NCBI GenBank assembly: GCA_023250205.1
Contig: JAHFBE010000004.1
Coordinates: 4,359-53,868, forward strand
DNA from: Candidatus Melainabacteria bacterium
GTDB taxonomy: Bacteria > Cyanobacteriota > Vampirovibrionia > 2-02-FULL-35-15
Direction of reading: 5' to 3'
Length of the DNA stretch: 49,510 nt
Part shown: in pieces, positions 1 through 49,510 of the stretch
Layout of the letters: the number at the start of each line of letters is the position of its first letter
Numbering within the stretch: the first letter of the stretch is position 1
Program-made: the position numbers and the translations under genes
Notes under the pieces: model-generated
The model's input: the letters and a program-made list of their open reading frames with translations, nothing else
Database searches by the model: none
What the model was told of the DNA's origin: nothing

Positions 1-141
1 AAGAGCATATGCAGGTATGGTTACTATAGGACCGGCAATACCAGCACCACCACCTAATCCACCTTCTCCGCCATGGTGTGCTTCTGATGGCAAAGCAAAA
101 AGAGACAGGGAAATAATTAATAGAAATAATTTTAAATTCAT
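1..141 (-). CDS. Partial CDS (N-terminus only, runs off window): small secreted Gly/His-containing protein
   Basis: Reverse translation from ATG at 141: MNLKLFLLIISLSLFALPSEAHHGGEGGLGGGAGIAGPIVTIPAYAL; signal-peptide-like N-terminus, open to the window edge. Not in the ORF track. Confidence 0.6.
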   Translation of the reverse strand, partial: MNLKLFLLIISLSLFALPSEAHHGGEGGLGGGAGIAGPIVTIPAYAL

Positions 142-214
142 TGAAACTAAAGCCAAGCAATTACAGAAATAACCGTGTAATTTTAGCTTAATGATTGGAG
201 CAATACAAAAAGGA

Positions 215-394
215 TTAGTTTTTAATAACTTCATATCCTCTTTGTTGTAATCTGGCAATGTCTATTTTTTGTTGTTTTTTTGAGCTATCTCCTTCAGAAT
301 GATCTGTTCTTTCTAAATGATGTCTTAGCATTGATACTTGTTTTTGATTTAAGCCCGTTGTATCTATATATGACGGGATGCCTCTTAACTTCAT
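215..394 (-). CDS. Small hypothetical protein (59 aa, refined start)
   Basis: Track gives 215..460; an internal ATG at 394 has a good SD (aaaggagattttATG), giving MKLRGIPSYIDTTGLNQKQVSMLRHHL... Confidence 0.5.
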   Translation of the reverse strand: MKLRGIPSYIDTTGLNQKQVSMLRHHLERTDHSEGDSSKKQQKIDIARLQQRGYEVIKN

Positions 395-488
395 AAAATC
401 TCCTTTAATATTAAAGTTTTGTAGTTTAGATATTAAAGCATGCTCTATTCCTAAAATCAATTAAGGTAAAATTTGTTATAACTATTCA

Positions 489-587
489 CGTCATTGCGAG
501 GAGGCTCTGAAAGAGCCGACGTGGCAATCTCCAAACGTTCTTGAGATTGCTTCGTCGTCCGCCATAGGCGGACTCCTCGCAATGACG
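489..587. repeat. Palindromic REP-like element (CGTCATTGCGAGGAG...CTCCTCGCAATGACG)
   Basis: Terminal inverted repeats with inner arms GTGGCAATCTC/GAGATTGC; same family at about 19165, 21477, 21980, 48006 and inside the 24276-34892 ORF. Confidence 0.9.
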
Positions 588-635
588 TTATGAGCTAGCA
601 ATTTAAAAGACCTAAACGTTTAATATTAGTCGTTC

Positions 636-1058
636 TTAAATCCCACTTCCTAGATCTAGAAAAGTCTTTGAAATACCTTTAAAAGAGTCAATTGAGTCTG
701 TAAATTCCTCAGGATTAATTAGTGTGGACAAACTGGCTTCATTCCTGGCTGGGGTTTCAAAGACTTCTTCATTTCCTTTTTCATCTTTAATTGTCCAGAT
801 GGTTTTATCTCTGTAGGCGCGTGATTTTAAAGAACCTTGTTTACCTGTAATTTCAAATGGAAGTCTAATATCGATAGCCTGTTGTGGACATATTTTTACA
901 CATGCAACACAGTCCCAACAATCTGCATTGCAGGCAATTTGTGCTTTTCCATTTGATTGCATTAAAATTAAATCGCCAGGACAAGCCATATTACAAGGAG
1001 TTTCATGATCTGGAAACCCACAACCATTACATAAATTTTGATCAATGTAAATGCCCAT
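636..1058 (-). CDS. aprB: Adenylylsulfate reductase beta subunit-like ferredoxin (AprB-like, 2x4Fe-4S)
   Basis: CNGCG...PCNMACPGDLI and CNADCWDCVACVKICPQQAIDIR followed by IWTIK; matches AprB arrangement as recalled. Confidence 0.7.
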   Translation of the reverse strand: MGIYIDQNLCNGCGFPDHETPCNMACPGDLILMQSNGKAQIACNADCWDCVACVKICPQQAIDIRLPFEITGKQGSLKSRAYRDKTIWTIKDEKGNEEVFETPARNEASLSTLINPEEFTDSIDSFKGISKTFLDLGSGI

Positions 1059-1197
1059 ACCTTTTAATGGTAAATCGTTCTGATTTAAAATTCAATATTA
1101 ATTTATTATTAAGATCTAAATTGTGATGTGTTTAGCTGCTAAAAGCATTTAAATCTTAATTGACTCTATAAGGTGCAGATTTGTAGAATAGGTTCTT

Positions 1198-1722
1198 ATG
1201 TTTGGATTATCAAAATTATTTTCAAACCCACCTGTTAAGCCGCCAACTCCAGTTTTCCCTCAGGTAAAAATTGACAAACCATCAATTGATGAACTCTTAG
1301 AGAGAGCAAGGAATACCCTCGATGTTACTGATATTAAAGTTCTTTTAGATAGTGCAGCTGAAAATGATGTTCCTGTAATTCTTGAGCTTCAATTTGAGGG
1401 AAATGCTCTTATTACAATAGCTGCTGCAAGGATTCAAAGAACTTCTACTTATATGGGAAATCTAGTAGTTAGATTTAAGGATTTTTCTGAAGAGGATAGA
1501 TTGTTAGCCAGAAAAGCTATGGAGCTAATAGTTGGAGAATCAGCCAGACGTTTTAATCCACCCCATTGCATGTTCTTTTATAGTGATGTTCAACTTATGT
1601 TGTCACAAGATGGAAAAAATAATCATAAAGTTACTCAGATTCATTTGCCAAATAACATTAAGTCAAAAATAAAAGATAAGGAAAATAAAATATTTACTGT
1701 AGATTCTGTTGAAGATTTGTAA
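1198..1722 (+). CDS. Hypothetical protein (174 aa)
   Basis: Full ORF MFGLSKLFSNPPVKPP...; no family recognised. Confidence 0.7.
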   Translation: MFGLSKLFSNPPVKPPTPVFPQVKIDKPSIDELLERARNTLDVTDIKVLLDSAAENDVPVILELQFEGNALITIAAARIQRTSTYMGNLVVRFKDFSEEDRLLARKAMELIVGESARRFNPPHCMFFYSDVQLMLSQDGKNNHKVTQIHLPNNIKSKIKDKENKIFTVDSVEDL

Positions 1723-1727
1723 TTAGC

Positions 1728-3485
1728 CTACTTTTGAAGCGTTTTTAAATTAAGAGTTTCACATTTTCTTTCGATAATGCTTACTTTATCTTTTTCTTTA
1801 TCATAGACTGAGTTTATAAATTTTAACCAGTTTTTATCGTCACGGTTGGGATAGTCCCCCCTGCTTTGATAAATAGGCCATCTAGTTTCTTTTCTATATA
1901 AAAGATGTTCTATTAACACAGTCGCTACATCAAGTCTATCTATGACTTCATGGCATTTCATAAGTTCATGGAGATTTTGAGCATAAAGATATTTTGTTTC
2001 TTCTTTTAACTGTTTTATATGTTTTCTTGCTTTTAAAAGTTTTTGTTCATTTAAAATATAATCACTTGAAATGCCACCGGCATATTCATCCATAATTTTT
2101 TGCATTCTAAGTTCTAGTTCGTCAGGCAAGATTTCTTTGCTTTGTCTTTCCATGAAATTAAATACTCTTTTTAATTCATCTTTAATATCTTTATCATTTA
2201 TGTCTTCAGAATTAATTTTATTTAGATTTGGAATAATATCTCTTGCTGCAATCATTCCTTCTGCACCTGCTCCAGAGAGATATTTCTTTGGTGCTCCTCC
2301 TGCTACATCTCCAGCAGCATAAAGGTTTTCAATGTTAGACATTCTGTTTGTGTTTATCCAGTAACCTGCCTGTGCATGTCCACCTACGATATATGGTTCA
2401 GTACTGGTAATCTCTGGTGGATCTATATCAGGAGTAGTTCCTCTGCTTGTCCAGTATAAAGTTAATCCTGGCGTCATATGCAAATAAAATGCTTTTAATT
2501 TTTCTGCCTGCTCTTTGGTAAGGTGTGTGGTATCTAAATAACAAGGGCCTCTTCCTTCTTTGTTTTCCTGCAATGTAGCCCACATTCTCATTGCAGTTGG
2601 CATGGATTTACCACCCTTCTCTAGATATCTTTCCTCTAGATATCTTTCCCCAAGGGAGTTTACCTGCTGTGCTTTAACACCCTGAGCTACTGCTCCTGTT
2701 GGTGCCATTAGATCCTTTATTCTCATGCTTACATAGCGCATCTCAAATGTAGTCATTTCAGCACCAGCTCGTATACCTATTGCATAGCCTGCTCCAGTAT
2801 TGAAAGGTGAATACCACATTTTATGCCTGGATTCACCTTCGTTATTTGGCTTATAAATTCCGCTTGCACCACCGGTTGCTACAAGAACAGCTTTAGCCTG
2901 AATCACATAAAATTTCCCATCCCTTACTCCAAATCCAAACGCTCCGCAGACTTTGTTCTTATCTTTGATTAGGTTTGTGACAACAACTCTATTTAAAATT
3001 TTTGCTTTAGTGGCTTTAGTAGCCTGAGCAATGATGGGTTTAACTCTTTCTCCCTGCACGACAATAGATCCACGTCCCCGGGTATAATACTCTCCGTTTT
3101 CATCTTTTGGTATTGGTAAACCCCACTCTTCAAGAAGTTTAACTACATTGTTTATTTCTTTTGCAATTGTGTAAACAAGATCTTCTCTTATAAGATCCAT
3201 AGAATCATTCTTTACATACTCTACAAATGATTCAGGTGTTTGCCCCGGAGTTAAATAAGCATTTATTGCATTCACTCCTGCAGCCAAACAACCACTTCTA
3301 TCAATATGAGCCTTTTCAAGAATTAAAACATCAATATTTGGATTTAATTTTTTTGCTTCATATGCAGCAAAACAACCAGCAGCACCAGCACCAATGATTA
3401 AAAAATCTGTTTTAATTTTTTCAATTTTCTCTGAATTAAAATCCATAGCTAATAGTTTACCAATTGTATGAAAAAGCTTACTCAA
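1728..3485 (-). CDS. aprA: Adenylylsulfate reductase alpha subunit-like FAD flavoprotein (AprA-like)
   Basis: FAD-binding TDFLIIGAGAAGCFAAYEA; RSGCLAAGVNAINAYL, REDLVYTIAKEI, EEWGLPI, GERVKPIIAQATK, GYWINTNRMSNIENLYAAGDVAGGAPKKYLSGAGAEG resemble AprA rather than SdhA/FrdA. Confidence 0.75.
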   Translation of the reverse strand: MSKLFHTIGKLLAMDFNSEKIEKIKTDFLIIGAGAAGCFAAYEAKKLNPNIDVLILEKAHIDRSGCLAAGVNAINAYLTPGQTPESFVEYVKNDSMDLIREDLVYTIAKEINNVVKLLEEWGLPIPKDENGEYYTRGRGSIVVQGERVKPIIAQATKATKAKILNRVVVTNLIKDKNKVCGAFGFGVRDGKFYVIQAKAVLVATGGASGIYKPNNEGESRHKMWYSPFNTGAGYAIGIRAGAEMTTFEMRYVSMRIKDLMAPTGAVAQGVKAQQVNSLGERYLEERYLEKGGKSMPTAMRMWATLQENKEGRGPCYLDTTHLTKEQAEKLKAFYLHMTPGLTLYWTSRGTTPDIDPPEITSTEPYIVGGHAQAGYWINTNRMSNIENLYAAGDVAGGAPKKYLSGAGAEGMIAARDIIPNLNKINSEDINDKDIKDELKRVFNFMERQSKEILPDELELRMQKIMDEYAGGISSDYILNEQKLLKARKHIKQLKEETKYLYAQNLHELMKCHEVIDRLDVATVLIEHLLYRKETRWPIYQSRGDYPNRDDKNWLKFINSVYDKEKDKVSIIERKCETLNLKTLQK

Positions 3486-3558
3486 TTACTACACAAATTT
3501 TCCAAATAAAATAGATTATCGATCAATATAGACTTATAATATTCATCAAGAGTTACAA

Positions 3559-5190
3559 ATGGACAACATAATTAACAGGGTTGGTGGAAATCCTTTACCG
3601 CCTTCTGATAAAAGTAAGGCTTTAATAGTACATCCGTCTTCTGCTAAATCTGAAAATAATTCTAAGGGAACTGAGCCTGAGAGACTCCCTGTAGAAACGG
3701 TTGATCATCGTCAGTATCCTCATTTACTGGTTGGGTTGAGAAATGCACTTATACCTTTTGAAACACTGGAAAAATATATTTCCTGGCAAAGAAGTAAACT
3801 AGAAACAAATGATATCCTTCGTTTTCGTAATGCAACAAGAATAGATCGTAATGTTCAGGGAACGATGGAAGACTTGATATCCAGCTTCTCAAAGAATAAT
3901 ACAGATCTAATAGCAGTATTAAAGAAAAGGCTGATTTTGTCTTTGGACTTTGAAGAAAAAGTTGTTCTTTTAAAAACATTCTTTTCTACTGAAAATGAAA
4001 GTGAGCTTTATGATTCTTTTTTACTTCCTTCTTTGGAGCAAAGACAGGGATTTGAAAATTTTGATACGAATCATCAGTTTGCTATGTATTTTTTGTCATC
4101 TCTGGATGATAAAACTGTAAACAAAATTCTCTCAGAAATTGACTATGGACATGTAACTGACCCCGAAGCTTTAGCAAAATCACTCCTAAAAATTACACCT
4201 CCTGAACATATATTTGATTTCTTAATTAAAATGAATGACAAGCTTTTGGCTGAAAATAATGATTCTCCTGAGCATAAGGAAAAAATTGAACAGATACAAA
4301 GAATATTTGTCCTTTGTTTAAAGGAGTTAGAAGAGATTCCAGGATTTCTTCCAAAAGAACATTTAAAAAGAATCTATGACACTACGACTGATTATGATAT
4401 TAGAAATGAGATGGCAGACATTATAGCGATCCATTCACCCGGAGAAGCTACAAAGATATTTACAAACAGATTTAAAGATCAAGGTGACTTTAGTGATGAA
4501 ATAAGAAGAAAACGTTTTTATGCTATTAGCCACTATGCAAATGCAAATAAAGAATATGCAGTGCCAACTGTAAAAGATATGCTTTATAAAGAAGAAGATC
4601 CTTTTGTTGCTGCTATTGCAATCTACCAGTTAGTAAATGTCTGTAATCCAGAAGGGCAAGGAGCTTTGGCTAATTTAATAGTTAAGCAAATTAGAGAATG
4701 TAAGCCGTCAATTCCACTTGGAACAGCAATATCATTATTGCCATATAATGAAAACTTTGAAAGGGTTATAAAAAATATTTTAAGCAGATACTACAAGCCA
4801 AATGAGGGCTTAAAACAAGCACTTAAACAATTGGAGAACATTCCACTTTCTCCAATTTCAAGATCTGATAAAAACGTGATTTTGTTTAACCCTACTTTAG
4901 AGCACAACTCAGATCTTGTAATGATTTTAATTGATACAGTTGGACTTGAAAATTTAATTAAATGGGCAACAAATACTAAAAAAGATATTTCCAGAGAAGA
5001 ACTTTCTAGTAAAAACAATGCATTGGATATTTTGGATTATGCTTGGCAATCTCATAGGGTAGAAATGACTGAGATGTTTCTTGAGCTAATGCCATTAGGA
5101 GAAGATAGTGAATTGAAATTAGCTTCCAAAGGGTTAATTGGAATTGGTGGAGCAAAGGATGAAGCGCCTGAATTAAAGCCTTTGAGTTAA
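3559..5190 (+). CDS. Hypothetical alpha-helical (HEAT-like?) protein, 543 aa
   Basis: Long ORF with helix-repeat-like segments (e.g. EYAVPTVKDMLYKEEDPFVAAIAIYQLVNV); no signal peptide. Confidence 0.65.
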   Translation: MDNIINRVGGNPLPPSDKSKALIVHPSSAKSENNSKGTEPERLPVETVDHRQYPHLLVGLRNALIPFETLEKYISWQRSKLETNDILRFRNATRIDRNVQGTMEDLISSFSKNNTDLIAVLKKRLILSLDFEEKVVLLKTFFSTENESELYDSFLLPSLEQRQGFENFDTNHQFAMYFLSSLDDKTVNKILSEIDYGHVTDPEALAKSLLKITPPEHIFDFLIKMNDKLLAENNDSPEHKEKIEQIQRIFVLCLKELEEIPGFLPKEHLKRIYDTTTDYDIRNEMADIIAIHSPGEATKIFTNRFKDQGDFSDEIRRKRFYAISHYANANKEYAVPTVKDMLYKEEDPFVAAIAIYQLVNVCNPEGQGALANLIVKQIRECKPSIPLGTAISLLPYNENFERVIKNILSRYYKPNEGLKQALKQLENIPLSPISRSDKNVILFNPTLEHNSDLVMILIDTVGLENLIKWATNTKKDISREELSSKNNALDILDYAWQSHRVEMTEMFLELMPLGEDSELKLASKGLIGIGGAKDEAPELKPLS

Positions 5191-5328
5191 GTAGTAAGAA
5201 CAAATCTTTATAATGAATTAATTTTTGTAGGCTTAAAAAGGTTGATTCAAGACCGTTAATTTCGCTATTATTTAAATATAGTTTTGGTTAAGAATTATTT
5301 AAGAAGGAAATAATCTAGAGGGATTTAT

Positions 5329-6732
5329 ATGGTTGGAGGAGTTACTTTTTCACCAAGCGGTTATTGGGATAGTTATGTCTCAGGAGCTACAACACCTCTT
5401 TCAGGAAGAAAACTGAGAGGGGAATATACGAGTATTGATGAGGCTGTAACAGAATCAAAAAAGACTGATATAACAGACTATGTAAAAAAAGGTCATTTGT
5501 GGGGTGGAGTAAGTACAGGAGTAGGGGCATTATTTGGCTATTTCTATACAAAAGTAGAAAGTGGTTTTTGGAAAGCAATACTTGGTTTTATAAGTGCTAC
5601 CAATATTCTTAGTGGATTAGCTCAAGTAGTGATTGCAACTGTTTGTAAAAACCCTGAAGAGGAAAAGATGAAACAACTTCTTCCTAATTATATTACAAAG
5701 GAAGATGCTTCAATAACCCTGGATGAGATGGATTTAGAAAAACATCAAAAGGAGACCCTTGAATTTATTGTAGATAAAGCAAAAAAACAAGGAGTGGTAG
5801 TTAATGCTTACGGACCTGTTGGGGTTGGCAAAACTATGAGTGGAAGAGCTATTGGTGGGGAACTTGTTAAACAGGGCGCCTGTAAAGCGGCTAAAGTATG
5901 GATTTCAAAAGATGATTTTCTTAAGGTTGAAACTATAGATAGAGCTGGCAAGCCTATTTCTATTTTTGGATATACGATTGTTGGTGGTGAAACAATAGCA
6001 CAGAGAATTGAAAGAGTCGTTGCAAATGCAATTAAACATTATAAGGAAACTGGTGAATATGTCGTTGTTGTTTTAGATGAAGCTCAAGTTCTTCTTGAAG
6101 GTCATGATATGTGGGGGGATTATAAATATAATAGGAGTTCAACTGATCCAAATGATAGACCTCAAGTTATTCAAGCATGGGCAAAAATTGTTGATAGGGT
6201 TCAAAGTGAAACAGGAGATTGTAAAGGTGTAGTGTTGGTCTCAACTTCTAATTGTGAATATAATCCATTTGAATTTTTGAAAAGAAGGATGGAGGATTTG
6301 CATTTAAATAGACCAGATGAAGAACGTAGAGAACAATTTTACAGAACATATATTCCAAAATTTTTAAAGAAAAATGGACTTGAATCAATTACATTAAACG
6401 ATAATGACTATAAAGAACTTGCAAAAATAGGAACAGAAAATGTATTTAAAAAATATTATGAACATATGCGTACAACAGGTTCATTTGCTTATGATCATCT
6501 CCCTGACTATGTAAGGCCTTTTGAGGAAGAACTTAAAAAGTATCCAATGTTACATATTGATGCTATGGTGAAAGGTATAGATAAAGCAATTTTTGAAGCT
6601 AAAAAAGGAGGAGATTTTCTCTCTAAATTAAAAGAGAGATTAAGGCTAACTACAGATGAAGCTTTAGGTAGAAAGCAAGCAATTGAAGATGAACTTCAGG
6701 GAAGATTAAAAGACACTATATCAACTTATTAG
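5329..6732 (+). CDS. Membrane-associated AAA+ ATPase
   Basis: Walker A GPVGVGKT, Walker B VVVVLDEAQ, sensor-like VVLVSTSN; N-terminal hydrophobic hairpin before the AAA domain. Confidence 0.8.
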   Translation: MVGGVTFSPSGYWDSYVSGATTPLSGRKLRGEYTSIDEAVTESKKTDITDYVKKGHLWGGVSTGVGALFGYFYTKVESGFWKAILGFISATNILSGLAQVVIATVCKNPEEEKMKQLLPNYITKEDASITLDEMDLEKHQKETLEFIVDKAKKQGVVVNAYGPVGVGKTMSGRAIGGELVKQGACKAAKVWISKDDFLKVETIDRAGKPISIFGYTIVGGETIAQRIERVVANAIKHYKETGEYVVVVLDEAQVLLEGHDMWGDYKYNRSSTDPNDRPQVIQAWAKIVDRVQSETGDCKGVVLVSTSNCEYNPFEFLKRRMEDLHLNRPDEERREQFYRTYIPKFLKKNGLESITLNDNDYKELAKIGTENVFKKYYEHMRTTGSFAYDHLPDYVRPFEEELKKYPMLHIDAMVKGIDKAIFEAKKGGDFLSKLKERLRLTTDEALGRKQAIEDELQGRLKDTISTY

Positions 6733-6757
6733 TAAGACTAAAATGAAATATTAAATA

Positions 6758-7798
6758 ATGCTAGATTCAACAAAAATACAAACTTTAAAAAATGGATTGT
6801 CTTTGGCTGTCTTTGTTCGTGATGAATTGAGAAGGCGCTCAGAAACAGGCTTACCAGCTGAGAATATAGATAAAAATCTTATTAGTGAAATAATTTCAGG
6901 AAATCCAGAAGCAAGAGCTAAATTGCCATCAGATCCTGAAGCTCAAGAATCAGTCTGTAAAGTAATAGCAGCACAAATAAGAATTGCAGATGAAATTAAT
7001 GAAAAAGAATCTATTACAAAAGATGAGTTAATGAATCTTTTAAATGAACCATGTGTTTCAGAAGCTATTCAAGAAACAGGAATGACCTCTAAAGATGTTA
7101 GAGAAATTCTAGGAAATACTTTTGACATGTTAATTGGACTTTCAACTCAGCTTACCGCGTCAGATCCGATTTCACAAATGTTTGCCGGATCAATACTTGT
7201 TAAACTTCGCACTTTTGGCATTTCTGATAAGGAGTTAAATGAATTAAGTAAAAACAAGAAAATATCTTTGTCATTATTACCTAAACTGTCACAAGCTGCT
7301 AAAGATAGTGGATTAGCTCCATTAATTGAAGGACGAGGTATTAATTTAAGTCTTTTAGAATTATTACCTTTACTTTTAGATCCTTCAACTAGTTCTGTTG
7401 TTTCTTCAAGTTCTGTACCTGAAAAACCAGCAACCAGTCCATTAACTTCATCTTCCCCTGCACCACAGCCAGAAGAAATTGTGGGTGCTGCAATCGGTGG
7501 TGTATTAGAAGGGTTAGGATTTAAGAAAGAAGGAGAAGAAAAAAAAACAACTACTCAAGAACAAAAAGATAAAGATAAAAAAGAAGAAAAAGTTGGCTGG
7601 GGAAATGGTTATGGAAAATGGATTCTTGGTGGATGCTCTGCACTTTTAGGGAGTATAGGATTTTTTGTGGAAGATAATGTTATAAAAACAGTTTTAATTG
7701 GTTTTGGGGCATTGGGTGTTGGTGGTGCAATAGCATCAAATGTTGAAAGTGTGCAGACTATGTTTGGTGCACCACCTAAACCTCAGAAACAATCTTAA
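6758..7798 (+). CDS. Hypothetical protein with C-terminal membrane hairpin (346 aa)
   Basis: ORF 25 bp after the AAA+ gene; Pro/Ser and Lys/Glu linker then WILGGCSALLGSIGFFVEDNVIKTVLIGFGALGVGGAIA. Confidence 0.7.
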   Translation: MLDSTKIQTLKNGLSLAVFVRDELRRRSETGLPAENIDKNLISEIISGNPEARAKLPSDPEAQESVCKVIAAQIRIADEINEKESITKDELMNLLNEPCVSEAIQETGMTSKDVREILGNTFDMLIGLSTQLTASDPISQMFAGSILVKLRTFGISDKELNELSKNKKISLSLLPKLSQAAKDSGLAPLIEGRGINLSLLELLPLLLDPSTSSVVSSSSVPEKPATSPLTSSSPAPQPEEIVGAAIGGVLEGLGFKKEGEEKKTTTQEQKDKDKKEEKVGWGNGYGKWILGGCSALLGSIGFFVEDNVIKTVLIGFGALGVGGAIASNVESVQTMFGAPPKPQKQS

Positions 7799-7852
7799 AC
7801 CCTTAAAAAACCATTAACTACAATTATCTTTACGTTAGTAAAACCCTGAAAC

Positions 7853-7903
7853 TTGGAATGAAAACATTGTATTGCATATAGTGCTAGTTCTTTTGGCTAG
7901 TAC
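7853..7903 (+). promoter_or_regulatory. Candidate clpB promoter with near-perfect inverted repeat
   Basis: TTGGAA (7853) / TATAGT (7877), 18-bp spacing, followed by GTGCTAG-N9-CTAGTAC (7881-7903). Confidence 0.35.
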
Positions 7904-7935
7904 AAAAACATTCTTAATCATTATAATTATCTATT

Positions 7936-10581
7936 ATGGATTTTAATAAATTAACAACAAATTCACAGCAAGCACTTGCAGAATGTAGATCAATACTTGA
8001 AAAGTATGAACACTCAGCACTTGAGCCTGAGCATATTTTAATTTCTTTAATTGAGCAAATAGATGGAATTGCTTCAAAAATATTAGATGAAGTTGGTGTA
8101 AGTAAAAAAAGAATTATAGATAAAATAAATGAATATTTAGCAAAACAGCCCAAGGGAAGAGCTTCAGCTACTGGTGGAGATCAATTATATTTAAGTTCTA
8201 AAGCAAATCTACTTCTTGAAAAGGCATTTGATGAAGCTAAAAACATGAAAGATGAATATATAAGCGTAGAGCATATTTTACTTGCTATTGCTGATGCTAA
8301 TTCCAGGAGTGAAGCTCACAAAATTTTAAAAGACGAAGGTGTTACAAGAGAGCAGATTCTAAAGGTATTAACTAAAATAAGAGGAAATCAAAGAATTACC
8401 AGTCCTACTCCTGAAGCTACTTATGATGCTCTGGGTAAATATGGACGTGATCTTACAGAAACTGCAAAAAAAGGAAAACTTGATCCTGTAATTGGAAGAG
8501 ATGAAGAAATCAGAAGGGTGATTCAGGTTTTATCCCGAAGAACAAAAAATAATCCTGTTTTAATTGGTGAACCTGGTGTAGGTAAGACTGCAATTGTAGA
8601 GGGGCTTGCACAAAGAATTGTAAGAGGTGATATTCCTGAAGGACTAAAAGATAAAAAAGTCATTGTTCTTGATATGGGAGCTTTAATTGCCGGTGCAAAA
8701 TTCCGTGGTGAATTTGAAGAGAGATTAAAAGCAGTTTTAAAAGAAGTTCAGTCTCATGAGGGAGAAGTGATTTTATTTATCGATGAATTGCATACTGTTG
8801 TAGGTGCGGGTTCAACTGGTGAAGGTGCTATGGATGCTGGCAATCTTTTAAAACCAGCACTTGCTCGTGGGGAATTGCATTGTATAGGAGCTACTACTCT
8901 GGATGAGTATAGAAAGCATATTGAAAAAGATGCAGCGCTTGAAAGAAGATTTCAAACAGTGTTTGTAGATGAACCTTCAGTAGAAGAAACTATTTCTATA
9001 TTAAGAGGCTTGAGAGAAAGATATGAAGTTCACCATGGTGTGAGAATTAAAGATGCGGCATTAGTAAGTGCTGCAGTTTTAAGTCATAGATATATTTCAG
9101 ATAGATTCTTGCCTGATAAAGCGATTGACTTAGTAGATGAAGCAGGAGCAAAACTTAGAATAGAAATTGATTCTATGCCGGTTGAATTGGATGAGCTAGA
9201 AAGAAGAAGAATACAGCTCAGTATTGAAAGAGAAGCGTTAAAGAAAGAAAATGATTCTGCCTCTAAAGAAAGGCTTGAAAAGTTAGAAAAGGAATTAAAT
9301 GAATTACAGGCAAAGGCTGATATCTTAAAAGCTCAGTGGCAGAAAGAAAAAGGTGGAATCTCTGTAATTAGACAAATTAAAGAACAAATTGAGGAAACAA
9401 AAAGACAGATAGATAAAGCAGAAAGAGAAACAGACTTACAGAAAGCTGCAGAGCTAAAGTATGGAAAATTAAATGAATTAGAAAAAAAATTAAAACAGGC
9501 ATCACAAGCAGGTTCTCCTGAAAGTAATGGAAGGATGTTGAAGGAAGAGATAGATGAAGATGATATTGCAGAAGTGGTTTCTAAGTGGACACATATTCCT
9601 ATAAGCAAATTGCTTGAAAGTGAAAAACAAAAGCTTATAAAACTTGAAGATGAAATTCATAAGCGTGTAATAGGGCAGGAAGAAGGAGTTGTAGCGGTTT
9701 GTAATGCAATTCGAAGATCAAGATCTGGCTTAAGTGATCCACAAAAACCAATTGGATCTTTTATTTTCCTTGGTCCAACTGGTGTAGGTAAAACAGAATT
9801 AGCTAAATCGCTTGCTTATGTTTTGTTTGATGATGAGCAAAATATGATTAGAATTGATATGAGTGAATATCAGGAAAAGCATACAGTAAGCAGATTGATT
9901 GGTGCACCGCCTGGATATGTTGGATTTGAAGAAGGTGGACAGCTTACTGAACAGGTGAGAAGAAAACCATATTCTGTAGTTTTATTCGATGAAATTGAAA
10001 AAGCACATGCTGATATCTTTAACATCCTTTTGCAGGTTTTAGATGATGGCAGGTTAACTGATTCTCAAGGCAGAGTGGTTGATTTTAAAAATACAACTAT
10101 TATAATGACAAGTAATATTGGTAGTCAGATTATCCTTGAACATCAATTAAAACTCAGCATGGATGGTGGAGATTCTGAAGTTTATTATGAACAGGTCAAA
10201 GAAAAAGCTTTTGGTATTTTAAGAGAACATTTCAGACCAGAATTCTTAAACAGAGTAGATGAAATAGTTGTCTTTAACCCGCTTAAAACAAGTGAATTAA
10301 CAAAAATTGTTGATATTCAGTTAGAGCATATTAAAAAGAGATTAGAGGAAAGGAAAATAAAGCTGGAATTAACAGATGACGCAAAAGAACATCTGGCTAG
10401 AGTTGGTTATGATCCTACCTTTGGTGCTAGACCTTTGAAGAGATTAATTCAAAAAGAGCTTGAAAATGAACTTGCAAAGGAACTTTTAAGTGGGAGATTT
10501 TCTGAAGGTGACATTATTAAAGTAGATTATGATGGGGATAAAGTTGTTTTTACTAAATTGGCGCACAAAGTGAAAATTTAA
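7936..10581 (+). CDS. clpB: ATP-dependent chaperone ClpB
   Basis: Two AAA+ modules ([23 protein letters not shown]), Clp N domain, [52 protein letters not shown], ClpB middle domain. Confidence 0.95.
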
Positions 10582-10596
10582 TAATGTATAACACTC

Positions 10597-10620
10597 TATA
10601 ATGTAACCATGGGTTACATT
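10597..10620 (+). promoter_or_regulatory. TATAAT -10 box plus 19-bp dyad ATGTAACC-ATG-GGTTACAT centred on the mutL start codon
   Basis: TATAAT at 10597-10602; perfect inverted arms AATGTAACC (10600-10608) and GGTTACATT (10612-10620) flank the ATG. Confidence 0.6.
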
Positions 10621-12510
10621 AAACAACTTTCAGAAGATTTAATAAAAAAAATTGCAGCTGGTGAAGTTATTGAAAGACCAGCATCTGTAATTAAAGAGCT
10701 TGTAGAAAATTCTATTGATGCTGGTGCTACAAAAATTCAAGTAGAAATTGAGCGTGGTGGGAAATATATAAAAGTTTCTGATAATGGTATGGGTATTGAA
10801 CCTGACGATATTAATTTATTGTTTGCCAGACATGCCACGAGCAAGATCAGAAGCTTTGATGAATTATGGGATATACATACTCTGGGTTTTAGAGGTGAGG
10901 CTCTTTCCTCAATAAGTGCTGTAAGTAAGGTTACATGTAGATCAAAGCATGTAAACCAGGAGTATGGGTTTGAAATAAAGTTACAGGATGAAAAGATAAA
11001 TAAAAGAACATCAGCAATTTCTATTGGAACAGTATTTGAAATAGATGATCTCTTTTACAATGTTCCAGCCAGACAAAAATTCTTAAAGTCAGAATCTACT
11101 GAATATGGACATATATTTGATATATTAATTCCTTTGGCATTATCACATCCTAAGATCTCATTTACACTTACAAGTAATAAAAATGTTGCTTTAAAATCAA
11201 GTGGTTCAAATGATTTACAGCAAGTTATTGAGGAGCTTCTTGGAAGCGATTTAAAAAATAAACTTATCCCTGTCTCAGGAAAGAATGACTTTCTTGATTT
11301 TAAGGGATTTGTTAGTGCGCTTGAAGTCTATAGACCAGACAGAAAGTCTGTATTCATTTTTATAAATAACAGACCAGTTAAGTGTCAAATTATTTCTAAG
11401 GCTATTTTTAGTGCTTTTGAAGGATTATTGCCAAAAGGGAAATATCCCGTAGTTATTTTAAATCTAAATTTTAAATCTAAGTTTGTCGATATAAATGTTC
11501 ACCCTTCAAAAAAAGAAGTTAGATACACACAGCCAAATGATGTCTATAACTTGATCTTTCATTTAGTTCAAGATGCAATTACTAAATACTATAAAGAACA
11601 ATACAAAGAAAAATCGATTTATTCTCTTGACCCGGCATTGAAGAGTGAAAAGACAATAGATAATGGAGGTAAGACTTCATCTTCAACTAGTGCTGCTACA
11701 GCCTCATATTCTCAGGCTGCTTTTGAGCTGTATACTCCAATTGAAAGCTTTACAGATGAAAAGATTGAGGATATTGATATTAAGCCACTCGTGCAAATCC
11801 TTTCTTCATCAAATTTAAAATGCAAGATTATCTATTCTAATAAACCATTTGCAAATATGACAAAGATTGGAAATAAAACTATTTTTGAAGTTGGAATGAT
11901 TTATGAAGATGATTTGCAAGTTGTTTTTAGTGGGGAGATTGTTGGTGAGCCAAATTATCAAAAAGATTTTTTTAATTATTTATCAAATCTAAGCAGTATT
12001 ATTTTTAAAACATACTCAGAAAATCAAACGGTTCTTCAAAAGAAAATCGTAAATAAAGACTTAGAGCAAGAAGATGTAAAAGAACCCAGTCGTAAGAAAC
12101 CACCTGAAACACTTTTATACAAAGTGTGGGATAGAGACAACTGGACATGTGTATATTGTGGGAAGCAATTACTAGATCCAAAAATTGTTAAAAGGACTAT
12201 TCCTGAGACAGAAAATGCATTTAAGACTTATATTAATGAAAAAGGTGAAAGTATAACCAATCATGTTTTAAGAGAGTATATTGCTACCTATGATCACTAT
12301 TTACCGGTTAGCAAACTACCACAGTTTAACTTTGAAGAAGGAAATCTTTTTGCTTCCTGCATGGAGTGTAATAAAAAGAAATTAGACTCAATGGATATTC
12401 AAACCTGGAAGCCTGTTCGGAAAAATTCATGGAATCAGACTCTTGAAGTTGCAGGATTATGTTTTAGTGGACCGGATAAAGTAAAGTTAGAAACTAAAAG
12501 AACAAAATAG
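10609..12510 (+). CDS. mutL: DNA mismatch repair protein MutL, with C-terminal HNH nuclease domain
   Basis: GHKL motifs IAAGEVIERPASVIKELVENSIDAGA, DNGMGI, HATSKI, TLGFRGEALSSI; C-terminal CVYCG...YDHYLPVSKLPQFNFEEGNLFASCMECNKKK is an HNH motif. Confidence 0.9.
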   Translation: MGYIKQLSEDLIKKIAAGEVIERPASVIKELVENSIDAGATKIQVEIERGGKYIKVSDNGMGIEPDDINLLFARHATSKIRSFDELWDIHTLGFRGEALSSISAVSKVTCRSKHVNQEYGFEIKLQDEKINKRTSAISIGTVFEIDDLFYNVPARQKFLKSESTEYGHIFDILIPLALSHPKISFTLTSNKNVALKSSGSNDLQQVIEELLGSDLKNKLIPVSGKNDFLDFKGFVSALEVYRPDRKSVFIFINNRPVKCQIISKAIFSAFEGLLPKGKYPVVILNLNFKSKFVDINVHPSKKEVRYTQPNDVYNLIFHLVQDAITKYYKEQYKEKSIYSLDPALKSEKTIDNGGKTSSSTSAATASYSQAAFELYTPIESFTDEKIEDIDIKPLVQILSSSNLKCKIIYSNKPFANMTKIGNKTIFEVGMIYEDDLQVVFSGEIVGEPNYQKDFFNYLSNLSSIIFKTYSENQTVLQKKIVNKDLEQEDVKEPSRKKPPETLLYKVWDRDNWTCVYCGKQLLDPKIVKRTIPETENAFKTYINEKGESITNHVLREYIATYDHYLPVSKLPQFNFEEGNLFASCMECNKKKLDSMDIQTWKPVRKNSWNQTLEVAGLCFSGPDKVKLETKRTK

Positions 12511-12668
12511 GGCTAACCTTTTTAAATGATTTCTACATAAAGTTGTGTTTCATAGCGCTATTACAGCTATTGCTAGGAAATATTAGACATATTTAATCTT
12601 TACGTTAATCAGCTATTAATAGTCCACCGTTAATATCCCTTCTTAATTAAGGAGCCTATTAGGCGTAT

Positions 12669-14639
12669 ATGTTTATATTAATAGAATACAATTTTTATTC
12701 AACTCCACCTGAAAATATTTCACTAGTAAAGTCTTCTGGTGATAATAATGAAAATAATTTAGATGATATTCTTGCAAAGAAATATGTGAAAGGTGATATT
12801 AATCAAAATGGTCAAATAGATGGTGATGATATTAAACTTTTCCTAAGCTATGTTACCGGTGAGCAAAAACCTGAAGATGCTGAAAGACTTAAAGCTGCAG
12901 ATTTTAATGGTGATGGTAAAGTTAGCGGGTTGGATTTTGGTGAATTTCAAAGCATTATTAATGCACATAAAATTGATAAAGGTACTTATTTAAAAGAGGG
13001 ATCTTTTCTCGGAACAGGTGGTATTCTTCCTGATGATGTTAGTGGAGTCAATAATTTAGATGATATAACTGGCGGAATATCTTTTGATTCAACTGATGGA
13101 CCACCACATCCAAACCAAGATATATCAAAAGGTCCACAGCAAGGAGGACCTCCTGGCGGACAACAAGGTGGACCTCCTGGTGCTAAGCCTCAAGGACCTA
13201 CAGGCGGAGCAAAACCGTTAAAGCCACTTGTGGAGAATCATTCAAATTATGATTCAGTTACACAGGGACTAATTGATGCTTTGCTTCAATCATTAGAAAA
13301 TTCTAATTATGCAGACATTAACTGGGCACAGGTAATGGAAACTATACAGCAAATTATAAATGGTTTAGGTGGCGGCGGCGGTGGACATGATCCTGTCGAT
13401 CCTGTCGATCCTGTCGATCCTGATGATCCTGATGATCCTGTAGATTTGGGACCTTATTTAAAAGGTGATGTTGATAATGACGGTGATATTGATAATGAAG
13501 ATTTGAAGTTAGCAAAACAAATTGGCATAGATCCAGAGTTTGATGTTACTGATCCTGCTTACGATGCTGCTGATATAAATGATGATGGTTCTGTAGATCC
13601 AGCAGATATTGCACTATTTAAGAAGCGTTTAAAAGGTCCTAAGAATTTTGACTTTACATATGATAAAAAATTTGATGAAGAGGATTTGAATGTACTTGAA
13701 GATTATATAGATGGCAAATTGTTGCTAACTGATGCAGAATTTAAAGCTGCAGATTCAAATGGTGATGAAAACGTAGATGCAGAAGATTTGAATATTTTAA
13801 AAAATCGTTCTGAAGAAAGACCTGTTGGCGATATAAATAATGACGGTGTAATGGATCAAAAAGATTTAGATATTCTTGAGCTTGCAATTAAGAAAAAATA
13901 TGATCTGACAAAAGAGGAAAAAACAGCTGCTGATTTGGATGGTAAAGGCGGGTTTACAAAAGCTGATATTGAATATTTTGAAAAGATATTAAAACCTCTT
14001 AAAAAAGGTGATCTTAATGGTGATGATAAGGTGGATGAAGCAGATTTGAGTCTAGCAAAAAACAGTGGGAAAGATAATCTCTTAACTAAAGAACAGCAAG
14101 ATGCTGCTGATTTGAATGATGATGATATATTTGATCAAAAAGATATTGAGTTGTTTGAAAGTAAATTTAAGTCTAAAGCAGTTGGAGATCTTGATGATAA
14201 TGGTATTGTTGATACTGCTGATCTTGCGCTTTTAATTAAAGCTAAAAATGATACTACAAGTCTAACATCATCTGAGATACAAACTATGGATATTAATCAA
14301 GATGGTGAAGTAAACGATAAAGATGTTAGCGCGATGGTTCAAAAATTTAACCCAAAAGTAAAAGGTAATGTAGATGAAACTCCATGGAAAGATAAAAATG
14401 ATAATTTGATCCAAGTAATTGATTCAAGTGACATAAATATGCTTTCAGACTTCTTGAGTGGAAACGTTGGACTTAGTTTAGAACAAATACAAGCATGTGA
14501 TATAGATGGAACTTTTGTAAATTATATTCAAAAGACCAGGGACAATTTATCTGACAGTGAAAAGACTAAACAAGACAATCACTATCTATATCTTTTTTCA
14601 AAATATGTAGAAGAGCTTCCAAGTCCTAATGTCACCTAA
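12669..14639 (+). CDS. Multi-dockerin / EF-hand repeat protein
   Basis: About seven dockerin-I-like paired modules (e.g. KGDINQNGQIDGDDIKLFLSYVTG...AADFNGDGKVSGLDFGEF), plus GPPGGQQGGPPG and (VDP)n linkers. Confidence 0.8.
   Translation: MFILIEYNFYSTPPENISLVKSSGDNNENNLDDILAKKYVKGDINQNGQIDGDDIKLFLSYVTGEQKPEDAERLKAADFNGDGKVSGLDFGEFQSIINAHKIDKGTYLKEGSFLGTGGILPDDVSGVNNLDDITGGISFDSTDGPPHPNQDISKGPQQGGPPGGQQGGPPGAKPQGPTGGAKPLKPLVENHSNYDSVTQGLIDALLQSLENSNYADINWAQVMETIQQIINGLGGGGGGHDPVDPVDPVDPDDPDDPVDLGPYLKGDVDNDGDIDNEDLKLAKQIGIDPEFDVTDPAYDAADINDDGSVDPADIALFKKRLKGPKNFDFTYDKKFDEEDLNVLEDYIDGKLLLTDAEFKAADSNGDENVDAEDLNILKNRSEERPVGDINNDGVMDQKDLDILELAIKKKYDLTKEEKTAADLDGKGGFTKADIEYFEKILKPLKKGDLNGDDKVDEADLSLAKNSGKDNLLTKEQQDAADLNDDDIFDQKDIELFESKFKSKAVGDLDDNGIVDTADLALLIKAKNDTTSLTSSEIQTMDINQDGEVNDKDVSAMVQKFNPKVKGNVDETPWKDKNDNLIQVIDSSDINMLSDFLSGNVGLSLEQIQACDIDGTFVNYIQKTRDNLSDSEKTKQDNHYLYLFSKYVEELPSPNVT
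13389..13442 (+). repeat. Short tandem repeat (GATCCTGTC/GATCCTGAT, 9 bp)
   Basis: gatcctgtc x3, gatcctgat x2, gatcctgta; encodes DPVDPVDPVDPDDPDDPVD. Confidence 0.9.
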
Positions 14640-14764
14640 AATATTAAAAAGTTTATAAAGGATTTCGTAAATTTTAAGAATTAAATGGTGCCCTATGTCA
14701 CCTAGTGATAGATTCACATCTTTTTTTAACCCAATTTTAATCCACTGAGTATTAAATGCCAATG

Positions 14765-14790
14765 AAATACAAAGATTCTTTGTATTTTTT
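14765..14790 (+). terminator. Intrinsic terminator-like hairpin
   Basis: AAATACAAAG-att-CTTTGTATTT followed by T run. Confidence 0.65.
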
Positions 14791-14820
14791 ATTTAATATA
14801 AATAGAGAGGTGCTCTAGCA

Positions 14821-17800
14821 TTGTTTCTCTTTGATATAACGTTAGGAAATTCTGCAAACGGCCCAACTGACGGCTTTAATCAGCTATTTGAAGCTGAAGG
14901 CAAGGTTGAAAGTTTGGAATCATTATTGCGAAGTCTCTACATGAAAGAGGACTACGATTTTGATCCGAATACAGAGGGAAATCAAGCTAATCCTTATGTA
15001 GATAACACTAATCTTGAAGCAGTAAAACAAGAACTTTCAGTTGCAAGAGAGGCTGAGTTAAATATTTTATATACACAGGGAGATAGTCTGGATCATGATC
15101 CTTCCGCGAGACTAAATGAAATTAGAACTTCTGAGATTACTGCAGAGCAACAAATTCAAGAACTTCAATTAAAACTTGATGAATTAATGGCTTCTATTCA
15201 AAATGTTTCTATGGAACCCCAAGAAGAAGGAACAGAAATTACTCCACTGCCAAATGAAGAGGTTTTACAATTACAGGATCAACTTACTAGAATGACATCA
15301 TATAGAAATGAATTATCTTCTTCTGATAAATTCTGGGATAGTCTGGTTAATATTCATAAAGAATATCAGTCAAATGTATACAAAGAAAATTTCTTTAATG
15401 GTCAGGCAATAGATGGAGAATCCCAAGGTGGATACAATACGCTAACTGCTTTTGAAGATATGCTTTATCAAATTCAGTCTGGAAATACTGGTATAAACTT
15501 TAGCTTCAACTCTCAAAGTATACAGTCATTTGATAATCTTTTTAGAGAAATTGATGATGGTGATTCAACCAATGATCAAGAGCAAATCAGACAGAAAATC
15601 GTTGATCTTAAAAAGAATGTGATTTCAAGTATTCCTACCATACAAAACGAAACATGGTTTAAAGAATTCCTTCAATCAAACACTGCTACCCTGAATAGAA
15701 TTGATGAAACAACACTTGCTCTCCAAAAACAGACAGAAGACTTACATAATGCTTTTATGGCAATGGTTACAGGAGAATCTTCAGAAATAACTTTAGGTGG
15801 AGTTACTTATAAGAGTGCAGATGAAATTAAGGCACAAATTATTAATAACACTGTATATCTGCAGGACTTAACTTCAAATAAAGAATTTTTAAGTAAAATC
15901 TCTTCAATTGCTGCTTTAGAGGGAGATGCTCAAGGAAGTTTAATTGTAGACTCAGCTTATAGCTTTGATTCTGATGTGGAGAATGCTACAAAATTAAGAG
16001 AAGAGACAGAAGCAAAATATAGAACGATTGAGCTGGAACATATTATAGAAAATGACTTTGATGCTCTTAAAGAATTAAATGCTACCTTAAAACAAATAGA
16101 AAGTACTAACACTGGAGATGCTTCACAGGTTAGAGAGCAAATTTCAAAACTGAAGACAGATATTTTAAATAATTTAGCAGAGGCAAAAGATAATCCAGAG
16201 CTTAAATCTCTTTTACAATCCGCAGCAGATGAATTTGGTGTTAATAATGATTCAAAACAAGCATCACAGGCAAAACTAGATCAACTTCACGATGCATTTA
16301 TCTCAATGGTGAAGGGTGACATAACTCAGGTTACTGTTGCAGGTGTTGTATATAAGAGTGTTGATCAAATAAAAGAACAGATATTAAACACAACAACATA
16401 TCTCCAAGAACTTAATAATAATAGTGATTTCTCTCAACAAATGAAAAAAATCATTGGTTCAACTGGTGATGATACAACAGAATTAATTAATAATACGATT
16501 GCTGGACTCCAATCTGAATCAGTGACATTTCAAAAACTTGAACAAACTACACTTGCAGAATACAGAACATTAGAGTTAGAGACACTTATAACTCAGGACT
16601 TTGACAAGCTTGATGCTCTTGAGCTTGCGCTAAAGGGTGGAGATGGTGAAAACCTTGATGAAGTTAGAAGGGATATTTTAGATGTAAAAACAGCGTTGTT
16701 AGATAACTTGCTTGAAGCAAAAGAAAATCCTGAATTAAAACCATTACTTGAAGATGCTTCTAAGAGATTTGATTCATTAAGCCTTGAGTCACAAGCACAG
16801 TCTAATAATTTAAATGCTCTTCAGTTTGCATTCATATCGATGATGGCTGGTGGTAGTGCAATTGTAAATGGAACAGCTTATCAGGATCCTGAATCTCTGA
16901 AGGCTGAACTTTTAAAGACTAATTCGTATTTGATGGATATAAATGCAGAGAAAGACTTCTTCTTGCAGATTGGAAATATTTTAAGTTCGGATGATAAAGA
17001 TGCTGATGCCGAAATGCTGGCAGAGTTAAGAACAGATATCTCGTCAGATTTTGAAAATAATCAAAATCTTGCAGACCTTGCTTCTTTAGACTACCGTTCA
17101 ATGGAATTAAGAGGTCTTTTAACTACTCGTATGATTGGAAGAATCCCAAATTATGAAGTAGCTGGAGTCGATAATCAGAGCGTGGATGATATCAATAATG
17201 CATTAAAGCAAGTCGCAGAAGAAGAAGCAAGACTTAGAGAGCAGTTTAATTTACAAGATGAAAATTCAACAGTTAATCAGATATTTGCACGAATTATGGA
17301 TCAAATGGTTGACTCCAGAGTAACTGATTTACAAAACACACAAAATTATCTAGAACAGTCACAAAATCAATTTTATGAAATGGCAAGAAATTTAGGTTAT
17401 ATAGCTCCTCAGTCTTTCTACTTTGAAGATCCTAACTTAGTTGCAGTCAGATTAGAATTAAACAAAGTTCAGGATTATCAAAATCAAACTAACGATCTGC
17501 AAACTTATTGGGATAAGATAATTGCTGAAAGTAATCAGGCAACACCTGCTGAAGCTCCAGCAACTGTTCAAATTAAACCAATGGCATTAAGAAGTGCTCC
17601 ACCACCACCTTCTACTGAAACAAAACCAACTGAAAGTAATACTACTGAAACTAGTACTACGCAAAACAATACGCCAGATGCTTTTAAAGCTATAACTCTT
17701 ACTAATCAGCAAAATGTTATTGGTCTAACACAAATATTTGATCTTGTAAGTGATAGAGATAGTGTTGAATCGCTTAAGACACGCCATGAGCAAATAAAAG

Positions 17801-18027
17801 AAGAGTTAGAGTATCTTGTAAATAGATTGGAATCACTCGATAAGAATTCTCCTGGCTATCAAGCTGAAAGACAAAAATTGATGGGTTCTATTACTGATCT
17901 TCAGTCAGCTTTAAGTGGTCTAGTTCAACAAATGGGTAAATCAAGTCTTTTAGAAAATATCGGGAAGTCAGTCAAAGAAGCTATTTCACAAGCATCAATT
18001 TATCAAAGAATTTATTCTAACTTTTAA
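14821..18027 (+). CDS. Large helical/coiled-coil protein with three internal repeats of about 180 aa (TTG start)
   Basis: Repeats 'LHNAFMAMVTG...TYKSADEIKAQIINNTVYLQDL', 'LHDAFISMVKG...VYKSVDQIKEQILNTTTYLQEL', 'LQFAFISMMAG...AYQDPESLKAELLKTNSYLMDI'; SD-like gagaggtgct before TTG. Confidence 0.75.
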   Translation: MFLFDITLGNSANGPTDGFNQLFEAEGKVESLESLLRSLYMKEDYDFDPNTEGNQANPYVDNTNLEAVKQELSVAREAELNILYTQGDSLDHDPSARLNEIRTSEITAEQQIQELQLKLDELMASIQNVSMEPQEEGTEITPLPNEEVLQLQDQLTRMTSYRNELSSSDKFWDSLVNIHKEYQSNVYKENFFNGQAIDGESQGGYNTLTAFEDMLYQIQSGNTGINFSFNSQSIQSFDNLFREIDDGDSTNDQEQIRQKIVDLKKNVISSIPTIQNETWFKEFLQSNTATLNRIDETTLALQKQTEDLHNAFMAMVTGESSEITLGGVTYKSADEIKAQIINNTVYLQDLTSNKEFLSKISSIAALEGDAQGSLIVDSAYSFDSDVENATKLREETEAKYRTIELEHIIENDFDALKELNATLKQIESTNTGDASQVREQISKLKTDILNNLAEAKDNPELKSLLQSAADEFGVNNDSKQASQAKLDQLHDAFISMVKGDITQVTVAGVVYKSVDQIKEQILNTTTYLQELNNNSDFSQQMKKIIGSTGDDTTELINNTIAGLQSESVTFQKLEQTTLAEYRTLELETLITQDFDKLDALELALKGGDGENLDEVRRDILDVKTALLDNLLEAKENPELKPLLEDASKRFDSLSLESQAQSNNLNALQFAFISMMAGGSAIVNGTAYQDPESLKAELLKTNSYLMDINAEKDFFLQIGNILSSDDKDADAEMLAELRTDISSDFENNQNLADLASLDYRSMELRGLLTTRMIGRIPNYEVAGVDNQSVDDINNALKQVAEEEARLREQFNLQDENSTVNQIFARIMDQMVDSRVTDLQNTQNYLEQSQNQFYEMARNLGYIAPQSFYFEDPNLVAVRLELNKVQDYQNQTNDLQTYWDKIIAESNQATPAEAPATVQIKPMALRSAPPPPSTETKPTESNTTETSTTQNNTPDAFKAITLTNQQNVIGLTQIFDLVSDRDSVESLKTRHEQIKEELEYLVNRLESLDKNSPGYQAERQKLMGSITDLQSALSGLVQQMGKSSLLENIGKSVKEAISQASIYQRIYSNF

Positions 18028-18029
18028 GT

Positions 18030-18050
18030 TCAAGACAATCTTGATTTTTT
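18030..18050 (+). terminator. Intrinsic terminator after the 1068-aa gene
   Basis: TCAAGA-caa-TCTTGA-TTTTTT. Confidence 0.7.
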
Positions 18051-18251
18051 AACTTTACAGTACATTGGAGTAATCGTCTCAGTCGATTGTGCTATTTATC
18101 ACGCTAAAAGCAGTGACCTCGGTCTCTTAGAGTAGATTTCATTTATCAATTTTTAATTTTAATTGGATATAACTATACTGTCGGGATTAAACCCGGTAGT
18201 AAGTTTCATTGTAGATTAAGGAAGAATTAAGAGATTACTATAAAAACAACT

Positions 18252-18767
18252 ATGAACCTTGACCCAATATTCAATAAGCTGATCAATATCTTCTCTTCAG
18301 AAAAGGAAACTCCTGAATTGAATATAAATGATATTGAGCATATTTTAAAGAGAAAATTAACAGAAACTCCTGCTATTGAAAATATTGATGAAACACCTCA
18401 AAAATTAACTTATAAACTGGGTGATTTAAATAATGACGGAAAAGTTGATTTTGATGATGTTTTGATCCTGAAAGATGTTCTGGATGGTAAACGTAAGCTA
18501 ACTGAAGAAGAGCTTCTGCGTGCTGATTTGAATCAGGATGGTGAAATAGATTATAAAGATTTAAACATGCTCATTGATACTGTGATTGAGTCAAAAAGAG
18601 CCGAGGATCGGGTAATGGGATTACAGGGAAGGTATGATGAACTGCAAACACACCATGAAGATGGAACGTCTGCTTCACCTATGGAGTTAATGAAAATAAA
18701 TACAGTAAAGGCAGAGCTTGAGCAGGCAATAGCAGACTTTATTTTAAAAAGCCATAAACAGGATTAG
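18252..18767 (+). CDS. Small dockerin-domain protein (171 aa)
   Basis: YKLGDLNNDGKVDFDDVLILKDVLDGKRKLTEEELLRADLNQDGEIDYKDLNMLID is a complete dockerin-I-like pair. Confidence 0.8.
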   Translation: MNLDPIFNKLINIFSSEKETPELNINDIEHILKRKLTETPAIENIDETPQKLTYKLGDLNNDGKVDFDDVLILKDVLDGKRKLTEEELLRADLNQDGEIDYKDLNMLIDTVIESKRAEDRVMGLQGRYDELQTHHEDGTSASPMELMKINTVKAELEQAIADFILKSHKQD

Positions 18768-18773
18768 GTAATC

Positions 18774-19133
18774 CTATCCCAAAAAACTTCTTATTAGTTT
18801 CTTGACATCATGAATTACTGTTGATCTGTTTATCGAATATTCTGCGATGCACTGATAGGCTCTTCCTAAATGATCCAACTCTCTTGGAGCATGTACATTT
18901 TTAAATTGTGGTTCTTTATCTCTTAAAAAAATCAATCCTTCTTTTAGTCCAAATTCATTTGGTTCATTAGCGATAACTCCTATTTGAATCTCTTTGTCTT
19001 TAAGGTAAGGAGCCTCTTGTGATACTGGATGATCTTCAATACTAAAATCATCTTCTAAGCCTTTAAGCGCTTCTCCTATTTGCCTTACTAATGGAAGAGT
19101 TTGACTTTTGTGATAAACAAGTACTTTAATCAT
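18774..19133 (-). CDS. Hypothetical protein (119 aa)
   Basis: Full ORF MIKVLVYHKSQTLPLVRQIGEAL..., convergent with 18252..18767. Confidence 0.65.
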   Translation of the reverse strand: MIKVLVYHKSQTLPLVRQIGEALKGLEDDFSIEDHPVSQEAPYLKDKEIQIGVIANEPNEFGLKEGLIFLRDKEPQFKNVHAPRELDHLGRAYQCIAEYSINRSTVIHDVKKLIRSFLG

Positions 19134-19164
19134 GGTTTGTATTCTATCACTTACAAATATTACA

Positions 19165-19250
19165 CGTCATTGCAAGCTGAATACCCGCTAAAGGATGGGT
19201 CCGTTTGCCTGCGGGCGCCTAGGCGGAAAACTAGATGTGGCAATCTAACG
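19165..19250. repeat. Divergent REP-like element (CGTCATTGCAAG...GTGGCAATCTAACG)
   Basis: Shares CGTCATTGC and GTGGCAATCT with the other elements; lacks the complete distal arm. Confidence 0.65.
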
Positions 19251-19376
19251 TTATACATCAGGGTTAAATCACATTTTTGAGAGATTGATAGAGTCTACTT
19301 TCTAAGAAGAGAATCATATGGTTATACATATACCAAAACATTTACAAGCAAGATACAATTCTCCATTAGTCAAATT

Positions 19377-21467
19377 ATGAATATTGTTAGCTCTATTTCT
19401 TCTGGATTAAGAACAGCTGTTGTTTTTACTGCTGGAGTTATTGCTTCAGCAAATAACGATGGCCTAGTTGCTCAACCCCCACCAAAGGATCTGCCTCCAC
19501 CATCATCGATAAGTAAACCATATGTTCCAGGATCTATATTATTAGCACAAGCTGATAAAGCAGAAAAAAAAGAAGAGGTAAATAAACCAGCTTCTGGAAT
19601 TCAATTAATCACTAAAAGGCATATTGATCTTATAAAGAAAACTCCAGATTCTATTTTTGCTTATGAAATTTTGAAAAGTCCTATAATTTCAATCTCAGAT
19701 GAGGTTGAAAAGTTTGCAAGGGATAATAAAAACTCTTTTGCTGCAATGGCAATTGCAATGCGTCTTCCGAAAGATAGGATTACAAAAGAAGATATTGAGG
19801 CTTCCAGAAAAGAGCCTGGCACAAAATTTTATTTTGGATTAAATCAAAATCCAAACAGACCCTTTGAAAAAGAAGATTTTGAAAAATTAAAAACTTCAAA
19901 CGAATATCATTTTTCTATAATTGCCAGAGGTCATATGACTGATGAAGTTAGAAAGTTGATTACTGATGAAATTAATCTGAGTAAATGGTATGTCTACTAT
20001 GGTGTACAAAATCCTGATTTTATAGATTCTCAAAAATCTCAGGAATTACTTCGTGATATGGCATTAAAATGTCCTGGTAGCTGGGCTGCAGAAGGTGCAC
20101 CGGTAAACCCAAGATTTAATCCTACAGATCAAATAATTCTAAATTCTTTAAAACAACCTACTACCCTTGGTGCACGGACTCTTTTAAAAAGTAAAAATTT
20201 AAAAATTACGCCAATGGCTTTAGCTTTTGCAAATGTGGATAGTAATGTTAAAAGTAATTTAGGCAAGCATGTCTCATATTATGGTGAGCTTTACCCCTAT
20301 AACTCATCAGCAGTAAAAGATGTTGATAAAGATGCTGCTCAGGAATTTTATACCAGTACCTATGCAAAGATCGTGATGTCAAACTCTGCTACCAGAGTAA
20401 CTAAAGATCAAATAGATTTTGCTCTTAAAGATACAGATCATGCAAATAGTGCTTATGCAGTAGGTACCTTCTCAAATCCAAGCACTGAAATTACAAATGA
20501 TCACCTTGAGTGGGTAGTAAGCAGTAAAGAAAATGCAAACACTTATGCTGCATATGAAATAAGTAGAAGGCTTACATGGCAGCAATTTAATACTGTACTT
20601 AAAAGAGGTACTTTTAGAAATATTATGAAAGGACCTTTCTGTGATACTTTGGCTGGTAAGGGTGCCGGGGAAAATTATTCCTTTGCTTCTTTAACAGGAC
20701 AGGGATTTAACATATTTGGTTCAGACGACAGAAAATTTATAAGAGAAATAAGATTTAGTCAGGGGGCTTATGGTTCTGTGTCAAGTATTGCTTTTATTCC
20801 TGATGAGGATGATAAAAAAGAAGCAAAAGGAGAGTTTGCACCGCCAGCATATTCTTTTAATATGGGAAGGAATGTGACATGGGGAAAGATTTCAGATGCT
20901 GAGCAGGATTATATGATTAGTAATCCTACAAAGTCTTTGTCGCTGGGTCTGGCTGGAAATATAAATCTGGAGAGAAATGAAAAGCTATCTACATTTGTTC
21001 AGAAACTAACAAAGACTTCTCCGAAGTCACAGATTTTATATGAAATTACGGTTAATCCAAAATGGGTTTCTGGACTTGAAGCAAAGCAAAGAGATGAAGA
21101 AACAAAATCTATGCTTGAAAACCCGGATAGTAAAACTGCAGAAGGATATTTTGAGAATTCAGAAGTTTTTATAGGTGAAGATATTAAAAAAGTTCTAAGA
21201 GAAAATCCAAATTCACGAGGTGCGCTTGGAGCAGCAAAAAATTCCTTTGGTTTTATAGTAGGACTAAAAGATATAGAATTTGCACTTAGTGAAAAGGGAC
21301 AAAAGACACTTTTTGGTTCTACTATTCTTTCCAGATGGGATTTCCCCGGTGAAAGGCTTATTGAAGAAGCCCGAAAGACTAATAGTGGACATTTAAGACT
21401 TGCAATTCTTTTCCACCCTGCTTTTCAGATTAACCTGGCAGATACAGAATTTAAGCTAGGGCGATAA
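19377..21467 (+). CDS. Exported(?) hypothetical repeat protein (696 aa)
   Basis: Hydrophobic N-terminus then recurring ITKEDIE.../VTKDQIDFALKDTDHANSAYAVGTF/ITNDHLEWVVSSKENANTYAAYEI segments. Confidence 0.7.
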   Translation: MNIVSSISSGLRTAVVFTAGVIASANNDGLVAQPPPKDLPPPSSISKPYVPGSILLAQADKAEKKEEVNKPASGIQLITKRHIDLIKKTPDSIFAYEILKSPIISISDEVEKFARDNKNSFAAMAIAMRLPKDRITKEDIEASRKEPGTKFYFGLNQNPNRPFEKEDFEKLKTSNEYHFSIIARGHMTDEVRKLITDEINLSKWYVYYGVQNPDFIDSQKSQELLRDMALKCPGSWAAEGAPVNPRFNPTDQIILNSLKQPTTLGARTLLKSKNLKITPMALAFANVDSNVKSNLGKHVSYYGELYPYNSSAVKDVDKDAAQEFYTSTYAKIVMSNSATRVTKDQIDFALKDTDHANSAYAVGTFSNPSTEITNDHLEWVVSSKENANTYAAYEISRRLTWQQFNTVLKRGTFRNIMKGPFCDTLAGKGAGENYSFASLTGQGFNIFGSDDRKFIREIRFSQGAYGSVSSIAFIPDEDDKKEAKGEFAPPAYSFNMGRNVTWGKISDAEQDYMISNPTKSLSLGLAGNINLERNEKLSTFVQKLTKTSPKSQILYEITVNPKWVSGLEAKQRDEETKSMLENPDSKTAEGYFENSEVFIGEDIKKVLRENPNSRGALGAAKNSFGFIVGLKDIEFALSEKGQKTLFGSTILSRWDFPGERLIEEARKTNSGHLRLAILFHPAFQINLADTEFKLGR

Positions 21468-21476
21468 TTTGTAACA

Positions 21477-21522
21477 TGTCATTGCGAGCCGAATAAAATG
21501 AGGTGTGGCAATCTCCTAACGC
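21477..21522. repeat. Partial REP-like element
   Basis: TGTCATTGCGAGCC...GTGGCAATCTCCTAACGC between convergent genes. Confidence 0.65.
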
Positions 21523-21567
21523 TACATGTCAATGTGGATAAATAATAGATAACATTGAGAAAACTAA

Positions 21568-21933
21568 TTAGCTCTTGTTGGGTTCAGGCTTATCTTTGCA
21601 CATTTCTACGGTAGCAAGTTTGTTCTTTTTAATAGCTCTGCTTGCGCTTGTAGGAGCATCCCAGAGTATGGAGATAGGCCATAGAAGTAAATCTAACACT
21701 CCTAATCCAATCTGACCGGTATAAAAAGATCCTCCACCGGGAAGAAATGCAAAGGCTGCAGCGGCAGCTGGATCTTTGATTTTTATTTCTGGGCATCCAG
21801 CTTCTTTTGCTTTCATAAAATCTACATCTAGCTTGTCATCAAGATCATAAGCAAATGATCCACCAATACTTGAAATTAAAATCGATAGTGAAACTAAAAA
21901 ACATAATATTATTCGTAGCATTATTACCTCCAA
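21568..21933 (-). CDS. Small membrane/secreted protein (121 aa)
   Basis: N-terminal signal-like segment, then AFAFLPGGGSFYTGQIGLGVLDLLLWPISILWDAP (TM2-like hydrophobic segment). Confidence 0.7.
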   Translation of the reverse strand: MEVIMLRIILCFLVSLSILISSIGGSFAYDLDDKLDVDFMKAKEAGCPEIKIKDPAAAAAFAFLPGGGSFYTGQIGLGVLDLLLWPISILWDAPTSASRAIKKNKLATVEMCKDKPEPNKS

Positions 21934-21979
21934 GGTTGGGTTTATTATAGTTTAAATTAATAGGGCTGTAAACGTAACA

Positions 21980-22078
21980 CGTCATTGCGAGGAGCGTTAG
22001 CGACGAAGCAATCCCGAGCAATTTATGTAAACATAGATCTGGATTGCCACGCCTCGCTTTGCTCGGCTCTCAATGACA
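21980..22078. repeat. REP-like palindromic element
   Basis: CGTCATTGCGAGGAGCGTTAGCGACGAAGCAATC...GGATTGCCACGCC...CAATGACA; ends next to the stop codon of the 22081..23580 gene. Confidence 0.9.
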
Positions 22079-22080
22079 TT

Positions 22081-23580
22081 TTAATAAAACTCCGGATTCT
22101 CTAGTCTAAATTGTTTCCCGATTAAATGTCTTCTATGAGAGAAAAATCTATTTGAGACACCACCAGAAACATCTTCTGCAATTGCTTTCACTCTTTGCAT
22201 AAATCCATCTTCAAAGTTAAACATTCTAAATGCTGTATTTAAGATACTAAGCGGTAAAGCTGTAAATCCAAAATATGAAAGATTTCTTTTTTCTTTATTA
22301 AACTCTCTCAGGTTATCAATCTCAGCTTTTTGGAATCTTTCAGTACTTTCTGTAGCTCTCAATGCTTCATCCAGTTCTTTTGTCTCGTTATACATAGGCA
22401 TTATTATTTTCGGTAAATAAATCATTTGTTGTGAGACAAAGGCAGATGCACTTAAGGTATCAAGTAGTTTACTGTTTATATGAAATACTTTTAAAATCGT
22501 ACTACTGATATTCCCAATAGCTACAGAGAAAACACCATACATTCCAAGAACAGGAGAAATAGTCTCGGCAAGTTTCTTAGAAGAACTTTTCTGAGTCACA
22601 ATATCAGAGCTAAATGTATTTTTTATGTTTTTAAATGACTGTTTTAAAAACTTAGAAAAGATTTGATCTTTCTTTTTAGTTAATCCTGCATTTTTATAAT
22701 GCCTTTCCATAAAATAAGAAAAAGAGATGTTATCTCTTTCTTTAATCGCTTTTATTTCTTCTTTGCTTTTCTTATTCCCAAATAGTGAAAGTGGTTTATT
22801 CCATAGATAAGATAAAAAGTCAGTAAAAAACTGTTGGTTTATATGTGCTCCCATTCTACTTCTCCACCAGAGAGATGTAGGAAGTGAGAGGAGTTTTTTA
22901 GCAGGATCAGAGACACTATGCGGTAAGACTTCCAGTACTGCATAAGCCCATGAATTAATCTTAGTTTCAGTGAAGACAGAAGCTTCAGAGAGCTTACCAG
23001 CTACTTTATTTCCATAGACACTAGCCTGATACTGATTCATAGCAGCGTCATCATCATGCCTGCCGTAAATAGAATACTGAGTAAAGCTTCTAATTCCCTT
23101 TGTAATTCCATAAGCCAAATCAACAATCTTCTTTACAAACCATGGAGTAGACTCACTATCCAAAAGCTCTTTTACTATTCCTATAAAAATATTTGCACTG
23201 GTAGCCTGGGAGCCGGTGAGACCAAATCGTTCGTTGTCGTGGGCAGATTCTTTGGCACGATATGCGTTTTCTTTAGAGTATTCAACAACGGTACGAGCTT
23301 CTTGAAGAGTAAATCCATGAGCATATAATATTTTGTAACACTTCAAAATATGTTCAGGTTTTTTTACAAGATCATTAATCCACAACTTATTAAAGACTGT
23401 TTTTTGTTTTTCAGTTGGATTATCAAAGAAATCATTTGCTTGAAAAAGATCTGTTATTCCTTTTGTTCCTGGAGGAGTAAGACTTTCCAAATTTCTTTTT
23501 GTCATTGGTTGTTTTTCTTTACTCAAGCAATCATAAAGAGATTTACTAAATGAATTAGTTTTTGATATTGCTGAAACCAT
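22081..23580 (-). CDS. Hypothetical protein (499 aa)
   Basis: Long ORF; no family recognised. Confidence 0.65.
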   Translation of the reverse strand: MVSAISKTNSFSKSLYDCLSKEKQPMTKRNLESLTPPGTKGITDLFQANDFFDNPTEKQKTVFNKLWINDLVKKPEHILKCYKILYAHGFTLQEARTVVEYSKENAYRAKESAHDNERFGLTGSQATSANIFIGIVKELLDSESTPWFVKKIVDLAYGITKGIRSFTQYSIYGRHDDDAAMNQYQASVYGNKVAGKLSEASVFTETKINSWAYAVLEVLPHSVSDPAKKLLSLPTSLWWRSRMGAHINQQFFTDFLSYLWNKPLSLFGNKKSKEEIKAIKERDNISFSYFMERHYKNAGLTKKKDQIFSKFLKQSFKNIKNTFSSDIVTQKSSSKKLAETISPVLGMYGVFSVAIGNISSTILKVFHINSKLLDTLSASAFVSQQMIYLPKIIMPMYNETKELDEALRATESTERFQKAEIDNLREFNKEKRNLSYFGFTALPLSILNTAFRMFNFEDGFMQRVKAIAEDVSGGVSNRFFSHRRHLIGKQFRLENPEFY

Positions 23581-23765
23581 GTTAATAGGGATATTCCCAA
23601 AGGTTAATTTCAGACAAACTCAGGAAAAATCTCTGAAATAGTTAAGAAAACTGATGTTAAGACATAAAGTAATGTTAAGAATCAGAGGTAAACTCTGTAT
23701 TGCAATTAAGAAATAGAGTTAAATTCTTTAAGTTAGTTTATTTGCAGAGAATTGAGGATTAAATA

Positions 23766-23966
23766 ATGAGTAGTTTATCAGTGAATATGAACCCCTTTAG
23801 AGCACTTGATGCTCAGCTTAGTAAGCTAAAAGCCATGAGTGAGCAAGAACTAGATCAGCTCTTGGAACAAGTAGACATTAATTCAGAACCAGAGAATAAC
23901 CTCCCACCAAATGCATTTAGAGAATTAATGCCACCATCGCAAACTTTTGGCGAAGGTGATGGTTAG
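23766..23966 (+). CDS. Small acidic hypothetical protein (66 aa)
   Basis: MSSLSVNMNPFRALDAQLSKLKAMSEQELDQLLEQVD..., 'attgaggattaaataATG' upstream. Confidence 0.5.
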   Translation: MSSLSVNMNPFRALDAQLSKLKAMSEQELDQLLEQVDINSEPENNLPPNAFRELMPPSQTFGEGDG

Positions 23967-23984
23967 AGTTTAAATTTTTTATTA

Positions 23985-24272
23985 TTACTCTAATATTTCT
24001 TCAATAAGATAAGCGATATTGCCAAATTCAGTTTTGTCTAAACGTCCAATAAGCTTAACCACTTCTCCAACCCTATTTTTGAGTCGGTCAAAAATACTTG
24101 CTTTAGCAACTGCTTCTAATGTATCAGACTCATCTTCTAAAAGAATTGATTGTCCGCATAATTGCTTTTCTGGTACAAATTTTAGATTAACTGTTAACTC
24201 AAGATTTCTTATTAACGTTGAATCAATAGGTGTTTCTTTATATTTATATTTTATTTCTTTTATATTTATCAT
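23985..24272 (-). CDS. Hypothetical protein (95 aa)
   Basis: ORF directly downstream (3 bp) of the giant PKD gene on the same strand; antisense alternative 24019..24342 has no recognisable features. Confidence 0.55.
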   Translation of the reverse strand: MINIKEIKYKYKETPIDSTLIRNLELTVNLKFVPEKQLCGQSILLEDESDTLEAVAKASIFDRLKNRVGEVVKLIGRLDKTEFGNIAYLIEEILE

Positions 24273-24275
24273 AGG

Positions 24276-27200
24276 TTACTGTCCCAATTTATCTATTAAT
24301 ATTGCACTAGAAGCTTCACCAGGATTATCAAAATTTAATTGAGAATTTGGAAGTACAAATTGTAGCGGAAAGGTTTCGTTGGTAATTAGGTTGGTATTGA
24401 AAGTGTTAACAACTAAATCAATAAAGGCTTCAGCTCGATCCGGCTCAAGTATTCCTTTGCTAGATGGTTTTCCAGCTTCAAAAGTCCCAGAAGCATAAAG
24501 TCTTAAAGCTTCTGCAATTTCTGATACTGAAACGTTTATATTTGGTTGTAATGATAGTCTTGTTAGATAGGCACCTGCTCCTGTTGGATTTAAAATAGTT
24601 TGAATATCACCTTCTGGGCTGTTAAGGATTGTTCTTGACTGTATTACTTTATCTACAGTTGTGAATCTCCCATACTTTCTAAAAACCCCACCCCAGAAAT
24701 TACCTATTGGTGAAGGAAGATTTAATAGAGTCTTTTGAGGAACATTTGCAGTCATGCTGAAAGTGTTTTGTTCATTGAATTGCAAATGGATATTATATTG
24801 TCCATTTTGTATACAGCCAGTAAATATTCCTGGTTGTAATGGTATATGTGAAAATGGTTCAATAACTTTTAAGTTTGTATTAAATAATTCATTTGTAGCT
24901 GAAATACTTACCATTGTATTTGTTCTCTTAATATCTAAATTATTTAAATCTTTCCCTATGAAAAATCTTCTATCTATTATACCTATTACATTTGTACATG
25001 TAGTATCTGTCGTATCTGATTTTAACTGTGCATGTGAAAGAGTGAAATAAAGAACTAGCCCAAGCAGTCCTATAGCTGCTATATCTGGAGCACTCAAGGT
25101 TCCAGCACCTATAGCTGCTGCATTTGCTAAGCCATTAAGTAGAACGGAATTTGAAAGCCCAGAAGCATTTACTTGTGGACTTATTGTTCCGATTGTTCTT
25201 AAAGTGTTTGCTGAATTAATAAGTGAAACTATATAAGGAAGGTTTGTCTTAGTTGAAGTTGAAATATATTCTAAGTAGTTTGTTGATGATATTCCACAAG
25301 TTAAAGTACTACCAGTAATCTGTGCTTTAAGATTTGATTCTCTATTATCATCTTTTAGTACACATCGTAATTGATCTATCGTGTAAAGAAGTTCATACGT
25401 GGCTTCCTGTGTCTCTAAATCATAGCCATTGTTATTGTCTTCACTTAAAAGTTTTAGATCTTTTAGAAGCCGTTTAAAATCTTTTAAAGATATTTTGTCA
25501 TTAGAAGAGAAACTTAATCCTTTAACACCAAGAATAGGATCATCCGATATTGTAGCCGTTCCATTAGTTACAAATGGAAGATTAATAGTATCAGTTTCAT
25601 TGCTTGATTCTGTAAAGAAAGAGCTTTCACCAATTTTTAGTTCACATACATCACTCTCTCCACCAGAAGTCAGAGTAAATATTACTTCTGTATAAATACT
25701 CCATGCTTGAGGAAGAGTGAATGAGATTATTCCACTTTGAGCCCAGTCAGTTTTATCTTTAAATTCTACGGGAAGTGGAATTGATTTATCGATAGTGCCA
25801 TCAGGTTTCTTTCCATTAATTGAGACATATGCTGACTTTGTAGATTTGAGAGCATAGTTAAAATCTATACTTTGACTGATACTTGCAGCATTTGGCTCCA
25901 GATTACAGAAAGTTATCTGCACAGAAGGGTCGAAAATTGGCACCGTTGATACTGTTTTGAATTGACCATTAAGAATATTGAAATTAAATTTATTTTTATT
26001 TAATTTATCCTGTACGAAGTTTAAGAAATCATCACTTCTGTTTAATGTAACTAGTGCCTCTGTAGTTTCAGGAGGTAGATTTTCTATTTTTTTAGTTTTT
26101 GATTGTTGTCCTTTTGGAATAAGAACTGATGTATTAAATTCCCCGAGATTTCCAAGAATCATGCCACTTTCATCTTTAGGCTCTACCACTAATTCCAGAG
26201 GGAATCTCTTTCCTTTTGGTCCGTAACTCGGAATATTGTTTTTAATTGTTAGATTTAAAACTTTTGTATTCGTTTTTGAATTTGTTTTTAAAGCACCTTT
26301 TACTACTGGCTTGTCTAAGAGAATTAATTCTTGTGGCTCAGCATATGACTCAGTCGGAAATGTAGAAACTGAAGGAGATAAAGTAGTAATTTCATTGTAG
26401 AGAAAAATCGGACCAATGGCACTTAGGTTTTCAAAAGCATCTTTAAAATTGTTTTCTGTACTGAGATTGAAGTTTAAATTATATTCAAAGCTTACAGTGT
26501 CTTCATTCAGACTACTTGCCATAATTCCTTTAATGACTGAATCATTGTTATTACTAGAGGTAACGATTCTTATAACGTCATCAGAACCAAACCTAATTCC
26601 ATACTTTGCAAGATTTTTAATTTTATCTGTGCTTAATGCCTGTAAGTCAACAGGAAGTTTAGCCTTATCTAAGATAGATTTAATTAAAGTTTTTGAAGAT
26701 TGGATAACAGTGTATTCTTCCGGCTGAATAATCTCTACAGCAACTTCAGGATTTGACTTAATATCTTTGAAATTGGCAAGGTATGAAGACCAGCTATCAG
26801 TTAGATTCCCTGAATCAGGAGAAAAACTTATAGGAAGAGTAAGTGTATATGAAGAAGAATCTTTTGTTAGTTCTTTAGGTGTGTAACTAAAAGAACAATT
26901 TGCTGCTAGTTCTCTTGTGGGGGATAAAATATTTGGCTGATAATTACAGCTAACAGTTACATTATCTCTTTCTCCTGTAGGAGTTTGAATATATGCCTGC
27001 CCTAAACGTGGAAGATGGTCTTGATCTTTTATCGGAATAGAATCGTATAAGTTTAAATTAAATGTAATATTATTTAATTTATTCCAAAGTAAGTTCTGAG
27101 GTTTTAAAGCAGATATTTTCGCATTATAATCCCTTGTAATGTTAATAATGAAATTGTTCGTGAGCTGAGTTGAATAGTTTTCTAAAGTTGTACCAAAGTG

Positions 27201-30200
27201 ACTTCTTGAAGTGTCTGTAGAAGTGATTGTATGGGAAAAATTATACTGCCCAATAGTCCAGTATAAAGTAGGATCTGGAGAGTTTGCATTAATATCAAAT
27301 AGTTCATTTGATAAAGTTCTATTTAGTATGAAAGATTCATAGACATCATAAGTGTTGCTACTACATCCATCTATATCGCCCAAGGTGCCAGAGTTACTAA
27401 TTGTATTTGAGTTAATTGGTGGATATGCACCTTTACCATTCAATAGGATTTCTTTAGTTCCAAATTGTAATTTGGATAAATCATTGACTTGTAACTCAAA
27501 AGGTGTCTCACTATCACTTACAGGCAAATCATCATCGTCACAAATCTTGGACTTAATAACTAATTCAAACGGTTCACCTTGTTTGAAGTTATGAGGTTGA
27601 CCATCATTATAAATAATTTGGACATCGTTATTTGATACATTGCTTAGTAATTTGATTTGTCTGTTGTCATTTATATTAATTTCATCACTTGTAATATTCC
27701 CAGCTCTGTCTTTTACATTGATTTCTACTTTAGATAGAGGGGAATCTAAAGTATTTGGATCAATAACAATGCTAAAAGCTTTTTTACCATTATCAAGCTC
27801 CTCAATGTCATCTTCATACAATTCCTTGAATGAATTATTTTCATTTATTCTGTAGGAAATTGAGTGAAATTGTTTATCTTCAATAGTTCCAGAAATTAAG
27901 AGCTTATTCTCAGGAAGAATTAAATCATTTTCATTAGGTGACTCTATATTTAGTAGAGGTGCTTCTGTATCCACTATAATCTCTCTTTCTTCACTCATAA
28001 AGAGTTCATCGGAGGAATCTACAGTTTCAAAGTAATAAGTGTTTATACCTTCACTTAATGAGATCGTTTGATTTTCACTAGTTTGATCTAGTTCTGTCGT
28101 AGTTTCATTTTCGTCTTCATCTCTTACCTTGATTTTTAAGCTGTTGTTTGGATCATCAGGATTTGCAAAGGATGTTAGTACCATAAAGGTAACAATTGAT
28201 TGGTTTGTAAATGATACATCTGAGAGATCGTCTAATAGATAGACTCCACTTGTACCAGTTCCGGCTACTGTGATTTCTGGAACATTAAAGACAAATTTTC
28301 TTATAGACTCTTCTATATAAACTGTTAGCTTTGGTGTATATGTTCCTGGCGTAGTGTAAGTGTGAGTAAAAGTTTTTGTGAGTAACTGATCAAGGGTAAT
28401 ATTTTCTAATTCAATATGAGATTCTTCGCTAGAGTTTACCCTGAGCGAAGCGAATGGGCTCGCAATGACAGAGTCACCCCAATCAAGCTCATATTTTGAA
28501 ACTGTTGCATTAACTGCTTTTGCGGTTTCATTATCGATCATTAGATTTACAGTCAATGGGACTATTCCTGAAGCTTGCTCTGGTCTTACATCTAAGAGAA
28601 CAAAGTTTGGTTCAGCATTAAATGTAATTGTTCCAGCACTTGCTTCCCAAGTTTCTTTTTGTCCACTTCTAAACACCGTAGAAACTGTAAGTTTTGGTGT
28701 AACCGATTTCCTGTCTGTGTATGGCGAACCATTAAAAGATTTATTATTGTCAAAGTAATAGTGCGTAGGATTTGGAGAGGTGCAGTCATCTGGAAGAGAA
28801 TTTCCCTTACAGCTTTCATCCCCAAAATCCCATTTATATGTTTGTGACTGAACATGACCACCAAGAACTTTTACATCAGATTTGAATCTTACGGGGATTC
28901 CTGCAGTCCCACTGGGGATTACTTCGTCGCTATTGCTCCCTGCAATGACATTTGGATCGTAAACTTTTTTATCAGAAGGATTCGTCGTGGCAAATACTAT
29001 TACTCTTTGTGAAGGTTTTGTCAGTGTAACTGATTCTGTAGAAGCCGTATCCGTCAATCCGGCTTTGTCTTTTACAGTAAGTGTTGCAAAGTAACTTCCC
29101 GGAGTAAAGAGACTTCCTGAATAGAAACTCTTCCCATCTTCTGACACTTTTCCATCAATTGGCAGTGATACTAACTGTGAATCCTGATTAAATCTTAGCT
29201 CAAAGAGTTTCCAGTTATTTAACTTTGAGTCTACAAAATCAAGAGCACTTGAAAATCTTTGGTTTGGATCGTAGCTATCTAAATCTACAAAGGTAGTAAA
29301 TAATGGTGGTGTAGTAGTAAATGTATCTCCTGAAACTTTTGCTTTAGCTATTGGATTGTAGTTTGGATATATAAAAACTGTTGGTCCATTATATGTTCCT
29401 ATCTTTGTTTGAACACCATTTTCATTCCAGAATAAGTCTACCTGTGGATTTGCGATTTGTGGAGTAGTTAAAGATTTGTTTGTGTTTTGATAAGTGAAAG
29501 TATAGTTATCATTTGCTATAGCTAAGCTTTCTCTGCCATCTCCAGATTTGAAATTATATCTTAGATTTGAAGAGTATTCCTGACCCGTAGAAATTTGTAC
29601 TTTGTATTTTATGGAGTGTCCATCCTGAATTACTTTATTTCCCACCTGGACAAATCCTACATTGTCGGAAGAGTTCTCTTCAATTCCAAAAATAGTTCCT
29701 ACTGCTGGTTTTGGTGTAAAAGTTAATCTGTGTGAAGCAGGAATTAAAGTATCTGAATATTCACTCAAGATACTTCTTGCTGCTAAATATTTCAATGCTT
29801 CAATACTTGTAAACTCTTCGCCAATGGATGAGTTTCTTTGAACAGTAGCAATTACTTTACAATTTCCATTTTTTGATTGTAGGTTTAATGGAATTGAATC
29901 TTTAAAGAATGTATCCCCATTTGAATCTTTTACTCCATTTATCGTAGTAGTAGAAAAGTTATTTGAGTTATTTATAGCAGTAAGAAGTTTTCCATCAGGA
30001 TCAAATACTGCAATATAAGCTGTATATGTAGCGTTTGGATTGTTTCCTTTTACTTTTAGTTCTACATCAAAACTGTTTCCGGGGAATGGTTGTATCGGTG
30101 TAATTTTAAAGGAACTATCTACCAGTTTGAAATCATCTGTGACTGCAAGAGAAAGAATTGAAGAATCTTTTCCATTTCCATGGAGTTGTACTAGTTTTGC

Positions 30201-33200
30201 TCCAGGACTTGAGAATTTGTCTGGTATATAAACTATAATTTGATTTTTATTTACGGAGTTTTTAGTAATTATCTGATTATCAATGGTTACATTTGTATTT
30301 TGATCAAAATTATCTCCGTTAATTGTAAGTATCCTCTTATTTCCTTCCAGAGAAATGTTATTAGGGCTTATTGAATAAAGTTTTGGACCACTGTTGTTTG
30401 TAAATATCACATCATTTACATAAAGTAAGTCATTTGGATTTCCATTAAAACTTATTTTTAGTTCATGTAATCCGCTTGAAAGAGTTCTTGTATCCAGATT
30501 TTCCCAGGATAGAGTTTGACTTGTTTGTACAAAGCTTCTGCTAATAAGGTTTCCATCAATCCAGAAATCCACATAGTTCCAATCTGGAGTTCCTGATTTG
30601 TAGTGAGATAAATTGAGTGAGGTTTTCACATCATAAGTATTATCCAGGCAAAATGGAGTACTTACTGAACCTGAACCCTGAATAGTTGCAGAAGGTGAAC
30701 TTAAGAAAGTATTGTTTCCACTAAGTACTGTAGTAGAGTCACTTCCCCAGTATGTTTGCGGCAATGTTTTCTTTAAGTTACAGACATTGCTTTGATTTGC
30801 CTTTGCTGTGTAGTAAGAAATGTTTGATTGGGAGCCGTCAGAATTTAAAACCGATATTGATTTTCCTCCTAAATACTGAACGAGGTTAGCTGGTATTCTT
30901 ATGTAGATTGTATTTGCATCATTTGCAAATGGTGTAAGTAAGTATCCATCAAAATAAACTCGAGATGTTTCTCTAAAATTATTTCCGTTAATTCTTAAGT
31001 CAAATGCTCCTCGACCAGCAGTTCCTTCTGTTGGGAAAATTGAAGAGATTTGTGGCTGAACTGTTTTTGTAAATGTAAAATATCCGGATGTCCAGGTTCC
31101 TGAAGCTAATTCATTTCCAGAATTATCTGTTGGTCTAAATTCTACTTTTATCCTTGGATTTGTAGTTGTGCTTGTAAATGATATTCCAGCGCCTGCCCAC
31201 CATTGTATTGAACCTGCAAGCTTTGAATCTACGTAAACATTTGTCTTTGTCCATTTTGCAAAAGGAGTATTGGCAAGAGAACCTTTCCAGCCAAGTTCAA
31301 TGTATCCATCTCTTTCAGTAATAACATCCAGTGTTAATGAATTTGAGCTGCTTGGGCTAATTGTTACCCATGGATTTACTACATAGTTAAAGTTTGAGAT
31401 TTCAAACCCAGCAGTTTGTAGCTTTGTGATTTTTTGAGCAGAATTTGAAGCAGCTACACGGGTATTTAAAGAAGCTGCTTCAGTTTCTCCGCTCTTTTGT
31501 GGTGATTTTGTTTCACCAACAAAACCTCTTACAAAAAATCCTTGATTAATCAAATCTTGAATCTCCACGTCATTGCGAGGAGCCTCTAAAGGAGGCGACG
31601 TGGCAATCTCATAAGTGTTAGAACGCTCATGAGATTGCTTCGTCAGTTTTTCAAACTTCCTCGCAATGACATATGGGGTAAGTTCTTTTTTCTCCCCATA
31701 TTCCCTATTCCCTAAATCCCCAAATCCTTTTTCTACAAAATCACTTACAGCACTAGGTAAAGCAATTCTTTCTACTACCACACCAAGTTCATCTACATTT
31801 AAGCCAACATTAAACGTTATAGCAATTTCTTCATTTGTTTCTTGTTCTGCTGTTGAGCTGTTCCTTGCAATTTGATTTCCATTTGTATCTGTAGCTGATA
31901 GTTTTAATGTATATAATCCAGGAGGCAGATCTGCAGGAATGCTAATACTTTCTTCTAAGTATTGTTCATTTGTTATTGAGTTATCTTTGTTCTTACTTTC
32001 TAAATCAATTACTTTTTGCGTAATTATTTTTTCATCCAGCCCATATAACGTATAGCCAAAATTACTTAATCCAATATTATCTCTGACAAAACAGGACAGT
32101 CTAACTGCTCCACCAGGATTAACGGTCTTAGGCTCAATTGTTATTGGTCCAATTTCTGGTTTTTTGTTATCAGATGAAATGAATATATCAGTGACTTCTT
32201 TTATCATTGACTCAATTGCAGATTCAATTTCTTCTTTTGTATAAGTGTCATTCTGAGGAGCATCAGCGACGAAGAATCTCTTAACGTTAGTAGATTCTTC
32301 GCTATCGCTCAGAATGACATTATTTGAACGAAACAATGCTTCGTTGCTAACGCTCCTTGCAGTGGCATATTTAGCAATCTTTATAGAAGAAGCCTGTGCA
32401 AAGCCTACATTATTTTCATTATCTACGACAACTAAAGTTGGAGTAAAAGTACCTTCACTGTTATATGTATGCTTTGGTGAAATCTCTGTAGACTTTTCAC
32501 CATCACCAAAGTCCCATGTAAGAATTTGTAGTCCACCACCTGCTTTTGGATCATAACTTTCAGAAGCATCAAAATTTATCTCTAGTCCCGGTTCGCCAAT
32601 ATTTTTATCGCTTAGTATTTTAGCTATTGCAACAGGTGCTTGATCTGGTGTAATAGTATAAGTCTCCCCATAGAATCTAGTTTTTGTTCCATCTGATTTT
32701 TCTATTTCTAATATTGGTGTGTATTGTCCTGCTTTTGTAAAAGTATATTCAAATTCTTCATTTGTAGAGATTAGCTCATTATTCACTTCATCGGAAAGAT
32801 CAATCAAATTTCCATTTACATCCCATGTTCTAGCACTCCATATCCATTTGTATTGAAGAGGTGTATTAGGATTTTGCGGATCAAAGCTTCCAACAGCAGA
32901 TAGCTTTATCATTGCCTGACCAACAATACCGCTATCATTTCCTTCTAGCTTTGTTATTTGTCCGACTGGTGTATTATTTGCTCCAACAATAACATTTCCA
33001 ATATTTATTTTTTTAAGTCTGTTGTCAGGTGTAAACGCTGTTAATGATGCTAGATATACTCCGGGATCCTGATAGGTGTGTTTAATTATTCCTTGAGTAC
33101 TATCTATTATTTGAGAATTACCATCTCCAAAATCCAGCTTAATACTTACAGCTTTACCGTCATAATCCTGTGAACTGCTTCCATCAAAGGTAACTTCAAA

Positions 33201-34892
33201 AGGAGCATTTCCTGTCGTTTGATCTAACTTAGCATTTGCAAGTGGTTGTGGCTTTAAAACTATTGTTGAAATTGTTTTTGAGCTTTCTCCCCTGCGAGTA
33301 TCACTAACTGTAAGTTTTACATTATAGGTTCCTGAATCTTTGTATTCATGTTTTGGACTTACTTCGTTACTTGTTGTATTGTCACCAAAGTCCCAAGTAT
33401 ACGTAAGCTCTTCATTATCAGGATCATAAGTTCCATTACTTACAAATTGAACTTCACTGGTGAAAAACCCTTCCTTATTTTGTTTTAAAATACTTTCTTT
33501 TGGAACTGCTGCGATTTGAGTTATTGGTAAGTTGTTTGGTGGGAGTAGTGTAATTTTTGTAGAAGTGATGGTTGTCTTTGCTCCAAGGATATCGTTAACT
33601 ATAAGCTTTGGCTGATATTTACCTGGAATTGTGTATGTGTGAGATGGGTTTTGTTCAGTACTGGTTTGTCCATCACCAAATTCCCAATAGTAGGATATTT
33701 CATCATTCTCTTTATCACTAACATTTGCAGTAAATGTAATACTAAGTGGAACATCTCCCTTTGTTTCATTTAATATAAAGACTCCTTCGGGAGCAAAGTT
33801 CTTTTCTCTTATTTCGATTTCTTTTGTAATAGCAGAAGTTTTTCCATAAGCATTTACTACATTTAAACGGGCTATGTATTTCCCCGGTTTTTTATAAGTA
33901 TGAGATATTACGGGATCTGTAGAAGTATTCTGATTCTCTTCAGTTGAATTTTCTAAATCCCCCAAGTTCCAAGAATAACTAAGCGCTTGTCCAAAATATT
34001 TTGCTAGTAAATCCTCAGTAGTTCTTCCATCAAAAGTAATAATCTGTGGTGCTACTCCAATGCTTGGTGTTGCATTGATTTTTGCAATTGGAATTGGATT
34101 TACTACCATTACATTAAAGCCTTTGCTTACCCCACCTAAAGGAGGTGGATTTGCTACAAAGATTTCAAAATTATTTTCTTTATTTAAATAGTTTGCTGGA
34201 ATAGTGGTAATCAACTTATTTGGTGAAACATATTTGGTTTGGATTTTCAGTGTTCCTATTGAAGCAACTGAATCTTGTACAAAATTGTCACCTTCTAAAC
34301 TTACATCAATAGATCCTCCGTTTTGTGATATTGGTAAGAGGTTGGGAGATATAAGTCCAAGAAGAGGTATTCCATTAAACACTTTATATGAAACATTATC
34401 GCTGGTAAGTTTAAGAGCTTCACCAGTAAATGAAGTAAGAGAATAGCTTGCAGGGAGTGAGGTAAGTCTAATTGCTTCAGCAGTTTGTGATATAGAGTAG
34501 CTTACAGGATTAGAGGACAGTTGAATAGCAGATGCAAGGTCTATAGTGCTATAGCTTACAGGATTGGAAGAAAGCTGAATAGCGGATGCAAGATTTGTAA
34601 TATTAAAGCTTACTGGTAAAGAACTTGATTGAATTGCTGTTGGGGATAAAGAAGTATCAAAGCTTACTGGTTTGGACTGAACTATTGAAAGGTTAAAGTC
34701 ATTTGTTGTTTGGGCTTTAGAAGGCAAGAATGAAAACGGATCAAGAAATAGAAATTTCAAACACAGGAAAAGAAGAAATACTTTTCTAAACATGAAACTA
34801 TATTTCTTAAAGTATCTTGTTAAGAAATAAGCTGAAACTCCGAAGCGCTTTCCTCTTGTTATTATTATTTCAAGGTAGAAATGTCTTTTCAT
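24276..34892 (-). CDS. Giant surface/secreted protein with PKD and IPT/TIG domains (3538 aa)
   Basis: Multiple PKD motifs (YYWEFGDGQTSTEQNPSHTYTIPGKYQPKLIV; YTWDFGDNTTSNEVSPKHEYKDSGTYNVKLTV; LTWDFGDGEKSTEISPKHTYNSEGTFTPTLVV), IPT/TIG-like segments (ISSIFPTEGTAGRGAFDLRINGNNF), N-terminal hydrophobic segment FRKVFLLFLCLKFLFL. Confidence 0.9.
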   Translation of the reverse strand: MKRHFYLEIIITRGKRFGVSAYFLTRYFKKYSFMFRKVFLLFLCLKFLFLDPFSFLPSKAQTTNDFNLSIVQSKPVSFDTSLSPTAIQSSSLPVSFNITNLASAIQLSSNPVSYSTIDLASAIQLSSNPVSYSISQTAEAIRLTSLPASYSLTSFTGEALKLTSDNVSYKVFNGIPLLGLISPNLLPISQNGGSIDVSLEGDNFVQDSVASIGTLKIQTKYVSPNKLITTIPANYLNKENNFEIFVANPPPLGGVSKGFNVMVVNPIPIAKINATPSIGVAPQIITFDGRTTEDLLAKYFGQALSYSWNLGDLENSTEENQNTSTDPVISHTYKKPGKYIARLNVVNAYGKTSAITKEIEIREKNFAPEGVFILNETKGDVPLSITFTANVSDKENDEISYYWEFGDGQTSTEQNPSHTYTIPGKYQPKLIVNDILGAKTTITSTKITLLPPNNLPITQIAAVPKESILKQNKEGFFTSEVQFVSNGTYDPDNEELTYTWDFGDNTTSNEVSPKHEYKDSGTYNVKLTVSDTRRGESSKTISTIVLKPQPLANAKLDQTTGNAPFEVTFDGSSSQDYDGKAVSIKLDFGDGNSQIIDSTQGIIKHTYQDPGVYLASLTAFTPDNRLKKINIGNVIVGANNTPVGQITKLEGNDSGIVGQAMIKLSAVGSFDPQNPNTPLQYKWIWSARTWDVNGNLIDLSDEVNNELISTNEEFEYTFTKAGQYTPILEIEKSDGTKTRFYGETYTITPDQAPVAIAKILSDKNIGEPGLEINFDASESYDPKAGGGLQILTWDFGDGEKSTEISPKHTYNSEGTFTPTLVVVDNENNVGFAQASSIKIAKYATARSVSNEALFRSNNVILSDSEESTNVKRFFVADAPQNDTYTKEEIESAIESMIKEVTDIFISSDNKKPEIGPITIEPKTVNPGGAVRLSCFVRDNIGLSNFGYTLYGLDEKIITQKVIDLESKNKDNSITNEQYLEESISIPADLPPGLYTLKLSATDTNGNQIARNSSTAEQETNEEIAITFNVGLNVDELGVVVERIALPSAVSDFVEKGFGDLGNREYGEKKELTPYVIARKFEKLTKQSHERSNTYEIATSPPLEAPRNDVEIQDLINQGFFVRGFVGETKSPQKSGETEAASLNTRVAASNSAQKITKLQTAGFEISNFNYVVNPWVTISPSSSNSLTLDVITERDGYIELGWKGSLANTPFAKWTKTNVYVDSKLAGSIQWWAGAGISFTSTTTNPRIKVEFRPTDNSGNELASGTWTSGYFTFTKTVQPQISSIFPTEGTAGRGAFDLRINGNNFRETSRVYFDGYLLTPFANDANTIYIRIPANLVQYLGGKSISVLNSDGSQSNISYYTAKANQSNVCNLKKTLPQTYWGSDSTTVLSGNNTFLSSPSATIQGSGSVSTPFCLDNTYDVKTSLNLSHYKSGTPDWNYVDFWIDGNLISRSFVQTSQTLSWENLDTRTLSSGLHELKISFNGNPNDLLYVNDVIFTNNSGPKLYSISPNNISLEGNKRILTINGDNFDQNTNVTIDNQIITKNSVNKNQIIVYIPDKFSSPGAKLVQLHGNGKDSSILSLAVTDDFKLVDSSFKITPIQPFPGNSFDVELKVKGNNPNATYTAYIAVFDPDGKLLTAINNSNNFSTTTINGVKDSNGDTFFKDSIPLNLQSKNGNCKVIATVQRNSSIGEEFTSIEALKYLAARSILSEYSDTLIPASHRLTFTPKPAVGTIFGIEENSSDNVGFVQVGNKVIQDGHSIKYKVQISTGQEYSSNLRYNFKSGDGRESLAIANDNYTFTYQNTNKSLTTPQIANPQVDLFWNENGVQTKIGTYNGPTVFIYPNYNPIAKAKVSGDTFTTTPPLFTTFVDLDSYDPNQRFSSALDFVDSKLNNWKLFELRFNQDSQLVSLPIDGKVSEDGKSFYSGSLFTPGSYFATLTVKDKAGLTDTASTESVTLTKPSQRVIVFATTNPSDKKVYDPNVIAGSNSDEVIPSGTAGIPVRFKSDVKVLGGHVQSQTYKWDFGDESCKGNSLPDDCTSPNPTHYYFDNNKSFNGSPYTDRKSVTPKLTVSTVFRSGQKETWEASAGTITFNAEPNFVLLDVRPEQASGIVPLTVNLMIDNETAKAVNATVSKYELDWGDSVIASPFASLRVNSSEESHIELENITLDQLLTKTFTHTYTTPGTYTPKLTVYIEESIRKFVFNVPEITVAGTGTSGVYLLDDLSDVSFTNQSIVTFMVLTSFANPDDPNNSLKIKVRDEDENETTTELDQTSENQTISLSEGINTYYFETVDSSDELFMSEEREIIVDTEAPLLNIESPNENDLILPENKLLISGTIEDKQFHSISYRINENNSFKELYEDDIEELDNGKKAFSIVIDPNTLDSPLSKVEINVKDRAGNITSDEININDNRQIKLLSNVSNNDVQIIYNDGQPHNFKQGEPFELVIKSKICDDDDLPVSDSETPFELQVNDLSKLQFGTKEILLNGKGAYPPINSNTISNSGTLGDIDGCSSNTYDVYESFILNRTLSNELFDINANSPDPTLYWTIGQYNFSHTITSTDTSRSHFGTTLENYSTQLTNNFIINITRDYNAKISALKPQNLLWNKLNNITFNLNLYDSIPIKDQDHLPRLGQAYIQTPTGERDNVTVSCNYQPNILSPTRELAANCSFSYTPKELTKDSSSYTLTLPISFSPDSGNLTDSWSSYLANFKDIKSNPEVAVEIIQPEEYTVIQSSKTLIKSILDKAKLPVDLQALSTDKIKNLAKYGIRFGSDDVIRIVTSSNNNDSVIKGIMASSLNEDTVSFEYNLNFNLSTENNFKDAFENLSAIGPIFLYNEITTLSPSVSTFPTESYAEPQELILLDKPVVKGALKTNSKTNTKVLNLTIKNNIPSYGPKGKRFPLELVVEPKDESGMILGNLGEFNTSVLIPKGQQSKTKKIENLPPETTEALVTLNRSDDFLNFVQDKLNKNKFNFNILNGQFKTVSTVPIFDPSVQITFCNLEPNAASISQSIDFNYALKSTKSAYVSINGKKPDGTIDKSIPLPVEFKDKTDWAQSGIISFTLPQAWSIYTEVIFTLTSGGESDVCELKIGESSFFTESSNETDTINLPFVTNGTATISDDPILGVKGLSFSSNDKISLKDFKRLLKDLKLLSEDNNNGYDLETQEATYELLYTIDQLRCVLKDDNRESNLKAQITGSTLTCGISSTNYLEYISTSTKTNLPYIVSLINSANTLRTIGTISPQVNASGLSNSVLLNGLANAAAIGAGTLSAPDIAAIGLLGLVLYFTLSHAQLKSDTTDTTCTNVIGIIDRRFFIGKDLNNLDIKRTNTMVSISATNELFNTNLKVIEPFSHIPLQPGIFTGCIQNGQYNIHLQFNEQNTFSMTANVPQKTLLNLPSPIGNFWGGVFRKYGRFTTVDKVIQSRTILNSPEGDIQTILNPTGAGAYLTRLSLQPNINVSVSEIAEALRLYASGTFEAGKPSSKGILEPDRAEAFIDLVVNTFNTNLITNETFPLQFVLPNSQLNFDNPGEASSAILIDKLGQ
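28421..28470. repeat. Partial REP-like element inside giant CDS
   Basis: gattcttcgctagagtttaccctgagcgaagcgaatgggctcgcaatgac; encodes VIASPFASLRVNSSEES. Confidence 0.7.
28890..28950. repeat. Partial REP-like element inside giant CDS
   Basis: ggggattacttcgtcgctattgctccctgcaatgac; encodes VIAGSNSDEVIPSGTAGIP. Confidence 0.6.
31568..31670. repeat. Complete REP-like palindromic element inside giant CDS
   Basis: CGTCATTGCGAGGAGCC...GACGTGGCAATCTCATAAG...CATGAGATTGCTTCGTC...CTCGCAATGAC; same structure as 489-587. Confidence 0.9.
32246..32319. repeat. Complete palindromic element (GTCATTCTGAG variant) inside giant CDS
   Basis: TGTCATTCTGAGGAGC..GACGAAGAATC...GATTCTTCGC..GCTCAGAATGACA; encodes VILSDSEESTNVKRFFVADAPQND. 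Confidence 0.9.
32338..32367. repeat. Degenerate REP-like half-element inside giant CDS
   Basis: gcttcgttgctaacgctccttgcagtggca; compare gcttcgtcgctaacgctcctcgcaatgac (reverse complement of 21980 element). Confidence 0.65.
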
Positions 34893-34950
34893 AGCTTTTT
34901 CCTATAGGTTGCCTGGGTATCTATTCTGGTATAGCCAATAGTGTTAGACA

Positions 34951-37191
34951 CTACAGGCTATTTTCTAAGCGTGTTCCCCAGATATAAATTTTCTTATTAT
35001 TGTTTTGACCAAGTCCACCAATAATAAGTGTTTTACTTTGATTATCCTGGTTTGTATCGCTAATTACAGAGAACTTTTGCCAGGTGGTGGTTACGCTTGC
35101 ATTTGTGTATGCAAAGTTAGTTGGATTATTGCTTGCAAATTGTCCTGCAGCACTACAGCTTGCATCACTGCATGTAGGTCCAATTCCAATCGGGATATTT
35201 GCAGTTCCTGAATCTGTTCTCATCCAGACTGTAAATTTACTTTTCCAGGACCATGGTGCAATATTTGGTAAGTAAATAGCATCATTTATGGGACCAAAAT
35301 TTATTGATGTTGCATCAGTTACGTTGTTGTCAGGATCTATAGCTGTACCACTTATTATTTGAGTGTTACTGTAATCGCTTGCATATGTGTGTTTCCATCC
35401 AGCATATCTAGAAAAATCAAATCTTGCCAAAATAGGAATTTTGTTGATATTTGTTGCTGCGCCTGAAGCACCAATTGAAGGAAGGTTTACTTCATTTCTT
35501 TTTATTGCACTTATTGGTGGTTCTGGAGGGATCTGATCTATTACTAGAGGAGCTACACCTGGTAAATATACTCCTGGAGCTGGAATAAATGGATCAGTTT
35601 CAGCTTTAATTACTTTGCTACTTCCTGCTTCTATGTTTATAGGAATGGAAGCTATTCCATTTACTAGTTTTGCAGAGTTGTTAGTATTAGTGGTGCTTCC
35701 ATCGGAATTCACACTTAGTAATTTTACAGTTGTTCCATCAGGAATATTTTCTCCATTTACTTCAACGGTTCTGTCCCCTGCATATGTGTAATCAAGTTTT
35801 AAATCAGGAAGAGTAGCATCGCCCTTTGGGTTAGCAATTAAATTCCCTGCGATTTTTGTAATTAAAAGATTTGCAACTTTTACAAGGTTACTTGACTTAT
35901 CAGCATGAAGAACCTGATTCGTTACAGATAGTATTCTGTTACTCTCTGCAATATAGAGATTATTATATTTGTCTACAAAGATTGCTATAGGTGATTGAAG
36001 AGAAATTGCTCTTGGAGATTTTGGTTGACCATAAATCAATGTTTCAGTTCTACCGCCTGCGGCAGTGGTAATTAATTTGTTGTCGTTTAATATTCTTCTT
36101 ATCCTATTTGTTGAATTATCAGCGAAGTAAACATCTCCATTTTTATCAGTAGTTAAAAAATTAGAGGCATAAACTCCTGCATATGCACTCTTAGCAAGTC
36201 CACCATCTCCAATATCAGTAGAGCTTCCGCTTCCATCCCCTACAAATGATTGCTCTATAAAGGTTCCATCATTATTTGTATTTGGAACCAGTTGCTTAAT
36301 AAAGAATGACCACTTTGAATTCTGGTAATCATTTATCCCTACAAATACTGTTCCACTGTGATCAAAAGTCAATCCTTTTATAGAGAAATTTGAGGATTCG
36401 TCAGGGTTGAGAAGATATTTTGGATTAAGACCTAATTGTTTAAAAGTATTACTTGCACCAAAAAGTTCACTAGTTGAAAAAAGAGAATCAATCCTAAATA
36501 TAGTTACACTGCTTGATAGTCCACCACTGAGATTAGGAAGACTTGATTTTCCATAAGCATAAATATATTTATCATGGTCTGTACTTAAATTAGTTAACGT
36601 AATTGCTGGAGTATAGTTACTCTGGTTACTTGAAGCAAATTGATCTTCAAATTTTAAAACTTCTTTTATAGTACCGTCTTTTAATGAAGCTTTAAGTAAT
36701 CTGGGATCGCTTGGAAGGATATTGTTGTAAGGTTCACCAGGTCTATTAAGTGTAAGGATATAGATGTTTCCATACTTATCAAAGGTAAAATCAATAAATT
36801 GACTTAAACTTGCATCTGCAAATTTTACAGTGGTAGAGTAATTTACAATATCATTACTTTTTGGTTTACCAATTACTTTATAGATCTTTCCATCAAGGAT
36901 GTTAATCCTGGCGATAACTCTGAGAACAGGATCAAAGAAATAGATATTTTCTTCCTGTGGGTCAAGCTGAATTGACTGAAACCCACCGATATAAGAATCC
37001 TCTTTTTTTAAACCACTTGAATAAATAGTGTAATAGTCTCCTCCACCCGCTTTTGCAAAGAGGGAAACTTGTGGTGATAAAACGGTTTGTGCATAAGCTT
37101 TTGGCACTAAGCAAAAACTTATGGACGAAATAATATAAGAGAATATTAGAACTAATGCGACCTTAGCATTTACTGTGTACTGTACTTTCAT
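34951..37191 (-). CDS. Secreted NHL/beta-propeller-like protein with C-terminal carbohydrate-binding-like domain
   Basis: Signal peptide (VALVLIFSYIISSISFCLVPKAYAQ), NHL-like blades (SPIAIFVDKYNNLYIAESNRILSVT; FLTTDKNGDVYFADNSTNRIRRI), C-terminal jelly-roll-like region. Confidence 0.75.
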   Translation of the reverse strand: MKVQYTVNAKVALVLIFSYIISSISFCLVPKAYAQTVLSPQVSLFAKAGGGDYYTIYSSGLKKEDSYIGGFQSIQLDPQEENIYFFDPVLRVIARINILDGKIYKVIGKPKSNDIVNYSTTVKFADASLSQFIDFTFDKYGNIYILTLNRPGEPYNNILPSDPRLLKASLKDGTIKEVLKFEDQFASSNQSNYTPAITLTNLSTDHDKYIYAYGKSSLPNLSGGLSSSVTIFRIDSLFSTSELFGASNTFKQLGLNPKYLLNPDESSNFSIKGLTFDHSGTVFVGINDYQNSKWSFFIKQLVPNTNNDGTFIEQSFVGDGSGSSTDIGDGGLAKSAYAGVYASNFLTTDKNGDVYFADNSTNRIRRILNDNKLITTAAGGRTETLIYGQPKSPRAISLQSPIAIFVDKYNNLYIAESNRILSVTNQVLHADKSSNLVKVANLLITKIAGNLIANPKGDATLPDLKLDYTYAGDRTVEVNGENIPDGTTVKLLSVNSDGSTTNTNNSAKLVNGIASIPINIEAGSSKVIKAETDPFIPAPGVYLPGVAPLVIDQIPPEPPISAIKRNEVNLPSIGASGAATNINKIPILARFDFSRYAGWKHTYASDYSNTQIISGTAIDPDNNVTDATSINFGPINDAIYLPNIAPWSWKSKFTVWMRTDSGTANIPIGIGPTCSDASCSAAGQFASNNPTNFAYTNASVTTTWQKFSVISDTNQDNQSKTLIIGGLGQNNNKKIYIWGTRLENSL

Positions 37192-37422
37192 TGATTTGGC
37201 TCCTTGATGTGATTTTCTAAAAAAGCTAATTTGCTTTAAGGACTAATTCAATCAAATGGTTTAAGCTTTCCACAATAAGGAAAAGTATTAGGCGTGTAAT
37301 CACGAAATATATATGCTGAGAATTTTTATTTCTACCTGAAAGTTAATTCTTTTGAACAATAATTTTTTACAACTAAATGTAAATCAAAATTCTCTTAATC
37401 CAATTACCGATAAACACCTGAA

Positions 37423-37441
37423 ATATAACCGACGGTTACAT
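37423..37441. promoter_or_regulatory. Dyad ATATAACC-GAC-GGTTACAT upstream of RAYT
   Basis: Same 8-3-8 architecture as the dyads at 10601-10619 and 37499-37517. Confidence 0.5.
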
Positions 37442-37498
37442 GAATCTTTTTATTTTTTTAATTATTTAAAATATGTTTTTGGGAAAATATTTTGAATA

Positions 37499-37517
37499 AT
37501 GTAACCCACGGTTACAT
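37499..37517. promoter_or_regulatory. Dyad ATGTAACC-CAC-GGTTACAT upstream of RAYT
   Basis: Perfect 8-bp arms, 36 bp upstream of the preferred ATG. Confidence 0.55.
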
Positions 37518-37553
37518 GTGTGTGAAAACAAAAATTGTAAAATAAAAATTATT

Positions 37554-38102
37554 ATGAAATATAATCCTGAAATTCATCATCGCAGATCAATTCGATTGAA
37601 AAATTATGATTATTCACAAAATGGTTATTATTTTGTCACAATTTGTACGCAAAACAGGCAATGTTATTTTGTGCAAGAATGTGTCATAAAAATGATAGAA
37701 AAATGGTGGTATGAATTGCCAAATAAATTTTCAAATGTTCAAACAGATGAATCTATTGTAATGCCGGATCATTTCCATGGAATTATTGTGATTACCGATT
37801 CCGTAGGGGCAGACCCGTGTGTCTGCCCAAATATAAAATGGGACAAACACATTGGTTTGGAAACATCGGGCAAACACATTGGTTTGCCCCTACAATCAAT
37901 TGTTCAATGGTTTAAAACAATGACCACAAATGAATATATTAGAAACGTGAAAAATCTAAAATGGAAACCATTTGATAGAAAATTGTGGCAACGTAATTAT
38001 TATGAACATATTGTTCGGGATGAAAAAGAATTATATAGAATCAGGCAATATATTAAAAACAACCCAATAGAATATTTGCGTAAGAATAAAGATGATATGT
38101 GA
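37554..38102 (+). mobile_element. REP-associated tyrosine transposase (RAYT, Y1_Tnp/IS200-like)
   Basis: NGYYFVTICTQNRQCYF, HUH-like MPDHFHGIIVI, C-terminal RNYYEHIVRDEKELYRIRQYIKNNP. ATG at 37554 preferred to the track's GTG at 37518. Confidence 0.9.
37803..37893. repeat. Palindromic element within the RAYT CDS (GTAGGGGCA...TGCCCCTAC)
   Basis: Two hairpins (GGGCAGAC-ccgtgt-GTCTGCCC; GGGCAAA...TTTGCCC) inside terminal inverted repeats, plus a 27-bp-period direct repeat of CAAACACATTGGTTTG. Confidence 0.85.
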
Positions 38103-38118
38103 TAAAATATTTTTTATT

Positions 38119-38448
38119 ATGTCAACCACATCAAATAATATAGTCAAAGTTTGTAAGGTTAATGAACTTCCTGATGGTCAGGGAAAATCGGTTCAGGCTA
38201 ATGGAAAAGAAATTGGTGTCTTTAATGTAAAAGGCAAATACTATGCCATTGATAATCACTGTATTCATGCTGGTGCACCTTTAACAGATGGTTCTATTGA
38301 TGCTGAAAAATGTCAGGTAGTATGTAGCTGGCATTCATGGACTTTTGATTTGGCTACGGGGAAATGTGTTAGTCATCCAAAGCAAGATGTTTTTACAGGT
38401 ACTTATAATGTAGAAGTTCAGGGTGATGAGATTTTTGTTTCTGTTTAA
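38119..38448 (+). CDS. Rieske [2Fe-2S] ferredoxin (NirD-like)
   Basis: CIHAGAPL...CSWHSWTFDLATGKC Rieske ligands; ATG at 38119 preferred. Confidence 0.85.
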   Translation: MSTTSNNIVKVCKVNELPDGQGKSVQANGKEIGVFNVKGKYYAIDNHCIHAGAPLTDGSIDAEKCQVVCSWHSWTFDLATGKCVSHPKQDVFTGTYNVEVQGDEIFVSV

Positions 38449-38572
38449 TAGGTTTTTTTAGATTAAAAAATGTCTGCACAAAATTAAGAATAAAAAATAA
38501 GAATTAAAAATCTTTTACTTTGTTATAATAATTTCCAATTACAAAAACTAATATTTTAGGAGGGTTAAAATC

Positions 38573-39271
38573 GTGAATCCATTTAGAGTTGTACCTGCAT
38601 TGTTCGGAGGAATTGTTTCTATAATTACTGGGTGTCAAGGAAGGGATGCTTCTAAGCAAGCACCGCTACCTGCTGCCCCAATAGTTGAAGAGAAGAAACC
38701 AGTTGAAGTTACTCCTCCAAGAAAAGAACTAACACCTTATCAAGAACCAAAATATGCATCAAAATTACGTGATTTAAGATTAGGTCGTATAGATATTTCA
38801 AAGAGTTTTAATTTTGAAGCATTTAAGAATGAGGCTGGTGTTTATCAACTTCCTTCAAACAAAGATAAATCATGGATAGATGTTAAAGAATTTCAAAAAT
38901 ATGTTAACAAGGATCTTGTTAGAGAAGTAGTCTTTGATAGAGCATATGTAACAACTACTGGTCCAGGTCTTTTTTCAGCAGAGGCATTTTGGGCTATTGA
39001 TTATTTGGATAGATTAGATCAGTTAACTAAAGAACAATCTAAAGATGGAATAGCAGCCCCAGTAGATGAACAGGATCTTAAATCAAGTTTTCCTGATGTG
39101 CTTGGAGAAAGTGATCTCTATACTGGACTGTTTGATAATGGTCTTATTGTACGTAAAGCAGAATCAAACAAAGTAGAACTTACACCACTTGGACAAGAAG
39201 TTTTAAAAGCATTACGCAGTCCTGATTTAAAGATTGAATATGTGCCTGGTCCTAGCTTGATGAAGATTTAA
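38573..39271 (+). CDS. Putative lipoprotein (232 aa, GTG start)
   Basis: SD taggaggg upstream; lipobox-like IITGC after short hydrophobic segment. Confidence 0.7.
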   Translation: MNPFRVVPALFGGIVSIITGCQGRDASKQAPLPAAPIVEEKKPVEVTPPRKELTPYQEPKYASKLRDLRLGRIDISKSFNFEAFKNEAGVYQLPSNKDKSWIDVKEFQKYVNKDLVREVVFDRAYVTTTGPGLFSAEAFWAIDYLDRLDQLTKEQSKDGIAAPVDEQDLKSSFPDVLGESDLYTGLFDNGLIVRKAESNKVELTPLGQEVLKALRSPDLKIEYVPGPSLMKI

Positions 39272-39272
39272 T

Positions 39273-39740
39273 TCATTTTAAATTATTTTCGTCCATCAAT
39301 TCAAAAAATCTTTGAAAGACCAGAGGTCTTTGGCAGTCTCCTGCTTCAAATGCTTTTGCAAGAAGTTCAAATTCTTCCCCAAAGCTTCTTATAATATCTG
39401 CTCTTTCTTTGTTAGATAGGCTTTTGTCTCCAATTAACTTTAGTTTATCTCTTACTTCAAGTTCTGGATTTTCTGGATCTGTTCCAAAGAGAGCGTATAG
39501 TTCCATTTTTGCTCTTTGAGAATAGGAAAAAGCAAGAAGTCCATCATCACCGCTTGAACGAGCCATGCTAACAACTCCTTGTTCAAATTCTTTTCCTGTA
39601 GTTGGTATTGGTGTTTCTGGATGAGCTTTAAAAAAGTCAATAAGCCCGACGGCCATTGCATCTACAAATCTTTCTCCTACTGTAGAATTAGTTATTTTTT
39701 CTGCTCTTGCTATTTTCATGGGATACTTAATCTTAAACAA
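39273..39740 (-). CDS. Hypothetical protein (155 aa)
   Basis: ORF with convergent neighbour; no family recognised. Confidence 0.6.
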   Translation of the reverse strand: MFKIKYPMKIARAEKITNSTVGERFVDAMAVGLIDFFKAHPETPIPTTGKEFEQGVVSMARSSGDDGLLAFSYSQRAKMELYALFGTDPENPELEVRDKLKLIGDKSLSNKERADIIRSFGEEFELLAKAFEAGDCQRPLVFQRFFELMDENNLK

Positions 39741-39824
39741 GGTATTAATTGTACTATATAGCCTTATATAGAGACTAGGTGATAATAATTAATTAGATTT
39801 GATTGCTCCTGATAGAATATTCTC

Positions 39825-41078
39825 ATGTCATTAGAAGAATTAAGAAAAGTTGACCCAGAAGTGTTAGCAGCTGTTGAAAAAGAATTTAACAGGCAACAAT
39901 CAAAAATTGAATTAATTGCAAGTGAGAATTTTACCAGCCTTGCAGTAATGGAAGCTCAGGGAACAGTTCTTACAAACAAATATGCAGAAGGTTTGCCAGG
40001 AAAAAGATATTATGGCGGCTGTGAGTATGTGGACGATGTTGAAAGGCTTGCTATTGAAAGAGCAAAAAAACTTTTTGGTGCAGAGCATGTAAATGTTCAG
40101 CCACATAGTGGTGCTCAGGCAAACTTCGCAGTATTTTTAGCAATGCTGAAACCAGGAGATACTATCTTAGGAATGTCACTTGATCAAGGTGGACATCTGA
40201 CACATGGTTCAAAAGCAAATGTTTCAGGTAAATGGTTTAGATCTGTTTTTTACGGAGTAAATGAAAACGGAGTTATTGATTATGATGAGCTAGACAAAAT
40301 TGCAAAAGCTGAAAAACCTCAGATGATTATTGCAGGAGCAAGTGCATATTCAAGAACCATTCATTTCGACAGATTTAGACAGATTGCAGATTCTGTTGGT
40401 GCCTTGCTTATGGTAGACATGGCGCATATTGCAGGATTAGTTGCCACGGGTCTTCATCCAAGTCCATTCCCTTATGCTGATTTTGTTACTACTACTACTC
40501 ATAAGACTTTAAGAGGACCAAGAGGTGGTTTAACATTTTGTAGAGAACAGTATGCTAAAAAAATCGACTCAGCAGTTTTCCCTGGCAGTCAGGGTGGACC
40601 ATTAATGCATGTTATTGCTGCAAAGGCTGTAGCATTAAAAGAAGCGCTTTCTCCAGGATTTATAATCTACCAAAAAGCAGTTATTGAAAATGCTCAAGCT
40701 TTGGCAAAAACTTTAATAAATTCAGGAATAGATGTGGTTAGTGGTGGAACAGACAATCATTTACTTTTAGTTGATTTAAGAAAAGTAAATCTTACCGGAA
40801 AAGAAGCAGAAATCTCTTTAGATTCAGTAGGTATGACCTGCAATAAAAACACAATACCTCGTGATCCTCAATCTCCTTTTGTAACCAGTGGAATTAGACT
40901 TGGCACTCCTGCAGTTACCACAAGAGGAATGGGAAGTAAGGAAATGCAAACTATTGGTGAAACTATTGCAGAAGTCTTAAAAAATCCAAATGATGACAAT
41001 ATAAAAAATAAAACAAAACATACTGTAGAATCATTGTGTAGGCAATTTCCACTTTATGCACAGTTTGTTAACAAATAA
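39825..41078 (+). CDS. glyA: Serine hydroxymethyltransferase
   Basis: [35 protein letters not shown]-lysine region [14 protein letters not shown]. Confidence 0.98.
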
Positions 41079-42210
41079 AGCTCTCTACCATATTGAGATT
41101 GTTCAAGTCCTGGGTTTTATAATCGCACTATTAATTTCATATTTACTAACTCCATTAATTCAAACCCGTGCATCAAAACTTGGTGTATTGGATAAACCAT
41201 CAAAAAGAAAAATTCACACTACACCTGTTCCTCGGCTTGGTGGAGTTGGTATTTATTTTAGTTTGTTTCTAACATCTCTTGTTTTTATTGCAGTTTACTG
41301 GCACTACAAAATTTCAGTAATTGGGACCTTTTCTCTTCTTGGAATCTTTGCAGGAGGAACTATTATTTTCCTTCTTGGACTTTTAGATGATATTGAGCCT
41401 TTGCCTGCTCGGTATAAGCTTTGTATCCAGGTAATTGCGGCAACGATAGCCTGGTATCTTGGAATAAGAATTATTCATGTCGTTAATCCACTGTATCATG
41501 CTGACTTTTTCTTTTTTAAGTTATCAATTGGAGAGCAATATTTTCATTTTGAAAGGATTATTAGTTATTTAATTACCCTTGTTTGGATTATAGGGATTAC
41601 AAATGCTATTAATCTTGTTGATGGAATGGATGGTCTGGCTACAGGAATCTCTTTAATAAGTGCTATTGCTATATGGGGAGTTGCTGTTGATTATAGAATT
41701 AGTCAACCAGGTGGTGCGCTTATGGCAGCTACATTAGCAGGTTCTCTTTTAGGGTTTTTAAGATGGAATTTCAACCCTGCAAGAATATTTTTAGGAGATT
41801 CCGGGGCTTATTTAACAGGGTTTGTTTTAGCCTGCCTTTCTGTAAGCTGTGTGATAAAAAAAGTAGCTATTGCGGTAGTGTCACCCGTTCTCTTTCTTAT
41901 ATTTGCATTGCCTATAATTGATACAGTTTTTGCTGTTATTAGAAGAACAATAAATAAGAAGTCTATCTTTGATCCGGATAGAGGGCATTTACATCATAGA
42001 ATCCTTGAATTTGGGATTTCTCAAAAATATGCTTCCTATATTTTATATCTGATATCTGCAGTCCTTGGGCTTTTAGCAGCGAGTTTGGTTAGTTACAAAG
42101 CATCTCTGAGATTTTTAGCTTTATCTGCTTTTGTTATTCTTATAGCTTTATTTTATACCTGTGTAATTAACTGGAAAAGACAAAAATTGTTTAGAAATAT
42201 ATTTAAGTGA
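41056..42210 (+). CDS. Undecaprenyl-phosphate GlcNAc-1-phosphate transferase family (WecA/MraY-like)
   Basis: [55 protein letters not shown]; 23-bp overlap with glyA. Confidence 0.9.
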
Positions 42211-42229
42211 CATCATAAAAACCAAAAAA

Positions 42230-42253
42230 CAGAGATTTTACTCTCTGCTTTTT
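42230..42253 (+). terminator. Intrinsic terminator
   Basis: CAGAGA-ttttac-TCTCTG-cttttt just after the WecA-like stop. Confidence 0.7.
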
Positions 42254-42291
42254 AGGTGTGTGTGTTTTAGGAAAAATTGAGGAGAAAAAAG

Positions 42292-42330
42292 ATGTTTATT
42301 CCTCAAGAAAACAATGTTTTCACGTTCTAA
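42292..42330 (+). other. Candidate micro-ORF (12 aa, MFIPQENNVFTF)
   Basis: SD ggagaaaaaag before ATG; leader GTTTTAGGAAAAATTGA shared with the next small ORF. Confidence 0.35.
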
Positions 42331-42464
42331 AATACACCAAGATATTTAAGATGAAATTAAGAGATTTATAAAATTTCTTTTATCTTTGAATTAAAAATAA
42401 ATTAACCTTTCAGTAGTACTATCCCTATGTGAGTTTTAGGAAAAATTGAAAGGGAGAAAGTAAT

Positions 42465-42599
42465 ATGGCAGATACAACAATTAGTTCTAGTGTTGGTCAA
42501 GTGAAAGATACACCAAAGCCCGCAGGAGTCGTAGGTGAATCTGAAATTGAAGATTCATCTACAGAGCTTAGTAAGCTAAGTCAATCTCGCCCTTCATAG
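42465..42599 (+). CDS. Small ORF (44 aa), not in track
   Basis: MADTTISSSVGQVKDTPKPAGVVGESEIEDSSTELSKLSQSRPS; SD aaagggagaaag; followed by a strong terminator hairpin. Confidence 0.6.
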   Translation: MADTTISSSVGQVKDTPKPAGVVGESEIEDSSTELSKLSQSRPS

Positions 42600-42616
42600 A
42601 CTTAGGTCAAGTATTT

Positions 42617-42658
42617 AATAGCCACAATAATTTACTTTGTTGTGGCTATTGATTTTAT
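42617..42658 (+). terminator. Intrinsic terminator
   Basis: AATAGCCACAA-12nt-TTGTGGCTATT followed by gattttatt. Confidence 0.75.
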
Positions 42659-42689
42659 TAAGCTTGTTTTAGGAAAGTAAAGGTGTGTC

Positions 42690-42911
42690 ATGTTTCTTTT
42701 GAATTTTGATCCTTTTGGCTCGGGGAAATTTAATCATACATTTGGAAGGCTTGTTCAGCTGTTTGCTCAAAATCAAGAGTTGTCCTCAGGAACCTCAGGT
42801 CCTGAAAATAAGAAATCTACATTTAAAGATATATTAGAACAACTTAAAAATTATAAGGAAAATCAGACAGAAGTGAGACCTAATATTAATATTAATCATT
42901 TCTTTGATTAG
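42690..42911 (+). CDS. Small hypothetical protein (73 aa)
   Basis: ORF with upstream GTTTTAGGAAA motif, aaaggtg SD-like. Confidence 0.55.
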   Translation: MFLLNFDPFGSGKFNHTFGRLVQLFAQNQELSSGTSGPENKKSTFKDILEQLKNYKENQTEVRPNININHFFD

Positions 42912-42914
42912 ATA

Positions 42915-43919
42915 TTAATACTCTGGGTCTGTAGCCCCTCCCCCCTGATTAAAGAAGAGATCATATGGGATTTGTCCAGGAAATTGATTTTGTTGACCAT
43001 AGGGATTGTTTTGATTTGAAGGATTTTGTTGAGGAGCTTGATATCCGTAGTTTTGTTGAGGGGGCATAAATCCATAGTTTTGTTGTGGTACCTGTTGTTG
43101 AATTAGAGGTTGTGGAATCATAACTGAAATAGGGTTGCCTTCAGGATCTTTTACTGTTTCTCCTTTCTCATCTATTAATAAACCTGTATTTGGATTTATA
43201 GAATAGCTTTTGGGTACATTGTTTTGAGGCTTTGCTGCTTGGGTATTTGTATTTTGGTTTTCAATAGTAGGGAGGTTTATTTTGTCATCTTTTTGAACGG
43301 GTAATCCTGTTTTGCTTACCAAAATAGTTACTCTTTCAAGAAGTGGCTTAGCTTTGTTTTCTAAGACTTCTTTCCTTGATAGAAGTCTTTCTTCAAGAGC
43401 ATTAATTCTTGCTTGAAAAGGATAATCATTAAATGTCATATTGAACATTTTCGTTTCAATTTGATTGATAGCGCCTATTATCCCCTCTTTTTCAGCTTGT
43501 TCTTTAGGAGGAGTATCATTAACTATTTCTGGTTTTATTTCGCTAATAGATTCTGATTTGATTTCAGGTTCTTCTTCTTTAGGAATATTTAGAGCAGTAG
43601 AGATTTTTTCAATCCTTCGCTCAATTGATTCTTTTAAATTTTCACTTCCAAAGAAGAACTTCTCTAGCCTAGATAATCTGACTTCTTCAGATTCTTTTTT
43701 GTAGTTTTGATGAAAGATTCTCTCTTCGATATCATCAAGTTTTTTATTTGATAAGACTTGCTCTTGTTTTAAATCGGGTTCTTGTGCTTCAACGATTTGA
43801 TAGTAATAAATGTTTAATATAGGTAGGCTTAAAAAAGCAATAAGAAAAACAGAAAGGCTTAAATTGTTAAAACCTTTTCTTTTTCTTTGCGTTTGCGCTT
43901 TTTCTTTTCTTCTTAACAC
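42915..43919 (-). CDS. Membrane-anchored Gln/Pro-rich hypothetical protein (334 aa)
   Basis: N-terminal TM ([21 protein letters not shown]), repeated [63 protein letters not shown]-terminal repeats. Confidence 0.7.
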
Positions 43920-44043
43920 TTGGCTTTTCGTAATGTTCTCTACGACGAACTTCAGTTAAGATACCTGCTTTTTGTACTTTTTTCTTAAATCTTTTTAAAG
44001 CAGACTCTAAACTTTCACCATCTTCAATTCTAACTTCAGACAA
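43867..44043 (-). CDS. rpsU: 30S ribosomal protein S21 (58 aa, TTG start), not in track
   Basis: Reverse translation (L/M)[56 protein letters not shown]; strong SD caggaggttattTTG. Confidence 0.92.
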
Positions 44044-44183
44044 AATAACCTCCTGTTTAATTTCTACCCAAATATCAGATTAATATATTATCACAGGAAT
44101 AGAAATAGTTAACAGAATAAAAACAGGTGATTTGTGTCTTAATAACAGCTTTTATAAAGGTTTTAGCAATTACGAGTTACTCT

Positions 44184-45569
44184 TTAATTCAAATACTTAA
44201 GAGTGGATGAAATTATCATTAGATAAAACGTAAAAGTTAGTATATCAAGCACTGTCGTTATTATTGGTGAACTTGCAGCGGCAGGATCTTTTTTTAAGTA
44301 TTGGAGCAGGATAGGAAATATTGTTCCTAATAGCACTGCGCTTATAATAGAGCATACAAGAGCAAATGCCACAATCAAGCCTAATGTGGGATCACTGTGT
44401 TGCAGCCATGCAATAAGACCTGTAACAAGTGAGCAAATTAATCCAATAATAATTCCAATTTTTAATTCATGGAAAATATGTTTTGCAGTATTTTTTAAAT
44501 CTATATCACCAGTAACTAGCCCTCTTACAATAATTGTGGCTGTTTGTCCACCTACGTTTCCTGAAAGCCCTGAGAGCAATGGCATAAATGAAATAGCAAT
44601 TGGTGCAGAGATAATTGTTTTATCATAAGATGCAATTATAAGTGCAGCAATTGCTTCTCCAATAAGTGTTATTAATAACCAGGGTAGCCTTGCTTGTACT
44701 GCAAACGTTACTTTTCCAGAAATAAGTTCATCGGATTGAAACTCATCGCTAATACCAGAACCTTGATAAATATCTTCGGTAGTTTCTCTGCTTAAAATAT
44801 CAACAACATCGTCAATAGTTACTATTCCTTTTAAGCTGTATTCTTCATCTACAATTGGAAGTGCAATGAGATCATATTTTGAAATTGCTTTTGCAACATG
44901 TTCCTGGTCATCAGTTACTTTACAGGTGATTACATCAGTGTTCATGTGGTTTGCTACTAGATCATTTGGTGGGGCAGAAATTAAATTTCTTAAACTTATA
45001 ACCCCGACAAGTTTATTGCCGTTGTCAACTACATATAAATAATAAATCTGAGCTTTATATTCTGGAGCCTGCCTGCGTACGTAATTAAAAGCCAGATGAA
45101 TAGTCATATCTGATCTGAGTCTTAAAAAATCTGTAGACATTTTTCCACCAGCAGATTCTGGCGGGTAATGAATAAGTTCTTGTACATGTGCTTGTTGAAC
45201 CGGGTCGGGTAAAGTTTTTAACAGTGAGTATTTCTCTTTTTCAGGAAGCTGAATGATAAGGTCGGTAGCATCATCTACATCCATTTGAGAAATTATGCTG
45301 CTAAATTTTTCCGTACCAAGAGTCTTTAGCAATTTCATTTGTGTTTCTGAACTTAACTCTGTAAGAACAGTGCTTGCAATTTCAAGTTCAAGCAAAGAAA
45401 AACAAAATATTCTTTCCTCATCTTTTAAATTCTCTAGAACAGGGGCAATATCCTGAGGATACTGGTCGTTTACAAGCTCTTTCAATTCCTGCTCATGAGC
45501 ATTTTCAAGTAACTCATTCACTTTTTCAGATAAAGTTTTTTCTGGTTTTATTTCTTTTTTTACAGGCAT
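44184..45569 (-). CDS. mgtE: Magnesium transporter MgtE
   Basis: MgtE N domain, CBS pair (VVDNGNKLVGVISLRNLI; ALPIVDEEYSLKGIVTIDDVVDIL), TM domain GLSGNVGGQTATIIVRGLV. Confidence 0.95.
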   Translation of the reverse strand: MPVKKEIKPEKTLSEKVNELLENAHEQELKELVNDQYPQDIAPVLENLKDEERIFCFSLLELEIASTVLTELSSETQMKLLKTLGTEKFSSIISQMDVDDATDLIIQLPEKEKYSLLKTLPDPVQQAHVQELIHYPPESAGGKMSTDFLRLRSDMTIHLAFNYVRRQAPEYKAQIYYLYVVDNGNKLVGVISLRNLISAPPNDLVANHMNTDVITCKVTDDQEHVAKAISKYDLIALPIVDEEYSLKGIVTIDDVVDILSRETTEDIYQGSGISDEFQSDELISGKVTFAVQARLPWLLITLIGEAIAALIIASYDKTIISAPIAISFMPLLSGLSGNVGGQTATIIVRGLVTGDIDLKNTAKHIFHELKIGIIIGLICSLVTGLIAWLQHSDPTLGLIVAFALVCSIISAVLLGTIFPILLQYLKKDPAAASSPIITTVLDILTFTFYLMIISSTLKYLN

Positions 45570-45667
45570 AACATCTAGGATAGTACATGAGTCGTGAATC
45601 GTAAATCATGAATTAAAGATTTTAGACTATGGATAATAGTTGAATGCTAAGGGGTTTCTATGAATTA

Positions 45668-46366
45668 CTAATCACGATGTTTTGGAATTGTTACTTCAGT
45701 AGGCATTGTTTTTTCGTGACCAGCACCAGATTTCTTCCCGATAAACTGAGAAGTTCTTTCTCGTGTAGTTTGTAAGATCTCTTCATCCATGAATAATAAT
45801 CCATTTGCTTTAGCTGCAGCAATAGCAGCTTTCTGCTCTTCACTATCAGGCTCTTTAACTATGTATGGAATTAAACTATCAAGATCTATAAATCTATCAG
45901 CAACATCTATTAATTTAGGAGAAGTATTGTTTCTGAAGCCAGCGACTTCAATGCGTGTTCCTTTGTAGGCAACAGCATTTACAGCATAAGCAAAATCCTC
46001 ATCTCCACTAACTAGAATAGCTGTATCATATTTCCCGGATAAGCTAAGCATGTCCACTGCTATTTCAACATCAAGGTTTGCTTTTTTTGTACCATCAGGA
46101 AAAATCTTTAATTCTTTTTGTACTACTCTATAGCCATTTCTTCTCATCCAAAGTAAAAACCCTTGTTGTTTTGCAGCGTTTTCGTCTACACCGGTGTAAA
46201 AAAATGCTCTAAGTAAAGACCCACTATTGCAAAGTAGTTTTAACAGTTTTGCATAATCAATTTCTATACCAATTGTTCTTGCTGCATGAAAGAGGTTATT
46301 ACCATCAATAAAGATTGCTATTTTTCCTCTTGAGCTACCGCCAATTGTGTTAAGTGGATTGTCCAT
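45668..46366 (-). CDS. NYN/PIN-like (LabA/DUF88) domain protein
   Basis: GKIAIFIDGNNLFHAAR, KANLDVEIAVDMLSL, AILVSGDEDFAYAVNAV. Confidence 0.85.
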   Translation of the reverse strand: MDNPLNTIGGSSRGKIAIFIDGNNLFHAARTIGIEIDYAKLLKLLCNSGSLLRAFFYTGVDENAAKQQGFLLWMRRNGYRVVQKELKIFPDGTKKANLDVEIAVDMLSLSGKYDTAILVSGDEDFAYAVNAVAYKGTRIEVAGFRNNTSPKLIDVADRFIDLDSLIPYIVKEPDSEEQKAAIAAAKANGLLFMDEEILQTTRERTSQFIGKKSGAGHEKTMPTEVTIPKHRD

Positions 46367-46429
46367 GTATGTGCTCCTTAAATATAGTTTCTATTAAAAT
46401 TTTTATCTTTATAACTGCCCTAGTTATAC

Positions 46430-47980
46430 TTATTTAGTTATTTCAATCCTTGGAAAAACTGGCTTTGCTTCATTTAGGTTAAAGCTTTTTTCCTTGCTCT
46501 TCCAGCCTAACTTTTCCCACTCATTATACATGTCTAGATTATTAAATCCAAGCTGGTTGTATATCTTTATACTAGTTTCAGGTATAAATGGGTTAATTAG
46601 AATAGTTATATTCCACAATACCATTAATGTTTCGTAAAGACAAGATTTTGCGTCTTCCATTTCATTGTTTTTAATTAATTTCCAGGGGGCTTTATCATTA
46701 AATGCTTTGTTTGTTTTATCAATTAGCTGCCAAACAACATCAAGAGCCTCTTTCAATTCAAGGTTATCCATATGATTTTTATAGGCTTCTATTGTAGTGA
46801 TAGCACTATCTTTTAATCCTAGATAATTGTCGTTTTCTGGGCATTCAATGACACTGTTGTAATTTTTATGAGCAAGGTTCAATGTCCTGTTTAAAAGGTT
46901 TCCAAGATTATTTGCAAGATCGGAATTTATTCTGTTTATGAAATTTGTTCTTGAATAATCCCCATCTTTTCCAAAACCAATTTCTCTTAAAAAGAAAAAA
47001 CGAACAGCATCAGCTCCAAATTCTCTTACAAGCTCATAAGGATCAATGATATTTCCAGTAGTCTTTCCCATTTTTTCACCATCTTTGGTTAGAAAACCAT
47101 GTCCAAAGACTTTTTGAGGAAGTGGTAATCCTGCAGACATAAGCATGCAAGGCCAGTAAACTGCATGAAAGCGTAAAATATCTTTTCCAATGATGTGGAT
47201 GGAACAAGGCCAATATTTTTTTGTGGCTGATTCAATTGTTGGAGAATCAGTATCATTCAACAATCCGGATATATAACCAAGTAAGGCATCAAACCAGACA
47301 TAAATAGTTTGTTTGGTTTCATTTGGTATTGGAATTCCCCAGCTTACAGATTGTCTTGAAATCGGAAAGTCTCTCAAGCCTTCTTTTACCCATCCAAGGA
47401 CTTCGTTCTTTCTATAGGAAGGTTGTATAAAGTCAGGATTTTTTTCAAAGTGGTCTACAAGTTGTTTCTCATATTTTGAAAGTGCAAAAAAATAATTTTT
47501 TTCTTTGTATTCTTGAGCCTTTTGCTTATGTATAGGACAAAGTTTATCTTCTGTTAAATCTTTCTCAGATTTAAAATCTTCGCACCCCTCACAATACAAA
47601 CCCTCGTAATCCGCCTCATAAATATCTCCATTTTTATAGACTCTGTTAAAAAAATCCTGAACTATTTTTTCGTGCTTATTTGATGTTGTTCTTGAAAATA
47701 TTTCATATTTTATATTCAAAAGATTCCAGAGTTCTTTGAACTTATCGCTTATAAAATCACAGTGTTCTTGTGGAGATTTATTTTCAGCTTTTGCTGCCTT
47801 TGCGATTTTTTGCCCGTGTTCATCTGTTCCGGTCAGGAAGCATACGTCAAATCCTCTTAGTCTTTTATAGCGGGCAATAGTATCGCAGGCAATGGTAGTG
47901 TAAGCACTTCCAACATGAGGCACATCATTTACGTAGTAAAGAGGTGAGGTAATATAAAAAGTTTTATTATTGTGGTTCAC
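46430..47980 (-). CDS. metG: Methionyl-tRNA synthetase
   Basis: YYVNDVPHVGSAYTTIACDTIARYKRLRG, FLTGTDEHGQKIAKAA, KMGKTTGN (KMSKS variant). Confidence 0.97.
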   Translation of the reverse strand: MNHNNKTFYITSPLYYVNDVPHVGSAYTTIACDTIARYKRLRGFDVCFLTGTDEHGQKIAKAAKAENKSPQEHCDFISDKFKELWNLLNIKYEIFSRTTSNKHEKIVQDFFNRVYKNGDIYEADYEGLYCEGCEDFKSEKDLTEDKLCPIHKQKAQEYKEKNYFFALSKYEKQLVDHFEKNPDFIQPSYRKNEVLGWVKEGLRDFPISRQSVSWGIPIPNETKQTIYVWFDALLGYISGLLNDTDSPTIESATKKYWPCSIHIIGKDILRFHAVYWPCMLMSAGLPLPQKVFGHGFLTKDGEKMGKTTGNIIDPYELVREFGADAVRFFFLREIGFGKDGDYSRTNFINRINSDLANNLGNLLNRTLNLAHKNYNSVIECPENDNYLGLKDSAITTIEAYKNHMDNLELKEALDVVWQLIDKTNKAFNDKAPWKLIKNNEMEDAKSCLYETLMVLWNITILINPFIPETSIKIYNQLGFNNLDMYNEWEKLGWKSKEKSFNLNEAKPVFPRIEITK

Positions 47981-48005
47981 AGGCTTTATTTTAGCAATTG
48001 ATATT

Positions 48006-48133
48006 TGTCATTGCGAGCGAAGCGAAGCAATCTTATACCAAAGTAAATGTAAATAAGACCTCTTTAAGGCATTGATATTATGCGATAGCTGCTGTTTAAG
48101 ATTGCTTTGTCACTATCGCTCCTCGCAATGACG
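48006..48133. repeat. REP-like palindromic element
   Basis: TGTCATTGCGAGCGAAGCGAAGCAATC...GATTGCTTTGTCACTATCGCTCCTCGCAATGACG. Confidence 0.9.
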
Positions 48134-48154
48134 CAAACAGTTACATTGTTTTGT

Positions 48155-48718
48155 TTAAAATATGGAGCTTTTCTTTAATGGCTCAGCATATTGATACTGT
48201 GGTTGAGATTGTTCTTTCTCTTTTGATCTTCCCCAGAAGGCATCTTTTAATGCTCTTGCTTCTTGAGACTCTGTGTTTATTGTGAAGTTGCTTGGTGCAA
48301 AGATAAATACGCCTTGCCCAATTCTTTGTTGGTGCCCATCTAGTGCATGAGTGGCTCCTGAGAGAAAATCAACAACTCTTTGTGATTGTTCTGTATCAAG
48401 ATATTGAAGATTTAATACAACTGATCTTCTGCATCTTAATTCTTCAATGATGTCAAGGGCTTCATCAAATGATCTTGGCTCAATAACAACTACCTCGCTT
48501 TGAGGTGTTAATGTTGGATGTTCTATCACGTTGTTCTCCTTTATTTTTAAATTTGGACTTCCAATACTTTTATCTTTTTTGTGGATTATGCGATTTAGAA
48601 AAGTAGAGGGTGTTTCAGTTTCCTCCATTTTCCACAATTCATCAAAATCATGAGAATCGTATATATCAGCTTCATGTTCCCCATACCATGCCTTTTTAAT
48701 GTTTTCTAAAATACTCAA
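48155..48718 (-). CDS. sepF: Cell division protein SepF
   Basis: EVVVIEPRSFDEALDIIEELRCRRSVVLNLQYLDTEQSQRVVDFLSGATHALDGHQQRIGQGVFIFAPSNF; adjacent to yggS. Confidence 0.93.
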   Translation of the reverse strand: MSILENIKKAWYGEHEADIYDSHDFDELWKMEETETPSTFLNRIIHKKDKSIGSPNLKIKENNVIEHPTLTPQSEVVVIEPRSFDEALDIIEELRCRRSVVLNLQYLDTEQSQRVVDFLSGATHALDGHQQRIGQGVFIFAPSNFTINTESQEARALKDAFWGRSKEKEQSQPQYQYAEPLKKSSIF

Positions 48719-48741
48719 TTGCCCACCCTCCGTTTCAAAAA

Positions 48742-49419
48742 TCAGTCCTTAAATAATCCTTTTCCAATTCGTACCATTGTCGTTCCACATTCAAGAGCTA
48801 TTTTGTAATCGCTAGTCATCCCCATTGAAAGTTCTTTTATATCGGTCATGAAATTTTTATTTAGCTCCTCTTTTAAATTTGATAACTCTATAAAACACTT
48901 TCTTATAAGCTGCTTATCTTCTGTCTTAGGTGCAATGGTCATAAGCCCTTTGATTCTTATATTTGGAAGATTTATTAATTCTCCAAATGAATCCTTTAAA
49001 CCTTGCTGGCTAAAGCCTGCTTTTGTTTCTTCTTCAGAAATATTTACTTGAAGTAAAATATCCTGAACAAGCTTGTTACCATTTGCAACTTTATTTATCA
49101 GTTCTGCTAATTCCAGAGAATCAACTGAGTGTATTAAACAAAAAATTCCAATTATTTGTTTAACTTTATTCTTTTGAAGCCTTCCTATAAAATGCCAGTT
49201 AATTAAATCGTTTAGATTCTCATACTGAGATTTTTTAGAAATCTTCTCTAGGGCATCCTGCAAATAACTTTCGCCAAAGTCTCTTATGCCTAGATTGTAT
49301 GCTTCAATAATTTGGTTCTGGCTAGCATACTTTGTTACAGCAATAATTTTGACACTGAGATTATCTATTTGTTCCTTAATTTTTATTAGGTTTTCTTTTG
49401 TACCCACAGGATCTTTCAA
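48742..49419 (-). CDS. PLP homeostasis protein YggS/YlmE
   Basis: IIAVTKYASQNQI, WHFIGRLQKNKV, LSMGMTSDYKIALECGTTMVRIGKGLF. Confidence 0.95.
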   Translation of the reverse strand: MKDPVGTKENLIKIKEQIDNLSVKIIAVTKYASQNQIIEAYNLGIRDFGESYLQDALEKISKKSQYENLNDLINWHFIGRLQKNKVKQIIGIFCLIHSVDSLELAELINKVANGNKLVQDILLQVNISEEETKAGFSQQGLKDSFGELINLPNIRIKGLMTIAPKTEDKQLIRKCFIELSNLKEELNKNFMTDIKELSMGMTSDYKIALECGTTMVRIGKGLFKD

Positions 49420-49510
49420 GATATTTTCATTATCAAATTACCAACTGCTCATATTAATAGAATCACTAACTTTAGATAACTTGTCAAGAGAAATAAATTT
49501 TTTGTTTTAC

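Follow-up and report, generated by a model that had tools for sequence, protein, structure and literature searches.

The window analysed here is a stretch of 49,510 nucleotides from the draft genome of a Candidatus Melainabacteria bacterium (G000). On its minus strand, positions 24276-34892 hold a giant gene encoding a secreted-type protein of 3538 aa with at least five PKD domains, TIG/IPT domains and Ig-like repeats. The reading frame is open across all 3538 codons, with no stop and no frameshift, as the initial annotation had stated, and long orthologs are present in 8 of the 10 family members searched. Near the N-terminus the protein carries a tandem repeat of 54 nt (18 aa; 34499-34613). 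Elsewhere in the window, positions 12669-14639 on the plus strand encode a protein of 656 aa that contains about six stretches of dockerin type I, which are unusual outside cellulosome and surface-protein systems.

Five copies of a palindromic element lie in the giant gene, two of them complete and three partial, in agreement with the at least five copies or fragments first noted. Following the reading frame, these are a decayed half-element, GCCACTGCAAGGAGCGTTAGCAACGAAGCATTG (32334-32366, codons 843-853, translated ATARSVSNEAL), a complete head-to-head dimer of 72 nt of the GTCATTCTGAG subtype (32247-32318, codons 859-882), a second complete head-to-head dimer of 102 nt, VIARKFEKLTKQSHERSNTYEIATSPPLEAPRND (31569-31670, codons 1075-1108), a half-element translated VIAGSNSDEVI (28917-28949, codons 1982-1992) and a half-element whose tip holds a nested hairpin insert, VIASPFASLRVNSSEES (28420-28469, codons 2142-2158). 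All five lie on the minus strand and are read in phase 0. On the coding strand the hexamer GTCATT marks the element starts at codons 859, 1075, 1982 and 2142, each time read GTC-ATT, and the decayed copy at codon 843 agrees, so the shared phase originally described for the five copies holds. The same hexamer occurs once more at codon 2786, where it does not belong to an element. The half-elements at codons 843 and 1982 differ from an element consensus at 6 and 3 of 33 positions respectively; for comparison, the reversed background of the 350-kb sample described below contains no stretch within 9 mismatches. Both complete copies fold far better than their shuffled counterparts (z = -10.1 and -6.2), and the dimer at codons 1075-1108, which is absent from the orthologs, is predicted to fold as a four-way junction.

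Outside genes, the window contains complete dimers at 490-586 (our reference copy), 21981-22077 and 48007-48132 (with a long spacer), none with an assigned strand, and a half-element at 21478-21513 on the plus strand. Allowing up to 2 mismatches, the end motif matches the window 15 times compared to 6 ± 2 expected, and the window has no Rfam match to a known RNA family. Across the 2.08-Mb draft genome the exact 12-mer GTCATTGCGAGG occurs 94 times forward and 94 times reverse, while the reversed pattern does not occur at all. We then worked with a sample of about 350 kb, consisting of stretches around element sites with the window included; this sample represents about 17 % of the genome and was picked by element location. 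It contains 204 half-elements, compared to none in the reversed control, and these make up 90 inverted dimers and 24 single halves, a total of 114 copies. Head-to-head dimers with their tags outside therefore predominate.

Each half-element has the form (C/T)GTC-ATTGC...GCAATC with the tag pointing outward. The stems begin with complementary A and T (ATTGC...GCAAT or ATTCT...AGAAT). T or C precedes GTC at the left end of 87 of the 90 dimers, and A or G follows GAC at 89 of the 90 right ends. Complete dimers are predicted to form a four-way junction composed of an outer stem, two tip hairpins and a central stem. The outer stem is about 5 bp in short copies, and the tips are mostly 12-23 nt with stems of their own, although nested palindromes extend some to about 60 nt. 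Tip sequence is highly variable (165 distinct among 214), with a self-complementarity of 0.203 pairs per base compared to 0.136 in chimeric tips.

CGTC REPs are defined by an unpaired CGTC tag (or TGTC/CCTC) at one end and a stem that starts with A/T, HH denoting dimers with the tags outside (PMC3733652). By these definitions the element consists of two CGTC-type REPs joined head to head. It does not have the 8-9 bp stem and 4-5 nt loop of the published families CGTC-1 to CGTC-4, and we therefore place it in the CGTC superfamily and not in any one family.

One explanation for five copies in one gene and one phase is that a copy multiplied by duplication within the giant gene and carried its phase along, as the initial annotation had proposed; the PKD domains and the 54-nt tandem repeat are internal repeats of the same gene. 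Pairwise comparison refutes this: the in-gene copies score 10-20 against one another and 42-63 against copies elsewhere in the genome. They also differ from one another in subtype and spacer, and the corresponding sites in relatives are empty or hold unrelated copies. We therefore reject within-gene duplication.

The length and repeat content of the frame might also suggest a decaying pseudogene riddled with repeats, an untranslated frame being one outcome that would have undermined the original proposal. We addressed this by comparing the gene with its relatives codon position by codon position. In each segment between and after the copies the third position is the most divergent; per-segment values at positions 1/2/3 against the G001 ortholog range from 0.19/0.14/0.46 to 0.48/0.41/0.57 (for example 0.26/0.21/0.48). 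The giant-gene frame has thus been kept through every copy, which indicates that the copies are probably translated as part of the protein and that purifying selection acts on the gene downstream of them. Together with 3538 codons free of stops and frameshifts and with intact long orthologs in relatives, this leaves the pseudogene reading next to no probability.

The giant gene is only one of many hosts. Counting a copy as intragenic when at least 40 codons of the ORF lie on either side of it, 27 of the 114 sampled copies (23 dimers, 4 halves) are read from the 5' tag inside an ORF, and one 3' half is intragenic as well; about a quarter of the sampled copies are thus intragenic and about three quarters lie outside genes. 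NCBIfam assigns 18 of the 20 tested host ORFs to named families. These include LigA, ValS, HemC, RecF, MetH, PurL, MtnA and PrmC (the last two with two dimers each), as well as MtnB, ThiL, RibE, a UbiD-family decarboxylase and TrmL-type, MurT-like and PabB/TrpE-type proteins; a CCA-transferase-like protein also carries a copy. In solved homologs of LigA, ValS, HemC and RecF the insert is missing, and the alignments are clean until they break at it (residues 227|262, 475|515, 111|140 and 234|268).

We found no clearly disrupted gene in the sample. For only 6 of the 86 non-intragenic copies does an ORF of at least 100 codons run into the element and end there. Two of these 6 are followed by long reading frames, which seem to be distinct neighbouring genes that start from an ATG of their own, the homology check having covered part of the cases. 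A short selfish palindrome is inserted dozens of times into working protein genes without breaking them. For annotators, the VIARS..KQS and EIAS..RND segments of Melainabacteria proteins should be treated as element-derived and not as domains.

We propose, with a probability of about 85 %, that non-autonomous CGTC-type REP dimers are scattered through this Melainabacterium and its family, that they insert frequently, and that the copies seen in genes are the survivors, in stop-free, in-frame loops with phases limited by stops and translated as extra loops. The element would consist of two inverted palindromes of about 25-50 nt with tags outward and a spacer between them. Insertion into genes is probably frequent, and survivorship would leave only copies that sit in surface loops or in linkers between domains, preserve the frame and contain no stop, their peptides being translated as additional loops. 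Loop tolerance would be the main filter, and surviving insertions may be neutral.

The intragenic dimers of the sample comprise 19 in phase 0, 3 in phase 2 and 1 in phase 1, and the intragenic 5' halves 3 in phase 0 and 1 in phase 1, the phase-1 half sitting inside the matched part of the PabB/TrpE-type enzyme. Constant phase is therefore not a rule, and the G003 ortholog of the giant gene even carries a phase-2 dimer in the same linker. The original proposal regarded copies in all phases combined with many disrupted genes as evidence against it; the other phases do occur, while no disrupted genes were found. It had also called for a genome-wide count with phases tabulated, and we provide the count for the whole genome and the 19:3:1 phase distribution for the 350-kb sample only.

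Stop codons account for much of the bias. In each phase the terminal CAATGAC puts a TGA in frame for one class of lengths; the tolerated classes (mod 3) are 0 and 2 in phase 0, 1 and 2 in phase 2, and 0 and 1 in phase 1. Observed intragenic lengths are 0 or 2 mod 3 and never 1. Phase 0 is the phase most often open among existing copies, which would lead to mostly phase-0 intragenic copies, including all five in the giant gene. From stop-free, length-compatible frames of the non-intragenic dimers we expect 55-57 % in phase 0. With an expectation of about 55 %, five out of five in the giant gene has a chance of about 5 % and is not remarkable, and their shared phase results mainly from only some phases being stop-free. 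Selection for the stop-free frame, as initially suggested, explains why phase 0 is favoured but falls short of the 19 out of 23 observed (P about 0.005-0.01). This excess is real but modest, and may have a cause beyond stop avoidance. Preference for the most hydrophilic peptide is not supported as that cause, the mean hydropathy being -0.03 in phase 0 compared to -0.64 in phase 2.

Alternatively, the elements may have been domesticated, selection having kept them as useful linkers or loops and favoured phase 0 for the peptide it encodes. The phase-0 excess over openness would fit, as would the recurrent filling of the same loops in several species. Nevertheless the hosts are unrelated enzymes whose solved homologs do without the loop, sites are empty within the genus, some in-gene copies have decayed and about three quarters of all copies lie outside genes. 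We regard domestication as improbable compared to the survival of tolerated insertions.

Comparison with element-free orthologs, another check called for at the outset, yields empty sites. The LigA site is filled in G000, G001, G003 and G009 and empty in G002. For ValS, five species were compared and only G000 and G002 have the element, the site being empty in G001, G003 and G009. The UbiD site is filled in G000 and G001 only, and MtnA site 1 is empty in G002 and G003. In the giant gene, site A (codons 843-882) holds the 72-nt CTGAG-type dimer in phase 0 in G000, a longer GCGAG-type dimer in phase 2, read CGT-CAT-TGC, in G003, and no recognisable element in G001, G002 and G009. The codon-1982 site has a different half in G001 (VILSDSEES), and the codon-2142 site has a half without the nested tip in G002 (VIASEAQQS). 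MtnA site 2 contains CGTC dimers in G000 and G003 and 28-bp GTAG-type palindromes in G001 and G002.

It is conceivable that copies at the same site in different species descend from one ancient insertion and have since diverged. One element is evidently common to G000 and G001 in UbiD, to G000 and G002 in ValS, to G000 and G003 at MtnA site 2 and to G001 and G003 in LigA, and tip changes with compensating indels could shift the phase, as at MtnA site 1. A single insertion followed by divergence accounts poorly for the two dimers of site A, which differ in subtype, length and phase, or for CGTC dimers in two species and GTAG palindromes in two others at MtnA site 2. Furthermore, G000, G001 and G002 are nearly equidistant, and the shared copies group the species inconsistently. 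No single tree accounts for the filled sites, which require repeated insertion, precise loss or interspecies exchange. As a general account we find a single ancient insertion rather unlikely. For some loops at least, the data favour repeated hits, and in others a common origin is likely.

Going further, we tentatively hypothesize that certain loops are true hotspots hit independently by CGTC dimers (in different phases) and by GTAG palindromes, that elements grow by nested palindromes in their hairpin tips, and that there is a preferred register beyond stop avoidance; we think this somewhat less than an even chance. If so, layers of selfish DNA would recurrently rebuild protein loops. At individual sites, MtnA site 2 among them, a dimer may have inserted into the centre of an existing palindrome. 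As a genome-wide habit this was rejected, since flank complementarity beyond the tag averages 6.26 compared to 5.98 in shuffles, with no strong cases.

The best-known in-frame selfish palindromes are those of Rickettsia and Wolbachia. The Rickettsia parallel drawn initially is borne out: Di Nocera et al. 2013 equate RPE-6 of Rickettsia conorii with CGTC-1 and RPE-4 with CGTC-4 (PMC3733652), so that the parallel is likely a family relationship, the equivalence resting on that paper for R. conorii. The phenomenon described here is that of the Rickettsia palindromic elements, most closely RPE-4 and RPE-6. Our element shares with CGTC REPs the outward (C/T)GTC tags, the A-T/T-A stem start, the predominance of head-to-head dimers and the in-frame copies within repair, tRNA and biosynthesis genes. 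It differs in that most halves replace the 4-5 nt loop by a tip of 12-23 nt that is variable and self-complementary, and in its host, a Melainabacterium of the Cyanobacteriota lineage. The only phyla for which the 2013 survey records CGTC REPs are Proteobacteria, Chlorobi, Bacteroidetes, Spirochaetes and Thermotogae (PMC3733652), and in the literature searched we found no earlier report of the GTCATTGCGAG motif or of palindromic repeats in Melainabacteria. Judged by the literature found, the host lineage is new for this kind of element.

In Rickettsia japonica, different RPE types occur at the same loci, and the choice between hotspot and common origin was left open, a common origin of same-site copies being suggested for RPE-4/6/7 (PMC3767692). 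As with RPE-4, RPE-6 and RPE-7, we find different element types at the same place in orthologs and at solvent-exposed sites; here, in contrast, the empty sites, the different phases at one site and the presence of both CGTC and GTAG elements in a single loop speak for repeated hits in at least some cases. RPE-1 to RPE-3 are treated as having a separate origin from RPE-4/6/7 (PMC3767692). As far as the account of Ogata et al. in PMC2229807 goes, they too are selfish palindromes in frame in functional proteins, but are longer (105-146 bp) and Rickettsia-specific. Two points are new here: hairpin tips that vary and yet are self-complementary, and individual protein loops that have been hit by more than one kind of element, GTAG-type palindromes included. 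With several species of a distant lineage and mostly housekeeping hosts, one insertion versus hotspots becomes testable by comparison, as does the question of how enzymes keep working when a selfish element adds loops to them.

How the elements move may involve the intact Y1/RAYT-like transposase gene at 37518-38102 on the plus strand, with HFH and C-terminal YIKNNP motifs, the sole gene of this kind found in the G000 genome. This genome, in which the gene is intact, has the most element copies among the genomes searched, and homologs near the giant gene carry in-frame stops in G001 (L128, two TGA) and G009 (L129, one TAA). CGTC REPs are described as having no transposase gene flanked by the elements; here RAYT/Y1 loci mostly have no element within about 1.5 kb, and a few have one on one side. 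In other families of the class the end motif is found 47 (G037), 100 (G042) and 66 (G047) times, and the window's RAYT-like protein has no detectable homolog in these three genomes. At 37803-37893 the two conserved halves of the ORF are separated by two inverted GTAG-type palindromes (GTAGGGGCAGACCCGTG...GGTTTGCCCCTAC) that keep the frame. The gene is a candidate mobiliser only, because it is not flanked by CGTC elements, several element-rich relatives in the class lack a detectable homolog and the GTAG pair interrupts it. A 121-aa ORF between elements at 21568-21933 was considered as a transposase and rejected, having no Pfam match.

The genome and its relatives resemble GTAG REP/REPIN and RAYT systems in carrying palindromes of about 28 bp together with a RAYT-like gene, whereas the element studied here is CGTC-tagged and does not adjoin the RAYT gene. 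The hemC gene of G001 (L171) has a 28-bp GTAG-tagged palindrome at the loop where G000 has a CGTC dimer. In ValS and LigA the tips are expanded in one species compared to another with the frame kept, and in-frame nested palindromic inserts of about 24-30 nt distinguish same-site or orthologous tips in valS (G000 and G002), in ligA (G003 and G001) and in the copy at 28420-28469.

Follow-up and report, generated by a model that had tools for sequence, protein, structure and literature searches.

A palindromic promoter motif as the predicted regulator site of a competence-type DNA-processing regulon in one Melainabacteria family

Introduction

Why would a mismatch-repair gene and a transposase gene carry the same palindrome? 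In the window, the whole 49,510-nucleotide stretch of Candidatus Melainabacteria DNA analysed here, a 19-bp dyad had been noticed twice ahead of a RAYT-like transposase gene and once at mutL, and had been taken either as a site of shared control, perhaps by a TetR-type regulator, or as a recognition or insertion site of the transposase. All three dyads are present, with the two genes concerned, as follows.

10601-10619, no strand assigned: motif copy at mutL, ATGTAACCATGGGTTACAT
10609-12510, plus strand: mutL (TIGR00585, 2.3e-128)
37423-37441, no strand assigned: motif copy 1, ATATAACCGACGGTTACAT, read as ATATAACC-GAC-GGTTACAT
37499-37517, plus strand: motif copy 2, ATGTAACCCACGGTTACAT, read as ATGTAACC-CAC-GGTTACAT; the RAYT-proximal copy, in an activator-type position
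37554-38102, plus strand: RAYT-like HUH/Y1 transposase (Y1_Tnp, 2.6e-10; NF047646, 1.1e-18, below the curated cut-off)

The analysis was computational throughout and establishes the motif, its conservation, its targets and its spacing. We consider it likely, from these sequence comparisons, that the motif is the binding site of a putative regulator controlling a competence-type DNA-processing regulon in one Melainabacteria family.

Results and Discussion

The Motif Is Specific to One Family

The core of the dyad is the 17-mer TGTAACC-N3-GGTTACA (TGTAACCNNNGGTTACA), and the half-sites are oddly spaced in the sites listed (GTA-N9-TAC; TGTAA-N7-TTACA). Within the window, six strand-matches occur at up to three mismatches versus 0.74 expected, a number reached by none of 100 shuffles. 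The host genome (G000; 2.08 Mb, 86.5% complete) has 18 sites within one mismatch of the core and none for the reversed control pattern, so the dyad is not a sequence scattered at background frequency over random positions. These sites are almost all intergenic; the mutL copy lies over the start codon. Where sites are paired, their distances (18, 30, 50, 61 and 76 bp) follow no single helical period.

The survey covered 40 genomes, 11 from the host's family and 29 from other families of the same class. All 11 family genomes carry between 7 and 39 sites each, 226 in total versus 2 control matches, whereas the other 29 have 7 sites in total versus 10 control matches, which is background; the motif is therefore family-specific. 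Its density is family-wide, including in G006, a genome with no intact RAYT. A MutL scan of genome contigs named as relatives JAHFBF010000003 and MFRM01000026, both Candidatus Melainabacteria. A literature search returned nothing relevant for the motif string or for competence in Melainabacteria, and the genes described below would sketch such a regulon in this group for the first time.

Promoter Geometry Resembles That of a Class II Activator

In 41 of 67 oriented sites, picked for a start codon 25-41 nt downstream of the motif, a TANNNT −10 box starts 21 nt past the 17-mer, and in another 5 it starts 22 nt past it, with about 3.3 expected per position; 18 of the 67 have the extended −10 form TGNTANNNT. 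There is no −35 box, and in most of these promoters the site centre precedes the first base of the −10 box by about 30 bp. A −10 box at 21-22 nt puts the motif centre near −41; this location, together with the missing −35 box, is what one expects of a class II activator and not of a TetR operator. Judged by the spacing, the regulator is most probably a class II activator: a putative dimeric transcription regulator would bind the 19-bp dyad at most targets some 41 bp ahead of the transcription start, beside the often extended −10 box, and activate transcription. Other sites, whose distance to the start codon is 45-75 nt or greater, do not all share the 21-22 nt spacing. The gap between −10 box and start codon is mostly 6-10 nt, so close that the mRNAs are expected to be nearly leaderless; Shine-Dalgarno-like sequences precede 3/67 targets versus 115/480 other genes.

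This geometry bears directly on the TetR-type operator of the original prediction. The size of the palindrome is compatible with TetR operators, and a single TetR gene has been conserved across the 11 family genomes. That gene stands between fabI and an ABC exporter, however, and looks like a lipid regulator; the 11 loci hold no site at up to two mismatches, and three-mismatch matches fall only inside or past the gene. With the promoters arranged as for an activator, it is very improbable that the motif is a TetR-family operator. TetR was rejected as the regulator, there being no site in the family loci and no operator placed over the core promoter except at mutL.

A second candidate is suggested by the NtcA class II promoters of cyanobacteria, in which an inverted repeat at about 22 nt from TAN3T replaces the −35 box. 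In both systems the site lies about 22 nt ahead of TAN3T and no −35 box is present, and the GTA..TAC-N22-TAN3T layout is alike. Furthermore, each of the 11 family genomes has exactly one HTH_Crp_2 gene, downstream of thyX, and this CRP/FNR-type protein could bind the motif as an NtcA-like class II activator. We regard this as unlikely, although worth keeping in view. NtcA recognises GTA-N8-TAC, whereas the half-sites here are one base wider (GTA-N9-TAC) with a conserved ACC/GGT core; CRP-family sites are evenly spaced; the recognition helix, RETVNR, retains the CRP-like RE...R pattern, for which TGTGA would be the expected target; and the gene has no autoregulatory site. The gene content also differs from that of NtcA-type promoters. 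None of the LexA gene, the single TetR gene and the single CRP-family gene has the motif.

The Targets Resemble a Late-Competence Gene Set

Neighbouring genes were inspected at the sites of six genomes (G000, G001, G002, G003, G006 and G009). Targets recurring across several genera are comM, dprA, a divergent pair of recJ and a type II secretion F/pilC-like gene, an ssb cluster that also encodes a small secreted protein, and mutL; comM (YifB) often has two sites about 50 bp apart. Genes of the ORF6N, RhuM-Fic and BRO-N types recur among the targets as well, and yraN is a target in G006, while in G001 the gene order is RAYT-yraN-integrase. A further target family consists of multicopy two-helix membrane proteins of about 70 aa, usually followed by a membrane protein of about 40 aa; Pfam gives no good match for the former, and in G000 the eight best matches to the family all have a site. 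Examples are found at L029:4875-5202 and L026:2653-3009, and these and their paralogues nearly always have the motif ahead. The regulon, as we picture it, would thus comprise a late-transformation set (dprA, comM, ssb, recJ, pilC-like) together with RAYTs, ORF6N/RhuM/BRO-type genes and small membrane proteins.

The competence set of Haemophilus also includes a toxin-antitoxin pair. BrnT-like toxin genes with the motif occur here in three genera (L118, L157 and L174), and resemble the toxin-antitoxin genes of other competence regulons. The CRP-S/competence genes listed for Haemophilus include dprA, comM, ssb and pilC (PMC5809987). The present regulon is like the CRP-S/Sxy (TfoX) regulon of Pasteurellaceae (PMC5809987) in that a single palindromic promoter element serves dprA, comM, ssb and pilus genes; such sharing is a feature of late com regulons and is seen here in several genera. 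The two differ in the element, which here is another, odd-spaced motif whereas the CRP-S site is 22 bp and even, and in content, since recJ, mutL and RAYT are included here and comEC is left out. Indeed, comEC is present in every genome tested, with no motif within about 1.5 kb. The absence of a site at comEC suggests a regulon of DNA processing rather than of the uptake channel.

The gene content thus matches late-competence regulons, and competence appears to be the best-supported condition. Against it, the regulon does not clearly take in the uptake machine, comEC having no nearby site, and many targets, such as the small membrane proteins and the ORF6N genes, have no established role in competence.

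The main alternative is a DNA-stress regulon, a possibility that arises because dprA, comM, recJ, ssb and mutL have general functions in recombination and repair as well. In its SOS-like form, the regulon would be repressed by the family's LexA-like protein or by another repressor, with mutL, recJ, ssb and the DinD-like ORF6N/RhuM/BRO genes as damage-response targets. The mixture of repair genes and phage-antirepressor-like genes would fit such a regulon, as would the operator-like geometry at mutL, and a LexA_DNA_bind protein is encoded in 10/11 family genomes, the one without it being incomplete. Yet the lexA promoters of the family have no motif within three mismatches, and 7/10 carry instead a box of the TTTGTACRTTTGTACAA or GTACNNNTGTAC type, close to the cyanobacterial LexA box (PMC3091678). 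Furthermore, inspection of the site-linked genes recognised neither recA, uvrA nor lexA, nor any other uvr or error-prone polymerase gene, some of the small genes there being without names, and the constant distance to the −10 box suits an activator. An SOS-like regulon is therefore improbable. LexA itself was rejected as the regulator because its promoters lack the motif and have their own, different box. The cyanobacterial LexA/SOS regulon, whose predicted targets in Nostoc include ssb (PMC3091678), is alike in that a palindromic element is common to DNA-repair genes, and unlike in that the LexA-type box is here a separate element in the lexA promoters. The TTTGTACRTTTGTACAA-like boxes lie ahead of lexA in L101-L103, L105, L107, L108 and L110, in an uncultured, non-photosynthetic lineage that is sister to cyanobacteria.

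A gene for a FliA-like (group 3) sigma factor stands directly upstream of dprA in 6/6 family genomes examined, and its product could be a partner of the regulator.

L028:2136-2993: FliA-like sigma factor gene; also in L075, L085, L135, L147 and L169

Every Intact RAYT Examined Has the Motif

The RAYT census used a profile built from six RAYT-like proteins and found intact copies in G000, G001, G002, G003 and G009. The RAYT-like proteins score above the Pfam cut-off for Y1_Tnp, and against NF047646 they reach E values of 1e-16 to 4e-20 and 61-72 bits, where the curated cut-off is 80. The motif lies just upstream of 11/11 intact RAYTs in the five genomes, ten at up to one mismatch and one (L181) at two; it is absent from RAYT fragments and from an ordinary IS200 TnpA (L111). 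Three of the 11 were flagged for one stop within the matched stretch or its read-through end, and were counted as intact because the annotated ORFs span the whole domain. In the window, the longest RAYT ORF opens at GTG 37518. The start is probably ATG 37554, 37 nt past the core of copy 2, since both the regulon spacing and the start of the G001 orthologue fit it.

37538-37543, plus strand: predicted −10 box TAAAAT, its start 21 nt downstream of the copy 2 core (17-mer)

Could the dyads then be recognition or insertion sites of the RAYTs, as first suggested, or mobile repeats of the REP kind? Each intact RAYT has a dyad close by, and the RAYT gene of the window contains a REP-like GTAG...CTAC repeat. 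That repeat is unrelated in sequence to the dyad, however, and most dyads lie far from RAYTs, at the conserved promoters of comM, dprA, recJ, ssb and membrane-protein genes, at a constant distance from the −10 box; their density is maintained even in G006. We therefore give this explanation hardly any credence. The repeat itself, an inverted one at 37803-37893, lies in frame within the gene, and the G001 orthologue has a differing version of it (L066:10171).

With the dyad read as a regulator site, its sharing by the RAYTs takes on another meaning. RAYTs are single-strand transposases that have been proposed as domesticated processors of single-stranded DNA (PMC6006769), a proposal with which promoter sharing between RAYT and dprA, comM, recJ and ssb fits. 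In being Y1/HUH single-strand transposases with such a proposed role, the present proteins are like the known RAYT/TnpAREP and REP systems (PMC2817692, PMC6006769); unlike those, they are joined through their promoters to a DNA-uptake/recombination regulon, a link for which the literature search found no earlier report. These observations hint that RAYTs work alongside DNA uptake, where they may act on incoming single-stranded DNA. On a more tentative reading, taken up below with mutL, RAYTs could be functional components of natural transformation or its specialised passengers. For the cellular role of RAYTs, the promoters that place them in the regulon in every intact case examined offer a testable hypothesis.

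At mutL the Dyad Covers the Start Codon

The dyad noticed at mutL is indeed there, but not upstream of the gene: ATG 10609-10611 is the N3 core of the dyad, so that the start codon lies within it. The gene preceding mutL is clpB. In five genomes (G000, G001, G002, G003 and G009) the mutL start codon, ATG or GTG, coincides with the N3 core, and in all of these except G000 a second copy, sometimes weaker, lies 18-30 bp upstream. Because the dyad covers the start codon, the same protein would be expected to block expression here and could thereby shut mutL off; the position is repressor-like, the reverse of the one seen at dprA and comM. The shared control of mutL and the transposase that had been proposed gains support, one family-specific motif being present at mutL in the five genomes and at all the intact RAYTs.

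This suggests that mismatch repair and DNA processing are controlled in coordination. It is possible, and we put it forward tentatively, that the putative regulator activates single-stranded DNA handling (dprA, comM, ssb and recJ) and the RAYTs while shutting mutL off; if so, mismatch repair would be lowered during the recombination of foreign DNA.

In the MutL protein (10609-12510) the N-terminal half is normal. The search turned up no MutL C-terminal domain, and the C terminus looks HNH-like (CVYC...DHYLP...CMECNKKK), with a match to Pfam HNH at E = 0.0074, below the cut-off.

The Site Pair Lies between Two Divergent Genes

On the far side of copy 1 from the RAYT gene is a divergent gene that is a conserved neighbour of this copy.

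34951-37191, minus strand: gene for a 746-aa secreted protein, divergent from RAYT

Copy 1 is kept with this gene in four genomes, also where the RAYT is absent: in G001, G002 and G003 it lies about 160-230 nt from the start of the 746-aa gene, and in G002 and G003 this upstream site occurs without a RAYT there. Copy 2 has RAYT-type spacing, which the TAAAAT box and ATG 37554 fit exactly. Since copy 1 is conserved without the RAYT and copy 2 is RAYT-spaced, the pair most probably acts on both of the divergent genes, as far as the arrangement can tell. Copy 2 would drive the RAYT, and copy 1 would be an older site that belongs to the secreted-protein gene. Adjoining the 746-aa protein is one of 3538 aa, encoded at 24276-34892 and rich in PKD and TIG repeats; it is probably a large surface protein.
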